A stretch of 64,000 nucleotides of DNA from an uncultured Roseburia sp. (GTDB lineage Bacteria > Bacillota > Clostridia > Lachnospirales > Lachnospiraceae): assembly GCA_947088345.1 (NCBI GenBank), contig CAMUGE010000007.1, positions 25,783 to 89,782 on the forward strand. Direction: 5' to 3'. Shown piece by piece: positions 1 through 64,000 of the stretch (its first letter is position 1; the number at the start of each line of letters is the position of its first letter). A model generated the notes under the pieces. The model was not told where the DNA came from and searched no databases. It was given only the letters and a program-made list of their open reading frames with translations. Made by a program: the position numbers and the translations under genes.

Positions 1-188
1 ACGTTAAGCTCAATTAAAATAGCCTTTGTATCGGCAGGCAGCTGATGAAACGAACTCATCCCCTCGAACTCATTGATCTTGTTGTTGATGTATGCGGCCA
101 CACGCTGTAAATACTCTTCACTTTCATATCCGCCCAGCGTATATACTTTTCCGCCGATCAGTACCTCGGCGCTCGTTTTATCTGACAT
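1..188 (-). CDS. zapA: Cell division protein ZapA (3' part beyond window edge)
   Basis: The minus strand from the ATG at 188 reads MSDKTSAEVLIGGKVYTLGG, then a stretch with YLQRVAAYINNKI, and is open to the window edge (62 residues visible). This matches the start of ZapA, the small coiled-coil protein that bundles FtsZ filaments at the division ring: a short beta-rich N-terminus with an I-G-G-x-x-Y-T-L-G motif followed by the first helix. An AGAGGGAAATT ribosome site precedes the ATG. A promoter lies upstream (263-291). It sits downstream of ruvB in the same direction but has its own promoter. The C-terminal coiled coil lies outside the window, so the call rests on the N-terminal half. Confidence 0.85.
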   Translation of the reverse strand, partial: MSDKTSAEVLIGGKVYTLGGYESEEYLQRVAAYINNKINEFEGMSSFHQLPADTKAILIELN

Positions 189-262
189 AATTTCCCTCTT
201 CCCTGCGCTGCCGCATCAATTCCCGGCGCGGCATGCTGCTTTGTTCCCCGAATATACAGTCT

Positions 263-291
263 ATTATAAAAGGACTTGCCCGGAAAAGCAA
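263..291 (-). promoter_or_regulatory. Sigma-A promoter for zapA
   Basis: On the minus strand, TTGCTT (286-291) and TATAAT (263-268) are separated by exactly 17 bp. It lies 75 bp upstream of the zapA ATG, between the ruvB stop and zapA. Confidence 0.75.
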
Positions 292-327
292 CTTTTTTTC
301 AAAATATCCGAACTTCAGACAGTGGCG

Positions 328-1329
328 TTATCTGACTTCTGATTCTATACCAAAGTGGCGATATGCAGTCTCTGTGGCAACGCGCCCTTTCGGCGTGCGG
401 TTAATCAATCCGTTTTGTACAAGATACGGCTCATAGACATCCTCGATCGTTCCCGAATCCTCGCCGATGGACGCGGCAAGTGTGTCAAGTCCGACAGGCC
501 CGCCCGCAAATTTATGAATCATTGTCATCAATATATTTCTGTCATTTTTATCAAGCCCCATCTTGTCAACTTCCAGCAGATCCAGTGCAAATGAGGCCAC
601 TTCCTTTGAGATTTTTCCGTCATATTTGACCTGAGCAAAATCCCGGACACGTTTTAACAGACGGTTGGCAAGACGCGGGGTGCCGCGGGAACGCCGGGCC
701 ATCTCATATGCGCCGTCCCCGTCAATCTCAACCTGCAGCGAAGCCGCCGAGCGGATAATAATGGTCTTTAGTTCTTCGACCGTATAATATTCCAGATGAT
801 GAACAACGCCAAACCTGTCCCGCAAAGGCGCCGATAAAAGTCCGGCCCTGGTCGTTGCGCCTACAAGCGTAAACTTCGGCAGATCAAGGCGAATGGAGCG
901 GGCCGACGCCCCTTTTCCAATCATAATATCAATCACATAGTCCTCCATGGCCGGGTAAAGCACCTCCTCAACCTGCCGGTTCAGACGATGTATCTCATCG
1001 ACAAAAAGAACGTCTCCCTCCTGCAGATTGCTTAATACAGCAGCCATTTCACCTGGTTTTCCGATCGCGGGGCCGGAAGTGATTTTGATATGCGATCCCA
1101 TCTCATTTGCAATAATACAGGCAAGCGTTGTTTTTCCAAGTCCGGGAGGACCGTAAAAAAGCACATGGTCCAATGCTTCGCTGCGCGCTTTTGCCGCTTC
1201 AATATAGATTTTCAAATTTTCCTTTGCCTTTTTCTGGCCGATATACTCCTCCAACGTCTCAGGACGCAGGCTTTTCTCCGTTCCAAGATCCTCCTCCGTC
1301 ACCTGTGTGGCAATAACACGCTTTTCCAT
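328..1329 (-). CDS. ruvB: Holliday junction branch migration helicase RuvB
   Basis: A 333-residue AAA+ ATPase that drives Holliday junction branch migration with RuvA during recombination and repair. Visible signatures are the N-terminal [13 protein letters not shown] motif, Walker [12 protein letters not shown] (about residues 60-70), Walker B with [12 protein letters not shown], sensor [18 protein letters not shown] (arginine finger region), and the C-terminal winged helix with [16 protein letters not shown] and a terminal RTPKGRVAT segment. Length is normal for the family. An SD (GAGGAG) precedes the ATG. It lies 18 bp after ruvA in the same direction, the usual ruvAB operon order. Confidence 0.98.
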
Positions 1330-1347
1330 AATCTCCTCATTTCCTGT

Positions 1348-1959
1348 TTATAGAAATGCGACAGATTTTAATGCCGCTTTTAATATCTCTTCCACTGTGC
1401 TCTCTCCGGTAACGGCAACACTGTTCACCGCTTTTAACGCTTCGGATGGCGAATAACCAAGTGCAGTCAGCGCCTGTATTGCGTCATTTTTCGCAAGCAT
1501 TTCATTATTTTCTGCGGCTGCGGCAACATTTGCTGATTTTTGTTCGAATGCATCTGCAAGGCTCAGTTTATCTTTTAATTCCAAAATCAGACGCTGTGCC
1601 GTTTTCGCGCCGACGCCGGGCGCTTTTGCAATTGCCTTTGCATCGTCGGAAAGCACGGCAAACCGCAGATCATCAGCCGTCATCACGGAAAGAATGGCAA
1701 GCGCTCCTTTGGGTCCGATGCCGGATACCCCAATTAACAGCTTAAATATATGCAGGTCGTCCTCGGCTGGAAATCCAAACAATGTCATCTGATCCTCGCG
1801 GATATGCAGATACGTATAGATTTTAATCTCCTCTCCCTGCCCCGGCAGATTTTGCATTGCCTCCGCCGTAGTATAAATGCGGTATCCGATTCCTGCTGCT
1901 TCCACAACAATAGAATCCTGTGCGAAAGACTCCAATCTTCCTTTGATATATGCATACAT
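1348..1959 (-). CDS. ruvA: Holliday junction DNA-binding protein RuvA
   Basis: RuvA (203 residues from the chosen start) forms tetramers on the Holliday junction and loads RuvB. The N-terminal OB fold begins MYAYIKGRLES; the middle holds two helix-hairpin-helix segments (IGVSGIGPKGAL and APGVGAKTAQRLILELKDK); the C-terminal three-helix domain that touches RuvB ends in EEILKAALK. A longer reading frame exists to 1998, but the start at 1959 is preferred: it gives the family's canonical N-terminus and has an AGAGGAAATTC ribosome site directly upstream. It is followed by ruvB after 18 bp. Confidence 0.97.
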   Translation of the reverse strand: MYAYIKGRLESFAQDSIVVEAAGIGYRIYTTAEAMQNLPGQGEEIKIYTYLHIREDQMTLFGFPAEDDLHIFKLLIGVSGIGPKGALAILSVMTADDLRFAVLSDDAKAIAKAPGVGAKTAQRLILELKDKLSLADAFEQKSANVAAAAENNEMLAKNDAIQALTALGYSPSEALKAVNSVAVTGESTVEEILKAALKSVAFL

Positions 1960-1994
1960 AAATGAATTTCCTCTTTTTTCCGTGTATAAGATTT

Positions 1995-2495
1995 TCACAT
2001 TGTTTTATGGATGCGAAAAATCACTTCCTGCGCCGCCACACCGATTAAAAATCCGGTCAGGATACCGGCGAAGAGAAGTACCGGCAGATAACTGTAGATA
2101 CGATAATTTTCCACAACAAGCACGGCGACGGAAAGCTGTCCGATATTGTGGGAAATTCCGCCGCAGACGCTGATCGGGATTATGCCGAATTTTTTTGTGC
2201 GCTTAACGGCATACATCACAAAAAAGCTCAAAAGACCGCCTGCCAGACTGTATAAAATACTGAACATATTTCCGAATAAAAAGCCGGACAGCAAAATGCG
2301 AAGCGTTGATATGCAAACTGCCTCTTTTGCTCCTGCAGTATAAAGCATAATAACCACAACGATATTTGCCAGTCCTAATTTCACACCGGGTATTCCAAAA
2401 TAAAACGGAATCAGCGACTCCACATAACTGCAGATCAGCGCAAGTGCAAGGAATGCGCCTAAAAATGCTATTCTTTTATTTCGCAATGCTATCAA
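1995..2495 (-). CDS. HepI-like/Gx-transporter-type membrane protein (heptaprenyl diphosphate synthase component I family)
   Basis: A 166-residue integral membrane protein with about five hydrophobic helices. It resembles the family annotated as heptaprenyl diphosphate synthase component I or Gx transporter: FGIPGVKLGLANIVVVIML near residue 35 and GGISHNIGQL near residue 110 are the recognisable blocks. Despite the name, most members lie beside NusG-II domain proteins and apbE/rnf genes and look like ECF-type S components or small permeases, so the substrate is unknown. It overlaps the NusG-II domain gene by 20 bp, implying translational coupling, and precedes ruvA. Confidence 0.8.
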   Translation of the reverse strand: MIALRNKRIAFLGAFLALALICSYVESLIPFYFGIPGVKLGLANIVVVIMLYTAGAKEAVCISTLRILLSGFLFGNMFSILYSLAGGLLSFFVMYAVKRTKKFGIIPISVCGGISHNIGQLSVAVLVVENYRIYSYLPVLLFAGILTGFLIGVAAQEVIFRIHKTM

Positions 2496-2856
2496 TCCCG
2501 CTTTCTGTACTTCCCTCTATGGAAACGACTACCTTGTTTGGAAGGCAGACAATTGTTTCGTTGGTCATTGAAATCGGTTTCTGGTGGACGCATAGCCGGT
2601 CCGGACAGTCCGCCTCCGTGATATCCGCTTTTCCGTTTTTTATGACCAGAATATTTGTTCTTTTTTCGTCTTTCATAATCGGAATTTCCTGATTTTGGGA
2701 AAGCGGATATGTGCCGTAAACGTCTCCGTCTACTGTGACGACGGCAGACGCGCCTTTCGCAAATTTTGTGCGGCTTATCAGCAGCCATATAACAAATGCC
2801 GCGGCAAGCAATACGGCAATCAAAATGAAATCCCGTTTGCCAAACCGCTTTTTCAT
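2476..2856 (-). CDS. NusG domain II-containing membrane-anchored protein
   Basis: A 126-residue protein with a short basic N-terminus (MKKRFGKRD), one transmembrane helix (about residues 11-27) and an extracytoplasmic NusG-II type beta domain. The domain shows the typical G-x-x-x-x-x-Y-PL, I-x-V-x-N-G-x-x-x-I and D-C-P-D-x-x-C pattern (DCPDRLC at about residues 83-89). The family has no proven biochemical role. It overlaps the downstream HepI-like gene by 20 bp and its own start overlaps the miaB stop by 4 bp, so the three genes are probably co-translated. Confidence 0.85.
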   Translation of the reverse strand: MKKRFGKRDFILIAVLLAAAFVIWLLISRTKFAKGASAVVTVDGDVYGTYPLSQNQEIPIMKDEKRTNILVIKNGKADITEADCPDRLCVHQKPISMTNETIVCLPNKVVVSIEGSTESGIDSIAK

Positions 2857-4298
2857 TGCAGACTCCCGATATAATAAAATCCTCTGGATTCTTTTAAATA
2901 TACTTGTTGTATCGTACCGATCATCTCTTTTGTTCCGGCAAAATGTACGACGGAATTATTTGTAAGGCGTCCGGTCAAAAGAGAAGCGTCCTGTCGGTTG
3001 ATTTCCTCCGCTAAGACAGGCAGCGTCCGCCCGGTAAGGCAGTCCGCTTTTTGGGCCGCTATTGCCTGTACTTCTCTTAACAGTCGATCAAACCGTTCTT
3101 TTGCAATATGTTCCGGTATCTGCTCGTCCATGGATGCGGCCGGCGTACCTGTTCGTTTGGAGTAAAGGAATGTAAAAGCGCTGTCAAATCGTACTTTTTT
3201 TACCACATCCATTGTCTCCAGAAAATCTTCTTCCGTCTCGCCGGGAAAGCCAACAATAATATCGGTGGTGATTGCAAGATCCGGCACGGCCTTTCTGATC
3301 CGGTCCACAAGGTTCAGATAATGTTCCTTGTCATAACGCCGGTTCATCAGGTTTAAAATACGGCTGCTCCCGGACTGCAGCGGCAGATGAAGATGATTGC
3401 AGATTTTTTTTGAGCGGCGCATCGCCTCGATCAGATCATCCGAGAGATCTTTCGGATGCGACGTCATAAAGCGGATGCGCTCGATCCCGTCAATCTGCTC
3501 CACTTTTTCCAGAAGCTGTGCAAACGTAAGCGGATCTGTCAGATTTTTTCCGTATGAATTGACATTCTGCCCCAAAAGCATCACTTCTTTTACGCCGTCC
3601 GCCGCAAGAAAACGGATTTCTTTTAAGATTTCTTCCGGTTTGCGGCTTCGCTCACGTCCGCGCACATATGGAACAATACAATAACTGCAGAAGTTATTGC
3701 AGCCAAACATAATATTGACGCCGGATTTAAACCGGTATTTGCGCTTTGCCGGCAGTTCTTCCACAATGCGGTCCGTATCCTCCCAGACATCTACAACCAT
3801 CGTGTCTGAATGTAAGGAAGAATCTAATAACTCCGCAAATTTATAGATATTGTGCGTTCCGAAAACAAGATCGACAAATGAGTAGCGATGTTTTATAGTT
3901 GAAACTGCAGTTGGTTCCTGCATCATGCATCCGCAGAGAGCAATCTTCATATGAGGATTTTTCTTCTTGTACGCATTTAAAAGCCCAAGATGTCCGTAAA
4001 CTTTATTATTTGCATTCTCCCGAACCGTACAGGTATTGTAAATAACAAAGTCGGCCTCCTCAGTTTTCGCCTGCAAAAATCCCGCCTGTTCCAGGATCGC
4101 AGTCAGTTTTTCGGAATCTCTCGCGTTCATCTGGCATCCCATATTAAGAACATATGATTCAGGAAGCCGCCCGTATCTTTGTTTAAACGCTCTGACCCAC
4201 TCCCGGCATTTCGCTATAAAGTAATACTGCCTGTCCGGTTCCTCTACCGGAGGCTTCGCTTTTGTGTCTATGTCATCCAAATCAAATTCATGATACAT
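2853..4298 (-). CDS. miaB: tRNA-2-methylthio-N6-dimethylallyladenosine synthase MiaB
   Basis: A 481-residue radical-SAM methylthiotransferase that adds the 2-methylthio group to i6A37 of tRNAs reading UNN codons. Domains in order: N-terminal UPF0004 domain with the three auxiliary-cluster cysteines (NMGCQMN, NTCTVRENA, LCGCMMQ), radical-SAM core with the CxxxCxxC triad in FGCNNFCSYCIVPYVRG, and a C-terminal TRAM domain ending near the stop. The motif GRERSRKPEEI after the radical cluster is characteristic. A clostridial-type N-terminal extension of about 45 residues precedes the UPF0004 domain. SD AGGAAGGAAAG precedes the ATG at 4298. Confidence 0.96.
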   Translation of the reverse strand: MYHEFDLDDIDTKAKPPVEEPDRQYYFIAKCREWVRAFKQRYGRLPESYVLNMGCQMNARDSEKLTAILEQAGFLQAKTEEADFVIYNTCTVRENANNKVYGHLGLLNAYKKKNPHMKIALCGCMMQEPTAVSTIKHRYSFVDLVFGTHNIYKFAELLDSSLHSDTMVVDVWEDTDRIVEELPAKRKYRFKSGVNIMFGCNNFCSYCIVPYVRGRERSRKPEEILKEIRFLAADGVKEVMLLGQNVNSYGKNLTDPLTFAQLLEKVEQIDGIERIRFMTSHPKDLSDDLIEAMRRSKKICNHLHLPLQSGSSRILNLMNRRYDKEHYLNLVDRIRKAVPDLAITTDIIVGFPGETEEDFLETMDVVKKVRFDSAFTFLYSKRTGTPAASMDEQIPEHIAKERFDRLLREVQAIAAQKADCLTGRTLPVLAEEINRQDASLLTGRLTNNSVVHFAGTKEMIGTIQQVYLKESRGFYYIGSLQ

Positions 4299-4348
4299 TT
4301 TGTAAACTTTCCTTCCTGTTTTGTCCGGGACTCTAAATAATCAGTCAA

Positions 4349-6373
4349 TCAAATGCGAAACTGGCCGATCAGCTGGTTGAGCGTTCTCGCCTGGTCGGAC
4401 AATTCGTTGGATACGGCAGCGCTCTTTTCGGCAGCAGCAGAATTTGTCTGAATCACTTTTGAAACCTCTTTCACTCTGTTTTCCACTGATATAATCATTT
4501 CCGACTGCTGAACGCTGGCAGCTGCGATTTCGTCCATCAGCGTTTTGATTGACTGAATGCATTCACTGATTACCTGCATCGCGGAGATGGCCACATTGGA
4601 AGATTCATTTCCCGTCTTTACATCCTGAATCGACCGACCGATCAGTTCGCTGGTGTTTCTTGCGGCTTCGGCAGATTTTGCAGCCAGACTCCTGACCTCA
4701 CCCGAAACAACCGAGAATCCTTTTCCGGCTTCCCCGGCTCTTGTTGCCTCAACGGAAGCGTTCAGCGCAAGAATATTCGTCTGAAAAGCAATATCTTCGA
4801 TTGTCTTTATAATACTTTCGATCTGTGCCGAAGACTGATCAATATTTCTCGTCGCAGTAATCAGCTGCTCCATCTTTGTATCGGCTTCCGCCGCATATCC
4901 TGTGGCCCGGTCAACCAGATCGCTTGCATTGCCGCAGCGGATCGTACTGCTTTGAACCTGAGCCGTAATATCCGTGATATTGGAAACCAGTCTTTCCATC
5001 GAATCTCTCTGTTGCGACGTTCCCTGGGACAGCGCCTGCGCGCCAGCGGACACCTGGTTTGCGCCGCTGTCCACCTCATTTGCAATCTGGGAAATATCGC
5101 ATATTACGCCTGTAAGATTCGTGCGGATGCGTTTTAAGCTTTCTGCCAGTATTTGAAAATCTCCAATATAGTATGCTTCATTTTTTGTTACATCCACCCC
5201 AATGTTTCCGTCCGCCATCTCTCCTAAAATACGTCCGATATCCTCAATTGTCTTGCGCAGGCAGTCGCAGAGATGATGAATTGTCTGTGCGATAATGCCG
5301 ATCTCATCCTTTCTTCCATAGAATTTCTTAAGTTCCTGATCGGACGACAGCTCCAGATTGCCAAGACGCCAGATGGCATGCTCCAATACCATCAGTTCCT
5401 TTCCCTCCCGGTGCAGGATCAGCAATGTGACAAAAATAATTACAATCGTGACACCCGCGCACAGAATACCGACTGTATTTCGCACCTGGGCTACTTCTTT
5501 ATAAACTTCCGATTCATTGTCGCGCACCATAAAAACCCAATTGCGGTCTTCTAAATATTTATAGACAACGAATTGCCGGGAACCGTTTTCGTCCTGATAG
5601 GTATATGTACTTGTCTGTGTGCTGCGATCCGTCCTGACGCGCCGCAGGATCTCCTGAAATCCCGGATCTTCGGTTTCTGTGTTTAGCAGTTGCGCATCCT
5701 CATGATACAGATACATACCGTTTTCCACACTCAAAAATACATATTCACTGTTTGGCAGACCTTCCAGATTCAATCCCACCAAGGCGTCCGTCAACCGACT
5801 GGCGTAAACGCCGGCTCCCACATAACCGATACATTCTGTACCGTCAAATACCGGATAGTACATCGAGAGGATCATACTTCCGGTTCCGGGCGATTTCATG
5901 ATGCCAAGATTTGTTAACTTTGGCTCTGCCAGAATCGTTTTTTGAAATTCATCCAGAGATTCCCCGGAACGTGTCGTCATGCCGATTGCTTTTTCTGACG
6001 TATGCGTCAGTACATGGGTAGACGGTGTGCCAATATACAAACCCTCGAAAATACCTTTCACTGCTGCAAAATCCTCCGTATACTGCTGTGCTTTCTGCAG
6101 CAGAGCAGGATTTTGGGGATCTGACAATAACTCCCGGACTTCACTGCCCAGGGCAAACGCTTTCATGTATTCTTCCGCCGAAGCAACATAGTCATTAATA
6201 ATAGAGGCTCTGGATTCTACCGCATCAAACATCTGATTGGTAATATTGTTTTCCACCATAGATGCAATGCGGGCAGATACGATAATCCAAAGCAGCAGCA
6301 TACCGGTCAGAGTAATTGCTGTTGTAATAATGCTGATACGTGAAGCCAGTTTTCGATTCGTTAAGACTTTCAT
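4349..6373 (-). CDS. Methyl-accepting chemotaxis protein with dCache-type sensor
   Basis: A 674-residue transmembrane chemoreceptor. It has an N-terminal TM helix (about residues 13-35), a large extracytoplasmic domain of roughly 260 residues with a Cache pattern (SMYYPVFDGTECIGYVGAGV; NWVFMVRDNESEVY), a second TM (about 302-322), a HAMP-like linker and a cytoplasmic signalling coiled coil. The hairpin tip reads [20 protein letters not shown], with S and T where most receptors have A and A, and SVVSGEVRSLA where [11 protein letters not shown] is usual. The ligand is not predictable. It lies 42 bp downstream of an AraC regulator in the same direction, so the two may be co-transcribed. Confidence 0.93.
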   Translation of the reverse strand: MKVLTNRKLASRISIITTAITLTGMLLLWIIVSARIASMVENNITNQMFDAVESRASIINDYVASAEEYMKAFALGSEVRELLSDPQNPALLQKAQQYTEDFAAVKGIFEGLYIGTPSTHVLTHTSEKAIGMTTRSGESLDEFQKTILAEPKLTNLGIMKSPGTGSMILSMYYPVFDGTECIGYVGAGVYASRLTDALVGLNLEGLPNSEYVFLSVENGMYLYHEDAQLLNTETEDPGFQEILRRVRTDRSTQTSTYTYQDENGSRQFVVYKYLEDRNWVFMVRDNESEVYKEVAQVRNTVGILCAGVTIVIIFVTLLILHREGKELMVLEHAIWRLGNLELSSDQELKKFYGRKDEIGIIAQTIHHLCDCLRKTIEDIGRILGEMADGNIGVDVTKNEAYYIGDFQILAESLKRIRTNLTGVICDISQIANEVDSGANQVSAGAQALSQGTSQQRDSMERLVSNITDITAQVQSSTIRCGNASDLVDRATGYAAEADTKMEQLITATRNIDQSSAQIESIIKTIEDIAFQTNILALNASVEATRAGEAGKGFSVVSGEVRSLAAKSAEAARNTSELIGRSIQDVKTGNESSNVAISAMQVISECIQSIKTLMDEIAAASVQQSEMIISVENRVKEVSKVIQTNSAAAEKSAAVSNELSDQARTLNQLIGQFRI

Positions 6374-6415
6374 AAAATCCTCTACTCCATTAAAAATATA
6401 ATTTAATTTCTTAAA

Positions 6416-7285
6416 TTAGACAGAAGAAACAAATTCTGTCGGTGAAACACCCATAATTTTATGAAAATTTCGGTAAAAAAGCGAGTAATCCTGATACCCG
6501 ACCATCTGACTCGCTTCCGTCGCCGGCCACCCGGCCTTAAGCAGCGAACCTGCCTGCGTGATACGCTTAAGCGCGATGTACCGCCGTATTGTCGTATTGG
6601 TGTATTTTCGAAAAATACGCGCAATGTAATCGGCATCCAGAAAAAAAGTGTCCGACAGATCCGCCATTGTGATATCCTCACACAGATGTTTATGAAGATA
6701 CGAAATAATCGCATTGACTCGCTGCTGCGGAACAGAAACCCGCTCCTGGCGCCGGAGGGGAAACGGCTCGTGCATCAGATGATCAATAGAATGCATCAGA
6801 GAAAAAAACATGGAAAGACCTTTCAGCGGCGCATGGCCGCTGTCGGACAGCAGTGCGTAAAACTGCTCTTTGAAACATGTTAATTGCCGCATATCCAACG
6901 GGATTACAACCGGTGTCGCAGCATTGCTCATATATTGGTAGCTCTCCGCCTCTTTTGCCATCACTTTCTTAAACCATTCGGTGTGGATAAATAATACATA
7001 TCGCTCGTAGATTTCACCGATATTGCGTACCGTGCGGTGGATACAGTAGGACGGAAACAAGATCAGCGATCCGGCAGGAACGCACTGCAGCCTGTCGCCG
7101 AGCAGCACATTCGGCAGATCGGTCAAATTTAAATAAAATTCAGCCGCATTATGCATATGCGGCTGCATATGCACATTGACGATCTCATTGCGGTATACAA
7201 TGTGAAATCCCGGCGTGACATCATCGTATAAAAAATGTTTTGAACTCTCCGTTTCCGTAAGCAAACTGTCCATACGCACAACCAT
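6416..7285 (-). CDS. AraC family transcriptional regulator
   Basis: About 289 residues. The N-terminal half is a cupin-type ligand domain (HMQPHMHNAAEFYLNL, HRTVRNIGEIYERYVLFI), and the C-terminal 100 residues carry the double helix-turn-helix of AraC/XylS proteins (MADLSDTFFLDADYIARIFR and AGWPATEASQMVGYQDYSLF, ending MGVSPTEF). The start is uncertain: GTG at 7291, ATG at 7285 or ATG at 7273 are all in frame and none has a convincing ribosome site. It is divergent from a MATE exporter across a 200-bp gap with inverted repeats, and leads into a chemoreceptor gene. Control of the exporter is a reasonable inference. Confidence 0.9.
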   Translation of the reverse strand: MVVRMDSLLTETESSKHFLYDDVTPGFHIVYRNEIVNVHMQPHMHNAAEFYLNLTDLPNVLLGDRLQCVPAGSLILFPSYCIHRTVRNIGEIYERYVLFIHTEWFKKVMAKEAESYQYMSNAATPVVIPLDMRQLTCFKEQFYALLSDSGHAPLKGLSMFFSLMHSIDHLMHEPFPLRRQERVSVPQQRVNAIISYLHKHLCEDITMADLSDTFFLDADYIARIFRKYTNTTIRRYIALKRITQAGSLLKAGWPATEASQMVGYQDYSLFYRNFHKIMGVSPTEFVSSV

Positions 7286-7322
7286 CCCCACTCTGCTGTC
7301 CCAAAATAACCCTCAATAAAAA

Positions 7323-7328
7323 AGTATA
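7323..7328 (-). promoter_or_regulatory. Extended -10 promoter of the AraC regulator
   Basis: The minus strand reads TGTTATACT, an extended -10 (TGN before TATACT), about 38 bp upstream of the AraC start. No good -35 is visible, which fits an extended -10 promoter. Confidence 0.5.
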
Positions 7329-7370
7329 ACAGAAACTTCTTTTACTTACCAGTACAAAAATAGTCTTTTT

Positions 7371-7432
7371 TTGCAATATAAATGATCTTCTATTGCAATT
7401 TCATTCAAAATACACCTGCGCTATAATGCAGG
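7371..7432 (+). promoter_or_regulatory. MATE promoter with two operator-like inverted repeats
   Basis: TTGCAATA (7371-7378) and TATTGCAA (7391-7398) form a perfect inverted repeat on two successive helical turns, directly upstream of a weak -35 (TTCATT near 7400). A perfect -10 (TATAAT, 7422-7427) lies inside a second palindrome, CCTGC...GCAGG (7415-7432). A poor -35 flanked by an inverted repeat is the usual arrangement for an activator-dependent promoter, here probably served by the divergent AraC regulator. Binding itself is inferred. Confidence 0.55.
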
Positions 7433-7487
7433 TAAAGATTGCGTAAAACAAAACGGGATTCGCTCCCACGGTACGGAGGATACATAA

Positions 7488-8840
7488 ATGTTTTCAAGAA
7501 AAAAACTACTGGAACTGATCATACCCCTGATTATAGAACAGTTCCTGATTATGGCAGTCGGATTTATTGATTCCATTATGGTATCGTCCTGTGGGGAAAG
7601 CGCCATTTCCGGAATTTCGGTTGTCAACACAATCAATCATATGGTAAATTGTCTGCTGACCGCACTTGCCACAGGCGGCGCAGTATCTGCAGCACAGTAT
7701 TTCGGAAAAAAAGATAAAAAGTCCGTCTCTTTGATTTCAAATCAGCTGTTCCTGCTGACCCTATTGTTTTCCGGAGTACTGGCAGCAGCCGCCTTTTGGG
7801 GAAACCGAAATATCCTTACTATGCTTTATCGAAATCTGGAAACAGATGTAATGAAAAACGCCCGTATCTATTTTTTCTATTCGGCTCTTTCCTACCCGTT
7901 TTATGGTATTTATAACAGTGGGGCCGCACTTTTGCGCGCGATCGGAAATTCCAAAATATCCATGAAGATCTCACTGTGCAAAAACGTGGCGAATATTTTC
8001 GGGAATGCGGTTTTTATTTATGGATTTCATATCGGCGTCACCGGAGCGGCTCTCTCTACGTTCCTCTCCCATATTTTGTCGGCGGCGCTGATTTTATATT
8101 TTTTGTACCGCGATCCTGAAATACAATTTTCATGCCGCCTTTCAGTTCGCCCTGCGATCCTGAAAAAAATTCTTTATATCGGCATACCAAACAGTCTGGA
8201 AAACGGCATTCCGCAGATTGGCAGGATTCTTCTGACAACGCTTACGGCAAGCTTTGGAACCATTGCAATCACGGCCGATTCCGTTACATGCAATATCGGA
8301 AATTTTCAGCTGATCCCCTCAGAAGCAATCGGGATAGCAATGACTACCGTCGTGGGACAGCTGGTCGGAGCAGGCGATACCGAAAATATGCGAAAATACG
8401 CCTGGAAGCTTGTCAAATTGTCACATCTGTCGCTGTTGATTCTTGGCATGGCATTGTTTCTTTTGGAAGAACCACTCTTTTTTTTGTACCACCTGTCGGA
8501 AGAAACGATCTCTCTCGTGAGGCTTTTATTAAACTACAATATTGTGTGCCTGATTTTTATGCAGCCTCTCTCCTACGCCGTGCCGACAGCGCTGCGCGCT
8601 GCAAATGACGTGCACTACACCATGGCAGTTTCCATTGCGACAATGTGGACCTGCAGGATCGGACTTGCCTATCTTCTCGGAAGATACGCAGGACTTGGCG
8701 TGCTTGGCATATGGATTGCAATGACGATCGAATGGTGTGCACGCGCGCTCTTTTTTGTGCCGAGATTTATATTTTTATCAAAACGCGGCGTCCAAACAGA
8801 TCTGTCTGCTATGGACGCACCTGACCGTTTCCGTAAATAA
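7488..8840 (+). CDS. MATE family efflux transporter
   Basis: A 450-residue polytopic protein with twelve predicted TM helices and the MATE pattern: the N-terminal [19 protein letters not shown] segment, the repeated bundle with [16 protein letters not shown] (residues about 63-78), and a matching second half with [22 protein letters not shown] proteins exchange Na+ or H+ for cationic drugs or metabolites; the substrate cannot be read from sequence. SD GGAGG lies 9 bases before the ATG. The 3' end overlaps the convergent proA by 32 bp, so no terminator separates them. Its promoter faces that of an AraC regulator. Confidence 0.93.
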
Positions 8841-10077
8841 TATATTTCGTACTTGTAAGCGCGTTAAGACCCATCGGACCCCTTGCATGGAGTTTTTGTG
8901 TGCTGATCCCGATTTCTGCGCCAAAACCGAACTCAAATCCGTCCGAAAAACGAGTAGAAGCATTGACATAAACGCAGGCGGCGTCAACTTCATTTAAAAA
9001 TCTCTGTGCGTTAGCATAATTGTCTGTCAGAATAGCTTCCGAGTGGCCCGTATTGTAACGGTTAATGTGGCGGATTGCTTCGTCGACAGAAGAAACGGTT
9101 TTTACAGAAATAACGTAATCCAGATATTCCGTTCCCCAGTCCTGCTCTTTCGCCGGGTTGATCAGCGCTGTATGCACAGAATCATCCCTGTTCAGGATTT
9201 GCATGATCTGACTGTCGACGCGCATCTCAACATTTTTTTCCTGCAGCGCTTTGGCAAGCACAGGAAAGAAGCTGTCTGCAATGTTTTGATGAATCAGCAG
9301 GGATTCGCAGGCATTGCAGACACCGATACGCTGCGTTTTCGCATTCAGGATAATCTCACATGCCATGTTCTGGTCTGCCGTCTCATCCACAAAGATATGG
9401 CAGTTTCCTGTCCCAGTTTCGATCACGGGAACGGTAGCCTGACTGACAACTGCGCGTATTAACCCTGCGCCGCCGCGCGGGATCAGCACATCCAGATATT
9501 CGTTCATTTTCATAAACGAAGCCGCCGTTTCTCTTCGTGTATCTTCAATCAGCGATACCGCTTCCTGCGGAATTTCACAGTCTGCCAACACGCCCTTTAG
9601 AACAGATGTAATTGCAATATTGGAATGGAGAGCATCGCTTCCTCCCTTTAGCACAACGGCATTCCCTGTTTTAAAACAGAGTCCGAATGCATCAACTGTC
9701 ACGTTTGGCCTTGCCTCATAAATCATGCCGACTACGCCAAGCGGCACACGCTTTTGTCCGACCATTAAGCCGTTTGGCCTTTTTTTCATCGAGAGAATCT
9801 CCCCGATAGGATCGTCGAGCCGGGCAATCTGGCGAAGTCCTTCCGCCATCTGGCGGATGCGCCCCTCATCCAGTTTCAGCCGGTCTAAAAGAGCGGGCGG
9901 CATTCCTTTTGTTTCACCTGTCTCCATATCCTTATTGTTTTCGGCTATAATTTGATTTGAATTGTTTTCCAATGCATCTGCGGCCGCAAGAAGCGCTCTG
10001 TTTTTTGTTCCCGTATCCAGCTGTCCAAGCAGATACGAAGCTTCTTTCGCCTGCCTGCAAATCTCTACAAGCTCCAT
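8809..10077 (-). CDS. proA: Glutamate-5-semialdehyde dehydrogenase (gamma-glutamyl phosphate reductase)
   Basis: A 422-residue ProA that reduces gamma-glutamyl phosphate to glutamate semialdehyde with NADPH, the second step of proline synthesis. Family landmarks are [20 protein letters not shown], the [12 protein letters not shown] turn, [13 protein letters not shown], the active cysteine in [11 protein letters not shown] (about residue 275) and the C-terminal [20 protein letters not shown]. Length is normal. It is the last gene of a proB, 5-formyl-THF cyclo-ligase, proA cluster, and its 3' end overlaps the convergent MATE gene by 32 bp. Confidence 0.97.
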
Positions 10078-10132
10078 CTATGATACCCTCCTGTTTTTTC
10101 ATCGACTTTTATTACTGATCCGTACTGCCAGA

Positions 10133-10702
10133 TCACAGGTTTCCTGTCTCATACACCGACGACTCTGTGAAAATCACATGCATCCTCTGATCGTGATCCG
10201 ACAGGAGCAGTGAACGCTCCATCTGATGAGCATATGCCACCCCTGCGCGGCGAAGTTTCGGATACCTTTTAAAATATCGGTCATAATAACCCTTTCCGTA
10301 ACCATAGCGCCCGCCTTCTTCATCAAAGACTACGCCCGGCACGAGCACAAGAGCATCGCAGTATTGCAGAGGCGGGCCGTTTATGAGAGGTTCCATCACA
10401 TGAAATTTCCCCTCTGTAACATCGCAGAGGGAAGCGATCCGATAAAACTCCATCTGAGAGTCCGGCAGCGTTTTGGGCAATGCAACTGCTTTTCCGTCAC
10501 AAAATGCCTGTTGTACCACCTCCCTGCAGTCGACCTCGTTTCCGAGCGCAAAATAGGCGTAAAGTATGCTGCAGTTTTTATAAATCCCGGACTGTAAGAT
10601 TCTGCCGCAAATTTGTTTACTTTTTTCCAAAATCTCCCGCGGATTCATCGCATCTCGTTTTTGTTTATGAAAAAACCTGACTTCCTGTTTTTTTTGTTCC
10701 AT
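10133..10702 (-). CDS. 5-formyltetrahydrofolate cyclo-ligase
   Basis: About 189 residues from the chosen start. The enzyme converts 5-formyl-THF to 5,10-methenyl-THF with ATP and so recycles stored folate. Seen: N-terminal KQKRDAMNPREILEKS, ALGNEVDCREVV in the middle, and the C-terminal nucleotide and folate motif LVPGVVFDEEGGRYGYGKGYYDRY (split here only by length; about residues 128-151). A longer frame runs to 10831 inside proB, but the ATG at 10702 lies 1 bp after the proB stop (TAG 10704-10706) and gives the normal N-terminus, so translation is probably coupled. The link to fhs and folD 4 kb away is functional rather than operonic. Confidence 0.93.
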   Translation of the reverse strand: MEQKKQEVRFFHKQKRDAMNPREILEKSKQICGRILQSGIYKNCSILYAYFALGNEVDCREVVQQAFCDGKAVALPKTLPDSQMEFYRIASLCDVTEGKFHVMEPLINGPPLQYCDALVLVPGVVFDEEGGRYGYGKGYYDRYFKRYPKLRRAGVAYAHQMERSLLLSDHDQRMHVIFTESSVYETGNL

Positions 10703-10703
10703 A

Positions 10704-11552
10704 CTATCCAAGCGTCTCCAAAATAAAATCAGCGATATGAAACGATTCTTTCTTATCTGCCAGAAATGTTGTTCCGATAAAGGAACCGTCAAAAATATGG
10801 TGCAGAATATGTACATCCTTTCCGTTTGCAATCACCATATCTGCTCCCGACAATGTGGAAATTTTTGCAGCTGTGATCTTTGTCGCCATGCCGCCTGTCC
10901 CCATGTCGCTTCCGGTAGAACTTTTTGCCATTCCATAAATCGAAGAGTCCATCTTTTCCACAACTTTGATCAGTTCGGCATCCGGATTCGTATGCGGATC
11001 ATCCGTAAACAGACCGTCGATATCCGATAAGAGAATCAAAAGATCCGCACCCACCAGCGACGAGACAATCGCTGAGAGCGTATCGTTGTCCCCAAACTGC
11101 ATCTCATAAGTCGATACCGTATCATTTTCGTTTACGATCGGAATTGCGCCAAGCCGGAATAATTCCTCAAATGTATTCTTAGCGTTGCCGCGCGATACCG
11201 GATTCACCATTGTATTTTTTGTCATTAAAATCTGGCCGGCCGCCTGGTTATACTCCCCAAATAGTTTCTGATAAATCATCATCAGTTTTGCCTGTCCGAC
11301 TGCCGCACATGCCTGCTTTACGGAAATATCTTTCGGCCGCTCGCAAAGTCCAAGCGCCTGTTTACCGACTGCAATCGCCCCGGAACTCACAAGACATACA
11401 TCCACGCCCCGATTTCTTAAATCACACAGTTCACGCACCAGCTGTTCAAGCTTCGTAAAATTTAAATTTCCGGTCTCCTCGTAATTTAAAGAAGAGGACC
11501 CGATTTTTACGACAACTCGCTTTTTTCTATTAAAATCCAGATTTTGTTCCAT
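10704..11552 (-). CDS. proB: Glutamate 5-kinase, short form without PUA domain
   Basis: ProB phosphorylates glutamate in the first step of proline synthesis. The amino-acid kinase fold shows VVVKIGSSSLN at the N-terminus, LVSSGAIAVGKQ, PIVNENDTVS, FGDNDTLSAIVSSLVGADLLILLSD and GTGGMATKITAAKIS. The protein is about 282 residues and ends after the kinase domain; the C-terminal PUA domain of the E. coli enzyme is absent, as in many Firmicutes. The ATG at 11552 is chosen over that at 11576 because GGAGGATATCCCA directly precedes it. It is the first gene of the proline cluster. Confidence 0.96.
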   Translation of the reverse strand: MEQNLDFNRKKRVVVKIGSSSLNYEETGNLNFTKLEQLVRELCDLRNRGVDVCLVSSGAIAVGKQALGLCERPKDISVKQACAAVGQAKLMMIYQKLFGEYNQAAGQILMTKNTMVNPVSRGNAKNTFEELFRLGAIPIVNENDTVSTYEMQFGDNDTLSAIVSSLVGADLLILLSDIDGLFTDDPHTNPDAELIKVVEKMDSSIYGMAKSSTGSDMGTGGMATKITAAKISTLSGADMVIANGKDVHILHHIFDGSFIGTTFLADKKESFHIADFILETLG

Positions 11553-11658
11553 TGGGATATCCTCCGTTTTTTGCATTTGATAGATTATTCACCCCTTAAT
11601 ATAAATGAAAAACAATAACATTAAGATATCACATTTCGATAAAAATGGCAAAACTTTA

Positions 11659-11687
11659 TTGCAAATTTCGGGAGAAACAAATAAAAT
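11659..11687 (+). promoter_or_regulatory. Sigma-A promoter for apbE and its leader
   Basis: TTGCAA (11659-11664) and TAAAAT (11682-11687) are 17 bp apart. Transcription would start near 11694, giving a leader of about 230 nt before the apbE ATG at 11923, most of it the family 1 structured repeat. Confidence 0.7.
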
Positions 11688-11771
11688 AAAGATGAAAAAT
11701 GAGATGTCACAGATTGTCACATGTTCTGTCCGGATAAAGCGATCTGTAACGCCATAACAGAAATGGAGAAT

Positions 11772-11922
11772 AGTGTGAAAAATCAGCTTGATAGCTGATT
11801 TTATCACACGGCTATTTGTGCCGAGAACGTCACAAATAAGCCCTGATCCGACAAGAGAAACTGCATTCGCAGATTTCTCCTGCGGTTCCTCGAACGTAAA
11901 CGTTCTCGGAATGGAGAATTTT
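11772..11922 (+). repeat. Family 1 structured repeat, copy 1 (apbE leader)
   Basis: A 151-bp element nearly identical to 23901-24051 (three differences seen by eye: two in the first loop, one in the spacer before the ATG). Stem 1 is GTGTGA...TCACAC around AATCAGCT/AGCTGATT (11773-11809). Stem 2 is GGCTATTTGTG with CACAAATAAGCC (11810-11842); its loop CCGAGAACGT (11821-11830) is perfectly complementary to ACGTTCTCGG (11900-11909). Stem 3 is GAGAAACTGC with GCAG-A-TTTCTC (11855-11879). A local hairpin, GAACGT/ACGTTC (11892-11905), competes with the loop-tail pairing. The SD GGAG (11913-11916) follows at once. An SD-GTG mini-ORF of seven codons (MKNQLDS) overlaps stem 1. It could be an RNA regulator, a small mobile element, or both. 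Confidence 0.8.
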
Positions 11923-12951
11923 ATGAGAAAATATGTCGCGCTCCTGCTCGCCGTAAGTGTGCTGACCGCCTGCTTTTACTGTGCGGGATGCGGTAATCCA
12001 AATACGCCGGTTTCAAAATCCGGTTTTTATTTTGATACAGTAATTGAAGTCACTCTCTACGGCCATTCGAATGAGGCTCTGCTCGACGACTGTTTTTCTC
12101 TCGCCGAAAAATATGAAAAACTCTTCTCAAACACCGTTGCAGAAAGTGATATTTCACGCATCAATCACGCGGCCGGCGAGCCTGTTACGGTAGACGACGA
12201 GACGATTGCACTGCTGGAAAAAGGAATCGAATATGGAAAGTTAAGCGACGGCGCATTTGATATCACAATTGGAACATTGTCAAAACTCTGGAATTTTTCC
12301 ACAAAATCAATGCTGGCTGAGACAGACAGCTCAATGATCCCCGCATCGGATGAAATTAAAGACGCGCTCGCCTCGGTAGATTACCGGGCTGTCAAAATTG
12401 ACGGAAATAAAGTATCCCTGACCAATAAAGACGCCCTGCTTGATCTTGGCGGAATCGCAAAAGGATATATTGCCGATCAGATGAAACAATATCTCATCGC
12501 GCACGGCGTCAAAAACGGCTATATCAATCTTGGCGGCAATGTCCTCTGCATTGGGTCAAAACCGGATTCCTCGCCGTATCGCATTGGCATACAGATGCCG
12601 TTTGGGCAGGGCAATGAGATGATTGCATCAGTAGAATTAAGCGACAAAACAGTCGTTTCCTCCGGCGTTTACGAGCGAAATTTTATGGCAGACGGAAAAC
12701 TTTATCATCATATTTTAGATACCTCGACAGGATATCCGTATGAAAACGGTCTGCTCGGCGTAACTATAATCACGGATTCCTCTGCAGACGGGGATGCACT
12801 AAGCACCACCTGTTTTTCTCTCGGCATAAAAGACGGGATGGAACTTATTGAACGTCTGCCGGGTACGGAAGCCATATTTATCACCGAGGATTATGCGCTG
12901 CACAAAAGCTCCGGCATCGGAACCGACATACCGCTCAGAGAGGAACCTTAA
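11923..12951 (+). CDS. apbE: FAD:protein FMN transferase, ApbE lipoprotein
   Basis: ApbE attaches FMN from FAD to Thr or Ser of extracytoplasmic flavoproteins such as Rnf or Nqr subunits. From the ATG at 11923 the protein is about 342 residues: a lipoprotein signal peptide (MRKYVALLLAVSVLTACF, with a second candidate lipobox at YCAGC), then the ApbE fold with FDTVIEVTLYG, SDGAFDITIGTLSKLWNF, LDLGGIAKGYIADQM, GYINLGGNVLCIGSK and the metal-binding LDTSTGYPYENGLLGVTI and ADGDALSTT segments. The start is fixed by the SD at the end of the family 1 repeat. No flavoprotein partner is visible nearby. Its stop overlaps the convergent gene by 4 bp. Confidence 0.93.
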   Translation: MRKYVALLLAVSVLTACFYCAGCGNPNTPVSKSGFYFDTVIEVTLYGHSNEALLDDCFSLAEKYEKLFSNTVAESDISRINHAAGEPVTVDDETIALLEKGIEYGKLSDGAFDITIGTLSKLWNFSTKSMLAETDSSMIPASDEIKDALASVDYRAVKIDGNKVSLTNKDALLDLGGIAKGYIADQMKQYLIAHGVKNGYINLGGNVLCIGSKPDSSPYRIGIQMPFGQGNEMIASVELSDKTVVSSGVYERNFMADGKLYHHILDTSTGYPYENGLLGVTIITDSSADGDALSTTCFSLGIKDGMELIERLPGTEAIFITEDYALHKSSGIGTDIPLREEP

Positions 12952-14123
12952 CCCGGCATACTCTGATAATAGATAAAATTTGCCCGATAAACGCCGCTTT
13001 CCAGTTTTGTCTTGTTATTCACAACCAGGACAGACAAAATATGATTTCCTTCCGGAACCAAAAGCGCCTGCGTATAGCGCGCCGAAGCGGTCGTCGGATC
13101 GGAGCCGTCCCAGGTATAATAGATACTGCACCCCGCTTCCGCTGTGATTGTTACAAACGTTTCCTCCTCAAATCTGCCGCCGTTTGGACTGATTTTTGCA
13201 TGTTCCGGCGCCTTTAAATCTATGGTGTACTCTGCTGTCTCAATATCGCTGTAAATGCCCTGCTCGTTGCGGCAGACGGCTTTTATTACATAATCGCCTG
13301 CTTCTTCGAAAGAAATCTCGTCTTCTTCTCTATATAAAATTCCGTGTTCACTATCCGGCGCCTTTCCGTCTGTCGTATAAAAAATATCATCCCCGTCTTC
13401 CGAGTACAGGGTGATTGTGATATAATCATCGTATATGCCCGCTTCCAAGGAGAAAACAGGTTCTGTTACGATATAGTCGCGAAACAGTTCAAGAATCTCA
13501 AGATCCATCACATTTGAGGACAATTCCTTGATGCTCTCATAATCTTTTCTCGATTCGTATATGGCAATTATTTTCTGGTATGCGGTCTTGTTTGCATCAT
13601 CCATCTCTAATATTTCCTGATATAAATTCAGCGCGGATTTTTCATCTTTTTTTGTCATATAGATATCGGCCAACGCAAAGCGCGCAGCAAGATCGCCAGG
13701 TTTTAGCGCAATCGCAGACTGATAGTACTGCACCGCATCCTCAAAATTCTGGTCCGACCAGACCTGTTCTGCCATAGCAACCTGATATTCATAAGAATTG
13801 GCGTTTCTGTCATCAATATAAAGTTTATAGGAAACGCCCGCCGTAATCCCTGCCGCCAAAAGAACACAGACTGCGACCACAGGAATCAGCTCCGTCCGTT
13901 TTTTCTTTTTTTTCTTTTTTTTCTTTTCGGTTTTGGTCTCCTGTTTTCTCTCCTCCGTCTGGTCTGTTCCCGGATCAAAACTTTCGGCGGAACTTTCTTT
14001 TAATATTGTACTCAAATACTCTTCTTCGACATTATAATCAGGTACAATCTGAACTTCCTTACCGCAGGAAGAACAGTAAAGACACCCCTCTTTTAACCGG
14101 GCTCCGCATCTTTCACAATTCAT
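12948..14123 (-). CDS. Zinc-ribbon, TPR and chitobiase-C-like repeat membrane protein
   Basis: About 391 residues. The N-terminus is a four-cysteine zinc ribbon (MNCERCGARLKEGCLYCSSC), followed by an acidic linker, a run of nine or more lysines, one TM helix (about residues 82-101), TPR-like helices (EDAVQYYQSAIALKPGD; KKDEKSALNLYQEI) and two beta domains of the CHB_HEX_C/Fn3-associated type (DDIFYTTDGKAPDSEHGILY; CSIYYTWDGSDPTTASARY). The cytoplasmic ribbon and outward-facing repeats suggest a scaffold or cell-envelope role, otherwise unknown. The ATG at 14123 is preferred over 14150 because GGAAAGG lies upstream. It follows folD in the same direction. Confidence 0.8.
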   Translation of the reverse strand: MNCERCGARLKEGCLYCSSCGKEVQIVPDYNVEEEYLSTILKESSAESFDPGTDQTEERKQETKTEKKKKKKKKKRTELIPVVAVCVLLAAGITAGVSYKLYIDDRNANSYEYQVAMAEQVWSDQNFEDAVQYYQSAIALKPGDLAARFALADIYMTKKDEKSALNLYQEILEMDDANKTAYQKIIAIYESRKDYESIKELSSNVMDLEILELFRDYIVTEPVFSLEAGIYDDYITITLYSEDGDDIFYTTDGKAPDSEHGILYREEDEISFEEAGDYVIKAVCRNEQGIYSDIETAEYTIDLKAPEHAKISPNGGRFEEETFVTITAEAGCSIYYTWDGSDPTTASARYTQALLVPEGNHILSVLVVNNKTKLESGVYRANFIYYQSMPG

Positions 14124-14163
14124 ATTGATATTATGCCTTTCCGTAATCATCGGATTTTAAATT

Positions 14164-15021
14164 TTACTGATCCGCTCCGCGACCCGCCTCCATTGATTCC
14201 ACACAGTTATGCATCAGCATTGCAATCGTCATCGGGCCTACGCCGCCGGGAACCGGAGTGATATAGGAAGTATGCTCCGCCACCTCATCGTACTTGACGT
14301 CGCCGCAGAGTTTATTATGTTCATCGCGGTGAATGCCGACATCAATCACAACAGCGCCCTCTTTAATATAATCAGCCGTGATAAACTGCGGTTTTCCGAT
14401 TGCCACAATTAAAATATCCGCTGTTTTACAGATATCCTTTAAATTCTGCGTCTTTGAATGCGCCACCGTCACAGTTGCATTTTCTCGCAGCATTAAAATC
14501 GCCATCGGTTTTCCGACAATATTGCTCCTCCCGACCACTACGCAGTTTTTACCGGAAATCTCAATTCCGGAGCGTTTCAACAATTGAATAATGCCGGCCG
14601 GCGTACAGGATACAAATCCCTGCTCGCCGATCACAAGTTTTCCGACATTCTGCGGATGGAAGCCGTCTACGTCTTTTTCCGGGGAGATCGCCTGTATAAT
14701 CCGATCCTCCCTGATTTGTCTGGGCACCGGAAGCTGGACAAGGATACCGTTAACTTTTTCATCTTTATTCAATTTTTCAATCAATGCAAGCAGTTCTTCT
14801 TCTGTTGTCTCCTCCTTAAGTTCGTAGGAAAGCGAATTTAGGCCGCAGTAAGCGCACGCCTTTTTCTTATTCCCTACATAGACGCTGGACGCCGGATCAC
14901 TGCCGACCTGAATCACTGCGAGCGTACCCTCAATCCCTTTGTCTTTCCATTGTTTTACTCTTTCTTTTAATTCTTCTTTGATCATAGCTGAAATTTTTTT
15001 ACCGTCTATTATCTGCCCCAT
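14164..15021 (-). CDS. folD: Bifunctional methylenetetrahydrofolate dehydrogenase/methenyl-THF cyclohydrolase
   Basis: FolD (285 residues) interconverts 5,10-methylene-, 5,10-methenyl- and 10-formyl-THF. Seen: the catalytic lysine region YVGNKKKACAYCGL (Y-x3-K), VNGILVQLPVP, KDVDGFHPQNVGKL, the Rossmann VVVGRSNIVGKPMAILML, VTVAHSKTQ, and the C-terminal YITPVPGGVGPMTIAMLM. It is 17 bp downstream of fhs in the same direction, so the two enzymes of formate-to-methylene-THF conversion are made together. Confidence 0.98.
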   Translation of the reverse strand: MGQIIDGKKISAMIKEELKERVKQWKDKGIEGTLAVIQVGSDPASSVYVGNKKKACAYCGLNSLSYELKEETTEEELLALIEKLNKDEKVNGILVQLPVPRQIREDRIIQAISPEKDVDGFHPQNVGKLVIGEQGFVSCTPAGIIQLLKRSGIEISGKNCVVVGRSNIVGKPMAILMLRENATVTVAHSKTQNLKDICKTADILIVAIGKPQFITADYIKEGAVVIDVGIHRDEHNKLCGDVKYDEVAEHTSYITPVPGGVGPMTIAMLMHNCVESMEAGRGADQ

Positions 15022-15037
15022 TTTTATCCCTCCTGTA

Positions 15038-16708
15038 TTAGAATAATCCGCGTATCACACCTGTATCGTCCACATCAATCCGTTCGGCCGCGGGTGTTTT
15101 CGGAAGTCCCGGCATTGTCATAATTGCGCCGGTCACAACTACCACAAACTCTGCGCCTGCAGACACATAGACTTCGCGCACATGTACGGTAAAGCCTGTC
15201 GGACGACCGAGTCTGGTCTGATCATCAGATAACGAATATTGTGTTTTTGCCATGCAGACCGGAAATTCTGACATTCCCATATCAGCAATGCGTTTTAATT
15301 CTTTTGCAGCAGCAGGGGCATAGGTGACGCCGTCCGCACCATAGATTTCCCGCGCAACAGTTTCTATCTTTTTTTCCAAAGACAGAGAATCTTCATAGAG
15401 CGGCTTGAAATTACTTTTCTTAATCTCCAAAGTTTCCAGGACTTTGCGTGCAAGCGGTATGCCGCCCTCTCCTCCCAATTCCCATACTTTCGACAGGGCA
15501 AATTCACAGTTTCTACTGCGGCAGAACTGCTCTACGAACTCGGTTTCCGCCTCGGTATCGGTCACAAAAGAATTTACTGTGACAATGACCGGAACGCCAT
15601 ATTTCTGTAAATTCTCAATATGTTTCTCAAGGTTTACTATCCCGCTCTTTAACGCGCTTAAATTCTCCGTTCCAAGATCTTCTTTTTTAACGCCTCCATT
15701 ATACTTTAAGGCGCGTATTGTTGCAACCAGGACTACGGCGTCGGGATGCAATCCGGCTTTGCGGCATTTGATATCAAAAAACTTCTCCGCACCTAAGTCT
15801 GCCCCAAATCCGGCTTCCGTAATCACATAATCGGCAAGTTTTAACGCTGTTTTTGTGGCGCGTACGCTGTTGCAGCCATGCGCAATATTTGCAAACGGAC
15901 CACCGTGCACAATCGCCGGGGTATGCTCCAGAGTCTGGATCAGGTTCGGTTTTAACGCATCTTTAAGCAGCGCGGCCATTGCGCCTGTGGCATGAAGATC
16001 CTCTGCAGTTACCGGTTTCCCCTCGTAATTATATGCAACAATAATGTTTCCCAGACGTCTTTTTAAATCATGCATATCATCGGCCAGACATAAAACAGCC
16101 ATGATCTCGGATGCCACTGTAATGACGAAACGATCCTCTCTTACAACCCCGTCCGCTTTACTGCCAAGTCCGACGACAATATTTCGCAGCACACGATCGT
16201 TCATATCCAGACAGCGTTTCCATACGATCTGCCTTGTGTCAATGGAAAGCGCATTCCCCTGCTGTATGTGATTGTCAAGCATTGCCGCCAACAGATTATT
16301 TGCAGATGTAATCGCATGAAAGTCCCCGGTGAAATGTAAATTTAAATCTTCCATTGGAACAACCTGTGCATAACCGCCGCCGGCCGCGCCTCCTTTCACG
16401 CCGAAGCATGGACCAAGCGAAGGCTCGCGCAGCGCAATCACAGCTCTTTTGTTCAATTTTCCAAACGCTTCGCCAAGGCCGACGCTCGTCGTTGTTTTGC
16501 CCTCTCCGGCCGGGGTCGGATTGATTGCTGTCACAAGAATCAGCTTTCCGTTCGGCCTTTCCTTAATACGGGAAATCAGCTCATCCGATAGTTTTGCTTT
16601 GTACCTGCCGTATAGCTCCAGATCTTCCTCCCATATGTCAAGACCTGACGCCACCTCCGTAATCGGCATTAACCGGGCCTCCTGTGCAATCTCAATATCA
16701 CTTTTCAT
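15038..16708 (-). CDS. fhs: Formate--tetrahydrofolate ligase
   Basis: A 556-residue ligase that makes 10-formyl-THF from formate, THF and ATP, feeding purine and one-carbon metabolism. Visible: the P-loop-like [72 protein letters not shown] and [15 protein letters not shown] with the C-terminal ARI-type end ([16 protein letters not shown]). The frame is open to 16750, but the ATG at 16708 has AAAGGAGAAGAGC before it and gives the family start. No ZTP or THF riboswitch fits in the 32 bp before it, so expression probably comes from upstream ftsK or a promoter within it. Confidence 0.98.
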
Positions 16709-16740
16709 GCTCTTCTCCTTTCTGCATCCGTAATCTGTAA

Positions 16741-19707
16741 TCAAAGACATTCTTCCACATATGTCTCAAACTGTTCCTGTGTCATGAGTACCTGTCTCGG
16801 CTTGGTGCCCTCTTCCGGGCCTACCACGCCTGCCTCCTCCAACTGGTCCATAATCCTTGCCGCACGGTTAAATCCAATTTTAAAATAACGCTGCAGCATA
16901 CCGATCGAAGCTTTTTCTTTGTCGATCAAAAGTTTTGCCGCTTCCGCAAAATGAGCGTCCCGGCCGTCAGAATTTCCCCCGCCGTCAAGGCTTATCGTCA
17001 TCCCGGCAGCCTCCGCGCTCTCCACTTTCTCCTGAATATCAGAGCTGTAGCTTCCAGGACCGTTCTCCTCTTTGATAAACCCGACGACATCATTGACTTC
17101 TTTATCGCTGACAAAAGCCCCCTGCACACGCACCGGCTTTGGCGCGCCCTGCGGGCTAAAGAGCATATCGCCCTTTCCGAGCAGTTTTTCCGCGCCTACC
17201 ATATCAAGTATTGTCCTTGAATCTATGCCGGAGGTCACGGCAAACGCAATGCGGCTTGGCATATTTGCCTTAATCAGTCCTGTGATGACATTGACGGACG
17301 GGCGCTGCGTCGCAATAATTAAGTGGATGCCGGCCGCCCTTGCAAGCTGTGCAAGACGGCAGATTGCAGCCTCAACCTCCGAGGATGCGACCATCATAAG
17401 ATCCGCAAGCTCATCTACAATAATGACAATCTGCGTCATTTTTTCCGGTTTTTCCTGCCCTTCGGCCTCGGGCAGTTCGTCTATTTTCGCATTGTAACCT
17501 TTAAAATCACGCACACTGCACGCGGCAAATTTGTTGTAGCGCTCCGTCATTTCCGCAACAGCCCAGTTTAAAGCCCCCGCCGCTTTTTTCGGATCTGTAA
17601 CAACCGGGATCAGAAGATGAGGAATCCCGTTGTACACGCTTAATTCCACTACTTTGGGGTCAATCATAATGAGTTTTACTTCATTTGGTTTTGCCTTATA
17701 GAGAATACTCATAATAATTGTATTGATGCAGACAGATTTACCGGCGCCTGTTGCGCCCGCAATTAAAAGGTGCGGCATTTTTGCAATATCTGTTACAACG
17801 ACATTCCCCCCAATATCACGGCCCACGGCAACCGCAATCTTTGAAACGTGAGATTGAAATTCCTCCGACTCCACAAGCTCGCGAAATGACACCATGACTG
17901 TCTCTTTGTTCGGAACTTCAATGCCGATCGCAGCTTTTCCGGGAATCGGCGCCTCCATACGAATATCTGTCGCTGCAAGATTCAGCTTGATATCATCCGT
18001 AAGATTAACAATCTTATGCACTTTTACGCCCATCTCCGGTGAAAGTTCATAGCGTGTCACCGACGGGCCGCAGCTGATATTTGTAATCGTTACATTGACA
18101 CCGAAATTTTTCAGTGTCTGCTGTAATTTCATCGCCGTTTCTTTCAAATGCTGTTTCGAATCTCCTGATTTTCGAGACGGTTTTTTTAAAAGTTTCGGTG
18201 ACGGCAGCAGATAGGGGCGAGGCGGGACAGGCTCTGCCGCTGTCTCCTTTTCGATTTCTTCCGTCTCTGTCCCCGGGCGCATCTCCCAAACACTCTGCTC
18301 TCCATTGCCGTTCGCCAGAACATGTTCCTCCGCCGCTGTCTCCGGACGGTCTGCTCGCGCGTCTTCCATGGCAAATTGATTTGCCCGCTGAATCAGCGCA
18401 TCTCCAGTCTCCTCATAAACAGATTTTGGAGTTTCCGGCTTTGCATAACCAAAACCCGTCATCTCTTCTTTGAGCAGCCGTTCCAATTCGTCATCAGACA
18501 TCATCCCGTCGTCTGCCTGCATGGAATCCTTTGCATGCCCAAGCGGCGATAACTCAACGGTATGTGCGATAACTCCCTGCGGCAGATCCTCGTGCTCCCG
18601 CGTCTGCCTGCCAGACAGCGCCTGCGTTGAAGCTGCAGACAAATCCTGCGAATCCAAACGCGCCAGATCTAGAGAATCTGCAATACCAAATGGTGCAGGA
18701 TTTGCATCCGGCGGTAATATCGGCGGTACAATGATCGTATTTGTAATCTGCTCCGGCTCTTGCTCGATTACCGGTTCAACCGGAATCCGGAGCGCTTCTG
18801 CGATCTGCGGCATCTCCAGATTCGCATCCTCAATCGAAATTTCATTGATATCGTCTGACCTGACTTTTGGCTGTTCCGGAACGATTGTGATATCAACCGA
18901 GACGCCGGAGGCCTTTTTATCCATACGGCGTGCTGCGATCTCCCTCTTTGGGCCTGCCTGTTTTTCTTCGTACATCCGCGCCTGCTCTTCTCGCTTTTGC
19001 CGCTCTTCCTCCCGTCTTTGCCGCTGTTCTTCTTTTAACAGTTCGCGTTCTTCCCTGCGGATTCTGGCATATTCACGATGGCGCTCATTTTCGTATTTCG
19101 CGGATTCATAGACTTTCCGGCTGCCTTTTTCCATCCAGCGCAGTGCTGAACGCTCTGTTAAAAGCACCAGTGATATAATAAGTATGACAATATCAATCAC
19201 ATAAGAACCCAGAACACCAAAATTAGGCATAATCAGATTCAGCAAAAAACCTCCGATGATACCGCCGCTTATTTTATGTTCCTTACTATAATGATATGAT
19301 TCTATTGTTGCCATCGGCGTATCACCGGAAACAGCAAGCGCAATAAACATGCATAAAAACGCAACAAACAAAAACCCGGCTACAATTTTCACTGTTGCAA
19401 CCGCGCTTCCTCTGTTTGACACTGCAAAAAACGTACCCACTAAGAAAACAACTGGAAATATGTATGCAAGCATTCCGAACACGCCAAAGAAAAAAGAACT
19501 GACTGCATTTCCAATTTTGCCGCCAACACCGAAATTACTGATAAACAGCAAAACGGATACTGCGACTACCATCCATAAGATAATTTCAACGGCAAATACT
19601 TCATCTTGTTTTCTGGCAGATGACCTTCCCGTTTTTTTCGCTCCCGTTTTTCCACGGGCAGCGCTGCCCTTAGATCCCGCCGGACTTTTTCTTTTTCCCT
19701 CTGCCAC
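16741..19707 (-). CDS. DNA translocase FtsK/SpoIIIE
   Basis: A 988-residue septal DNA pump that moves chromosome ends during division or sporulation. The first 35 residues are basic; four TM helices follow (about 43-190), then a long charged linker of roughly 350 residues rich in E, R and Q, and the motor: alpha domain, Walker [18 protein letters not shown], Walker [33 protein letters not shown], and a C-terminal gamma winged helix ([20 protein letters not shown]), which reads KOPS/SRS-type sequences. It sits between uppP and fhs in the same direction. FtsK and SpoIIIE cannot be separated by sequence alone here. Confidence 0.96.
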
Positions 19708-19726
19708 GATTTATTCCTCCCCGGTT

Positions 19727-20608
19727 TTATACCGCCGTATAAAAAAAAGCACAAATTGAGACAATACCTACAAGCAGACAATATACGGCAAAATATGTAA
19801 ATTTCTTTTTCCGCACAATGACCAGCATGGTCCTGATACAGATATAACCGACGACAGCTGCAATCAGCATACCGACCACATAATAGAGAATCTCTATGCT
19901 TGTAACCTGTACACCGGAAAAATCGGAAAGCTCAAGCACCAATGCGCCAAGCACAGCCGGAATCGACATAATAAAAGAATATTTCACCGCAAAATTACGG
20001 TTAAATCCGCACAGCAGACATGCCGTCACTGTGGTTCCGGAACGCGACAGTCCGGGAAGCGTCGCGATGCCCTGCGCAATACCGATACTAAATGCATTTG
20101 TATAAGTAGCCCCTTTTGGCAACTTCGCCCCGTCGCTCAGCCTGTCCGAGAGAAACAGCAGCGCCGCTGTAACAATGAGGCAGATTCCCGGTACGATCAG
20201 AAGCGCCGACGCTTTTTCTACGACGTCTTTTCCGATAAACCCGATGATCCCGGTCGGTATCGTCGATACGATGACCAGCATCACAAACTTTCGATAACTG
20301 TTGTTTACAATCCTGCGGTAAGGTCCCTTTTCCTCTTGCGCAAGATTTTTAAAAAATGTGACGGCATTGATAAAAGCGTCTCCGACGATACAGCATCCCT
20401 CCACGATCATCCTGCCGATTTCTTTGTAATAGGCAACACAGATCGCAATCAGCGTCCCTACATGGAGCAGAACATCAAAGAGCATCCCGGTTTCAGTATC
20501 CGCGTCAAATAAAATCTGATACAGTGCAAGATGACCCGAACTGCTGACTGGTAAAAATTCCGTCAATCCCTGAATAATCCCCATAACAATTGCCTGTAAT
20601 AATGACAT
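19727..20608 (-). CDS. uppP: Undecaprenyl-diphosphatase UppP/BacA
   Basis: A 293-residue membrane enzyme that dephosphorylates undecaprenyl diphosphate to recycle the lipid carrier of peptidoglycan synthesis; it confers bacitracin tolerance when abundant. Motifs: GIIQGLTEFLPVSSSGHL at the N-terminus and the second catalytic loop GIAQGIATLPGLSRSGTT near residue 175, plus about eight TM helices. It has its own promoter (20663-20691) and is followed by ftsK after 19 bp. Confidence 0.97.
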   Translation of the reverse strand: MSLLQAIVMGIIQGLTEFLPVSSSGHLALYQILFDADTETGMLFDVLLHVGTLIAICVAYYKEIGRMIVEGCCIVGDAFINAVTFFKNLAQEEKGPYRRIVNNSYRKFVMLVIVSTIPTGIIGFIGKDVVEKASALLIVPGICLIVTAALLFLSDRLSDGAKLPKGATYTNAFSIGIAQGIATLPGLSRSGTTVTACLLCGFNRNFAVKYSFIMSIPAVLGALVLELSDFSGVQVTSIEILYYVVGMLIAAVVGYICIRTMLVIVRKKKFTYFAVYCLLVGIVSICAFFYTAV

Positions 20609-20662
20609 AGCTGCCTCCGTTCTTTTGTGTTACTTCATACGGAAAAACCCAATGATTTTATT

Positions 20663-20691
20663 ATTTTATCATATCCGGGGCAAAATGTCAT
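20663..20691 (-). promoter_or_regulatory. Probable promoter of uppP
   Basis: On the minus strand ATGACA (20686-20691) and TAAAAT (20663-20668) are 17 bp apart, 55 bp upstream of the uppP ATG. Confidence 0.6.
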
Positions 20692-20730
20692 TAAGAGGTT
20701 TTTAAAATAATATTAAACAAAAATTACATC

Positions 20731-21402
20731 TTATTTTTTTTGCCTGATCAGTTCATGCAGCTTTAAAAAAGCTTTGTCTATCCCGCCTACTTCGTCAATC
20801 AAATGTTCTTCTACAGCCTCCCTGCCGACTAAGATTGTTCCAAGATCTTTTGTCATTATCCCGGTATTCATCATCAGCTCCTCAAGACGTTTCTCGTTTG
20901 CTTTTGAATGCGTGCTGATAAACGTTAAAATACGATCCTGCATCTGTTTGAAATAATCGTAGGTCGGCTGAGCGCCAATCACCGTTCCGCTCATACGAAC
21001 CGGATGTATCACCATAGTCCCGGACGGCACAATAAACGAATAATTTGTGGATACCGCAAGCGGTACGCCAATTGAATGGCTGCCTCCAAGTACAAGCGAT
21101 ACGGTTGGCTTGCTGATCGAAGCAACCATCTCGGCAATTGCAAGTCCGCTCTCCACATCCCCCCCTACTGTATTGAGCAAAAGTAAAAGTCCGTCAATAT
21201 GCGGGCTGTCTTCAATCTCCGCCAGCTTTGGCAGTACATGTTCATATTTCGTTGTCTTTGTAGAAGCCGGCAGGCAGTCATGCCCTTCCACTTCGCCGAT
21301 AATCGTCAACAGTGAAACTTTACTGTTCTCCCTGTCATTTTTTAAATCAATCTGACCAAACTCTTTTATCATTTCGTTTTTTACTTCCTGTTTTTCAGCC
21401 AT
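20731..21402 (-). CDS. tepA: ClpP-class serine protease TepA-like
   Basis: About 223 residues with the ClpP/crotonase fold. Seen: LLLLNTVGGDVESGLAIAEM, the nucleophile region LVLGGSHSIGVPLAVS, the histidine region TMVIHPVRMSG and a C-terminal EEHLIDEVGGIDKA. TepA proteins are cytoplasmic germination- or sporulation-related proteases found upstream of spoIIIE in Bacillus, and here too it lies upstream of uppP and ftsK. The start at 21402 (MAEKQEV) is preferred over the open frame to 21468 because of the AGAGGGATTATT before it. The protease substrate is unknown. Confidence 0.85.
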   Translation of the reverse strand: MAEKQEVKNEMIKEFGQIDLKNDRENSKVSLLTIIGEVEGHDCLPASTKTTKYEHVLPKLAEIEDSPHIDGLLLLLNTVGGDVESGLAIAEMVASISKPTVSLVLGGSHSIGVPLAVSTNYSFIVPSGTMVIHPVRMSGTVIGAQPTYDYFKQMQDRILTFISTHSKANEKRLEELMMNTGIMTKDLGTILVGREAVEEHLIDEVGGIDKAFLKLHELIRQKK

Positions 21403-21450
21403 AATAATCCCTCTTTCCATCTCTATTTTTTCACAGTGCAAAATACTGCG

Positions 21451-21494
21451 AAAAAAGAAACAGGACACTTATTCCGGTTAAGCATCCTGTCTCT
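21451..21494 (-). terminator. Intrinsic terminator after glgA
   Basis: On the minus strand GAGACAGGA pairs with TCCTGTTTC and is followed by TTTTTT. It lies 34 bp after the glgA stop and before tepA. Confidence 0.8.
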
Positions 21495-21527
21495 AGTATT
21501 TGTGAAAAGAAAGTATTTATACATGAA

Positions 21528-22979
21528 TTAACAGCCAAGCAGATAATTATAAAGTCCTTCGTAACGGAATTTGGAACTGCTCCAGGAATAGTCGTTTGCC
21601 ATTCCACGGTCAACCATCTGATTCCACTGTTTCTTGCGGTCAAAGAAAATATGTTTGGAGTAATTAATAACGGAAAGCATCTCATCTCCATTGTAATTTT
21701 GGAATGAAAAACCGTCTCCTGTATTTTCGTATTCGTTAAACGCCTTTACGGTATCTTTCAATCCTCCTGTCTCACGCACGATCGGCACCGTACCATAGCG
21801 GAATGAAATCAGCTGTGTCAGTCCGCACGGCTCAAAGCGGGACGGCATTAAGAAAGCGTCCGCAGCCGCATACAATTTGTGTGCAAGGTCATCCGAATAA
21901 CAGATATTCGCCGAAACCCTGTCACCGTATTTCCATGCATAATGGCGGAACATATTCTCATACTGCGGATCTCCTGTTCCGATTACAACAAGCTGCGTAT
22001 AGTCGTCCACAATGCCATTGATTGCATAGTTAATCAAATCAAGACCTTTTTGGTCGGTCAGACGCGAAATCAAGCCGATCATGTATTTCTTCTTGTCTAC
22101 CGCAAGGCCGAGATCCTCCTGCAGACGCGTTTTGTTCATAAACTTCTTCTTGCGGAATGTGTCTGCATTGTAGTTGGTATAAATCTTAGAATCCGTATCC
22201 GGATTATATACGTTGTAGTCAATACCGTTCACAATTCCCTGCATATCGAAATGTCTCGCAGCCAGAAGTCCGTTCAGACCTTCCCCGTAAAAATTCGTCT
22301 GAATTTCCTCCGCATAAGTATCACTGACTGTCGTAATATAATCTGCATAAACAAGGCCACCTTTTAACATATTGGCATCTTTCTTAAATTCCAGTTTATC
22401 CGGTGTAAAAAGACATTTGGAAAAACCGGTCAGACCCTGCATGGTCTTTACATCCCAGACTCCCTGAAACTTTAAGTTATGGATCGTCATAATTGATTTC
22501 ATGCCCCAGTAGAATGAATCTGCCTGAAACTCATTTTTCAGATAAACCGGGATCAATCCGGTCTGCCAATCGTGACAGTGGATTAAATCCGGTCTGAAAT
22601 CAATATGTTTTAACATGGAGAGCACGGCTTTGTCAAAAAAACAGAACTTTTCGATATCATAGCGCATATCGCCGTAGGGTACGGCACAGTTAAAATATTC
22701 CTGATTATCAATGTAATAATAGGTAATACCGTCCAGAACATATCTTAAAATACCAACATATTTATTTTTAATGTAATTTCCGGCATCCATATAAAAATGA
22801 GCCACATATTCAAACTGATTGCGGTACTGTTCCGGGATGCAGCTGTAATTCGGAATGACAACGCGTACATCCCACTCTTCTTTGTAAAACTCTTTCGGCA
22901 AAGCGCCGCATACATCGGCAAGTCCGCCCGTTTTAATAAAGGGCACGCATTCCGATGCGGCAAAAAGTATCTTTTTCAT
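21528..22979 (-). CDS. glgA: Glycogen synthase (ADP-glucose type)
   Basis: A 483-residue GT5 glucosyltransferase that elongates alpha-1,4 glucan. The N-terminal GT5 domain shows FAASECVPFIKTGGLADVCG (ADP-glucose-binding K-T-G-G-L) and HCHDWQTGLIPVY; the C-terminal GT-B half shows GLISRLTDQKGLDL, MPSRFEPCGLTQLISFRYG and VRETGGLKDTV. Length is normal. SD AGGAGG precedes the ATG. No glgB, glgC or glgP lies in the window; the gene is alone between yebC and tepA and ends at a clear terminator. Confidence 0.97.
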   Translation of the reverse strand: MKKILFAASECVPFIKTGGLADVCGALPKEFYKEEWDVRVVIPNYSCIPEQYRNQFEYVAHFYMDAGNYIKNKYVGILRYVLDGITYYYIDNQEYFNCAVPYGDMRYDIEKFCFFDKAVLSMLKHIDFRPDLIHCHDWQTGLIPVYLKNEFQADSFYWGMKSIMTIHNLKFQGVWDVKTMQGLTGFSKCLFTPDKLEFKKDANMLKGGLVYADYITTVSDTYAEEIQTNFYGEGLNGLLAARHFDMQGIVNGIDYNVYNPDTDSKIYTNYNADTFRKKKFMNKTRLQEDLGLAVDKKKYMIGLISRLTDQKGLDLINYAINGIVDDYTQLVVIGTGDPQYENMFRHYAWKYGDRVSANICYSDDLAHKLYAAADAFLMPSRFEPCGLTQLISFRYGTVPIVRETGGLKDTVKAFNEYENTGDGFSFQNYNGDEMLSVINYSKHIFFDRKKQWNQMVDRGMANDYSWSSSKFRYEGLYNYLLGC

Positions 22980-23080
22980 TGCAAATCCTCCTGCTTATTC
23001 ATGGTAATAGAAAGCCTGCGATACATACTTCCTATTTTTGTTTGACAATAGAAAGACGTAAGGCTTACATTCTATTGTAT

Positions 23081-23809
23081 CTACTCGTCCCAGTTGTGAT
23101 ATACCTGCTGGACATCATCATCTTCATCCAGTAAATCCAGAATACGGTTAATATTTGTCAAGTCTTCCTCCGCCGTCAGTTCTACGTAGTTCTGTGGAAT
23201 CATTGTCACTTCGGCCTGTGCCATAGGGATTCCTGCCTCTTCCACACAGGCTCTGACTTTCTCAAAATCATCCGGTGCGGTCAGGATCTCAAAACTGTCC
23301 TCTTCCTCTGAAAAATCTTCCGCACCCGCATCCAGTACCAGCATCATCAGATCGTCCGCTTCCATCTCACATTCTTCTTTTGCAAGGATAATCTGCCCTT
23401 TCTCGTCAAACATATAGGAGACGCATCCCTGCGTACCGATACTGCCGTGCCCTTTTGTGAATGCGTTTCTCACATTGGCCGCCGTTCGGTTTTTATTGTC
23501 TGTCAAACATCGCACAATAATTGCCGTACCGCTGGGGCCGTATCCTTCATAAGTACAAAATTCATAATTTACGGCATTACCGTCGCCGGAAGCTTTTTTT
23601 ATGCCGCGCTCAATTGTTTCGTTTGGCATATTATTAGCTTTTGCCTTTGTGATCACCTGTGCTAATTTAAAGTTATTGGCCGGGTCCGGTCCGCCTTCTT
23701 TCACGGCAACCGCAATCTCCCTTCCAATCACTGTAAAAATCTTTCCCTTTGCCGCATCATTTTTTTCTTTCTTGTGTTTGATATTGGCAAATTTTGAATG
23801 TCCTGACAT
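23081..23809 (-). CDS. YebC/PmpR/TACO1 family protein
   Basis: A 242-residue member of the YebC family, with the standard N-terminus MSGHSKFANIKHKKEKNDA, the ARE-like KIFTVIGREIAVAVKEGG segment, FTKGHGSIGTQGCVSYMF and the acidic C-terminus ending in DEDDDVQQVYHN. Members have been described both as transcription regulators and as factors that relieve ribosome stalling at proline runs. A strong promoter lies upstream (23855-23883). The gene is monocistronic by position. Confidence 0.95.
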   Translation of the reverse strand: MSGHSKFANIKHKKEKNDAAKGKIFTVIGREIAVAVKEGGPDPANNFKLAQVITKAKANNMPNETIERGIKKASGDGNAVNYEFCTYEGYGPSGTAIIVRCLTDNKNRTAANVRNAFTKGHGSIGTQGCVSYMFDEKGQIILAKEECEMEADDLMMLVLDAGAEDFSEEEDSFEILTAPDDFEKVRACVEEAGIPMAQAEVTMIPQNYVELTAEEDLTNINRILDLLDEDDDVQQVYHNWDE

Positions 23810-23854
23810 AACTGCTTCTCCGTTCTTTCCAGTAATAATTTCTCTGATTTTCTT

Positions 23855-23883
23855 ATTTTATCACGCAATGCCGCATCCTGCAA
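23855..23883 (-). promoter_or_regulatory. Sigma-A promoter for yebC
   Basis: On the minus strand TTGCAG (23878-23883) and TAAAAT (23855-23860) are 17 bp apart, 46 bp upstream of the yebC ATG. The family 1 repeat copy 2 begins 18 bp further upstream. Confidence 0.75.
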
Positions 23884-23900
23884 GATGAAACAGGAGTATT

Positions 23901-24051
23901 AGTGTGAAAAATCAGCTCAATAGCTGATTTTATCACACGGCTATTTGTGCCGAGAACGTCACAAATAAGCCCTGATCCGACAAGAGAAACTGCATTCGCA
24001 GATTTCTCCTGCGGTTCCTCGAACGTAAACGTTCTCGGAATGGAGATTTTT
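23901..24051 (+). repeat. Family 1 structured repeat, copy 2 (abuts convergent kinase gene)
   Basis: This 151-bp copy carries every paired element of copy 1: stem 1 (23902-23938), stem 2 (23939-23971) with loop CCGAGAACGT (23950-23959) complementary to 24029-24038, stem 3, and the terminal SD. Its mini-ORF reads MKNQLNS. The SD leads to an ATG at 24052, but that frame stops after 13 codons (24052-24093) and lies antisense to the end of the kinase gene. The last two bases of the element are also in the kinase TAA stop. Read on the minus strand, stem 1 (AAAATCAGCT/AGCTGATTTTT) would terminate kinase transcription. The location with no downstream gene points to a dispersed, possibly mobile element. 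Confidence 0.8.
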
Positions 24052-26596
24052 ATGGGCACAGATAGTTCTGTAAAATACGCATACATTCTTTAATATCAAT
24101 CGGTTTTTGTATATGGGCGTTCATACCGCAGTCCAGACATTGCTGTACATCACCGGAAAACGCATCGGCCGTCATTGCAATAATCGGAAGATCCCTGTCG
24201 GAGCGCTCCAATAAGCGGATTGCTTTTGTAGCGTCGTATCCGTTCATCACCGGCATACGAATATCCATAAGTATCGCATCATAATATCCAATTTCAGAAT
24301 TTTCGAATTTTTCTACGCACTCTTTCCCGTTTACGGCCCACTCCAGCTCTAATCCGGATGCAGAAAGGATTTCGCTTGCCACTTCCCAGTTAATCTCAAT
24401 ATCCTCAGCCAAAAGAACACGCTTTCCGGTCAGATCCACTTCCTGCATGTTATCTGTCTTTTCTTCTATCCGGCTGCTGTCCGCATATTTGATCAGGCTG
24501 TGATACAATGTGGATTTAAAAAGAGGTTTCGCTATAAAACCTTCGATTGACGATTCGCTGATTTGCTCTTCAATCTCACTCCAGTCATATGCAGAGATCA
24601 AAAAGATCGGTATGTCCATGCCGACACACTCATGGATTTCATGGATCGTCTGCATTCCGTCCATACCAGGCATCTTCCAGTCAATTAAAACAAAATGATA
24701 GTATTGGTCTGTATTGTGGCGCTCCTTGATCATACGGACCGCCTCTCTTCCGTCGACAGTCCACTCTGCATTGACACCAAGCTCTTTGAGATTTGCAGCG
24801 GCGCTCAGACAGAGCATTTCGTTGTCATCAACTACCAGCACATTCCATGCCGGAAGAATCATTTGCTTTTCGTCATCCTTTTCACGTTTCAAATCAAGGA
24901 TCACACGGAACGTACTTCCCTTTCCAAGCTCGCTTTCCAGTTCAATCGTTCCGTCCATGAGCTCGACAATCCGCCTTGTAATCGCCATGCCAAGGCCGCT
25001 TCCCATAATATGCTGTACTTCTTCGGACTCTGCCCTGGAAAATGTATCCCATATTTTTTGCTGAAACTCCGGAGACATTCCGATTCCGTTATCCTTGACC
25101 GTAAAGTGGGTGCGGATAAATTCCTCCCCGAGCGGCGATTCCTCCTGATACAAATGAATGTCAATCCGGCCTCCCTCAGGCGTATATTTGACTGCATTTG
25201 AAAGAAGATTTAATAAAACCTGATTAAGACGCACATCATCACATAAAACTTCTTCTACCTCTATCTTCTGGATAAAAATATCAAACAGCTGTTTTTTTTC
25301 TTCGACCTGCGGCCGCATAATATTGACCAGATCATCCATAACATCGCGCAGAGACATCGGAACCGGATTTAATGACATTTTACCGCTTTCAATTTTGGAC
25401 ATATCCAGCACGTCATTGATCAGTCCGAGCAGCTGTTTGCTGGAGAGACGTACCTTTTTGAGACAGTCTTCCGTTCGTCCGGGGTCTGTCAGATTTCTCA
25501 TTGCGATTTCAGTCATTCCGATAATAGCGTTCATCGGGGTGCGTATATCGTGGCTCATGCTGGAGAGAAACTCACTTTTTGCCATACTCGCATGAAGCGC
25601 TTCCTCCCGGGCCTTATTGATTTCTATCATCTGCCTCTTCGACAGCTGATAATACAGGTAGAATATGACTGACATGGCGATCAGAATGGTTCCCGCTGAA
25701 ACCGCCATACTGATCATGCGCATATTATCCAGGCCATTAATAGAAGATGTAAGAAAATTATTGGATAGTACCGACACCAGATACCAGGATGAGTTTTCGG
25801 AGATCGGCGCACAGTAAATATGCTTTGTTTCTCCAAAAACAGAAACATTGGCCGCATAAATATTGCCGTCATGCATATTACTTTTTAATTCCTCGATATA
25901 CTGTTCTGCAGTTTTTCCCTCATAATCTTCAAATTCTTCTTTGATTCGATCAAAATAATTTTCCCGGTAAGCGCCTGCGCTTCGAATAATAAAGTTTCCG
26001 TCTCTGTCAATAATATGAAAATATACGACTTCATTGCCGTCCAAAAACAGGACGTCTTTCAGATAATCCATCGGCACCCCAACAATCAACGCTACGCTCC
26101 TGCTTCCGTCGGACATTGGATATTCGGCAGCCCTGCCAAGCAAAAGCACTTTCTCATCGCCGGACGTCTTTGCCTCTGTCACAATACTGCCACTCTTATT
26201 AAGGGTCCTGATAAAATTAAACCCGCCGAACATTTCTATCTCATCCCCATAAAGGGCTTCTACACTGCCGCTTGAAGAGAGCAGGCCCATATAGGAAAAA
26301 TTTCGAATTTCCGCTCCTGTCGTTAACTCTTCTATCATTTCATCGCCGTATTCCATGCTGGCCGGATTTGCACGCCGAATCATTCCCTCGACCTGTTCTA
26401 AACGCAGATTGATAATAGAGCTGAATTTCTGCTGGATCTGCGTATTCATCTCGGACATATAGATATTGCTGGTTTCCCATATTGCAACTTTTGTCCGTTT
26501 TCCCATAAAAAAGGTAAGCCAGACAAAAACAATTGCACAGACGATAATAACACTGACTACGCTGATCCCCAAAAAACGTTTCGTCTTTTTATCCAT
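24050..26596 (-). CDS. Hybrid sensor histidine kinase with two receiver domains
   Basis: An 848-residue membrane kinase. TM1 (about residues 10-30) and TM2 (about 294-316) flank a large extracytoplasmic Cache-like domain (FHIIDRDGNFIIRS; WYLVSVLS). Then HisKA with phospho-acceptor His349 (SMSHDIRTPMNAIIG), HATPase_c (NLLSNAVKYTPEGG; DNGIGM; GSGLGMAI), receiver 1 (Asp639, LIDWKMPGMDG) and receiver 2 (Asp778, MDIRMPVMNGYDA). It has no Hpt domain, but a stand-alone Hpt gene lies 41 bp upstream in the same direction, which would complete a phosphorelay. It is the last gene of the chemosensory cluster, and its stop codon abuts a family 1 repeat. Confidence 0.95.
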   Translation of the reverse strand: MDKKTKRFLGISVVSVIIVCAIVFVWLTFFMGKRTKVAIWETSNIYMSEMNTQIQQKFSSIINLRLEQVEGMIRRANPASMEYGDEMIEELTTGAEIRNFSYMGLLSSSGSVEALYGDEIEMFGGFNFIRTLNKSGSIVTEAKTSGDEKVLLLGRAAEYPMSDGSRSVALIVGVPMDYLKDVLFLDGNEVVYFHIIDRDGNFIIRSAGAYRENYFDRIKEEFEDYEGKTAEQYIEELKSNMHDGNIYAANVSVFGETKHIYCAPISENSSWYLVSVLSNNFLTSSINGLDNMRMISMAVSAGTILIAMSVIFYLYYQLSKRQMIEINKAREEALHASMAKSEFLSSMSHDIRTPMNAIIGMTEIAMRNLTDPGRTEDCLKKVRLSSKQLLGLINDVLDMSKIESGKMSLNPVPMSLRDVMDDLVNIMRPQVEEKKQLFDIFIQKIEVEEVLCDDVRLNQVLLNLLSNAVKYTPEGGRIDIHLYQEESPLGEEFIRTHFTVKDNGIGMSPEFQQKIWDTFSRAESEEVQHIMGSGLGMAITRRIVELMDGTIELESELGKGSTFRVILDLKREKDDEKQMILPAWNVLVVDDNEMLCLSAAANLKELGVNAEWTVDGREAVRMIKERHNTDQYYHFVLIDWKMPGMDGMQTIHEIHECVGMDIPIFLISAYDWSEIEEQISESSIEGFIAKPLFKSTLYHSLIKYADSSRIEEKTDNMQEVDLTGKRVLLAEDIEINWEVASEILSASGLELEWAVNGKECVEKFENSEIGYYDAILMDIRMPVMNGYDATKAIRLLERSDRDLPIIAMTADAFSGDVQQCLDCGMNAHIQKPIDIKECMRILQNYLCP

Positions 26597-26637
26597 TTTT
26601 TCTCCCCTGTGAGTTTCTTAAGGATATTGCAGACCTG

Positions 26638-26991
26638 CTATTCTGCATGCTTTTCAATACATTGAATAATCGATTCCTGCACAGGCAGTATCTTTTCAAG
26701 TTCTTCTCGTGCCTCCTCCGGTTTTCCGGTGCGCAACAGATCAACAATTTGGCTGTAGGCCTCATAAATCGGCGTAATCGACAAATTTCCGGCAGTTCCT
26801 TTAATCGTATGCGTCTTTTCAATTGCACTCTGGCAATCCGCACTGTCAAAATCCACTCCTACGTAATTGACGCTAATCGCTTTGACAAAAGAGCCAAGCA
26901 GCCTGCGGTACAGCTTTTCATTGTTGTTGAGCCTTTTTAATCCCTCTTCCACATTGACTCCAAGCGTCTTTAATTCTTCCAATACATCCAT
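26638..26991 (-). CDS. Stand-alone Hpt phosphotransfer protein
   Basis: A 117-residue helical protein with an Hpt motif, HTIKGTAGNLS, phospho-acceptor His61. The start at 26991 is chosen because TGGAGGAAATAACT precedes it; an upstream ATG at 27006 has no such site. It lies between a chemoreceptor and a hybrid kinase that lacks Hpt, so it probably shuttles phosphate from that kinase's receivers to other regulators. Candidate acceptors are the REC proteins of the same cluster. Confidence 0.88.
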   Translation of the reverse strand: MDVLEELKTLGVNVEEGLKRLNNNEKLYRRLLGSFVKAISVNYVGVDFDSADCQSAIEKTHTIKGTAGNLSITPIYEAYSQIVDLLRTGKPEEAREELEKILPVQESIIQCIEKHAE

Positions 26992-27094
26992 AGTTATTTC
27001 CTCCATACGCTGTTTCTTTCAGATATTATAAGAACAGACACAGAAAACTTTTGTTCCTGTGCCATTGTCCCTGTCTTTTTGCTCTTTTTTCGGT

Positions 27095-28444
27095 TTAATA
27101 TTTGCCAAAGTCATCCTCAAGAGAAATCATCTGCTCATTTGTATTCACCGTAGATGACGCAGATGAACCGCGATAAGAGGAATCCGTGCTGCCTGCGCCA
27201 AGGTTGTAGATTGAAAGCATATCGCGCATTCTGGACGCCTGATTTGACAACTCCTCGCTGGCAGCGGCACACTCCTGACTTGTCGCAGAGTTAGTCTGTA
27301 CAACCTGCGATACCTGTGCAATCGCCTGTTCAATCTGTGCAACTGCAGTTGCCTGATAATTGGAAGACTCGGCGATCCCGTTGATAATTGTCTCACTCTC
27401 CTGAACTACATCGGTAATAATTCCTAATGCTTTTGCTGTTTCATCTGCTATTTTGGAACCTAAATTTACTTTTGTGATCGAATCTTCGATTAATTCCGCT
27501 GTTTCTGCCGCAGCGGAAGCGCTCTTTGCCGCAAGACTTCTTACTTCCTCCGCCACAACGGCAAATCCTTTTCCTGCCTCGCCTGCCCTTGCCGCCTCAA
27601 CAGCCGCATTTAATGCAAGAATATTTGTCTGGAATGCAATATCGTCAATTGTCTTGATAATTTTAGAAATACTCTCGGATGACTTATTGATCTCGTCCAT
27701 TGCAGCCATCATATCCTGCATCTGCGTATTTCCTTTTTTTACATCATTGATCGCCTCATCGACAAGATGTGCTGCAGAATTTGCCTGTTCTGCGTTCTGT
27801 CTTGTCTTCTCTGCAATTTCGTCAATAGAAGCCGTAATCTCCTCAATTGCGCTCGCCTGCTGTGTGGAGCCCTGTGCCAGCGCCTGACTTGCGCTTGCCA
27901 CCTGTGAGGAGCTGATTGTCACCTGCGTACCTGCGTCGCTGATGCCGGACATTGCATTATGATTGTCTTCCACCAGTTTCTTTAAGGCATTACCCAGCAT
28001 ATCTTCCGGTGATTTCGGAGAAACGCTTACTGTCAGATTACCATTTGATACTTCTTCTGCAACCGTAGCCTGTGATTTGATATTTTCAATTACCTGACGG
28101 TATTTGTCCACAAGCACACCAAACTCATCATTGTTGTATTTAATCATTTCAACATTTACATGACCAAGTGCAATCTCGTCAGCCGCATCGGAAAGCTGCT
28201 TGATTGATTTGTCAATCAGACGTATTATAATTGCCGCTACCCAGATCGCTATACTGCAGCACACAATTGCAACCACGATAGTAAATATGGTAGCGCTTCT
28301 TGTATAACTCGCCTGCCTTACCGGATCGGTGTAAGCTGCCGCCTGTTTTGTCGTCAGATCGCTGATAAAGATATTAAGCAGCGTCAGCACGATCGGAATT
28401 GCAAAACCTATGATCAATTTTGTTTTTACTTTCAAATTTTTCAT
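27095..28444 (-). CDS. Methyl-accepting chemotaxis protein with minimal extracytoplasmic loop
   Basis: A 449-residue receptor. Two TM helices (about residues 8-27 and 50-74) are separated by only some 25 residues, so there is no extracellular sensor domain. A HAMP domain and cytoplasmic coiled coil follow with the standard tip [20 protein letters not shown] and [14 protein letters not shown]. It ends in a flexible Ser-rich tail without a pentapeptide tether. Such receptors often sense internal or membrane signals. It lies 13 bp downstream of cheW and is the receptor encoded within the che operon. Confidence 0.94.
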
Positions 28445-28456
28445 CCTTTATACCTC

Positions 28457-29005
28457 TCATTCTTCAACTGGGGCAGGCTCGTTTGCCTGATCTGCAAATG
28501 CAAGCTCGCCATCATTCAGTAACTTATCGGGATCTAAAAGCAGTTTGACATCCTCTCCAACTTTTCCGATGCCGTAAATATATTTGTTCTTCTCTGCTTT
28601 TTCTACATGCCTTACGGAAGGCGGGGGCAGAATATCTTCTTCCTTGATCTCCACTACCTCGGCAATTTTTTCTACAATTAATCCGACTACCGTGGAATGT
28701 ACGTCTATGACAATAATACACGTTCTGTCATTGTACTCAAACGGCTCCTGTTTAAACCGGATACGCACGTCGATCACCGGAACAATCTTTCCTCTTAAAT
28801 TGATCAAACCTTTGATGTAATCTTCCGTCTCGGGAACTTCTGTGATCGACTGAATCTGAATGATCTCGTTCACATATTGAATTTTTAATCCAAAATATTC
28901 ATTTCCCGATTTAAAGGTCATATACTTTCCTTTTTGCGCATCATGTTCATTTACTGCAGTCCCGGTCGCGTTTGTCGGATCCATCAATTCATTTGTTTCA
29001 CTCAT
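28457..29005 (-). CDS. cheW: Chemotaxis coupling protein CheW
   Basis: A 182-residue CheW that links receptors to CheA. The core shows YMTFKSGNEYFGLKI, a LINLRGKIVPVIDV hallmark, and VVGLIVEKIAEVVEIKEEDI. The N-terminal 25 residues and the acidic C-terminus are family-variable extensions. It follows cheA in the same direction (27 bp) and precedes a chemoreceptor gene. Confidence 0.95.
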   Translation of the reverse strand: MSETNELMDPTNATGTAVNEHDAQKGKYMTFKSGNEYFGLKIQYVNEIIQIQSITEVPETEDYIKGLINLRGKIVPVIDVRIRFKQEPFEYNDRTCIIVIDVHSTVVGLIVEKIAEVVEIKEEDILPPPSVRHVEKAEKNKYIYGIGKVGEDVKLLLDPDKLLNDGELAFADQANEPAPVEE

Positions 29006-29032
29006 ATGAATATACCGTTCCTTTCTGTGTTG

Positions 29033-31174
29033 TTATACCAGCCCGCCGGGATCTAAAATCAATGCAATGCTGCCGTCTCCCAGCTGTGTACAGCCGGAAA
29101 GGCCTTTGACTTTTTTGATATAGGAAGGGATCGGTTTTACAACGATTTCCTGTTCTCCGATCAGCCTGTCGACAAACAGACATATCTTTTTGTCTTCCAC
29201 TTCCAGAATAATCATCATGCCGTCCTCAACAGATTCCCGATAATTTTTCATATTATACCATTTGCCAAGACGAAGAACCGGAAAACATTCGCCACGTATC
29301 ATGACATACTCATCCCCGTTTGGCTCATGGATCATCATACTCTCCGTCACACGTACAAATTCTTTAATTACGCCTGTTTCGAGAACAAATGAGGAAGCGC
29401 CTGTCTCAATCACGATACCATTTACAATCGCAAGTGTCAGCGGAATTTTTAAACTCATCACACTGCCAAAGCCAGCGGCGCTCTCAATATCAAGCGTACC
29501 GCCTATTTTTTGAATATTCTGGACAACGACGTCCATACCGACACCTCGCCCGGAATATTCCGTAACCTGTTCATTTGTAGAAAATCCCGGAAGTGTGATA
29601 AACTGATACACTTCTTTATCCGAATAAGCAGATTCCGGTTTGCCCTCTTCCAGAAGCCCCTGCTTTCTCGCTTTACTCAGAATCTTCTCCCTGTCAAGAC
29701 CTTTTCCGTTATCTTCTACGCTGATCCACACTTTGCCAGCTTCCGTTTTAGCAGAGAGAGTGATTTTTCCTTTTCCTTTTTTCCCGCTCTCTTTCCGCTC
29801 TTCGTTCGTCTCGATTCCATGGTCTACGGCATTGCGGACAATATGCATCAGCGGGTCTGAAATATGTTCGATAATATTTTTATCTACCTCAGTCTGATCG
29901 CCGAGCATGATAAATTCAATGTCTTTCCCCAGCTTTCTTGAAACGTCAAAGACAATACGGTTCATTTTCTGGAATGTATTTGTCAGTGGAACCATTCGCA
30001 TTGACATAATTACATTCTGCAGATCGGTAGAAATTTTTGACATCTGCGATGCCGCTTTGTTGAAGCTGTCAAGATTTAAGCCCGGCACTTTCAAATCCGG
30101 ATTTTGCAGGACAACCGATTCCGAGATTACCAATTCACCGATCAGATCCATCAGTTCATCCATTTTGCTCACATTTACGCTGATAAATGCCGCCTTTTCG
30201 GTTTTGGGTTTGTCTCTCGCCAGTTTTTTCTGTTTGCCTGGTTCCTTTGATTTTACAACAAAGTCACCGGGAGCAATCTTAGGCTTCGCCGGTTTTTCTG
30301 CTTCTCCGCCGGAAGCGTCTGCTTTCGCCTCGATTGCTTCCACGCTTGATTCCAGGTCGATATGTACTTCTTCCTGTTCTCCCACATGGAATCCCTGCGC
30401 AAATTCTTCGGCCGAACATTCATAAATATCAACTTTTTCAACGGTATATCCCTCGCTGATAATCTGACGTACTTCTGCTTCGCTGTTCTGCGCCTGAAGA
30501 AGAATCTTAAAACCGTCTTTTATAATTACATCGGAACTCTCTACGTTGCTGATAATATCATCCGGCTCATAGAGCAGATCCTCCGCAATCTCCTTTAATG
30601 CGTAAACAATTTTGTAAGCATGGATATTCGACATTGCCGTATCCGGATAAAATGAAACATAGATCCGATAAAAATGACTGTCATTGGAAGCGACAGGCGC
30701 GATATAAAACTGTTTTGGTCCCTCGCTTGCATTCGCCTGCGGCGGTGCGTCATCCTCCGTCGCCTCACCCTTAATCTTTTTCAAAAATTTGTCGAGATTT
30801 GCAACAATCTCACTGGAATCACCATCTGCCGGATCGCCGTTTTGTATTTTATCCATCTCATTGGAAACAAAATCTTCTACTTCCAACACATGTTCCACCA
30901 ATTCCAGGTGTGGAACATCGTCTGGATAGGATTCCCTCAGAAAATAAAATACGTCCTCGAGCTTATGTGCAACAGCGGTGATATCATCAAACATCATGAT
31001 ACCGGAAGAACCTTTTATCGTGTGCATGGTTCTGAAAATTTCATTTATGCTGTCTTCGTCGAAGCGGTCGGCATCTTTTTGTTCAAGCACAATTTCCTGC
31101 AGCTGCTCTAACAGCTGCCCGTTCTCGAACAGATACACGTCCAACATATCATCCGTATTAAATCCTTCAGCCAT
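29033..31174 (-). CDS. cheA: Chemotaxis histidine kinase CheA
   Basis: A 713-residue CheA. P1 Hpt with His51 (FRTMHTIKGSSGIMMF); a linker with two small alpha/beta segments that could be P2 (from about 155 to 265); P3 dimerisation (SKMDELMDLIGELVISES); P4 kinase with HIVRNAVDHGIET (N box), VSVEDNGKGLD (G1), PGFSTNEQVTEYSGRGVGMD (F and G2); P5 CheW-like domain with FVLETGVIKEFVRV and the C-terminal IALILDPGGL. It phosphorylates the CheY-like and CheB proteins encoded directly upstream. Confidence 0.97.
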   Translation of the reverse strand: MAEGFNTDDMLDVYLFENGQLLEQLQEIVLEQKDADRFDEDSINEIFRTMHTIKGSSGIMMFDDITAVAHKLEDVFYFLRESYPDDVPHLELVEHVLEVEDFVSNEMDKIQNGDPADGDSSEIVANLDKFLKKIKGEATEDDAPPQANASEGPKQFYIAPVASNDSHFYRIYVSFYPDTAMSNIHAYKIVYALKEIAEDLLYEPDDIISNVESSDVIIKDGFKILLQAQNSEAEVRQIISEGYTVEKVDIYECSAEEFAQGFHVGEQEEVHIDLESSVEAIEAKADASGGEAEKPAKPKIAPGDFVVKSKEPGKQKKLARDKPKTEKAAFISVNVSKMDELMDLIGELVISESVVLQNPDLKVPGLNLDSFNKAASQMSKISTDLQNVIMSMRMVPLTNTFQKMNRIVFDVSRKLGKDIEFIMLGDQTEVDKNIIEHISDPLMHIVRNAVDHGIETNEERKESGKKGKGKITLSAKTEAGKVWISVEDNGKGLDREKILSKARKQGLLEEGKPESAYSDKEVYQFITLPGFSTNEQVTEYSGRGVGMDVVVQNIQKIGGTLDIESAAGFGSVMSLKIPLTLAIVNGIVIETGASSFVLETGVIKEFVRVTESMMIHEPNGDEYVMIRGECFPVLRLGKWYNMKNYRESVEDGMMIILEVEDKKICLFVDRLIGEQEIVVKPIPSYIKKVKGLSGCTQLGDGSIALILDPGGLV

Positions 31175-31213
31175 ATGCTTCTCCTTTCCTGCGTATTCTG
31201 ATATATTCTTCCG

Positions 31214-31606
31214 TTAAACCAGATTCAGTTTCTTTAATGCCTGTTCAAATCTGTTCTGGTCAATGGGTTTGCCTGAATAGATGGTACATCCCAGTTCAAA
31301 TGCCATTTTTACATTGCGCTCCTCATTGAGCGCCGTAGTCATTATCACTTTAACGGCTTTATCTTCCGGAATATTTCTCTCTTTCTCCAGGTTCCGAATC
31401 CCCTGAAGCGCCTGATATCCGTCCATGACAGGCATCATGATATCAAGGCAGATCAGATCGTAGGGTTCCCCGTCCTCAAGCGCCATCATAAACGCGTCTA
31501 CCGCTTCCATTCCATCCACAGTAACATCGCATTCACCATACTTCGAGAGGAAATTTACCATGAATTTCCTTGTCACAAAATCGTCTTCTGCCAATAAAAT
31601 CTTCAT
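31214..31606 (-). CDS. CheY-like single-domain response regulator
   Basis: A 130-residue receiver domain with the acidic pair EDD (residues 7-9), phospho-acceptor Asp55 (LICLDIMMPVMDG), Thr90 (VIMTTAL) and Lys113 (SGKPI). It lies between cheB and cheA, so it is the obvious CheY. It differs from flagellar CheY by a longer alpha3-beta4 loop and the IYSGKPIDQ signature common in Firmicutes stand-alone regulators. No flagellar genes are in the window, so the output could be flagellar or another process. Confidence 0.9.
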   Translation of the reverse strand: MKILLAEDDFVTRKFMVNFLSKYGECDVTVDGMEAVDAFMMALEDGEPYDLICLDIMMPVMDGYQALQGIRNLEKERNIPEDKAVKVIMTTALNEERNVKMAFELGCTIYSGKPIDQNRFEQALKKLNLV

Positions 31607-31618
31607 ACTTATTCTCCT

Positions 31619-32647
31619 TTACATTTTATTTAAAAACGCGTATGTTCTGCCCGCGATATCAGATAACTTCTCCTGACGTTCCACCGCTCCCAGATCATAA
31701 GCAACTTTTGGCATTCCATAGACAACACAGGTCGACTCATCCTGACCAATTGTTCTGGCTCCGGCTTTTCGCATGGCTAAAAGCCCCTTTGCGCCGTCGC
31801 CTCCCATACCGGTTAAAATAATACCGATCGCATCGTTCTTTGCCGTTTTCGCAACAGATTCAAACAATACGTCGACTGACGGACAATGTCCGTTTACTTT
31901 CGGACCGGCTTTGCATTCCACCTGATAACTGTCATTTACTTTCACCAGACGCATATGTCTGTCTCCGCCTGGCGCAATCAGCATTCGTCCCGGCAAAACG
32001 CGGTCGCCTGTCTCCGCCTCTTTCACACGGATACGGCACTGATCGTCAAGCCGCTTTGCATACATTGCGGTAAAACCGGGCGGCATATGCTGCACCACCA
32101 CAACGCCGGGGATATCCGGCCCAAAGCCTTTTGCAACATCAAAAATCGCCTCCGTCCCCCCTGTGGAAGCGCCGATCGCAATAATCATATGGTTTCTGTT
32201 TTCATTTAACGACTGTGGCTCCTGAGCCAGAATTTTTCTCTTAATATTGCTGATCTTTGCTGTGGATGCAATTTTAAGCTTTACCAGAAGTTCGTTTTTC
32301 ACAAAATCTTCCAGCTGCATTCGATTCGATATTGCCGGTTTCGCGACAAAATCCACAGCTCCCGCTGTCATTGCATCAAACACCTTATCACTTAAGGCGC
32401 TGATAACAACAACCGGCAGCGGATACTGCGGCATCAGCTTTCGTAAAAATTCAATCCCGTTCATCCTTGGAAGTTCCACATCCAGCGTCATGACATCCGG
32501 TTTGTATTTTAAAATCGCGTCGCGCGCTTCAAACGGATCTTTTGCCGTCGCCACAACATGTATCGTAGGATCTTTGCTTAGACTCTGAACAAGAAGCTCG
32601 CGAAATACAAGAGAATCTTCCACAATCAATACTTTTATAGTCCGCAT
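31619..32647 (-). CDS. cheB: Chemotaxis methylesterase/deamidase CheB
   Basis: A 342-residue CheB with receiver Asp56 (VMTLDVELPRMNG) and a C-terminal methylesterase with the catalytic triad Ser161 (AIGASTGGTEAI), His187 (VVVQHMPPGFT) and Asp284 (LTGMGGDGAKG), in register with the E. coli enzyme. It demethylates receptors for adaptation, opposite to CheR, whose gene lies 2 bp upstream. Confidence 0.97.
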   Translation of the reverse strand: MRTIKVLIVEDSLVFRELLVQSLSKDPTIHVVATAKDPFEARDAILKYKPDVMTLDVELPRMNGIEFLRKLMPQYPLPVVVISALSDKVFDAMTAGAVDFVAKPAISNRMQLEDFVKNELLVKLKIASTAKISNIKRKILAQEPQSLNENRNHMIIAIGASTGGTEAIFDVAKGFGPDIPGVVVVQHMPPGFTAMYAKRLDDQCRIRVKEAETGDRVLPGRMLIAPGGDRHMRLVKVNDSYQVECKAGPKVNGHCPSVDVLFESVAKTAKNDAIGIILTGMGGDGAKGLLAMRKAGARTIGQDESTCVVYGMPKVAYDLGAVERQEKLSDIAGRTYAFLNKM

Positions 32648-32649
32648 TT

Positions 32650-33471
32650 TTAACCATTTCCTTCCTTTTTCCTGAATATTGACGGCTGGACGATCTGAAA
32701 CGGCGTACTGCTTCGATCAAGCGTCTCGGTCGTCCCGATAAACAGGTATCCTCCCGGAATCAATGCATTGTATACTTTCTGCACTAATTCACGTTTTGTC
32801 GCATCGTCAAAATAGATCATTACATTACGCAAAAATATCGTATGTAATTTTCTCTTAAACGGAAATGGATCCATTAAATTAAACTGGCGGAAAACGACTT
32901 CCTGTTTCAATTCATCTTTGACCATATATTGGCTGCCTCCGGCAGCCGATGTGAAAAAGTGGCGTTTCCAGTGTTCCGGAAGTTTTTGCAGCTGTTCCGC
33001 CGAATAGACACCTGCCACTGCCTGCTTTAGAACTTTTGTCGAAATATCGGTCGCAAGCACTTTTGTATCCCACTGCTTATGCTCCAAACCAAAAAAATCA
33101 GTCAAAACCATAGCGATCGTATAAGGTTCTTCCCCGGTTGAAGCGGCGCCGCACCAAATACGAAGATCTTTTGAAGCGCTCTCTTTCGTCTTAAGCCATG
33201 GCAGGACAACTTTCCGAAAAAATTCAAAATGCTCAAATTCTCTCATAAAATAGGTATGGTTTGTAGTCAATAGATTGACCAGCATCTTCTCCTGCGCACC
33301 TGTTTTGTCCTGCTCCACCGCATTCATAAAATCGGTGCAGTCCTGCCAGCCGCCGCGTCTGATATAATTTTCGAGACGGCCGTTTATTATGACCTTTTTC
33401 TGGCTTAAGTCAATCCCGTAATTCTGTTTCATGTAAAAAGAAATTCGATGGAATTCTTCATCCGTAATCAA
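32650..33471 (-). CDS. cheR: Chemotaxis protein methyltransferase CheR
   Basis: A 273-residue SAM-dependent receptor methylase with the N-terminal helical domain and the methyltransferase motif LRIWCGAASTGEEPYTIAM, then LATDISTKVLKQAV, IFLRNVMIYFDDATK and a final GGYLFIGTTETL. The 2-bp gap to cheB implies coupled translation. It completes the adaptation pair. Confidence 0.96.
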   Translation of the reverse strand: MITDEEFHRISFYMKQNYGIDLSQKKVIINGRLENYIRRGGWQDCTDFMNAVEQDKTGAQEKMLVNLLTTNHTYFMREFEHFEFFRKVVLPWLKTKESASKDLRIWCGAASTGEEPYTIAMVLTDFFGLEHKQWDTKVLATDISTKVLKQAVAGVYSAEQLQKLPEHWKRHFFTSAAGGSQYMVKDELKQEVVFRQFNLMDPFPFKRKLHTIFLRNVMIYFDDATKRELVQKVYNALIPGGYLFIGTTETLDRSSTPFQIVQPSIFRKKEGNG

Positions 33472-33508
33472 CTGTTACGCCCCCTAAATATTAATATCCT
33501 GTTTCCCA

Positions 33509-34570
33509 CTAACATAACTGGCGTGATATTTTGCTGCATATTTTATAGATATCGGGATTGTAATTTACGCCCGATTCGTTTCCCATAATCACAAGCGCCT
33601 CCTCTTTACTGCAGCCGTTTTTGTCTGTCAGTGTACAATACCGATCTATAATGGCCACAATCTGGGCTGAAATGGGAATATCAGTTCCTGACAGCCCTTC
33701 CGGATATCCGCTTCCGTTCCAATTCTCGTGATGGCAGCGCGCAATGTCAACTGTCATACTGATAAAGTCATTGTAGTCGTTTCCAACATAAAAATCTCTT
33801 AATAACTCCGCTCCTAATGTTGTATGTGATCTTAACGAAAGCTCTTCCGCCTCTGTGAGATAATCTTTTTTCTGTAATATATCAATAGAAACGGCCGTTT
33901 TCCCAATATCACAGAGCGGTGCGGCAATTCCTATCGTATCAATATATGTATCGGATATTTTATCCTCAAACTGAGGCGAAAGCTGCATTCCCTGTGCAAG
34001 GATTTTACAGTTGCGCGCAATACGCTTCAAATACCCCTGATCAAACAGGGCGTTTTTTGAGACGAGTTTCGTCATGGCATAGAGCATATTTTTCTTCTCC
34101 TGCTCCATCTGGCGAAGCTGTTCATTTACGGAAATCTGAAGTCTTCTGTTTGTCTGCGTCAGTTCCTGATTTGTCTCATAAAGACGCAGATGCGTTCCTA
34201 CGCGCGCCTGCACAATCTCCGGAATAAACGGCTTTGTAATATAGTCTTCTCCGCCAAGGGAAAGCCCCTCTACAATATCTTTTGGATTATCATACGCAGA
34301 TATAAAGATCACCGGAATACTTCGTGTTTTGGCATTTCCCTTTATGACTTTGCAAAGGTCGTAACCGCTCATTCCCGGCATGGAAATGTCAGTGAGAATA
34401 AGCTGCGGGGGACTCTCCTCCAACAGTTTGAGCGCTTCCTCCGCACTCTCAGCCAAAATTGGCTGGTATCCCATACTGCTGATGATCTCCTCTAAAATAA
34501 GCCTGTTTATTTCTACATCGTCTATAATAAATACCTTTTCGTTTCCCCTGACTTCGTCATTACAACTCAT
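33509..34570 (-). CDS. Response regulator with degenerate HD-GYP-like output domain
   Basis: About 353 residues: an N-terminal receiver (LILTDISMPGMSGYDLC holds the phospho-acceptor; ISAYDNPKD; DYITKPF), a coiled-coil linker and a C-terminal HD-GYP-like domain. The metal site is altered: the usual HDIGK is CDIGK (PLCDIGKTAV), and HHERWDGSGYP is HHENWNGSGYP. Loss of the first metal histidine argues against c-di-GMP hydrolysis; it may be a sensor or scaffold. The start at 34570 has GGGGAAGG upstream, and the frame to 34630 would overlap the next gene. It pairs with the intact REC-HD-GYP gene just upstream. Confidence 0.85.
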   Translation of the reverse strand: MSCNDEVRGNEKVFIIDDVEINRLILEEIISSMGYQPILAESAEEALKLLEESPPQLILTDISMPGMSGYDLCKVIKGNAKTRSIPVIFISAYDNPKDIVEGLSLGGEDYITKPFIPEIVQARVGTHLRLYETNQELTQTNRRLQISVNEQLRQMEQEKKNMLYAMTKLVSKNALFDQGYLKRIARNCKILAQGMQLSPQFEDKISDTYIDTIGIAAPLCDIGKTAVSIDILQKKDYLTEAEELSLRSHTTLGAELLRDFYVGNDYNDFISMTVDIARCHHENWNGSGYPEGLSGTDIPISAQIVAIIDRYCTLTDKNGCSKEEALVIMGNESGVNYNPDIYKICSKISRQLC

Positions 34571-34616
34571 CTTTTTACCTTCCCCTCCCCCATAGATTCT
34601 CGGCCAGATATGTCCG

Positions 34617-35699
34617 TCAGGTAAAATCAAACATTTTAATCACTTCTACGATATTAAAGAAATCACGTTTCGCAAGTCCGAAACATTCCAGGATATCAGC
34701 GGAAAATTCTCCGCACTCACCGTTCATAATCATTTGAAACGCCTGATCGTTTGTAAACGCACTCTTATATACTCTTGGACTCACTAACGCGTCATAGACA
34801 TCGGCAATTGCTACAATCTGCGCGCTGATCGGTATATCGTCGCCCGCCAGACGATCCGGATAGCCGTTCCCATCCCATCTCTCATGATGGTGGCGGCATA
34901 TTTCATAACAATATCGATAAAATTCGCTGGAATGATCCCGGTATGTCTTCTCCAGAATATCGCACCCGATCGTTGTATGCGTCTTCATAATCTCGTATTC
35001 TTCTGAAGTCAGCCTGCCCGGTTTTAACAGTATAGCATCCGGTATGCCGATTTTTCCAATATCGTGCATTGCGGAAGCTCTTGCAATTTTATCTATTTTC
35101 CTCTCGTCGATTTCATATTTCGGAAAATATTTCATCAGATATTTCAGTAAAATTCTTGTAAAATATTTGATGCGCCTTGTATGTTCCCCTGTCTCCGCGT
35201 TTCGCGATTCCACAACGGAACTGAGCGCTTCTATCATATACTCGCTGTTTTTGCGAATTTCCTTTTCCTGTGCGCGAATTTCTTCTTCCTGTTGTTTTAA
35301 GCGCACTTCCATATTATGTTTGTTCTGGTATAGTTCAATGATATTCTTACATCTTTTTTTTACGATATGCGGATAAAACGGTTTATGTATGACGTCTGCA
35401 GCTCCATAGGAATAAGCCCGGTCCTCGCTGTCCATAATCGTCTCTCCGGTAATCAGAATAACGGGAATCTCTTCCAGAAGCTGATGTCCTTTCATAAATT
35501 CAAGCACGCCAAATCCGTCCAGAATCGGCATTGTAATATCAAGCAATACAAGGATCAGATTCTTACTCTCCTCAATCTTTGATATTGCTTCCTGACCGTT
35601 TGAAGCTTCCAGTCTGTCATATTCGTCTTCAAACATCGCCATCAAAATCTCTCGGTTAATACTTTCGTCATCAACAATCAAGATCTGCTGCTTTTCCAT
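34617..35699 (-). CDS. Response regulator with HD-GYP c-di-GMP phosphodiesterase domain
   Basis: A 360-residue protein: receiver domain (LVLLDITMPILDGFG; ILITGETIMD; DVIHKPFYP), a coiled-coil region (about residues 130-160) and a complete HD-GYP domain with MHDIGKIGIPDAIL, MKTHTTIGCDIL, HHHERWDGNGYPDRLAGDDI and IVAIADVYDAL. It should hydrolyse c-di-GMP under control of phosphorylation. It is the first gene behind the strong promoter at 35748-35776, heading the chemosensory cluster. Confidence 0.92.
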   Translation of the reverse strand: MEKQQILIVDDESINREILMAMFEDEYDRLEASNGQEAISKIEESKNLILVLLDITMPILDGFGVLEFMKGHQLLEEIPVILITGETIMDSEDRAYSYGAADVIHKPFYPHIVKKRCKNIIELYQNKHNMEVRLKQQEEEIRAQEKEIRKNSEYMIEALSSVVESRNAETGEHTRRIKYFTRILLKYLMKYFPKYEIDERKIDKIARASAMHDIGKIGIPDAILLKPGRLTSEEYEIMKTHTTIGCDILEKTYRDHSSEFYRYCYEICRHHHERWDGNGYPDRLAGDDIPISAQIVAIADVYDALVSPRVYKSAFTNDQAFQMIMNGECGEFSADILECFGLAKRDFFNIVEVIKMFDFT

Positions 35700-35747
35700 G
35701 ATTTCTCCTTACCACTCTTCTATTGTTCATCTTTTTTTCATAATCAA

Positions 35748-35776
35748 AAGGTATCATTTTTTATTCTGATTGTCAA
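35748..35776 (-). promoter_or_regulatory. Strong sigma-A promoter of the chemosensory cluster
   Basis: On the minus strand a perfect TTGACA (35771-35776) is 17 bp from TACCTT (35748-35753), 49 bp before the first ATG. The ten genes from 35699 to 24050 are closely spaced in one direction with no convincing internal terminator. Confidence 0.75.
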
Positions 35777-35793
35777 TTCCTTTCCATAAAGTG

Positions 35794-36687
35794 TTAACCA
35801 ATGTGCTTCTGTTTTTGAAAACAAAATGCAAAGTAACCGATTCCCGTGTCAAATAAAAGACTATAATAAGGAAATTCTTCCGCGAACATCTGATGGAATG
35901 TTTCGTTATTCTGCATTCCTTCCTGAATTAGCTGACAGGTATCCAGTGTAAAATAAAGCCCGATATGTTTGACAAGCTGCTCTGAAATCTGAGAAACGGC
36001 ATAGAGAAGCGTCTGGTCAACCCGGTCTAACGGTATGTTGATAAGTTCTCCGATTGTCGTAAGTACCAGCCTTTCTTCATATACGAGAAAGATCTGTTCC
36101 TTTTCACCTTTCTGCGTCAGATAAACCATTTCATAACAGAGCCTTTTTCCGAAATCTTCTCCGCCATAACGCTCGCTGACAATTTTAGTGTCCATACAAA
36201 ACATGTCGCTCATTATATGTATAATGGCATTCTTAAGACCCGATATCTCATCATCGCCGGGGCTGCTGACCCATTTCTTGGATACGATTCCGGTAATGGC
36301 CCTGTCCTCTATCATAATATGGCCGTTTAGCCATCCTAAACAGATGCCAAGAAAATGTTGGATTGCTTCCAGGGAATAGCGGGATTTTTCCAGTTCCTGT
36401 TCCAGCGCCGGTATCGTATTATATTTCATGTTGTCATGCAGCCGTTTATGCGCGTCATACCCGTCGTATTTTATACTGCGCATATAATTCTCTTCCGACT
36501 CAAAATGATAAATCACATAATTCTTAAAAAATTTTATTCCTTCTCTGCAGGCCCACTCGGCGCTTTTTGAATCCTCTATCAGATTTACCAGTTTGCGCAT
36601 CATGGAAAACAACTTCTGATGCGCCTGGTCAATTTCATCTACGCCAATGCAGAATTTGTCGTTCCAAATGATCTCATTTCCTCTCAC
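35794..36687 (-). CDS. Bacteriohemerythrin fused to a CheX-like domain
   Basis: A 297-residue protein. Residues about 1-135 are a hemerythrin O2-binding domain with its di-iron ligands: H in EIDQAHQKLF, HxxxE in YHFESEENYM, HxxxH in HKRLH, and HxxxxD in GHIMIEDR. Residues about 150-290 resemble the CheX/CheC chemotaxis fold (LKNAIIHIMSDMF, LVYEERLVLTTIGELINI, LLYAVSQISEQLVKHIG), though the phosphatase residues are not clearly conserved. It begins with GTG behind AGGAGG. The neighbouring che cluster suggests an oxygen-responsive input or CheY-P phosphatase; that link is inferred. Confidence 0.78.
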   Translation of the reverse strand: MRGNEIIWNDKFCIGVDEIDQAHQKLFSMMRKLVNLIEDSKSAEWACREGIKFFKNYVIYHFESEENYMRSIKYDGYDAHKRLHDNMKYNTIPALEQELEKSRYSLEAIQHFLGICLGWLNGHIMIEDRAITGIVSKKWVSSPGDDEISGLKNAIIHIMSDMFCMDTKIVSERYGGEDFGKRLCYEMVYLTQKGEKEQIFLVYEERLVLTTIGELINIPLDRVDQTLLYAVSQISEQLVKHIGLYFTLDTCQLIQEGMQNNETFHQMFAEEFPYYSLLFDTGIGYFAFCFQKQKHIG

Positions 36688-36730
36688 ACGTCTACTCCTC
36701 CTGTAAAACTGTTGTACTGTCTGTCTTCTG

Positions 36731-37714
36731 TCATGCAGAATAAGCGTGACTATGCCGCTCTTCCGTCCGTTCCTTTTGTTCCTCCATCTCTTCCGGGGTA
36801 CATTTTCTTACTTTTACAGAATGAATCATTTTATTTTCCACAGAAATTATCTCGAATAAAAAGCCATATGCCTGAACGGAAAACACTTCGTGGTCCTCCG
36901 GTATCTTGTCAATCCGGGATATGATAAAACCGTTTAACGTCTCAAATTCGTCTGCATCATCTTTTGCGGACTTTATGCCAAGCACTTTCATCACTTTTGA
37001 GAAATCAGCCATACCGTCAATCTGGTATGTTCCGTTCGGATATGAAAGAATCATCTGTTCCTCTTCGTCGTGCTCGTCTTCAATATTTCCGACGATTTCT
37101 TCCAGAATATCCTCCATCGCTACAATACCTGCCGTCTGACCGTACTCATCGACAACAACAACCATATGGTTTTTCTCTGACTGCATCATGGTAAACAATG
37201 TATTGATATTTCTTGTCTCGGGAATAAATTCCACTTCGCGGACAAGCCCTTCCATGTTTCGAACCGGAGTATTGGAAACGGAATCGTCTCCGCAGAACAT
37301 CAGGGCCTCCCTGATATGTAATACGCCGATGATATTATTGATATCTTCCTGATAGACCGGAAAACGGGAATAATTATTCTCCTTTATAAAAGAAAGCATC
37401 TCTAAAAAAGTCATATCGCCGTTGATCGCTACGATATTTTTGCGGTGCGTCATAATATCTTTTGCATCTTTGTCGCCAAATTCAAAGATATTGTGTATCA
37501 TTTCTGCTTCACTTGCCAAAAGCACACCCTGCTCATGCCCTTCTTTTACCATGGAAATGATCTCCTCCTCAGTGACATCGTCGGTATTTCCGTGAAATGT
37601 CACCCCCATGGTGCCAAGCAGTTTGCGCAGCAGAATTGCAATCACAAACAGTGCAATAAAAACAAGTACCAACAAAATAACGATCCCCCAACTGGGACTG
37701 ACGCCATCGTCCAT
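36731..37714 (-). CDS. CBS-domain transporter-associated protein (HlyC/CorC family), lacking the full DUF21 domain
   Basis: About 327 residues. One TM helix near the N-terminus (about residues 9-29), then a linker, paired CBS domains (MTHRKNIVAI...NNYSRFPVYQEDINNIIGVL; MVVVVDEYGQTAGIVAMEDI) and a C-terminal CorC_HlyC domain (YQIDGMADFSKVMKVLG...FISRIDKIPEDHEVF). Full family members have a four-helix DUF21 region; here only a single TM precedes the CBS pair. Roles proposed for the family include Mg2+ or Co2+ homeostasis. The start at 37714 has AAAGGAAG before it, and a promoter lies at 37758-37787. Confidence 0.88.
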   Translation of the reverse strand: MDDGVSPSWGIVILLVLVFIALFVIAILLRKLLGTMGVTFHGNTDDVTEEEIISMVKEGHEQGVLLASEAEMIHNIFEFGDKDAKDIMTHRKNIVAINGDMTFLEMLSFIKENNYSRFPVYQEDINNIIGVLHIREALMFCGDDSVSNTPVRNMEGLVREVEFIPETRNINTLFTMMQSEKNHMVVVVDEYGQTAGIVAMEDILEEIVGNIEDEHDEEEQMILSYPNGTYQIDGMADFSKVMKVLGIKSAKDDADEFETLNGFIISRIDKIPEDHEVFSVQAYGFLFEIISVENKMIHSVKVRKCTPEEMEEQKERTEERHSHAYSA

Positions 37715-37757
37715 AAAGCATTCTTCCTTTCCATTCATTTGTGCCTTGACTTTTAAT

Positions 37758-37787
37758 ATCATACCATATCTTGTGTACAACCGTCAA
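37758..37787 (-). promoter_or_regulatory. Promoter of the CBS-domain gene
   Basis: On the minus strand TTGACG (37782-37787) and TATGAT (37758-37763) are 18 bp apart, between the mazF stop and the CBS-domain gene start. Confidence 0.65.
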
Positions 37788-37792
37788 GTTTC

Positions 37793-38140
37793 TTATGTAT
37801 ACAATTCCAGGCTGATTTCCAGCGCCTTGTCTATCTTTACAAGGATCTGCTGATCCAAATGGCAGACTTTGTCTTTTAATCGCTGTTTGTCTATGGTTCG
37901 CAGCTGTTCCAGCAGCACAACGGAATCTTTTACCAGATCGTATTTGCGGCTGTCAAGCTCCACATGCGTCGGCAGCTTAGCCTTGTTCATCTGGGATGTA
38001 ATCGCTGCGCAGATCACAGTAGGACTGTGCCTGTTGCCCACATCATTCTGTATAATCAATACCGGACGTATACCGCCCTGCTCTGAGCCTACGACCGGCC
38101 TTAAATCTGCATAAAAAATATCACCTCGTCGAATTATCAT
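37793..38140 (-). CDS. MazF/PemK-type endoribonuclease toxin (NdoA-like), no adjacent antitoxin
   Basis: A 115-residue protein with the MazF/PemK fold: [57 protein letters not shown] and [11 protein letters not shown]. Members cleave mRNA at short motifs and are normally held by a MazE-type antitoxin encoded just upstream. Here it lies 103 bp after alr, the same neighbour as in Bacillus (alr-ndoAI-ndoA), but those 103 bp contain only a six-codon frame and no antitoxin. SD AAGGAGAG precedes the ATG. The final gene of the icd-to-mazF run. Confidence 0.93.
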
Positions 38141-38243
38141 ATACTCTCCTTACATCAAATCATGAAACGATTCTGTTCATTGAAACTATCTGATGGATAG
38201 TATTGCCAATTTTAACGGGTGTATTCCGATAACGAAAAAAATT

Positions 38244-39488
38244 TTATTCCAAACCAAAATCTTCTTCGCCCAGTATCATGTCCTCCTTTCTGTAAATACG
38301 CGGAACACGCTTTCCGATACAGCACGCAAACTCATAATTAAATCGTCCGCTGCGCTCCCCAAGCTCTTCTATGGATATTCTCCCGCCGCCGTCGCCGCCA
38401 ATCAGCGTTACCTCGTCTCCAACTGCGGCATTCGGTATTTTTGTCACATCCACCATAAACTGATCCATACAGATCCTGCCGCAGATCGGAGCGCGCATTC
38501 CGTGTATTAAGACTTCTCCATTGCCGGAAAGCCCCCTTGCATAGCCGTCCGCATAGCCGATCGGGATTGTCGCTATGCGTTCTGTCCCTTTTGTAATATA
38601 TGTACCGCCATAGCTTACCGCACGCCCTTTCGGAAGCTCTTTCAGACAGGCGATATGTGATTTTAACGACATAGCGGGCCGAATGGAAAGTCTGGACTGA
38701 TCCACCTGGGGCGACGGCCATAACCCGTACAGAGTAACGCCCGCGCGCACCATATTTAAATTTGCCTCCGGCAGTTCCAGAATGCCCGCACTGTTTGAGC
38801 AGTGTCTCACCGGAATGGCAAGCCCTTTCTTTTCAATTTGTTCCGTGATATCCAAAAATTTTTCAAGCTGTTCCTTTGCATATGTTTTGTCTGTCTCGTC
38901 CGCGCGCGCAAAATGCGTAAAAATTCCCTCCACTATAATATGCGCAAACTCTGCAATGCGTGTCATCTCCTCAACAGACTGCGCGTCTGCCTGATACCCG
39001 ATACGGCTCATGCCCGTATCAACGGCAAAATGAATCCTGCACTTTTGCTTAAGACGTGCAGCCGTCTGCTCCAGATCAGCCGCCATTTCCCATGTAAAAA
39101 CGGTGGGCATCAAATCTGCTTCCACCAGTTCCTCATATCGCCCCGGAAATACATAACCCAATATCAGAATCGGCTTTTTTATACCGCTTTTTCTAAGTGA
39201 AAGTCCCTCCTCTATGGTTGCGACGCCAAAACCGTAAAGGTACGGCAAATTCTCTATAACTTTTGCAATCGGGACCGCCCCATGCCCATAACCGTCCGCT
39301 TTTACTACAGCCATCATTTTTGTGTCCGCAGAGATGATTTCGTGCATGGCTTCCATATTGTGCAGGATCGCTTCCAGATCAATTTCGGCATATACTCTCT
39401 GCGCGCGTTCTCTTGGATCACAGCTTTTGTATTGGTTGTCTATGCCAAAATCCAATTCCAAACTTTTATTTTTTGTGTCGGCACACAA
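38244..39488 (-). CDS. alr: Alanine racemase
   Basis: A 414-residue PLP enzyme that makes D-alanine for peptidoglycan. The PLP lysine is in MMAVVKADGYGHGAVPIA; other marks are FAVDTGMSRIGY, VRHCSNSAGILELPEANLN, VRAGVTLYGLWPS, SYGGTYITKGTERIATIPIG (split by eye) and CGRICMDQFMVDVT. The start is TTG at 39488 behind AGAGGTGTAAGG; about 30 residues precede the family core. It follows nnr by 38 bp and precedes mazF. Confidence 0.95.
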   Translation of the reverse strand: MCADTKNKSLELDFGIDNQYKSCDPRERAQRVYAEIDLEAILHNMEAMHEIISADTKMMAVVKADGYGHGAVPIAKVIENLPYLYGFGVATIEEGLSLRKSGIKKPILILGYVFPGRYEELVEADLMPTVFTWEMAADLEQTAARLKQKCRIHFAVDTGMSRIGYQADAQSVEEMTRIAEFAHIIVEGIFTHFARADETDKTYAKEQLEKFLDITEQIEKKGLAIPVRHCSNSAGILELPEANLNMVRAGVTLYGLWPSPQVDQSRLSIRPAMSLKSHIACLKELPKGRAVSYGGTYITKGTERIATIPIGYADGYARGLSGNGEVLIHGMRAPICGRICMDQFMVDVTKIPNAAVGDEVTLIGGDGGGRISIEELGERSGRFNYEFACCIGKRVPRIYRKEDMILGEEDFGLE

Positions 39489-39526
39489 AACCTTACACCT
39501 CTTTTCCTTTTTTCATTCTGATTTTT

Positions 39527-41017
39527 TTACAGATCATTCCAGATCTGTTTCAGTCCGTCCGCCAGATCCGACGCTGTCAGTCCCCTCTCTCCGTACTGTT
39601 CCGCTTTTTTGTCTCCCGCCATGCCGTGCAGATAAACGCCGAGCAAAGCAGCCGTACCGGGCGCCGCCCCCTGTGCAAGCAGCGAACCGATCAGGCCGCT
39701 TAACACATCGCCGCTTCCGGCTGTGGCCATTCCGGAATTTCCGGTTGTATTCAGATAAAGTTCCCCGTTTGGCAGCGCACTTACCGTTCGAAAATCTTTT
39801 AAAACGCAGACTGTATGATATTTCTCGGACATCTCTTTGGCCGTATCAGGAATCTCAGTCCTGATCCGCCAAATCTCTTTTCCGGTCAGGCGCGCCATTT
39901 CCCCGACATGCGGCGTTATAATTTTATTTTCCCCAAGCATGTGCAAAAGACTTTTCTTTCCCGCCATGATATTCAACGCGTCCGCATCCAGCAAAACCGG
40001 TTTCTCTGTTTCTCTTAAAACGGCTTCAACGAGCTCTTTGGCCGCATCCCCATCTCCAAGCCCCGGTCCTATCACGATGGCGTCTGCCTGGCAGATCGTT
40101 GGTGAAAAATCGATCTCCCTGCTGTTTTTATCATATGTTTCAAGCACCGCTTCCGGCACTGCCGTCTGTAAAATTATCCTGTTTTCTGCAGGCGTCAGAA
40201 CTTTCACAAGCCCGCATCCGCAGCAAATGGCTGCTCTTGCCGCAAGAATGGCAGCGCCAGCCATGTTGACTGACCCGGCAATCATCAACAGCTTTCCATA
40301 AGTTCCTTTGTGTGAATGAGCATAGCGTTTTGGCAGCAAATTTTCTATGTCTTCTTTTTCCAGCATCCGAAACTTCGGTATTTTCCCCAGAAAACTGCTC
40401 TCGTCGATTCCAATTTCCCGTACCGCCACTTTTCCGGCATATTCGACGCCGGGCCAGAGCATACTACCGCATTTTGCAAACGCAAAAGTAACGGTCAGGT
40501 CCGCCCGAAACGCTGTTCCAAAGATTTTTCCGGTATCGGCGGACAAACCGGAAGAAATGTCGATTGCTGCCTTAAAACCGCACAGCCCGTTCATCTGATC
40601 AATTTTTTCTGCATATTTGCCGGTAACTTCCCGCGTTAAGCCAACGCCAAAGATTGCGTCGATCACAACTGTATAGTTTTCTTTTGGAATTTCCTCTTTC
40701 ACCGAAATTCCGTAAGCCGTGAGAATGTCTAGCTGAAGAAGGTTTGACTCTGTAGCGCTCTCCCTGTTCCCGACATAAACAACTGTTACATCCGATTTTT
40801 TCTGTGACAGAAGTCTTGCAGCGGCAAGCCCGTCCCCGCCGTTATTTCCCGCTCCGCATACAATCAGCGCTTTAGACGTATCAACGTTTTGACATGCAAG
40901 CTCATCGACAAAGGCCAGTGCGGCACGTTCCATCAATACAATGGAAGGAACTTTAAAATATCCGGCTGTATTTGTATCGTATGTTTTCATTTCACTGCTG
41001 TTTACAAGATATTTCAT
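39527..41017 (-). CDS. nnr: Bifunctional NAD(P)HX epimerase/dehydratase
   Basis: A 496-residue repair enzyme for hydrated NAD(P)H: an N-terminal epimerase domain (YLVNSSEMKTYD; LIVCGAGNNGGDGLAAARL; VIDAIFGVGLTREV) and a C-terminal ADP- or ATP-dependent dehydratase with AGSVNMAGAAILAARAA, AIVIGPGLG, LDADALN, ITPHVGEMARLTG and GMATAGSGDVLSGLIG. The frame runs on to 41107, but residues 1-30 of that frame are translated from the family 2 repeat. The ATG at 41017 follows the repeat's terminal GGGGG ribosome site and gives the normal N-terminus. Confidence 0.95.
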   Translation of the reverse strand: MKYLVNSSEMKTYDTNTAGYFKVPSIVLMERAALAFVDELACQNVDTSKALIVCGAGNNGGDGLAAARLLSQKKSDVTVVYVGNRESATESNLLQLDILTAYGISVKEEIPKENYTVVIDAIFGVGLTREVTGKYAEKIDQMNGLCGFKAAIDISSGLSADTGKIFGTAFRADLTVTFAFAKCGSMLWPGVEYAGKVAVREIGIDESSFLGKIPKFRMLEKEDIENLLPKRYAHSHKGTYGKLLMIAGSVNMAGAAILAARAAICCGCGLVKVLTPAENRIILQTAVPEAVLETYDKNSREIDFSPTICQADAIVIGPGLGDGDAAKELVEAVLRETEKPVLLDADALNIMAGKKSLLHMLGENKIITPHVGEMARLTGKEIWRIRTEIPDTAKEMSEKYHTVCVLKDFRTVSALPNGELYLNTTGNSGMATAGSGDVLSGLIGSLLAQGAAPGTAALLGVYLHGMAGDKKAEQYGERGLTASDLADGLKQIWNDL

Positions 41018-41075
41018 AAAAACCCCCGTTTCTGCAATGCGAATGCAGTTCGCATTCGCTTTATGCGCATAAGCG
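41018..41075 (-). repeat. Family 2 leader repeat, copy A (nnr)
   Basis: In minus-strand orientation this copy has CGCTTATGCGCATAAAGCG, then a perfect 8-bp hairpin GCGAATGC-GAACT-GCATTCGC, then TTGCAGAAACGGGGG and the nnr ATG. It closely matches 44979-45035 and 61032-61089. The AACTGCATTCGCA core is identical to a core in the family 1 repeat (11859-11871). Confidence 0.75.
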
Positions 41076-41140
41076 ACTTTAGCGCGCATCCTCGAAAAAA
41101 AGGGCATTGCGCCGCCGCAACACCCGTCCTGTTATTTTTG

Positions 41141-41806
41141 TCATTCTGTCTTTTTTTCTGCGCGTATGGCATCCTGCCTTTTTTGAATCATATTGTAAGA
41201 CAGCTGCATCAGACTGTCAGAGAGATGTACGTTTTCTACGACAACCTCTTCTTCCGAGAACTCCAGATCCACATGCACAAAGTTCCAGATTGCATGGATG
41301 CCGTTACTTACCAGCCGGTGCGCCATTGCCTCCGCCTTTTGTTTTGGTACGGTAAGCGCCGCAATATCAATTCTGTTTTTCTTGCAGAACGCTTCCAGTT
41401 CATCCAGCATATAAACAGGTATCCCGCGCACCGACATTCCTTTCAGCGCCGGATTAATATCAAAAAGGCCGATTATGACAAACCCAAGCTTTTCAAATTT
41501 CACATAATTGGCAAGCGCAAGCCCCAGATTTCCGGCTCCTATCACAATGATATTATGCCGCTCATTTACTCCAAGTATTTTTCCGATTTCCTCATACAGA
41601 TAGTTTACGTTATATCCGTATCCCTGATGCCCAAATACGCCGAAATTATTCAGATCCTGGCGTATCTGGGAAGCCGTCACATTCATCCTGCGGCTTAGGT
41701 CATTGGATGAGATGCGCTCAACGCCTTCCTCTAAAAGTTCTCCCAGATGGCGGTAATATCTCGGCATCCTGCGTATTACTGCCTGCGATATTTCTTTTCC
41801 CTCCAC
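41141..41806 (-). CDS. rex: Redox-sensing transcriptional repressor Rex
   Basis: A 221-residue NADH/NAD+ sensor that represses fermentation and respiration genes when NADH is low. The N-terminal winged helix reads MPRYYRHLGELLEEGVERIS and ASQIRQDLNNFGVFG; the Rossmann domain has VIGAGNLGLALANYV, GLFDINPALKGM and IAALTVPKQKAEAMA, and a C-terminal helix for the dimer swap. Position beside icd and nnr fits redox biology. SD region AAAAGGTGGATATTTTTT overlaps a GTG-like start area; the ATG at 41806 is used. Confidence 0.96.
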   Translation of the reverse strand: MEGKEISQAVIRRMPRYYRHLGELLEEGVERISSNDLSRRMNVTASQIRQDLNNFGVFGHQGYGYNVNYLYEEIGKILGVNERHNIIVIGAGNLGLALANYVKFEKLGFVIIGLFDINPALKGMSVRGIPVYMLDELEAFCKKNRIDIAALTVPKQKAEAMAHRLVSNGIHAIWNFVHVDLEFSEEEVVVENVHLSDSLMQLSYNMIQKRQDAIRAEKKTE

Positions 41807-41831
41807 AAAAAATATCCACCTTTCTGTTCTT

Positions 41832-43751
41832 TTAATCGGATTCCATCTGAAGCGATAGTTCTTCCCACATATTGTAACAATCCGACAATTCTGTCTGACA
41901 GGCTTCCCGCAACGCTGTCAGTTCATTTAATTTGGCCGAATTTATCGCAATTTCCGGTTTTTCAAACTCACTGTCAATCCGCTCGATTTCACTTTCCAAT
42001 TCCGCAATACGAGACTCCGCCTTTTTCACTGCACTTTCTATCTTGCGCATCTTTGCCTGCTGTGCTTTTAAAGCTTTCCAGTTTTCTTTTGTCCCGGAAT
42101 CGGTATTTGGTGAAGATTGGGCAGCCGGAGCCGATATCGCTTTTAATTCGTCATGTTTTTCGAGATAATAATCATAATTGCCGAGATAATTGACCAGTGT
42201 CTGACCATCCAGATCAAGAATCCTGGTTGCCGTCTGGTTAATAAAATATCTGTCATGCGATACAAAAAAAACGGTTCCGGTATACCGGTTTAGTGCGTCC
42301 TCCAAAATCTCTTTTGAGGTAATATCCAAATGATTGGTCGGCTCGTCCAAAATCAGGAAATTCGCATCGGAAAGCATCAGTTTTGCCAGGGAGACACGTC
42401 CGCGCTCCCCGCCGCTCAAATCGCCGATCCGCTTAAAGACATCGTCATTCGTAAATAAAAACGCCGCAAGTACGTTTCGCACTTTTGTATTGTTCAGAGT
42501 CGGATAGTCGTCCGCAATCTCATCAAAAACTGTTTTTTCCGTGTGCAGCAGCTGATGTTCCTGATCGTAATAGCCAATATGAACACCGCTGCCGAGCGAA
42601 ATTGTACCGGCATCTGCATTGGTTAAATTGTTGATAATCTTAAGAAGCGTCGTCTTTCCGGTTCCGTTATTTCCAATCAGAGCCACTCGTTCCCCGCGCT
42701 TAATTTCGAAAGAAAGATCCGAAAACAGCGTCCGAGGCGGATAGGACTTTGTGAGTCCGTCTATCGTTAACACATCGTTCCCGCTTGTGACATTCGGCTC
42801 AAGCACAATGTGAATATCTGTTTTTTCCTCCGCCGGTTTTTCCAGCCGTTCTATCTTGTCCAGCATTTTTTCACGGCTCTCGGCTCGCTTTATGGATTTT
42901 TCCCTGTTAAATGATTTTAATTTTGCGATGACTTCTTCCTGACGTCTGATCTCACGCTGCTGATTATAATACTGTTTCAGCTGATCCTCCCGCACTTTTG
43001 CTTTTTTCCTCGCAAAATCGGTATAATTTCCCAGATAAACATAAGATTTATGACGGAAAATTTCAATTACTTTTGTGACAATACGGTCCAAAAAATACCG
43101 GTCATGCGCAACCAACAGAACGGCGCCCTTATAATTATTTAAAAAAACTTCAAGCCAGCGGATAGATTCCATATCAAGATGATTCGTCGGCTCGTCCAAA
43201 AGCAGCACGTCCGGTTTTGAGACAAGCAGCTTTCCGAGTGAAACTCTCGTCTTTTGCCCGCCGGAGAGCTGTTCTGTCTTTTTGTCAAAATCTTCCTGCG
43301 TAAAGCCAAGTCCCAGAATAACGCCTGTCACTTCACTGCGGTAGGTCTGACCGCCGATCGCCTCAAACTCATGGTTAAGCTTGTGGTACTTGTCCAGAAA
43401 CGGCTCCAGCTCTTCCTCCAGGAGGCCGCTCATTTGCGATTCCATCCCGCGCAGCCGCTCCTCCATAGCAAGGATATCGCTTCTTGCCCCGAGCACTTCT
43501 TCATAGATAGTCTTGTGCCCGGAAACATCTTGATGCTGGGCAAGGTAGCCGATCGTCTTATCCTTTGCCAGAATGATTTCCCCCTGATCCGCCTGCTCAA
43601 TCTGCATAATAATCTTTAGCAGTGTAGACTTGCCGGCGCCGTTGATGCCAACCAGTGCCGCTTTCTCATTTGCCTCGATATGAAAACTGATCTCTTTTAA
43701 TATTTCGTCTGTCCCAAATGACTTTGAGACATTCTGACAGGATAATATCAT
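41832..43751 (-). CDS. ABC-F family ATPase
   Basis: A 639-residue soluble protein with two ABC domains: Walker A GINGAGKSTLLKII and GNNGTGKTTLLKII, signatures LSGGQKTRVSLGKLL and LSGGERGRVSLAKLM, and Walker B VLLLDEPTNHLDMESI and FLILDEPTNHLDITSK. The interdomain linker (about residues 240-310) is rich in Q, R and E, and a C-terminal coiled coil spans about 555-635. ABC-F proteins act on ribosomes; some protect against antibiotics. It is of the housekeeping size and not clearly a resistance member. It lies 15 bp after icd and is followed by rex. Confidence 0.93.
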   Translation of the reverse strand: MILSCQNVSKSFGTDEILKEISFHIEANEKAALVGINGAGKSTLLKIIMQIEQADQGEIILAKDKTIGYLAQHQDVSGHKTIYEEVLGARSDILAMEERLRGMESQMSGLLEEELEPFLDKYHKLNHEFEAIGGQTYRSEVTGVILGLGFTQEDFDKKTEQLSGGQKTRVSLGKLLVSKPDVLLLDEPTNHLDMESIRWLEVFLNNYKGAVLLVAHDRYFLDRIVTKVIEIFRHKSYVYLGNYTDFARKKAKVREDQLKQYYNQQREIRRQEEVIAKLKSFNREKSIKRAESREKMLDKIERLEKPAEEKTDIHIVLEPNVTSGNDVLTIDGLTKSYPPRTLFSDLSFEIKRGERVALIGNNGTGKTTLLKIINNLTNADAGTISLGSGVHIGYYDQEHQLLHTEKTVFDEIADDYPTLNNTKVRNVLAAFLFTNDDVFKRIGDLSGGERGRVSLAKLMLSDANFLILDEPTNHLDITSKEILEDALNRYTGTVFFVSHDRYFINQTATRILDLDGQTLVNYLGNYDYYLEKHDELKAISAPAAQSSPNTDSGTKENWKALKAQQAKMRKIESAVKKAESRIAELESEIERIDSEFEKPEIAINSAKLNELTALREACQTELSDCYNMWEELSLQMESD

Positions 43752-43766
43752 AAAAAACCAATCCTT

Positions 43767-44978
43767 CTATTTATATTCTTTCTCCAAGTTCTCGCGTATC
43801 GCTTTGATAAATCCCTCGCTGCTTAACACAACCGGATTTTCGATCGTTGTAATTAACGCAAGGTCTTTTGTCATTTTGCCCTCTTCTATCGTCGATACAC
43901 AGGCATGTTCCAGTCTGTCTGCAAATTGTACAAGCTCTTTTATTCCGTCTATCTCTCCTCGCTTGCGCAGTGCGCCTGTCCACGCAAAAATAGTCGCAAC
44001 GGAGTTTGTAGATGTCTCCTCTCCGTTTAAATGTTTATAGTAATGGCGCTGAACTGTTCCATGCGCCGCCTCATATTCATAATATCCGTCCGGTGATACC
44101 AGAACCGAAGTCATCATGGCCAGCGATCCGAATGCGCTTGAAATCATATCGCTCATTACATCGCCGTCATAATTTTTACATGCCCAGATATAGCCGCCCT
44201 CCGACTTCATCACACGAGCTACTGCATCGTCGATCAATGTATAAAAATAGGTAATCCCGGCCGCCTCAAATTTTTCTTTATATTCTTCGTCAAATATCTG
44301 CTGGAAAATATCTTTAAACGTATGATCATATTTTTTGGAAATGGTATCTTTCGTCGCAAACCACAAATCCTGCTTTGTGTCCAGCGCAAAATTAAAACAG
44401 CTTTTTGCAAAACTTTCAATGGAACCGTTTAAATTATGCTGTCCCTGTATCACTCCTGCGCCGTCGAATGTATGGATCAGTTCCGTTGTCTTTGTTCCGT
44501 CTGCAGCCGTAAAGACAAGCTCGCATTTGCCAGGGCCGTTTATCTTCATCTCGGATGCCTTATAGACGTCTCCATATGCATGTCTCGCAATCGTGATCGG
44601 TTTTTTCCAGCTTTTTACATTTGGCTCAATCCCTTTTACAACAATCGGAGCTCGAAAAACCGTGCCGTCAAGCATTGCACGTATCGTACCGTTTGGACTT
44701 TTCCACATTTCTTTTAAATTGTACTCCGTCATGCGAGCTGCATTTGGCGTAATCGTAGCACATTTTACTGCAACTCCATATTTTTTTGTCGCATTCGCAG
44801 AATCAATTGTAACCTGATCGTTTGTCTCGTTGCGGTATTTAAGACCAAGATCATAATATTCCGTATTCAGTTCAATAAACGGATTCAAAAGCTCCTCTTT
44901 GATCATCTTCCAGAGGATTCTCGTCATCTCGTCGCCGTCCATCTCCACCAAAGGTGTTGTCATCTTAATTTTTTCCAT
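43767..44978 (-). CDS. icd: NADP-dependent isocitrate dehydrogenase
   Basis: About 403 residues, of the type II (homodimeric, eukaryote-like) class. Seen: [47 protein letters not shown], the substrate loop [29 protein letters not shown], the metal site [19 protein letters not shown] and [16 protein letters not shown]. It makes 2-oxoglutarate for glutamate, which also feeds proline synthesis. The start at 44978 is preferred over 44990: TGGAG six bases upstream is the terminal SD of the family 2 repeat. A strong promoter lies at 45062-45091. Confidence 0.96.
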
Positions 44979-45035
44979 TTTAATCTCCATTTCTGCATTG
45001 AGAACGCAGTTCGCATTCGCTTTTTGCGCATAAGC
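44979..45035 (-). repeat. Family 2 leader repeat, copy B (icd)
   Basis: Minus-strand order: GCTTATGCGCAAAAAGCG, GCGAATGC-GAACT-GCGTTCTC (stem with one mismatch), AATGCAGAAATGGAG, ATG. It lies between the icd promoter and the icd start, so it is transcribed as the leader. Confidence 0.7.
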
Positions 45036-45061
45036 TCTTTTCTGCTAAATTTTATTGTCCT

Positions 45062-45091
45062 ATTTTATACACTTTTTGCTGCTTTTGTCAA
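45062..45091 (-). promoter_or_regulatory. Strong promoter of icd
   Basis: On the minus strand a perfect TTGACA (45086-45091) precedes GTATAAAAT; TATAAA gives a 16-bp spacer and TAAAAT (45062-45067) an 18-bp spacer. The leader to the icd ATG is about 75 nt and holds the family 2 repeat. Confidence 0.75.
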
Positions 45092-45147
45092 GTAAAGAAC
45101 GCCATCCCCAAATCAGAAATTGTTTCTATGATAGAAATGTCATAAAC

Positions 45148-45190
45148 TAAAAATGCTGCCGCAACCAGTTGTAATGGATTGCGGCAGCTT
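45148..45190 (-). terminator. Intrinsic terminator after the LRR surface protein
   Basis: GCTGCCGCAA pairs with TTGCGGCAGC across a 14-nt loop and is followed by ATTTTT on the minus strand, 10 bp beyond the LRR protein stop. Confidence 0.85.
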
Positions 45191-45199
45191 TCTTTTCTC

Positions 45200-48100
45200 T
45201 TACTTGATTTTAATTCTTATCTTTGCCGTCTTTTTGGAGCCGTCTGTTGCTTTCGCTGTGATCGTAACACGTTTTCCTTTTCCGGCTTTTTTTGCTGTTA
45301 CGACGCCTTTTTTCGAGACTGTCGCATATTTTTTATTGCTTGTCGTCCACTTTAACTTCTTGCTGGCTGCCGGGCTGTTTGTCGTGACAACCGCTTTGAT
45401 TGTCAGTTTCTTTCCGGCTTTTACCGATGCCTTTGCTGTAAGTTTAATTTTTGTTACAAGCGCTTTTTTGATCTGAAGACGATAAGTTCCCTTTATGCCT
45501 GAACCGTCAGCTGCCTTTGCAGTAATTACAACAGATTTCCCCGCGCCCGCCTTTTTCGGGGTTACAATACCGCTCTTGCTGACCGTCGCATATTTTGTAT
45601 TGCCGCTGCTCCAAATTACCTGTTTGTTTGCAGCGTTCAGCGGCAGTACTTCTGCTTTGAGTGTCAGTTTATTGCCCACGACAACTTTGTTCGATTTTGC
45701 CGTGACGCGGATCGACTGAACTTTTGCCTGCAGCTGTGAATCGCCCGAATTTTGGTCTGTCGGTTTCGGATTGGTCGGCAGCGGATCAGTTGGTTTTGGA
45801 TCGGTTGGCAGCGGATCGGTTGGCAGCGGATCAGTCGGTTTTGGATCGGTCGGTTCCGGATCGGTTGGCAACGGATCGGTCGGCAGCGGATCAGTCGGTT
45901 TTGGATCGGTTGGCAACGGATCGGTTGGCAACGGATCAGTCGGTTTTGGATCGGTCGGTTTTGGATCCGTCGGCAGCGGATCCGTCGGTTCCGGTTCGGT
46001 CGGTTTTGGATCCGTCGGTTCCGGATCAGTTGGCTTTGGATCCGTCGGCAGCGGATCCGTCGGTTCCGGTTCGGTCGGTTCCGGGTCCGTCGGTTCGGTC
46101 GGCTCTGGATCGGTCGGTTCCGGGTCTTTTGGTTTTGATACGGTAACGGTTATACCTCCTGTCGACGCGTTCACGGTTTTTCCTGCCTCATCCGTAACAG
46201 TCAGGCGGCAGGTAAGCGTTACGTCACCCTCCTCTACGCCAAAGGATGCTCCCGTTTTTTCAAATTCCCATGACAGATGGTTCCGTCCCGGATTTAACTG
46301 TACCTGTTTGGAAATAGAACTTACTTTTTCCTGTTTCTCATCAAAAAATTCTGCATTTAATGTCACATTCCGTGCAGAGGCAGAATTTGATATCAATTCT
46401 GCAGATATGGTTCCGCCCAGTTCATTTTTCTCATCACAGGCAGCTTCCGCCAAAAACTCTTTTATTTTCACAGAAAAATCTGCATCGCCCGCTACAAACG
46501 AGCTGACGGTCTGCCCGTTTTCCACTGCGGCAGTCTGCCCGTCGATGGTAACGGCCGCGTCATTTTGTACGTTTACAGTAATCGCGCCCTCCTGTGACAC
46601 AGTAACGGCTGCATCGTCTGTTATCTCAATGGACCGCTCCATTCCCTGCTCATTAACCAGATTGATAACCGTTGTTTTCGGCTCTGCAGAATCAGATTCC
46701 ACTGCAATTGTAAGATCGCCCTCATTCCCGCCGGTACTGTTTACTGTAAGCACGGCGTCCCGATCAGAAGACGTAATCTCTGCGAAACTGTCCTCCGATG
46801 CCATATAGAATGTAACAGACTGCTGTTCTTTTGTACCGGTCTTTGTCTGGCTGCCCGCATCCGCCGCCTGATCTGCACGGATCTGGTAATTCCCTTCCGG
46901 CAGCACATAACTTCTGATTCCGGAAAACGTATCGTCGGCCGCACCGTTTAAGTGCATCTGCTCATACGCGCCCTCTATCTGGTCAATCCCCTCTCCGGCT
47001 TCGTTCGTCAGGCTGACATGATCGCTGTCAATCGACAGGTAGACAGATGTATCAACCGTGCTGTCGTGCAGCACAACGCCGGACATTGCGTTTGCAAACG
47101 TACTGTAATTCATATAGGATGCCGAACGATACGGCCCGTATTCTATTGCGCTCAAATCTTTCTTTACAGTCAGTGTCTGCAGGGCCCGCGGTTCGTTGGG
47201 GTCGTATATCTTCATCAGGAAATCGCCGTTGTCCGCCTGTTCGACAGAAACCGGAACTACCGCATGGCCGGCATTCTCTGAACAGATTACCATAATCACC
47301 GGATCTGCATCGGAATCAACGGACAGCCCGCCGGAGCGCTCAAAATCCTCCACCCGCTGAATCAGAGTGCGCAAACTGTTATAGTTTCTATAAACAGCCC
47401 CGCTGCTTGACGCTATGGACGGCTTATACTGTGAAATCTGCCCCGCCTCAATCAGTCTGGTCAGTTTCGCGGATGCACTCATCGGTGCAGGAACCGCAAA
47501 CAGATCCTGTGCGGACACTCCGTAATCAGAAAGCCGGTACTCTTCCGGGTTTTCATAAAAGGAAAGCGTCGTGGCCGCCATCCCGTAACAGCTGCCGCCC
47601 CATTTCTCATTGACGACATAATAATAGGTTCCTTTAATAATACTGTCCAGTACATCGACATAGCGCTGTCTGGGAATCCTGTAATCCACAGGATAGCCGA
47701 AAGAAGCATGGCTGTTTGCAAACGAATAATGATCTTTTTGTTCCGTATAAAATTTCGTAAGGCCGCACACAGGGATACTGTTCCAGACCCCGCCAAGCGC
47801 CTCCCAGTCTGCGTTGGGACTCCGATAATAAAACGTCAGCCCGGCTGCGCAGCCGTCAAACCCGTCCTGCGCCAGGGACGCCGGTACATTTCCGTAAAAA
47901 TATACTTTTTCCAGCGCCTGACAGCCCGAAAACGCGCCGGATGAAACCGCGGCTGTTTTAGCCGGGATATTTACGGAGCGAAGAGACGCGCACCCGCCAA
48001 ATGCATTCTGACCGATCCCGGTTACGCTCTCCGGAATCAGCATGCCGGTCAGCGCGCTGCAGCCGGAAAATACATCCGCATCAATCACCGTAAGACGTGC

Positions 48101-50095
48101 GCCGAGAGAAACATTCGTCAACGCCGTATTATTCGAAAAGGCTCCTGCTCCAAGCTGCGCCGCTTTTTCCAGCGTCAGCGAAGTCATCGCCGTATTGTTC
48201 GAAAAGGCTCCTGCTCCGACTGTCTCAGCCGAAGCGATATCATGTCCCCACATTTTAACACAGTCCAAAAACGCATTGTCGCCGATTGTGACGAGACTTT
48301 CGTCCGTCTCAATCAGAAGCAGTTTTTGCGCATTTGCAAACGCGTTGCTGCCGATTTTTGTAACGCCGTTGGCATAGACCGTCTGAATCTCACCTACGTA
48401 ACCGCTCCAGGGCGCAGGCGCTTCCTCTGTAAAATCCGGAATCTCCCCGGTACCGCTAAAGGTCAGTTTTCCGTTTGACTCCTCAAACAGGAATGAAAGC
48501 GCATCAAAGCTGCCCTCCGTCTGGCCTGTCAGGTTCGGATTCCACTCTGCGGATTTATTGCCTAAAATTGATTTCCACTGGCTTGTATCCCAACCGGTAG
48601 TACCTTTTGCAAGATAATAAAGGAGATCTTTATGACTATGATCAAAACATGAGATGCCCCCAACCTCAGGTGCATTTCCTGCAAAATATACTTCTTTCAG
48701 ATTTTTATTGTACCAGACTGCATAGTCGTCAATTTTTGCCAGCGACTCCGGCAGGTACAGCTGCTCCAGCAAATTCGCCCCCTGTATCGCGTATGTGTCA
48801 ATCTTTGTTGTCTCCGGCAGAGCCGAATATGACGTATCGGCTTTTTTCGCCGGATACAGATACAGCCTTTGGTGGTCTTTACTGTAAAGAACGCCGTCAA
48901 CCGTTTCGATATACGGATTTTCACTGTTTACTTCAATATTCTCCAGCGCCTCACAAGTTTTGGCAAATCCGCTTTCAATTATCTCAAGCCCTTTCCCCAG
49001 CTTTATGGTATTCAATTTGTCACAATTTGAAAATGATTCTTTCTTCACTGTCTGCACCGAATCAGGGAACGTTATGGATTCCATCAAACTGCAGGCAGCA
49101 AAAGCGCTTTCGTTAATTGTTTTTACACCATCCTGAATATGAATTTCTGTCAAGGGATTTTTTGACGCACATACAATTACGCTCTCCGGTATGCCGTCCG
49201 CCGACTTCTGATAGAGCACATTGTCAACTGCCTCAAACACCGTATTTTCCGGCGCAACCTCAATTCCTGTCCAGCTGCCGTAACTTGTGAAAAAAGCTTT
49301 CGTTCCGATAGACGTCACATTTTTCGGAATTGTAAGCGTCCCGGCCATGCTAGTATTGTAAAACGCTTTCTCTCCAATTGTAGTCAGACTGTCCGGAAAC
49401 TTGATGCTGCGAAGTTTCTTAAAGTTTAAAAATGCCTCGCTTCCAATCGTCTCAAGTCCTTCATTAAATACAAGTTCTGTCACATTATTTCCATACGCCA
49501 TATCACCCGGGTCAAACGCACCCGACCCGATCGTCTTTAGTCCCGTCCCAAACTGAATCGACGTTACTGATTTTGTCTTGTAAAACGCACCGTTTCCAAT
49601 GGATTCGACACGATCCGGTATTGTGATTGATGTAAGCTGGGTACAGCCATAAAATGAGCGATATCCGATTTGCGTAAGGCTCTCGGGCAGTTTCAGCGTT
49701 TTTATGCTGACCAGATCCGCAAATGCATTGCCTGAAATTGTTGTAACACCCTCTTCTATACATAGGGTTTTAATTTGCCCTCTGTACGAATGCCATGGAT
49801 AATAAGATGGATCAACAGCAGTCCACATCGGAAAATCCCCGCTCCCATTAGGATCGGTCAGTGAGATCGTCAGTTTATAGGGTGTTGCAGACAGATCCCA
49901 GTCATCTGGTGTATCCTCCGTCAATGTCCACGTCAGATTTGATGTAGTATGATCATTCTCCACTATACCTGTCATGGGGCCAGTGGATGTCTCCTCCGCA
50001 TGGACAACCGTATTTTCATATCCCGGCACTGAAATGACGCCAATGAGCAATGCAGATATCAATAAATAGCATATTACTCTTTTCAGTCGTTTCAT
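45200..50095 (-). CDS. BspA-type leucine-rich-repeat surface protein with cysteine-protease-like domain and Big_2 domains
   Basis: A 1631-residue exported protein. Signal peptide: about residues 1-34. Two blocks of BspA/LRR_5 repeats (about 85-500 and 575-790; for example ITIPDRVESIGNGAFY, LIPESVTGIGQNAFGGC). Between about 800 and 1020 lies a globular domain with WGGSCYGMAAT (Cys836), AGHAVVPV (His944) and IYDPNEP (Asp965), the order and spacing of a papain- or C39-like triad. Beta domains follow, then a Pro-Thr-Asp spacer (about 1322-1447) and two Ig-like Big_2 domains at the C-terminus (VTAKSNKVVVGNKLTLKAEV; LTAKASVKAGKKLTIKAVV). No LPxTG motif is seen. A G15 tract lies 88 bp upstream. Adhesion is the usual role of such proteins. 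Confidence 0.88.
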   Translation of the reverse strand: MKRLKRVICYLLISALLIGVISVPGYENTVVHAEETSTGPMTGIVENDHTTSNLTWTLTEDTPDDWDLSATPYKLTISLTDPNGSGDFPMWTAVDPSYYPWHSYRGQIKTLCIEEGVTTISGNAFADLVSIKTLKLPESLTQIGYRSFYGCTQLTSITIPDRVESIGNGAFYKTKSVTSIQFGTGLKTIGSGAFDPGDMAYGNNVTELVFNEGLETIGSEAFLNFKKLRSIKFPDSLTTIGEKAFYNTSMAGTLTIPKNVTSIGTKAFFTSYGSWTGIEVAPENTVFEAVDNVLYQKSADGIPESVIVCASKNPLTEIHIQDGVKTINESAFAACSLMESITFPDSVQTVKKESFSNCDKLNTIKLGKGLEIIESGFAKTCEALENIEVNSENPYIETVDGVLYSKDHQRLYLYPAKKADTSYSALPETTKIDTYAIQGANLLEQLYLPESLAKIDDYAVWYNKNLKEVYFAGNAPEVGGISCFDHSHKDLLYYLAKGTTGWDTSQWKSILGNKSAEWNPNLTGQTEGSFDALSFLFEESNGKLTFSGTGEIPDFTEEAPAPWSGYVGEIQTVYANGVTKIGSNAFANAQKLLLIETDESLVTIGDNAFLDCVKMWGHDIASAETVGAGAFSNNTAMTSLTLEKAAQLGAGAFSNNTALTNVSLGARLTVIDADVFSGCSALTGMLIPESVTGIGQNAFGGCASLRSVNIPAKTAAVSSGAFSGCQALEKVYFYGNVPASLAQDGFDGCAAGLTFYYRSPNADWEALGGVWNSIPVCGLTKFYTEQKDHYSFANSHASFGYPVDYRIPRQRYVDVLDSIIKGTYYYVVNEKWGGSCYGMAATTLSFYENPEEYRLSDYGVSAQDLFAVPAPMSASAKLTRLIEAGQISQYKPSIASSSGAVYRNYNSLRTLIQRVEDFERSGGLSVDSDADPVIMVICSENAGHAVVPVSVEQADNGDFLMKIYDPNEPRALQTLTVKKDLSAIEYGPYRSASYMNYSTFANAMSGVVLHDSTVDTSVYLSIDSDHVSLTNEAGEGIDQIEGAYEQMHLNGAADDTFSGIRSYVLPEGNYQIRADQAADAGSQTKTGTKEQQSVTFYMASEDSFAEITSSDRDAVLTVNSTGGNEGDLTIAVESDSAEPKTTVINLVNEQGMERSIEITDDAAVTVSQEGAITVNVQNDAAVTIDGQTAAVENGQTVSSFVAGDADFSVKIKEFLAEAACDEKNELGGTISAELISNSASARNVTLNAEFFDEKQEKVSSISKQVQLNPGRNHLSWEFEKTGASFGVEEGDVTLTCRLTVTDEAGKTVNASTGGITVTVSKPKDPEPTDPEPTEPTDPEPTEPEPTDPLPTDPKPTDPEPTDPKPTEPEPTDPLPTDPKPTDPKPTDPLPTDPLPTDPKPTDPLPTDPLPTDPEPTDPKPTDPLPTDPLPTDPKPTDPLPTNPKPTDQNSGDSQLQAKVQSIRVTAKSNKVVVGNKLTLKAEVLPLNAANKQVIWSSGNTKYATVSKSGIVTPKKAGAGKSVVITAKAADGSGIKGTYRLQIKKALVTKIKLTAKASVKAGKKLTIKAVVTTNSPAASKKLKWTTSNKKYATVSKKGVVTAKKAGKGKRVTITAKATDGSKKTAKIRIKIK
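45755..46131 (-). repeat. Pro-Thr-Asp tandem repeat coding region
   Basis: Inside the LRR protein gene, units such as PTDP followed by EP, KP or LP recur about 28 times. The DNA repeats in 12- to 24-bp multiples with few codon changes, so it can expand or contract in frame. The peptide is a rigid spacer between the surface domains and the Big_2 domains. Confidence 0.9.
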
Positions 50096-50182
50096 AGAAT
50101 AAATACCTCCTTTTTCATATAGATTACGTATTTGACAATTGTCTGCTCCCGTTCTTTACGTTCTACAACAATAAAATACGCA

Positions 50183-50197
50183 CCCCCCCCCCCCCCC
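50183..50197 (-). repeat. Homopolymeric G15 tract upstream of the LRR surface protein gene
   Basis: Fifteen consecutive C on the plus strand, G on the coding strand, 88 bp before the ATG. With TTGCGG (50196-50201) as -35 and TATTTT (50173-50178) as -10, the tract fills a 17-bp spacer; alternatively it lies in the 5' untranslated region of the stronger promoter at 50227-50255. Both positions are classic for slippage-controlled expression. Confidence 0.8.
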
Positions 50198-50226
50198 GCA
50201 AAGAAAAGCGTATACTAACCGTATAT

Positions 50227-50255
50227 ATTATATCATAAATTCCAAAATTTTACAA
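50227..50255 (-). promoter_or_regulatory. Sigma-A promoter upstream of the LRR surface protein gene
   Basis: On the minus strand TTGTAA (50250-50255) and TATAAT (50227-50232) are 17 bp apart. Transcription would start near 50220 and cross the G15 tract. The rest of 50096-50312 is AT-rich and holds only the SD AGGAGG before the ATG. Confidence 0.65.
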
Positions 50256-50312
50256 TAACCAATTAAAACAATATTCATTTTTTTGAATTACAAATGTTTA
50301 TTTAGACAATAT

Positions 50313-50849
50313 TTAAAATACAGGCATATGATACTTTATGCAGATTTTTTCAATTGCGGAACGTTCCAGGCCGTTGCCAATAATATGCACATATTCATGG
50401 TGATTTTCTGTGATCATCCAGTTAAATTTTTTATCGGTAATATAATAGTCGCCGATTCCATAAGTATCATTGACAATAAGCCATATGACTGAGGGACTGC
50501 ACTCGGCAATCCAGTATTTTGTATCCTGCCGTTCATCGTCCTCCAAAAACAGGTATACTTTGTCACAATTTACAATTTCAGGCAGCTTTTTCATCCACTG
50601 CCAGGAACCTTCGTTAAAACAGCCGAACTCAATGATGCTATCCATCCCCCTGCGAAATCCGTTTTCAATATTAGACCAGTGAAGTCCGCACGTTTTCGCA
50701 TACGAAGAGTCGATAAAGCGCTCCAGCACTCTCCCATAAACATTTTGCCATTCATAAATGCCGAGAAAACGAAACTCATTTTCCGAAATCTGATTTTCAA
50801 TTAAATATTCGGCCACTTCCCGCCGGAATCCGTTCCATTTAAGATTCAT
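50313..50849 (-). CDS. Unassigned 178-residue protein
   Basis: A soluble, tryptophan-rich protein (YEWQNVYGRVLERFI, GSWQWMKKLP, KVYLFLEDDERQDTKYWI, KFNWMITENHHEYVHIIGNG) that I cannot assign to a family with confidence. The acidic, aromatic alpha/beta pattern and the terminal HHEYVHIIG segment recall small cytoplasmic proteins of the SMI1/KNR4 or immunity type, but no toxin lies next to it. Its start overlaps the 3' end of the class D beta-lactamase gene by 11 bp, so the two are translated from one message. Confidence 0.6.
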   Translation of the reverse strand: MNLKWNGFRREVAEYLIENQISENEFRFLGIYEWQNVYGRVLERFIDSSYAKTCGLHWSNIENGFRRGMDSIIEFGCFNEGSWQWMKKLPEIVNCDKVYLFLEDDERQDTKYWIAECSPSVIWLIVNDTYGIGDYYITDKKFNWMITENHHEYVHIIGNGLERSAIEKICIKYHMPVF

Positions 50850-51723
50850 TAAAATACTCCTCTACAAGCCGGACGGCAATATTTTTCGCCGTCGCGCCGG
50901 ATGCATTTTTTTCATCTGACTTTCCAAGATAAATACAAAAAGTGATTTGTTTTTCTGCTGTTTCTGCAAACCCGGCAAACCACGCGTCTACAAGGACTCC
51001 GTTTGCTTTTCCCATCCCTGTTTTTCCATAGATCATAAGCTCTGACTGATTCTGTTCCCCCACTTTCATAACTTCTTTGAGCGCAGTTATTGTCTCCTTT
51101 GCATACGGCGAATCAGACCCGAAAATGCGCTCCATCACTTCCGCCTGCTCTTTGGGTGATATTTTTAGAGATGACTCAATCCAGAAACCGGTCAGCGCAC
51201 GGTTTTGATTATTTGTATTTAAGCGCCCCTCCCAGTCGGAAATATCCTGATTCCATTTTTCGTTCCAGAATATCTCTTTGCTCCAGACGCGTACGGATGC
51301 ATCCGGGTCAATGATCCCGTGCTCTAAGGCGATCAGAGACGATATTATTTTAAAAGTTGAGCATGGCGATCTTCTGGTTTCGGCAAGACTGCGATTATAA
51401 ACTGTATAGCGCCTGTCAGATACATCATAGATCACTGCCGCTCCGTTTAAACCTTCAAAATACTCTGAAAAATCCGCTTCGACAAATTCCGGTTCCGACA
51501 TGATTTCGTTCGACGCAGTCTCTGTCGATTTTTCTTCCACTGCGGTTTGATTCTGTTCGAAAACCTCTGTCTGATTGCCTTTATCTGCTTTGGGTGTCTC
51601 TTCCGTACTCTCTTGTACGGCAGACGGCTCATCAGCCGGCTCTCTGCCGGCGCAGCCGCCGGAAAGCAGCAGACATAAAATCGCTGCGCCGATCGCCCTC
51701 GTTTTCGCTGTCTTTCTGTGCAT
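50839..51723 (-). CDS. Class D beta-lactamase homolog (lipoprotein) with a probable internal deletion
   Basis: A 294-residue lipoprotein (LSGGC, Cys24), followed by an acidic linker of about 60 residues and a penicillin-recognising domain. It keeps the class D nucleophile motif STFK (Ser122, Lys125), FW.E.W near 152-157, GFWIESSLKISPKEQ and KTG (234-236, YGKTGMG). The stretch that should hold the second motif (S-x-V) and the Y-G-N motif, normally about 35-40 residues between the W-N-x-D and D-I-S segments, is missing: the text runs WNQD-ISDW. Without these residues hydrolysis is doubtful; penicillin binding may remain. SD GGAGG precedes the ATG, and a promoter is at 51769-51796. Confidence 0.8.
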   Translation of the reverse strand: MHRKTAKTRAIGAAILCLLLSGGCAGREPADEPSAVQESTEETPKADKGNQTEVFEQNQTAVEEKSTETASNEIMSEPEFVEADFSEYFEGLNGAAVIYDVSDRRYTVYNRSLAETRRSPCSTFKIISSLIALEHGIIDPDASVRVWSKEIFWNEKWNQDISDWEGRLNTNNQNRALTGFWIESSLKISPKEQAEVMERIFGSDSPYAKETITALKEVMKVGEQNQSELMIYGKTGMGKANGVLVDAWFAGFAETAEKQITFCIYLGKSDEKNASGATAKNIAVRLVEEYFNES

Positions 51724-51768
51724 TCCGCCTCCTGTCGCGGCTTCGCCGCATTTTCCTATTTTGTTTTA

Positions 51769-51796
51769 AGTATAACACAATTTCTCCATGTCTCAA
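51769..51796 (-). promoter_or_regulatory. Promoter of the beta-lactamase homolog
   Basis: On the minus strand TTGAGA (51791-51796) and TATACT (51769-51774) are 16 bp apart, with an extended TGT before the -10. The leader contains a small GCGGC/GCCGC hairpin just before the ribosome site. Confidence 0.65.
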
Positions 51797-51998
51797 CATT
51801 TAAAATTATAAATCTCTTTTTTCGCCGCAGGACACACCCGGTTGGCATACTGTGCGCTGTGAAGTTCCTGCTTGGCAATAATCGGGCATTTTCCTTTCCT
51901 CTACGTCTATTCGTCTGGTCGCCAGAGAGCGAGATGCCTGGCGAGGGTGCGGACGGCAGCCTTTTTATCTATTTATTCTGCAAAGCTCAATACAAGAC
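51797..51998. other. Intergenic stretch with a possible decayed coding remnant
   Basis: Between the divergent beta-lactamase and EAL promoters. The stretch 51800-51960 has higher GC than the flanks. On the minus strand one frame gives a short tail, CPIIAKQELHSAQYANRVCP, running to a TGA near 51802, preceded by stops. It looks like the end of a lost cysteine-containing gene, but I cannot name it. No RNA family was recognised. Confidence 0.35.
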
Positions 51999-52027
51999 TT
52001 GTATTTGGAAGAAAATTGAAATATAAT
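51999..52027 (+). promoter_or_regulatory. Sigma-A promoter of the EAL gene
   Basis: TTGTAT (51999-52004) and a perfect TATAAT (52022-52027) are 17 bp apart, 57 bp before the ATG. Confidence 0.7.
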
Positions 52028-52083
52028 AAATATAATTACGGCATATTCTTAATAACGAATTTTTACAATGAGAGGTAGTAATT

Positions 52084-53988
52084 ATGCATATACAGATTCA
52101 ATGCTGCGGAATTATTCTGATGCTGACGCTTTACTTTTTTTATATGCGTCAGAAACGAATCTCTTTAAATTCGCAAAAAGCATTTTTACGAGTCTTCTGG
52201 GCGACTTTTATCTGCCTTTCCATGGATGTGCTGTCCATCGGCGCAATCCAAAACCGCCATCTGATGCCGGAACCGTTCGTCAAATTTATCGCGAAAAGTT
52301 ATCTGGTTACGCTTCTTTTTGTTGCGCTTGGCGCATTATCTTATATTTGTGTCGATATTTACACACGGGAAGAAGTATACCGAAAAAAAATGAAACCTTA
52401 TCTGTTTCTGGCGTCACTCGCCACAGTCGGCGCCTACCTTGCTCCTATTACATACCACTTTGCTGAGGACAAAAAGACTGTGCTCTACACACACGGTCCG
52501 AGCCTTTATGTCACTTACGGAATGGCGCTGGTTTTTTTCATCCGAATCTTTTTTCTTCTGAAAAAAGAAAAAGCAAACATTAACCCGAGGCGCAGGGAAG
52601 CCGTTTGTATCTGGCTTTTTGTCTGGCTTGCCGCATCTCAGATCCAGTTTATGTATACCAATGTCCTGATTGTAGGCTTTGCCGGCTCCATAGGCGTCAT
52701 GGTACTCTATCTGAAGCTGGAAAACCCAGAGACAAACCTTGACCGGTCAACCGGACTGTTTAGCAGCAGCGCACTGTTCCAGTATACGAAACAGTTATTT
52801 GACAGTGATAAAGATTTTTCGGCTCTTGCAATTGTGTTTGAAAACACCGCTTATCAAAATGTTCCAATGGAACAAAGGCCGTTTATCAAAATGGAAATCA
52901 TTGAATACCTGCTGAAGCTGCCGGATGTTCTTTGCTTTAAGAATGCAGAAGACGAATTTTTCATTTTATTTGATGACACTGCGACGTCAGAACATCATGC
53001 TGCCAGAATCCGGGAAAGATTCGAAGCAGGGTGGGGGAATCATCATTCATCTTTTGTTCATCCATACTGGTTTTATCTGCCGCATGCTTCCGTTACACAG
53101 CGGGCGGAACAACTGCTTCTGCTGATTCGTCACCTCAGGCAGGATGCAAAAGAATTTTCCGAGAGTGATTTTCTTTGCATCGGCGCGGACAGTGTTAATC
53201 AGATGCTGCACAAAAAAGAAACGGAACAATTAATTTTGGAAGCAATGGAATCAGATCGTGTGGATTTATACTATCAGCCTATTTTTTCTACAGAAGAACA
53301 ACGCATTACATCAGCGGAAGCTCTGGTACGTATCCGTGACCGTGAGGGACAGCTGATCCAGCCCGGTTTATTTATCGATATTGCAGAAGAAAACGGCATG
53401 ATTTTAAAACTTGGAGAAATTGTATTTGAAAAAGTATGTCAGTTCATTTATAAACACCCGCTGGAACGGCTCGGGATGCATTATATTGAAGTAAATCTCT
53501 CTGTTGTTCAATGCGCCTATGAGCGTCTGGCAAACGATTATATTCAAATTATGAAAAAATACGAGATTGCCCCTTCACAGATTAATCTGGAGATTACGGA
53601 ATCCGCTTCAACAAACGCAAAAAAAATTCTGCAAAATAATATGGAAGAACTGATTGAATACGGCGTATCATTTTCACTGGATGATTTCGGGACCGGACAA
53701 TCCAATTTGAATTATATCGTTGACATGCCGGTTGATCTGATCAAATTTGACCGAAGTATGACAAATTCTTACTTTGAAAACGGCAGAGCAAAATATGTGA
53801 TGGACGCCGCCATCCATATGATACACGGCATGAACCTTGAAATTGTATCGGAAGGAATTGAGACAAAAGAACAATATCAGACCATGAAAGACCTTGGAAT
53901 CAACCATATTCAGGGATATTACTTTTCAAAACCACTGCCGGAGGAAGATTTTATCCGATTTCTTTTGGAACAGCCCGGCCAGGAATAG
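52084..53988 (+). CDS. Membrane-bound EAL-domain c-di-GMP phosphodiesterase
   Basis: A 634-residue protein. The first 220 residues form about seven or eight TM helices. A divergent GGDEF-like domain follows (about 225-370; DRSTGLFSSSALFQYTKQ, DVLCFKNAEDEFFILF) without an active GGDEF motif. The EAL domain (about 375-630) keeps its active-site residues: SAEALVRIRD, EVNLSVVQ, INLEITES, FSLDDFGTGQSN, LIKFDRSM, VSEGIET and the YYFSKPL end. It should degrade c-di-GMP. SD GAGAGGTAG precedes the ATG. It works in the same second-messenger network as the HD-GYP protein of the che cluster. Confidence 0.93.
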   Translation: MHIQIQCCGIILMLTLYFFYMRQKRISLNSQKAFLRVFWATFICLSMDVLSIGAIQNRHLMPEPFVKFIAKSYLVTLLFVALGALSYICVDIYTREEVYRKKMKPYLFLASLATVGAYLAPITYHFAEDKKTVLYTHGPSLYVTYGMALVFFIRIFFLLKKEKANINPRRREAVCIWLFVWLAASQIQFMYTNVLIVGFAGSIGVMVLYLKLENPETNLDRSTGLFSSSALFQYTKQLFDSDKDFSALAIVFENTAYQNVPMEQRPFIKMEIIEYLLKLPDVLCFKNAEDEFFILFDDTATSEHHAARIRERFEAGWGNHHSSFVHPYWFYLPHASVTQRAEQLLLLIRHLRQDAKEFSESDFLCIGADSVNQMLHKKETEQLILEAMESDRVDLYYQPIFSTEEQRITSAEALVRIRDREGQLIQPGLFIDIAEENGMILKLGEIVFEKVCQFIYKHPLERLGMHYIEVNLSVVQCAYERLANDYIQIMKKYEIAPSQINLEITESASTNAKKILQNNMEELIEYGVSFSLDDFGTGQSNLNYIVDMPVDLIKFDRSMTNSYFENGRAKYVMDAAIHMIHGMNLEIVSEGIETKEQYQTMKDLGINHIQGYYFSKPLPEEDFIRFLLEQPGQE

Positions 53989-54010
53989 CTGCAGCTCTCT
54001 CTTTCTCAAA

Positions 54011-54050
54011 TTGCGAGCGCAGTTCACATTCGCTTTATGCGCAGACGCAA
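54011..54050 (-). repeat. Family 2 leader repeat, degenerate copy D
   Basis: Minus-strand TGCGCATAAAGCGAATGTGAACTGCGCTCGCA is recognisably the family 2 core, with stem mismatches and no SD or gene following; reading on leads into the antisense of the EAL gene. Confidence 0.6.
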
Positions 54051-54093
54051 AATCCCGTATAAAGACTTTTATTTTTCACGCTTTCACCCACTC

Positions 54094-54109
54094 GCCCGCT
54101 TTCGCGGGC
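54094..54109 (+). terminator. Possible terminator after the EAL gene
   Basis: GCCCGC-TTTC-GCGGGC followed by ATTTCT, 105 bp after the EAL stop. The T run is weak. Confidence 0.5.
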
Positions 54110-54337
54110 ATTTCTATTGTGCCGCAGGCAGCGCTCTATTTCTTTTGGAACGGAATACTCATTCGAATAATTGCCGTATTTTTCTCTCCTCGATATAGCA
54201 CGCTCCTCGATATAGAAGAGTCCGCCGCTCTGATCAGCGATAACATGAATGGGTTCTGCAGGGTATTTTTTTATTTCTTTTCTTATATTTCATCATTTTC
54301 CGGTTATACTAACTGTAATATAATTCAGGAGGTCATC
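54110..54337. other. Intergenic stretch without a gene
   Basis: Contains a 13-bp direct repeat CTCCTCGATATAG (54186-54198 and 54203-54215), a T-rich run (54258-54285) and a likely -10 TATACT (near 54305) for the small ORF at 54338. Nothing else is recognisable. Confidence 0.5.
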
Positions 54338-54508
54338 ATGAAACCAACCGACAAAGAAAAACATATCCGCACTGCGCCGGAGGGAGCCTGGGAAAGCGGC
54401 ATCATTAATGCGAAAAAAAACTGCTCCAAAAAGCAGCATCTCAATGATATTACAACAGACATTCAGGGAAACGGCTACCCCATATTTCAAAAAAATCAGG
54501 ATGATTAA
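54338..54508 (+). CDS. Small hydrophilic protein, unassigned
   Basis: A 56-residue ORF beginning MKPTDKEKHIRTAPEGAWES and ending in KNQDD, directly behind an excellent ribosome site (AGGAGG, spacing 5) and a TATACT -10 about 30 bp upstream. It is charged, with one Cys and no membrane segment. The longer open frame from 53894 is not used because it runs through the end of the EAL gene. Function unknown; the signals favour a real gene. Confidence 0.6.
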   Translation: MKPTDKEKHIRTAPEGAWESGIINAKKNCSKKQHLNDITTDIQGNGYPIFQKNQDD

Positions 54509-54520
54509 CGCATCCTGATT
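54487..54520 (-). terminator. Stem-loop after the small ORF, terminator on the minus strand
   Basis: AATCAGGATG (54494-54503) and CATCCTGATT (54511-54520) form a perfect 10-bp stem. The T run (AAAAAA on plus) follows on the minus strand, so it can stop transcription coming from the tRNA side. Confidence 0.55.
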
Positions 54521-54586
54521 ACATAATATCTGATCAAAATAGAATCCCTGTTGATGTACCCTTATGTAAATAGATCTTCTTCAATC

Positions 54587-54634
54587 AAAAAACAGCGGAA
54601 AACCTTACTCTTTTCTATGACTGCCGCTGTTTTT
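54587..54634 (-). terminator. Bidirectional terminator beyond tRNA-Ala
   Basis: AAAAAACAGCGG and CCGCTGTTTTT form an A/T-flanked stem with a 25-nt loop, 17 bp beyond the tRNA 3' end. Confidence 0.65.
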
Positions 54635-54650
54635 CCTGTTCGTTTTAAAA

Positions 54651-54723
54651 TGGAGCATACGGGATTCGAACCCGTGGCCTCAACAATGCGAATGTTGCGC
54701 GCTCCCAACTGCGCTAATGCCCC
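54651..54723 (-). tRNA. tRNA-Ala (anticodon CGC)
   Basis: A 73-nt tRNA on the minus strand. Acceptor GGGGCAT/ATGCTCC holds the G3:U70 alanine identity pair, with discriminator A. D stem GCGC/GCGC, anticodon stem CAACA/TGTTG with loop TTCGCAT (anticodon CGC, codon GCG), T stem ACGGG/CCCGT with loop TTCGAAT. CCA is not encoded. A promoter lies just upstream and a terminator follows, so it is transcribed alone. Confidence 0.95.
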
Positions 54724-54731
54724 ATATAGAC

Positions 54732-54759
54732 AGTATACCATACTTTTTTTCAAATGCAA
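54732..54759 (-). promoter_or_regulatory. Promoter of tRNA-Ala
   Basis: On the minus strand TTGCAT (54754-54759) and TATACT (54732-54737) are 16 bp apart, ending 9 bp before the tRNA 5' end. Confidence 0.7.
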
Positions 54760-54799
54760 GTTTTTTCTTTCAGCTTTCCGAATACTTCCCGAATATCTG

Positions 54800-54828
54800 T
54801 TGTATCTGATTGATTTTTATGTTATTAT
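54800..54828 (+). promoter_or_regulatory. Promoter of the zinc-ribbon membrane protein
   Basis: TTGTAT (54800-54805) and TATTAT (54823-54828) are 17 bp apart, about 80 bp before the ATG. Confidence 0.5.
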
Positions 54829-54909
54829 TGAAACAGATGCAGATATTTTACCTGCTGCATTCGTTTACACAGAAACAATAAAAGAATAAGACACAGGAGG
54901 AATAAAATT

Positions 54910-55524
54910 ATGCTTTGTGAAAAATGTGGTGAGTCCATTCCGGACGGAAGTTTAAACTGCCCGGAATGCGGGGCATTTTTAGCGCGTGGCTATGTTGCGC
55001 CAAAGAAAAATCCCTCGCAGACTGAACCGGAAGAAACCGTCAACGTGCCTGTCAGCTATCTGCTAAAACCAAATTGTTACATATGGTCTGCATTTGCCAT
55101 ATTGTCATTTGTTTTTCTTGCGTTCAATTATCTTACCATCAGTGTCGGATATGGGTATCTGTCGTCTGATACCGCTTATTCCGGATACGGATTATTAAAA
55201 TGTTTAAACGGAAGCGTCGCAGCCTCAGGTTATATGGTTATTATCCTGATCATTACAGACATTGCCGTTCTCCTGACCGGAATTATTGGAGCAAACGCTT
55301 ACGCATTAAATACTGGTTTATATCGAATACTGGTGATCGCAGAATCTGCTGCTTACCTGATCACGGCACTCGCAGCTTATTTTAATATAAAAAAAGTGTT
55401 GGGAGAATTTGATTCCACTTTATCGGATACAAGCATAGGTATCGGATGTTATCTTCATATAATATTGGCAGTAGCTGCAATTATTTATTATTTCGCAGGT
55501 TTCCACAGACAATTATACGAATAA
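54910..55524 (+). CDS. Zinc-ribbon membrane protein, unassigned
   Basis: A 204-residue protein: an N-terminal zinc ribbon (MLCEKCGESIPDGSLNCPEC), a short polar linker and four TM helices (about residues 58-78, 105-127, 137-158, 175-195). No further domain is recognised. Proteins of this plan are common in Clostridia and their function is unknown. SD CAGGAGG lies before the ATG. It stands alone between tRNA-Ala and the decayed gene. Confidence 0.8.
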   Translation: MLCEKCGESIPDGSLNCPECGAFLARGYVAPKKNPSQTEPEETVNVPVSYLLKPNCYIWSAFAILSFVFLAFNYLTISVGYGYLSSDTAYSGYGLLKCLNGSVAASGYMVIILIITDIAVLLTGIIGANAYALNTGLYRILVIAESAAYLITALAAYFNIKKVLGEFDSTLSDTSIGIGCYLHIILAVAAIIYYFAGFHRQLYE

Positions 55525-55613
55525 ACTGTTCCCCCCATTATCCTGTGACTAACCGCTATTAACTAAACAGATCATCCGTTTATCACAGCTTTGCTGCGAC
55601 ATAAATCCGCATA

Positions 55614-55639
55614 GATAATGCCCTTTTATGGGCATTATC
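55614..55639. terminator. Perfect inverted repeat between convergent genes
   Basis: GATAATGCCC and GGGCATTATC with a 6-nt loop lie 90 bp after the zinc-ribbon gene and 97 bp from the end of the opposing pseudogene. It lacks a clear T run, so its role as a terminator is only likely. Confidence 0.45.
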
Positions 55640-55735
55640 ATGTGTGAAAAAACATCCCACTCCTGTTCGATCACTCTCTTTCAATCAGCCTGACCTGATC
55701 CAGCCGTATCTTTTACCCGAACTGTGGTATCTTTC

Positions 55736-57642
55736 TTAATTATAATTAAGGTTTTCCTCTTTCATTTTTCCCCATCCAATCGCAGAATCCGGTACTGCAT
55801 AATATGCTACCCCCTCGTATGCCAAGGCCAGTTTCACATAATCCTGATACCAGCTGCTCTTAATGCGAATTGCCACAACCGGCTCATCTGCATATTTTTT
55901 TGCATCAAACTGATAGGGGTATTTTGTTTTTAATTTCGGATGCTGGTCAGAAAGATAAGTCCTCAGATAGCCGGTACAATTTTCATTTACAGCAAGGTCA
56001 AACACACGCATACCTGCAAAAACAGTCTGACATACGACAAATAAAACAGAAACCAGCGTCAGTATTGTCCCGACATACCTGCCTTTTTTATTTTTTTCCC
56101 TGATTTTTCCGGATAATATCAGCCTCATCGTATAATCTGACAATACCACATAAAGAAATGGCGATATATACAGCAGCAGTTTCCCCGCACTCCAATATTT
56201 TCCCAGAAATATCATGGCCAGAAATATGCAGATACCTGCTATGGAACAAAGCCAAAAACATCCTCTGATGAAATCCTCCCTTTTCGAACACAGCTTCCAA
56301 AGCCTTACTGACGCCAGAACAAACAGCGCAATGAGCAATACAGCTAAGACAGCGGCAAACAGAAACCAGAAAAATACAACAACAGGATGTTTCTCATAGT
56401 CTGGCATAATCATAAACATTCCGCACCAGGATGGCACAAGTGAAACCAGTTTTTCCAATGTATCAAATGCAGAACCTGTTTCCGGTATGCCATACCACCC
56501 ATGCCAGTATGCGTCAGAATATCCTGCCCATGACTGACGGGTGGCGCTCCCGGCTCTAAATGCCTGATAAATCCCAAACCGGATCGTATTGGAATGAACC
56601 GCAAAAGCAAGTACGGTAGCAGCAACAGGAATCCCTGCGTATTTACCAATTTCTTTTACCGAAATGCGGCATTTATTATAAATGCATACAAGCACGGACA
56701 CAATAATCAGAATGGCTCCATATATCATCGTATTTTCCGGGTAAATCAGAAAAACGCCTGCCCCTGTAAGCATAAGCAAAATAAACCGGGTGGGAGAAAG
56801 ACTTGTTTTTAAGAAAACAAGTTCCCGAAAAGTAATGAAATAAATGCAGGTGAAGGCCAATAGCCCTCCGCCGGATACAATCTGCGACCATGCGTCTATA
56901 TCATACTGGATTTGCCCGTAAAAGCCAAATGTATAGAGAGCCGCAAAAAGATATCAAATAAAAATATTTTTCCCTGAGAAAAAAAATTCTTTTGTCTCAT
57001 CCCATTCGTTACGATATCAACAACACAGATCATAGAACAGAAAATTGCAATCCACGCCGTCATTATAAAAAGATAACCCTGATAAAACAGATCACCCCAA
57101 CCTCTCCCTGTCAATATCGCACACAGAAGAGCTGCGATGGGACGGTCCGAATTAATCAGACTTTATCCATATTCCAGTACATCAGACGGATACTCTTTCT
57201 GGTGCACATCCACTATGCCATTGATATCATACTGCCCCATATAGACTACCTGGGAAAGATAAATTTCTTTATCCCATATGTTTCCCCTGTGAACATATAG
57301 TTTTGTCCCTTTTATCATACCCAAAACTGCCGTAATAGTAAACAGAAAAAGAACCAGCATCAGTCCGAACAGGACATTCTTTTGAACTTTCTTTCGAATA
57401 AGGATACAAAACGAGACAACGGCAAGAACAATATATACCATCCGTATGATCTCTAACGTCTGCCCAAACCCAAAGTAAATCACTGGTGCGATCACTGCAT
57501 CCAGTAAAATTCCCACCGGCAGCGCAATATAATGTAAATTTTTTATATTCAAACGCAGCGTCCCGGTCAGCTGTAAGAAAGCAATTCCCATCAGCCAGGA
57601 AGCAATTATGTATAAAACCGTCCCCAAAAAATTAAATATCAT
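55736..57642 (-). pseudogene. Decayed large membrane protein (GT-C-like), stop plus frameshift
   Basis: Three fragments read as one protein of about 635 residues. The first (from ATG 57642) has four or five TM helices and ends at TAA 57163-57165 in SDVLEYG-stop-SLINSDRPIAA; a single change would restore AAA (Lys). The same frame continues through LLCAILTGRGWGDLFYQGYL to FDIF near 56955, where the frame shifts by one base to FAALYTFGFYGQIQYDID and then runs to the stop at 55736. About twelve TM helices and a soluble C-terminal tail resemble membrane glycosyltransferases, like the YfhO-type neighbour. Both lesions could be sequencing errors, but two are unlikely. Confidence 0.75.
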
Positions 57643-57722
57643 CGTTTACTCTTTCTCCCCTTTCAAAAAATCCGAACGGCTATCTTTTCTTATGCGCTTA
57701 TTCAGCCTGTTTTATTTTCTGC

Positions 57723-58829
57723 TTATTCATTTCCCGCTTTAAAATTATAAATCGGCCTGATCACCTTATCAATCCGGACCGTGTCCCCGATATTACCCAC
57801 AATGTCATCCATTCCCTTGTATGCCATCGGGCATTCATCCAGTGTACTCTGATTGACTGAAGTTGTATAAATGCCTTTCATCTGCTTTTTAAATTCCGAA
57901 ACGGTAAACGACTCTTTCGCAGCGGAACGGCTCATCAGACGTCCCGCCCCGTGAGGAGCGGAATAATTCCAGTCGTCATTTCCAAGACCGGTACAAAAAA
58001 GAGAACCATCGCGCATATTGATCGGGATTAAGAGTTTTTCCCCCTTTTTTGCCGACACAGCTCCTTTCCTCAAAATCATTTCATCCATATCAATATAATT
58101 ATGAATCGTTGTAAACTGCTCGGTCACATGCAGTTTCATCCCCTTTATAATCTCATCCATGATAGCTTTTCTGTTTAACTCCGCAAATCGCTGTACGATT
58201 TTCATATCGTGAATGTACTGTTGAAACAATTCTCCGGAGACATAAGCGAGCGTACGCGGGATTTTAGCCGACTGATTTAATATGTTATATCCCTTTGCCT
58301 GATAATATTCCGCTACCTCCAGACCAAGATGTCTGCTTCCGGAATGCACGACAATGTAGATTGCACCGTCATCGTCTTTGTCTGCTTCAATAAAATGATT
58401 TCCGCCGCCCAGCGTCCCAAGGCTCTTTTCTGCGCGGTCCGGATTGATCTGTTTCAAACAGAACAGACTGCTTAAATCAATGTCGTCGAAATATCTGTGC
58501 GTTTTTTCCCGTACCGAAAAACCTGACGGGATTTTCTCATAAATTAGCTTATCGAGCTTCTGTAACTCAATATGACGCTCCTTAATTCGGATCGTCTCCA
58601 TACCACAGCCGATATCGACACCGACCAGATTCGGAACAACTCTGTCTGTAACTGTCATGGTCGTTCCGATTGTACAGCCTGCTCCGGCATGGATATCGGG
58701 CATCATACGTATTTTACTTCCCTCTGTAAATTCCTGGTTGAGCAGAAGCATAACCTGTGAGATTGAAGCTTCATCCACAAGATCAGTAAATATTTTCGCC
58801 GTATTGTATTTCCCTTTTAATTCAATCAT
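57723..58829 (-). CDS. rtcB: RNA-splicing ligase RtcB
   Basis: A 368-residue RtcB, which joins 2',3'-cyclic phosphate and 5'-OH RNA ends using GTP and Mn2+. Seen: NLVGVDIGCGMETI (metal Cys), GTLGGGNHFIEAD (metal His), VHSGSRHLGLEVA and the guanylylated histidine region SAPHGAGRLMSRSAA. A C-terminal SVNQSTLDECPMAYK segment and a final EIRP-like VIRPIYNFKA are also typical. The start at 58829 follows AAAGGAG; a longer frame to 58883 runs into the structured leader. The enzyme repairs or splices RNA; no RtcA or archease is nearby. Confidence 0.95.
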   Translation of the reverse strand: MIELKGKYNTAKIFTDLVDEASISQVMLLLNQEFTEGSKIRMMPDIHAGAGCTIGTTMTVTDRVVPNLVGVDIGCGMETIRIKERHIELQKLDKLIYEKIPSGFSVREKTHRYFDDIDLSSLFCLKQINPDRAEKSLGTLGGGNHFIEADKDDDGAIYIVVHSGSRHLGLEVAEYYQAKGYNILNQSAKIPRTLAYVSGELFQQYIHDMKIVQRFAELNRKAIMDEIIKGMKLHVTEQFTTIHNYIDMDEMILRKGAVSAKKGEKLLIPINMRDGSLFCTGLGNDDWNYSAPHGAGRLMSRSAAKESFTVSEFKKQMKGIYTTSVNQSTLDECPMAYKGMDDIVGNIGDTVRIDKVIRPIYNFKAGNE

Positions 58830-58990
58830 AATTCTCCTTTTCCGGCAGATAAAACAAAGCGGACAAGTCCGCATCAACCCCAAAAGCCATCTTAGCCGGC
58901 TTTTCCCTCAATCATGAGGGACTTGGAAATTTTGCCGCTTTAAGTGCGGTCGCCTTAGCGACATAATACTTTCCGCACGGGTGCGCATCA
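58830..58990 (-). ncRNA. Candidate structured leader RNA of rtcB
   Basis: In minus-strand order: GTGCGG (58973-58978) pairs with CCGCAC (58944-58949) around a GTCGC/GCGAC hairpin; AAAGCGG (58935-58941) pairs with CCGCTTT (58856-58862) enclosing CCCTCA/TGAGGG (58905-58920) and AAAGCC/GGCTTT (58883-58903). A competing hairpin, GCGGACTTGTCCGC (58859-58872), uses the last strand. The SD follows directly. I recognise no known riboswitch. Alternative pairing next to the SD is what regulatory leaders show, but function is inferred. Confidence 0.5.
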
Positions 58991-59055
58991 TATTTTTATA
59001 TCATAGAAATGTCATAGGATTTAGCACTTCACAGCAAGACATTCTCCCCTATGAG

Positions 59056-59084
59056 ATAAAAAAGAACGGCAGGCCTGCCGTTCT
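59056..59084 (-). terminator. Intrinsic terminator after the AICAR transformylase gene
   Basis: AGAACGGCAGG/CCTGCCGTTCT, a perfect 11-bp stem, followed by TTTTTT on the minus strand, 11 bp after the gene's stop. Confidence 0.9.
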
Positions 59085-59094
59085 CTATTGCAAT

Positions 59095-60273
59095 TTAATG
59101 ATGAAACAGACGAATCCCGGTAAACGCCATTGTCATGCCATACTTATTGCATGTCTCAATCACATGGTCGTCACGAATCGAACCTCCCGGCTGGGCCACA
59201 CAAGTTACTCCGCTTCTGTGCGCGCGTTCAATATTGTCACCAAACGGGAAAAACGCATCCGACCCAAGCGCAACCCCTGTATTTTGGGCAAGCCAGTCTT
59301 TCTTCTCTTCTGCCGAAAATACTTCCGGTTTCTCTGTAAAAACAGCCTCCCATGCGCCGTCGCTTAATACGTCCATATAATCCTCTCCAATGTAGAGATC
59401 AATTGCATTATCCCTGTCCGCACGCCGGATATCATTTCGAAATGGCAGTGAAAGTACTTTCGGAGATTGACGCAGCCACCAGTTGTCCGCTTTATTTCCG
59501 GCGAGTCTGGTACAGTGTATCCTTGACTGCTGGCCGGCGCCGATGCCGATTGCCTGCCCGTCTTTAACATAGCAGACAGAATTAGACTGCGTATATTTCA
59601 ATGTAATCATTGCAATCGACAGGTCACGTTTTGCAGAGTCAGAAAGCTCTTTCTTTTCGGTAACTATATTTTCAAAGAAATGCTCGTCAATCACAAGCTC
59701 ATTGCGCCCCTGTTCAAACGTAATGCCAAATACTTCTTTGCGTTCGATCGAATCCGGCACATAAGAAGCGTCTATTTCAATTACATTGTAATTTCCGTTT
59801 TTCTTTGACGAAAGAACAGCAAGCGCCTCTTCGGTATAGCCGGGCGCAATCACGCCATCCGAAACCTCTCGTTTAATCACAAACGCCGTCTCTTTATCAC
59901 AGACATCAGACAGTGCAATAAAATCCCCGAAAGAAGACATGCGGTCCGCCCCTCTTGCACGGATATACGCATTTGCAAGCGGCGAAAACTCCACATCCAT
60001 ATCGTCAACCCAGTATATTTTGCGTTCGGTCTCGTTAAGCGGAAGTCCTACCGCAGCGCCTGCCGGAGAAACATGCTTAAATGACGTCGCAGCAGGAAGC
60101 CCTGTTGCGCGCTTTAATTCGCTGACTAACTGCCACCCGTTTAAGGCATCCAGAAAATTAATATATCCCGGTTTTCCGCATATCACCTTAATTGGCAGTT
60201 CTTTGTTTTCCATATAGATTCTCGACGGCTTCTGATTCGGATTGCAACCGTATTTTAATTCTAATTCTCTCAT
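59095..60273 (-). CDS. Stand-alone phosphoribosylaminoimidazolecarboxamide formyltransferase (AICAR transformylase)
   Basis: A 392-residue protein equal to the C-terminal transformylase domain of PurH, without the IMP cyclohydrolase (MGS-like) N-terminal domain. Seen: LKYGCNPNQKPSRI, FLDALNGWQLVSEL, ATSFKHVSPAGAAVG (catalytic K-H), LANAYIRARGADRMSSFGDF, SNSVCYVKDGQAIGIGAGQQ, and ALGSDAFFPFGDNIERAHRS with AQPGGSIRDDHVIE. It uses 10-formyl-THF, made by Fhs and FolD in this window. It lies 44 bp after the PurO-type gene that supplies the last step. Confidence 0.95.
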   Translation of the reverse strand: MRELELKYGCNPNQKPSRIYMENKELPIKVICGKPGYINFLDALNGWQLVSELKRATGLPAATSFKHVSPAGAAVGLPLNETERKIYWVDDMDVEFSPLANAYIRARGADRMSSFGDFIALSDVCDKETAFVIKREVSDGVIAPGYTEEALAVLSSKKNGNYNVIEIDASYVPDSIERKEVFGITFEQGRNELVIDEHFFENIVTEKKELSDSAKRDLSIAMITLKYTQSNSVCYVKDGQAIGIGAGQQSRIHCTRLAGNKADNWWLRQSPKVLSLPFRNDIRRADRDNAIDLYIGEDYMDVLSDGAWEAVFTEKPEVFSAEEKKDWLAQNTGVALGSDAFFPFGDNIERAHRSGVTCVAQPGGSIRDDHVIETCNKYGMTMAFTGIRLFHH

Positions 60274-60317
60274 TTTTTCGAATTTCCTCCTGTGTTCCGA
60301 ACGGAACTATCCCCGAT

Positions 60318-61031
60318 TTAATTATTTTTATTTCTTATGCACGATTCAAATGAGCCTGTGTTCAGATCAATATAGCGCACGAACAGTGACACTTTGTTCT
60401 CCTCATTCAAATTTTCCCACACAAAATCAGCAAATGTTTTCATATCGCCGGCTATGGAAACCAGCTTCGGCTCGCCGGAAAAACTCGGCAAAGGATTTCC
60501 GTCTCCCATATATGTATGAATAAAATGAGCTTCACCGGCTACGGGATTCTCATAAGCAAATGTATAACGGCTGCAGGAATCCGGATTTCCGTTATTACTC
60601 TTTAAAATTGACATTGCGTAGTTAAACCCGCCGTCATTTAAATGTACGATCCCGGAAATACGCGGCGTATAATTTGGCGCATCCGGCTCAAACGTTCTGC
60701 TGCGCAGCGATTGTTCAAATGTCTGCTGCCTGTCCATACACTCGTAAATTGTATCCGTCTGATCGCCGTTCGTTACAATCGTTTTATTGCCAAGCACACG
60801 AACCGGAGCATAAATGACAAGGCTCGGATCGGTCATTTTGGACGGTTCAAACGCCTGTGTGCGTATACCCTGCCCATCCTCGATAAAGATACGATTCCTG
60901 CTGTTTTCACTTCTTCCCATAATAAAATAAGCAATGACAGCAGAACCGCCGTCCGCAGATCTTCCGATCACAATACCCCTCCCGGGGTAAGAATTTCCTG
61001 CCAGTTCCTCTTTTAACGATAACTTTTCCAT
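60318..61031 (-). CDS. IMP cyclohydrolase, PurO type
   Basis: About 237 residues of the IMP_cyclohyd family first known from archaea. Seen: NSYPGRGIVIGRSADGGSAV, IAYFIMGRSENSRNRIF, DPSLVIYAPVRVLGN, VTNGDQTDTIYE and PRISGIVHLNDGGFNYAMSI. It closes FAICAR to IMP. Together with the next gene it replaces bifunctional PurH. The frame to 61106 is rejected because its first 25 residues come from the family 2 repeat; the ATG at 61031 has ATGGAGGTTATT before it. A strong promoter lies at 61150-61178. Confidence 0.92.
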   Translation of the reverse strand: MEKLSLKEELAGNSYPGRGIVIGRSADGGSAVIAYFIMGRSENSRNRIFIEDGQGIRTQAFEPSKMTDPSLVIYAPVRVLGNKTIVTNGDQTDTIYECMDRQQTFEQSLRSRTFEPDAPNYTPRISGIVHLNDGGFNYAMSILKSNNGNPDSCSRYTFAYENPVAGEAHFIHTYMGDGNPLPSFSGEPKLVSIAGDMKTFADFVWENLNEENKVSLFVRYIDLNTGSFESCIRNKNN

Positions 61032-61089
61032 AATAACCTCCATTTCTGCATTGCGAACGCAGTTCGCATTCGCTTTATGCGCATAAGCG
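61032..61089 (-). repeat. Family 2 leader repeat, copy C (PurO-type gene)
   Basis: Minus-strand order: CGCTTATGCGCATAAAGCG, GCGAATGC-GAACT-GCGTTCGC (8-bp stem with one U-G pair where copy A has U-A), AATGCAGAAATGGAGG, TTATT, ATG. It lies wholly within the transcribed leader. An alternative stem CGCTT/AAGCG shares the GCG of the second hairpin. Confidence 0.75.
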
Positions 61090-61149
61090 GCTTTGTGCCA
61101 AGCCATTTATGGTTTCGCGTAAACATTGCCTGAATATTCCATCCCGTTT

Positions 61150-61178
61150 AGTATACGATAGAACTTCCGTTACGGCAA
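61150..61178 (-). promoter_or_regulatory. Sigma-A promoter of the purine pair
   Basis: On the minus strand TTGCCG (61173-61178) and TATACT (61150-61155) are 17 bp apart. The -35 overlaps the last codons of the YfhO-like gene. The leader is about 110 nt. Confidence 0.75.
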
Positions 61179-64000
61179 GATGCTTTTTTCATTCATTTTA
61201 CGCCAGCGAATCAGACAGAGAAGAACAGCAAACAGTAAAAATCCAAGCAAACTCGCAATAAACCCTGTGAAAAGACCCGGCGTATGATAGTGCAATTCCA
61301 CCACATGTTCCCCTTTTTCTAACAGCAATCCCATAAACATACCGTTTGTCTGAAAAAGCGAAACTTTCTTTCCATCCACATAAGCGTTCCATCCTCTGCT
61401 GTACGGAATAGTCAGGCAGAGAATCTTATCTGTCGAGACAGATATATCTCCCTTTATAAAGTTCGTCCCGACTTTCTCATTTAGAGTTTCTTTCCGCAGA
61501 TCCCCCATTTTAGATACATAATTTTCCATCGGCTGGCAGATCACTTCCATCTTCTCAAAATTATATCTGCCCGGCTCCGGAAATGTAATTGTTATCTGTT
61601 TCTTTTCATCCGTGTGAAAGCCAAGGTTAATTAAATAATCTTTTTGTCCGGTATAATTGCGGAAAACCGGTGTCGTATAGCGAAGCCGGTTTTGCGCTCC
61701 CTCAAGATCAACATTAAGATAAACTTCCTCAAGATCTTTATTGTTCAGCGTAAAATCCGCCCCATGCACCAAAAAATATGTCTCGCAGTCTGATAACCCT
61801 TCAAATGTGATTTCCACAACAGCATTTTTCTTCTCTACCAAAAACGTATGGTCTGCTTCCTGTATGACCCCTTTTTTGCATTTCACCGCATACGCCCTGC
61901 TGTTTCCGGTATAAACCGGATCCGCTTTTCCGATACGCCCTGCTGCTTCCCTTTCTCCCTTTTCATCTAAAAGAACGCCTCCAAGCAGCGCTTCCTGTCG
62001 CCTGGGCGCATCCATCTCCTGAAACATATCGGCCGAAATATAGGAATCATAAGTGTACCCCAGCGGAAGCTCATACTGATTTCGAAAAATCCGGTATCTC
62101 TTTTTTGAGCCAACCGCAATTTCTCCCTCATCCTGAAAGCCAAACGGATACACAGATGTATTCGAAAATACGTCATATTTTACGGACGCCAGAGCGCCCA
62201 AAAATGTTCTGTGATCCAAATCCCTGTAATTGTACTGCAAAAATTTTCCGACTGCCATATCCATCAGATATTGAGAAATTTTTGCGTTTTCAAGGCTCCA
62301 GTAATACTGCAGCCCGTTTACCCCGATTAGTGAAGCTGAATTGACGATGATAAAGTCATCCATCTCAAAGCGGCAAAAACGATTTTCCTGTGCTGTCCGT
62401 TCTGCTTCCAGATCCATTGCAAGTTTTGCAGCCATGGGCGCCGTATTCTGCACTGTTTCCCACGCTGTTCCCACGTCTGTACATGTCAGTACTCTCTGTC
62501 TGCCGGAAAGAGAAAATCCATAGTTTCCAATCAGAGCAATATGAAACAGCGTCACTACAAAGAAACATGCCGAACAGACTTCTCTGATATATGGTTTCTT
62601 TTGAAAAAATCCGGACACAAGCGAAATAAACAGCGATGCAAAAAGAATGCTGCAGGAAATCCATGTCATTTCGGTGCTATATTTGCGAAACAGAACAAGC
62701 AGGATATAATACAAAACACAAAGCGCCGATACCAAAAAAAGTCTCGCCATACTGCTCTGTACAAATTCATTCCATACAACTACAGTCACATACGCTACAA
62801 ATCCCGCGTACATAAAACACCAGCGGTTCGTTACATATGCAAATCCGTTAAACATTTTACCGAAAAACGGCAACATCAGCATAGCCGTTAAAATAAGAAA
62901 CACAACTTTTAATCCTGTATTGCTCTTCTTTTTCGTGAACAGGAAAAAAATGCCAAGAACTGCAGCGGCTGGAAAACCAAGGTAAGTGCTCATACCCAGC
63001 CCTTTTCCATCCATAAACAGCGTGAAAAATTTTTTATAGTAACTTGGCTTATATAACATCGAAAATAAAAGCTGCGCGCCCGATCTGCCGCTCTCTGTAA
63101 AATGCACCACAACTGGAAAAAAGATAATCCCCGCCATCAATACGCCAATGGCCCCATACCCCAGGAGGCGTAAAACAGTCGACACGGCATCCCGTATAAT
63201 CCGTTCGTGCGAAACAGAAAAGAAGCGTACGGCAACGTACAGCGCTGTGCCGAGCACAATCATATAAAAAAAATAAAAATTGCTGACAGCTGACAAAAAT
63301 ACCATCCCAATAAACAATGTCGGCTTTTCTTTTCGTAAAATCTTTTCCACTCCAATCAACAACAGCGGCATATAAATAAACGGATTGGCAAAAAACGGAT
63401 GGCGCATCACGACCAGGAGCATATCGCCGCCAAAAACATAGATCATGCTTCCGATAAGCACTCCCGCGGCTCCACAGCTAAAACGGGCTGAAAGGCGGCT
63501 GCCTGTAAAAATTCTGCCTTTCCCGGGCCTCCATTTCGGATGCATATAAAAACAGTAACAGCTGAAACTAAGCCCCGCAAGATACAAACGCAAAACAACC
63601 AATGCGCTGTAAAAATATTCCATATATTCCGACGGGACAAAAAAACAAAACAGGTTTAACGGATCGCCAATTACATAATAATGAAACGTAGTAAGAATAT
63701 CCGAACCATATCCAATACTGAAATCCCACAGCGGAAGTTCAAAATTATGCTCCAGAAAAATATTGCTTAGGGCTTCTCTGCCCCACTGCGCATAATAATT
63801 AAGACTGATAAAATGCTGCCGCAGTCCGTCGCCGGTCCACATCAGGGATTTGCCGTTTGCAAAGAAGCTATGGTACACAATCAGAAACATGCATGCGAAC
63901 AGCGCCGTATAGAGCAAAAAAAAACCACGACAAGTGTAATTCTGCTCTGCTCTGCTCTGCTCTGCTCTGCTCTGCTCTGCTCTGCTCTGCTCTGCTCTGC
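61170..64000 (-). CDS. YfhO-like polytopic membrane protein, 5' end beyond window
   Basis: At least 915 residues. About 12 TM helices in the first 520 residues and one at the C-terminus flank a large extracytoplasmic beta-rich region, the plan of YfhO proteins, which in Bacillus and Listeria glycosylate lipoteichoic or wall teichoic acid. Seen: FANGKSLMWTGDGLRQH near the N-terminus, the NRWCFMYAGFVAY segment, and the C-terminal LCLTIPYSRGWNAYVDGKK. A TTG at 63917 could start it, but the frame stays open through CRGFFLLYTALFACMF and the pentamer tract to the edge, and homologs begin upstream of that TTG, so the true start is probably outside the window. Confidence 0.88.
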   Translation of the reverse strand, partial: RAEQSRAEQSRAEQSRAEQNYTCRGFFLLYTALFACMFLIVYHSFFANGKSLMWTGDGLRQHFISLNYYAQWGREALSNIFLEHNFELPLWDFSIGYGSDILTTFHYYVIGDPLNLFCFFVPSEYMEYFYSALVVLRLYLAGLSFSCYCFYMHPKWRPGKGRIFTGSRLSARFSCGAAGVLIGSMIYVFGGDMLLVVMRHPFFANPFIYMPLLLIGVEKILRKEKPTLFIGMVFLSAVSNFYFFYMIVLGTALYVAVRFFSVSHERIIRDAVSTVLRLLGYGAIGVLMAGIIFFPVVVHFTESGRSGAQLLFSMLYKPSYYKKFFTLFMDGKGLGMSTYLGFPAAAVLGIFFLFTKKKSNTGLKVVFLILTAMLMLPFFGKMFNGFAYVTNRWCFMYAGFVAYVTVVVWNEFVQSSMARLFLVSALCVLYYILLVLFRKYSTEMTWISCSILFASLFISLVSGFFQKKPYIREVCSACFFVVTLFHIALIGNYGFSLSGRQRVLTCTDVGTAWETVQNTAPMAAKLAMDLEAERTAQENRFCRFEMDDFIIVNSASLIGVNGLQYYWSLENAKISQYLMDMAVGKFLQYNYRDLDHRTFLGALASVKYDVFSNTSVYPFGFQDEGEIAVGSKKRYRIFRNQYELPLGYTYDSYISADMFQEMDAPRRQEALLGGVLLDEKGEREAAGRIGKADPVYTGNSRAYAVKCKKGVIQEADHTFLVEKKNAVVEITFEGLSDCETYFLVHGADFTLNNKDLEEVYLNVDLEGAQNRLRYTTPVFRNYTGQKDYLINLGFHTDEKKQITITFPEPGRYNFEKMEVICQPMENYVSKMGDLRKETLNEKVGTNFIKGDISVSTDKILCLTIPYSRGWNAYVDGKKVSLFQTNGMFMGLLLEKGEHVVELHYHTPGLFTGFIASLLGFLLFAVLLCLIRWRKMNEKSILP
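63941..64000 (-). repeat. Pentanucleotide tract (GCAGA)12 at the window edge
   Basis: Twelve perfect TCTGC units on the plus strand, GCAGA on the coding strand, reach base 64000. In the frame of the YfhO-like gene they encode Ala-Glu-Gln-Ser-Arg repeats with no stop. A change of one unit shifts the frame, so gene expression can switch by slippage. The real number of units may be larger, as the tract runs off the window. Confidence 0.85.

Follow-up and report, generated by a model that had tools for sequence, protein, structure and literature searches.

In the window, i.e. the whole 64-kb stretch of DNA that was analysed, a 151-bp repeat (hereafter family 1) occurs twice, at positions 11772-11922 and 23901-24051. 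A sequence-only reading had described the two copies as about 98% identical, with two adjacent changes in the loop of stem 1. The identity is confirmed, with mismatches at 3 of 151 positions: the adjacent pair 11789-11790 does fall in that loop, and a third mismatch at 11918, past the Shine-Dalgarno (SD) sequence, had been overlooked. Each copy consists, in this order, of a 5′ hairpin, a hairpin with a 10-nt loop, a third hairpin, a tail, the trinucleotide AAT and GGAG (Table 1). The three proposed stems are present in both, the last 10 nt of the tail are the exact complement of loop 2 in both, and the built-in ribosome site is found as an SD at the 3′ end of the element.

Copy 1 runs up to the apbE start codon; the product of this gene matches PF02424 (E 2.5e-87). 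It had been called the apbE leader behind a promoter; the adjacency holds, while the promoter is unproven because a single weak promoter-like match lies upstream of the copy on the plus strand (there were 4 matches on both strands, compared to a mean of 1.4 in shuffles). Copy 2 is the leader of no known gene. From the ATG at its end starts an ORF of 13 codons, probably no real gene, which runs towards a convergent minus-strand ORF (24050-26596, 848 aa). The earlier reading missed a second SD directly upstream of the repeat, which is the key to its nature.

Table 1. Coordinates of family 1 parts, adjoining features and family 2 copies in the window
Feature	Position	Strand	Basis and remarks
Copy 1, orphan upstream SD (GGAG) of the target gene	11765-11768	+	sequence; 4 nt before the element
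Copy 1, stem 1, 5′ hairpin GTGTGAAAAATCAGCT/AGCTGATTTTATCACAC	11773-11809	+	sequence
Copy 1, stem 2	11810-11842	+	sequence, covariation
Copy 1, loop 2, 10 nt, CCGAGAACGT (pseudoknot 5′ half)	11821-11830	+	sequence, covariation
Copy 1, stem 3	11848-11885	+	sequence; covariation of the corresponding helix in relatives
Copy 1, competing hairpin GAACGT/ACGTTC	11892-11905	+	sequence
Copy 1, tail ACGTTCTCGG (pseudoknot 3′ half)	11900-11909	+	sequence, covariation
Copy 1, element-side SD (GGAG)	11913-11916	+	sequence; 6 nt before the apbE ATG
apbE CDS (ApbE family)	11923-12951	+	ORF list, Pfam
Copy 2 of the element	23902-24041	+	sequence, BLAST; site empty in G051 (L228)
Copy 2, element-side SD	24042-24045	+	sequence
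13-codon ORF behind copy 2	24052-24093	+	ORF list; ATG at the copy 2 end
Family 2, shorter structured repeat, window copies	41010-41087, 44971-45048, 61024-61101	-	

Distribution of the repeat and its RNA fold

In the genome to which the window belongs (G000), BLAST returned 16 matches, of which one is another copy's palindromic arm. The covariance-model search that had been proposed brought further copies: a model built from 10 copies (R1) gave 15 matches at E ≤ 1 in this genome, the weakest at 0.029. Six copies are 96-100% identical over 148-152 bp, and the repeat count is far beyond chance. Across the genus, R1 matched 13 of 62 genomes, own genome included, with up to 24 matches per genome. 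A second model built from 28 more distant copies (R2) matched 42 of 299 Lachnospiraceae genomes; at most 14 candidates were scored per genome in this survey, hence its per-genome counts are lower bounds. In a class-wide sample of 291 genomes, with Lachnospiraceae members in unspecified number among them, two matched, i.e. the own genome and another of its family. A DNA pattern on the stem 2 loop found at least 117 stretches. Among the matches listed (80 titles) nearly all were Lachnospiraceae or loosely labelled Clostridia MAGs and isolates, with Eisenbergiella, Acetatifactor, Parablautia and isolate COE1 as carriers, and there were two loci labelled Bacillus sp. and one labelled Pseudoalteromonas. 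Family 1 is a dispersed RNA element in many Lachnospiraceae gut bacteria. Its subfamilies are genome-specific: the 10-nt loop is found in G000 and its sister genome G051, a 9-nt loop in a second sister pair, G041 and G042.

A scan of the window against Rfam release 15 gave a tRNA as sole match, and the five matches of the repeat itself (E 0.25 to 1.8) were all far under the gathering scores. The view that this is an undescribed structured RNA holds up, with a loop-tail pseudoknot that covaries. The covariation set for the 10-nt loop contained 15 diverse copies, including three phage-labelled records found via their 5′ halves. Here the loop-tail helix, for which a covariation check had been suggested, is formed in 149 of 150 cells, and 5 of its 10 pairs carry double changes, in 16 cells. 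Shuffled sets gave 3.1 pairs and 4.5 cells, and the observed values were reached by 23 and 0 of 500 shuffles, respectively. Slid registers were far below the true register; the count of further pair types was no better than in shuffles. Loop and tail partners read CCGAGAACGT/ACGTTCTCGG, CCGGAGCGT/ACGCTCCGG, CCGAAGCGT/ACGCTTCGG and CCGCAGGCGT/GCGCCTGCGG.

For the 9-nt loop, 28 diverse copies were used. The full structure including the pseudoknot pairs in 94.4% of 952 cells, with double-sided changes at 13 pairs and in 98 cells versus 10.5 and 33.5 in shuffles (13 pairs were reached by 16 of 500 shuffles, 98 cells by 0 of 500). For the pseudoknot helix the paired share is 99.6%, and 2 of its 9 pairs carry double changes, in a set whose pattern-found members fix part of the loop by construction. 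The helix corresponding to stem 3 has double changes at 8 of 12 pairs; its 3-pair outer extension pairs in 69% of the cells and has none. Within the own genome alone no pair shows a double-sided change; there, some pairs have become wobble pairs through a change on one side, and a few are broken. Across the sets, the helices including the pseudoknot covary as in a structured cis-acting RNA. Stem 1 varies between subfamilies yet keeps its self-complementarity (judged by eye), and the orthologous pair L092/L071 has a compensatory change in it. An optional extra hairpin (GTGAACTTGTTCAC or GCAAACTTGTTTGC) lies between stems 1 and 2 in L007, L009, L052, L053, L092, L096 and others, which makes the element modular. 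A start-stop codon (GTG-TGA) at the 5′ end, considered by eye, was inconsistent across subfamilies and was dropped.

The pseudoknot had been proposed to control access to the ribosome site, in competition with the GAACGT/ACGTTC hairpin. That hairpin is present in the window copies and is not family-wide: in a set of 147 unique copies pre-filtered for a pseudoknot run of at least 5, it forms at least 4 pairs in 76, compared to a pseudoknot run of at least 8 in 125. The knot itself stands, as its covariation shows; the SD is not inside it, as the fold ends 3 nt before the element-side SD. In nested folding of 37 copies the mean predicted probability of an unpaired SD was 0.42 for the native sequence, 0.33 with the element shuffled and 0.55 with the pseudoknot strands set aside, so that setting them aside leaves the SD more open. 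Openness exceeded the shuffled value in 22 of 37 native copies and in 28 of 37 in the pseudoknot version. The predicted gain in SD accessibility is modest and, as a signal, weak; it suggests that the fold may keep the SD open in the cell.

Position at gene starts and downstream genes

In total, 193 records were collected, 72 by model or BLAST and 121 by pattern. The tail was located in 155 and a pseudoknot run of at least 6 in 143; some pattern copies, from about L152 to L183, were scored by script alone. Among the 143, a start codon opening an ORF of at least 50 aa stands behind 48 of 53 copies from model or BLAST and 77 of 90 from the pattern, as opposed to 869 of 5720 random positions and 1885 of 8242 GGAG positions in the same loci. 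Six of the 143 copies were the same locus twice, and their removal leaves 119 of 137; ORFs of at least 20 codons running off the locus had first been accepted, and the strict rule gives the identical count. Without the pseudoknot filter the result is 133 of 155. The start codon lies 6-17 nt past the CGGAA end, mostly 10-13. In G042 an ORF of at least 50 aa stands behind 25 of the 28 copies read.

Among 20 downstream proteins scanned in two genomes, 18 match Pfam families: ApbE, resolvase, nucleotidyltransferase, dihydroorotase-like amidohydrolase, polyphosphate kinase, zinc-ribbon protein, NrdD, two response regulators, S18, glycerol-3-phosphate dehydrogenase, DHFR, FliJ, amino-acid kinase, ribosome-binding GTPase, asparagine synthase, WhiA and M24 peptidase. 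Further genes behind copies, read by eye, are presumably those for DnaK, RecG and Fmt. These 20 proteins share no common pathway. The element had been thought to combine the traits of a riboswitch-like leader with those of a dispersed repeat; dispersal and the position as gene leader are borne out, whereas a riboswitch tied to apbE or to flavins is not supported: the downstream genes are unrelated, and the sites differ between sister species. Copies of different subfamilies, L052 in G051 and L096 in G042, precede what seems to be the same rbgA-like GTPase gene (L052 assigned by eye), with the sister sites empty; this gene is possibly a recurrent target.

Occupied and empty sites in sister genomes

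Empty sites were sought with joined flanks in the sister genome (G000/G051 and G041/G042). In 21 of 21 pairs, read by eye, the element lies between the target's own SD-like sequence, which is orphaned upstream and usually directly 5′ of the element, and the start codon; after the element a second SD stands ahead of the same start codon. The site of copy 1 is empty in G051 (L258) and reads ...AAATGAGGAATATTATG. Likewise, L003/L234 compares an empty CCGGAGGTTTTCTATG with an occupied CCGGAGGTTTA-element-GGAGGTTTTTTATG, and L085/L342 an empty AATGAATGGAGAGTAATATG with AATGAATGGAGAGTA-element-GGAGAGTAATATG. Of the 15 G000/G051 sites searched, nine were left out of the junction count: L002 (no gene start in G051), L053 (upstream flank too divergent), L008 (an extra family-2-like remnant, by eye), L005 and L058 (ambiguous), L010 (aligns through, i.e. 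occupied in both), L011 (without a G051 match among those listed), and L007 and L009 (alignment on the downstream side only). The empty site of copy 2 in G051 (L228) has no start codon at that place; therefore an SD-like sequence may suffice for insertion. Nested copies inside the SD of an earlier copy were found at L128, L142, L187 and L223.

The two flanks overlap by -10 to +12 nt, and by at least 7 nt in 6 of 21 junctions, as scored against a sister site that may itself have changed; L050, for instance, scores -7 though its own two flanks share ACGGAGGATT. The longest target duplications are 12 nt (L085), 11 nt (L096), 10 nt (L336) and 8 nt (L327 and L003); part of the longest ones may reflect an accidental resemblance to the GAAT in which the element ends. 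At L087 the empty site reads AAGGCATTAGTATG and the right side GGAGATTATTATG, and the right-hand SD is not the target's. From such cases it follows that the SD is sometimes duplicated target and sometimes seemingly brought by the element. In 76 copies the longest string common to the left and right flanks averaged 4.70 compared to 4.24 for permuted flanks (sd 0.11, p 3e-4). The rows of this test include some pairs of orthologues, a few copies with a wrongly placed tail and one copy whose flank was unparsed. The match of a copy's own flanks is above that of permuted flanks, but modest.

Dispersed copies with empty sites, the duplications of 8-12 nt in some copies and the permutation test would all suit an ordinary non-autonomous, MITE-like DNA transposon, moved by a DDE or other transposase preferring GGAG, with the RNA fold incidental. 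Yet terminal inverted repeats are lacking (the best comparisons, made in copy 1, gave 9 matches in 27 nt and 9 in 30 nt), and a fixed target-site duplication was rejected, as the flanks match but their lengths vary, a picture that later spacer drift may blur. The covariation in the RNA sense and the adjacency to start codons in one orientation also speak against it, and we regard such a transposon as improbable. With a junction overlap of variable length, the data do not demonstrate classical transposition, and at some copies the right-hand SD seems to stem from the donor.

Known mobilising enzymes were searched for by Pfam. The reverse transcriptase family PF00078 had no match in G000 (90.5% complete), G042 (99%), G051 (87%) and G036; G041, G050 and G057 have a single match apiece, in every case interrupted by an internal stop. 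The Y1 transposase family PF01797 had none in G000, G036, G041, G042, G050 and G051; G057, which holds 13 copies, has one Y1 match beside its interrupted reverse transcriptase. With neither an RVT_1 nor a Y1 match in G000, G042 and G051, a target-primed retroelement and a REP/RAYT or IS200-like element were both set aside. A longer autonomous version was sought in G042 with the 5′ half, and none of the six further copies read from this search had a long insert. One of the six was already listed (L395, ambiguous as to a following ORF); the other five, absent from the first model list, all have an ORF of at least 50 aa behind them. The search also gave two weak matches, C16:67617 and C29:19629. 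For the partial copies L012 and L014 of G000, the 3-kb loci contain no second half. Plasmid sequences gave no match. Three human-faecal scaffolds deposited as Bacteriophage sp. (L403, L404, L405; GenBank MT837007, MT836788, MT838414) carry full elements, and two of them have cellular-looking genes that we take by eye to be enolase and Tex, for which reasons they look like mislabelled bacterial sequence. Viral vehicles were likewise discarded: of three pattern matches in viral contigs, one is a full element and two look like chance. An enzyme acting in trans may move the element.

In loci common to G041 and G042, the 500 bp downstream show about 94-98% identity between the two genomes. Of the listed copies, 22 of 24 were read in G041 and 22 of 23 in G042. 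Six copies are common by an ortholog test and two more (L083, L090) on inspection. Among the 32 copies unshared in the test, 17 were searched, and 15 have an empty sister site; L083 is occupied in the sister too and L091 matched on the downstream side only. Ancestral leaders lost independently could produce such a pattern, as short direct repeats flank some copies and precise recombination between the two flanking SDs would remove the element cleanly and mimic an empty site. This is very unlikely in view of the nested insertions and of subfamilies that are genome-specific, with near-identical copies within a genome, which indicates recent amplification. Gain rather than loss would lie behind most site differences.

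Once in place, the element appears to be conserved, as judged from a small ortholog sample. In four orthologous pairs with collinear flanks there are 10 differences in 573 positions of the element, 52 in 800 upstream and 64 in 1200 of the first 300 bp of CDS (Fisher tests of element versus upstream and CDS, 1.6e-5 and 2e-4, non-independence ignored). One of them, L095/L079, has no intact ORF downstream and holds 7 of the 10 element differences. For three further pairs, in which the upstream flank was not collinear or incomplete, element and CDS compare as 4/144 versus 18/300, 9/147 versus 12/300 and 3/99 versus 14/300; the second, L092/L071, runs counter to constraint. Over all seven pairs the element has 26/963 and the CDS 108/2100 differences. 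Copy-specific oddities are kept between the orthologs L006/L051 and L080/L094, which argues against mere homogenisation.

Such conservation, together with a covarying pseudoknot beside the SD, the competing hairpin in part of the copies and the rbgA-like gene hit in two lineages, would be expected of a cis-regulatory RNA (a riboswitch, a protein-bound leader or a thermometer) in which pseudoknot and hairpin switch many SDs together upon a shared signal, its spread having built a regulon. A regulatory role of the leader is possible. As a full account a shared-signal regulon seems unlikely to us, given downstream genes as unrelated as those for DHFR, S18, ApbE, polyphosphate kinase, NrdD and WhiA, sites that differ between close species, an SD outside the pseudoknot and a switch hairpin that is weak or absent in about half of the copies.

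A probable mobile leader and related repeats

We consider it likely that family 1 is a mobile non-coding leader RNA of about 140 bp that inserts between a gene's SD and its start codon, supplies another SD in exchange and is conserved from then on. The element would arrive between the two in the reading direction of the gene, stranding the old SD upstream, and a new SD, provided by its own 3′ end or by a copied stretch of the target, would come to stand at the proper distance from the same start codon. The RNA comprises the 5′ hairpin, a second hairpin with a loop-tail pseudoknot of 9-10 bp and the third hairpin. Because the fold ends 3 nt before the new SD, its role is most likely that of a compact leader for translation initiation, complete in itself, whose SD stays usable whatever the context. 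The pseudoknot may act as a compact spacer, whereby the insertion is tolerated, and the target gene would later depend on the element.

If this holds, the leaders of the DHFR and ribosomal protein S18 genes would be examples of replacement within a genus. Dispersed repeats are commonly thought to persist by avoiding genes; family 1 sits at the ribosome-binding site, apparently harmless there because a working SD ends up in place. The element would also be a natural, testable portable 5′ leader, and the question arises what recognises SD sites in DNA or RNA. On this view, conserved structured leaders of gut bacteria need not be riboswitches.

REP elements are hairpin repeats scattered through the genome and mobilised in trans by RAYT (Y1) transposases. 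Family 1 shares the scattered hairpins, whereas G000, G041, G042 and G051 lack a Y1 match, and to our knowledge REPs do not serve as SD-specific leaders. Translational pseudoknot riboswitches such as preQ1 have a leader pseudoknot near the SD, as in family 1; in the latter, the SD is not in the knot and no ligand is implied. Riboswitches of the preQ1 type are not known to be dispersed among unrelated genes at polymorphic sites.

BOX, RUP and SPRITE of Streptococcus pneumoniae are small dispersed repeats, BOX being modular, which are transcribed at operon 5′ and 3′ ends, mutually nested and low in transposition rate; the trp leader contains a BOX flanked by two T boxes, and BOX-encoded ORFs lack good SDs (PMC3049150). 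Family 1 resembles them in dispersal, in the type of location at transcript ends and in nested copies. Unlike family 1, they are not described in the relevant passages as lying between SD and start codon or as having a loop-tail pseudoknot (PMC3049150). ERIC/IRU, Correia/NEMIS and other MITEs are short and dispersed, and their folded RNA can affect neighbouring mRNAs, according to the main texts of two reviews (PMC2229807, PMC10969869). In these texts MITEs are defined by inverted repeats, whereas family 1 has no terminal inverted repeats and inserts in the SD spacer; the word "Shine" is absent from the first (PMC2229807), "Shine-Dalgarno" from the second (PMC10969869) and "start codon" from both. 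Nothing comparable was found in the open-licence PMC literature, which does not imply absence from print overall.

The shorter repeat, family 2, is a second family with the start-codon habit of family 1. In the own genome at least 40 matches to it were obtained, with 40 of 67 candidates put through scoring. Of 30 fetched loci, 27 have the family end, mostly GCAGAAATGGAG or GCAGAAATGGGG, followed by ATG, and 23 of these open an ORF of at least 50 aa. Its window copies end GCAGAAATGGAG-N-ATG at start codons, one copy reading GCAGAAACGGGG; behind the copy at 44971 lies a 403-aa protein that we take by eye to be isocitrate dehydrogenase. The orphan flank of family 1 copy 1 reads CAGAAATGGAG, the same as the family 2 end. 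Tentatively, and with slightly more doubt than confidence, we propose a new element class of mobile translation-initiation leaders, comprising several unrelated families in Lachnospiraceae, families 1 and 2 among them, that are guided by SDs and may confer shared translational control in some lineages. Having each arrived at this strategy, they would have replaced the leaders of dozens of genes in a single genome, among them housekeeping genes.

Two further repeats were observed. A third dispersed repeat (AAGTACTAAGT..TCACGCCGAAAAACGCC) with many matches occurs in the flanks of L007, L009 and L014 of the own genome and also in G051, sometimes directly upstream of family 1 copies. At 45696-46145 of the window there is an imperfect direct repeat array with a 15-bp period, possibly in coding sequence.
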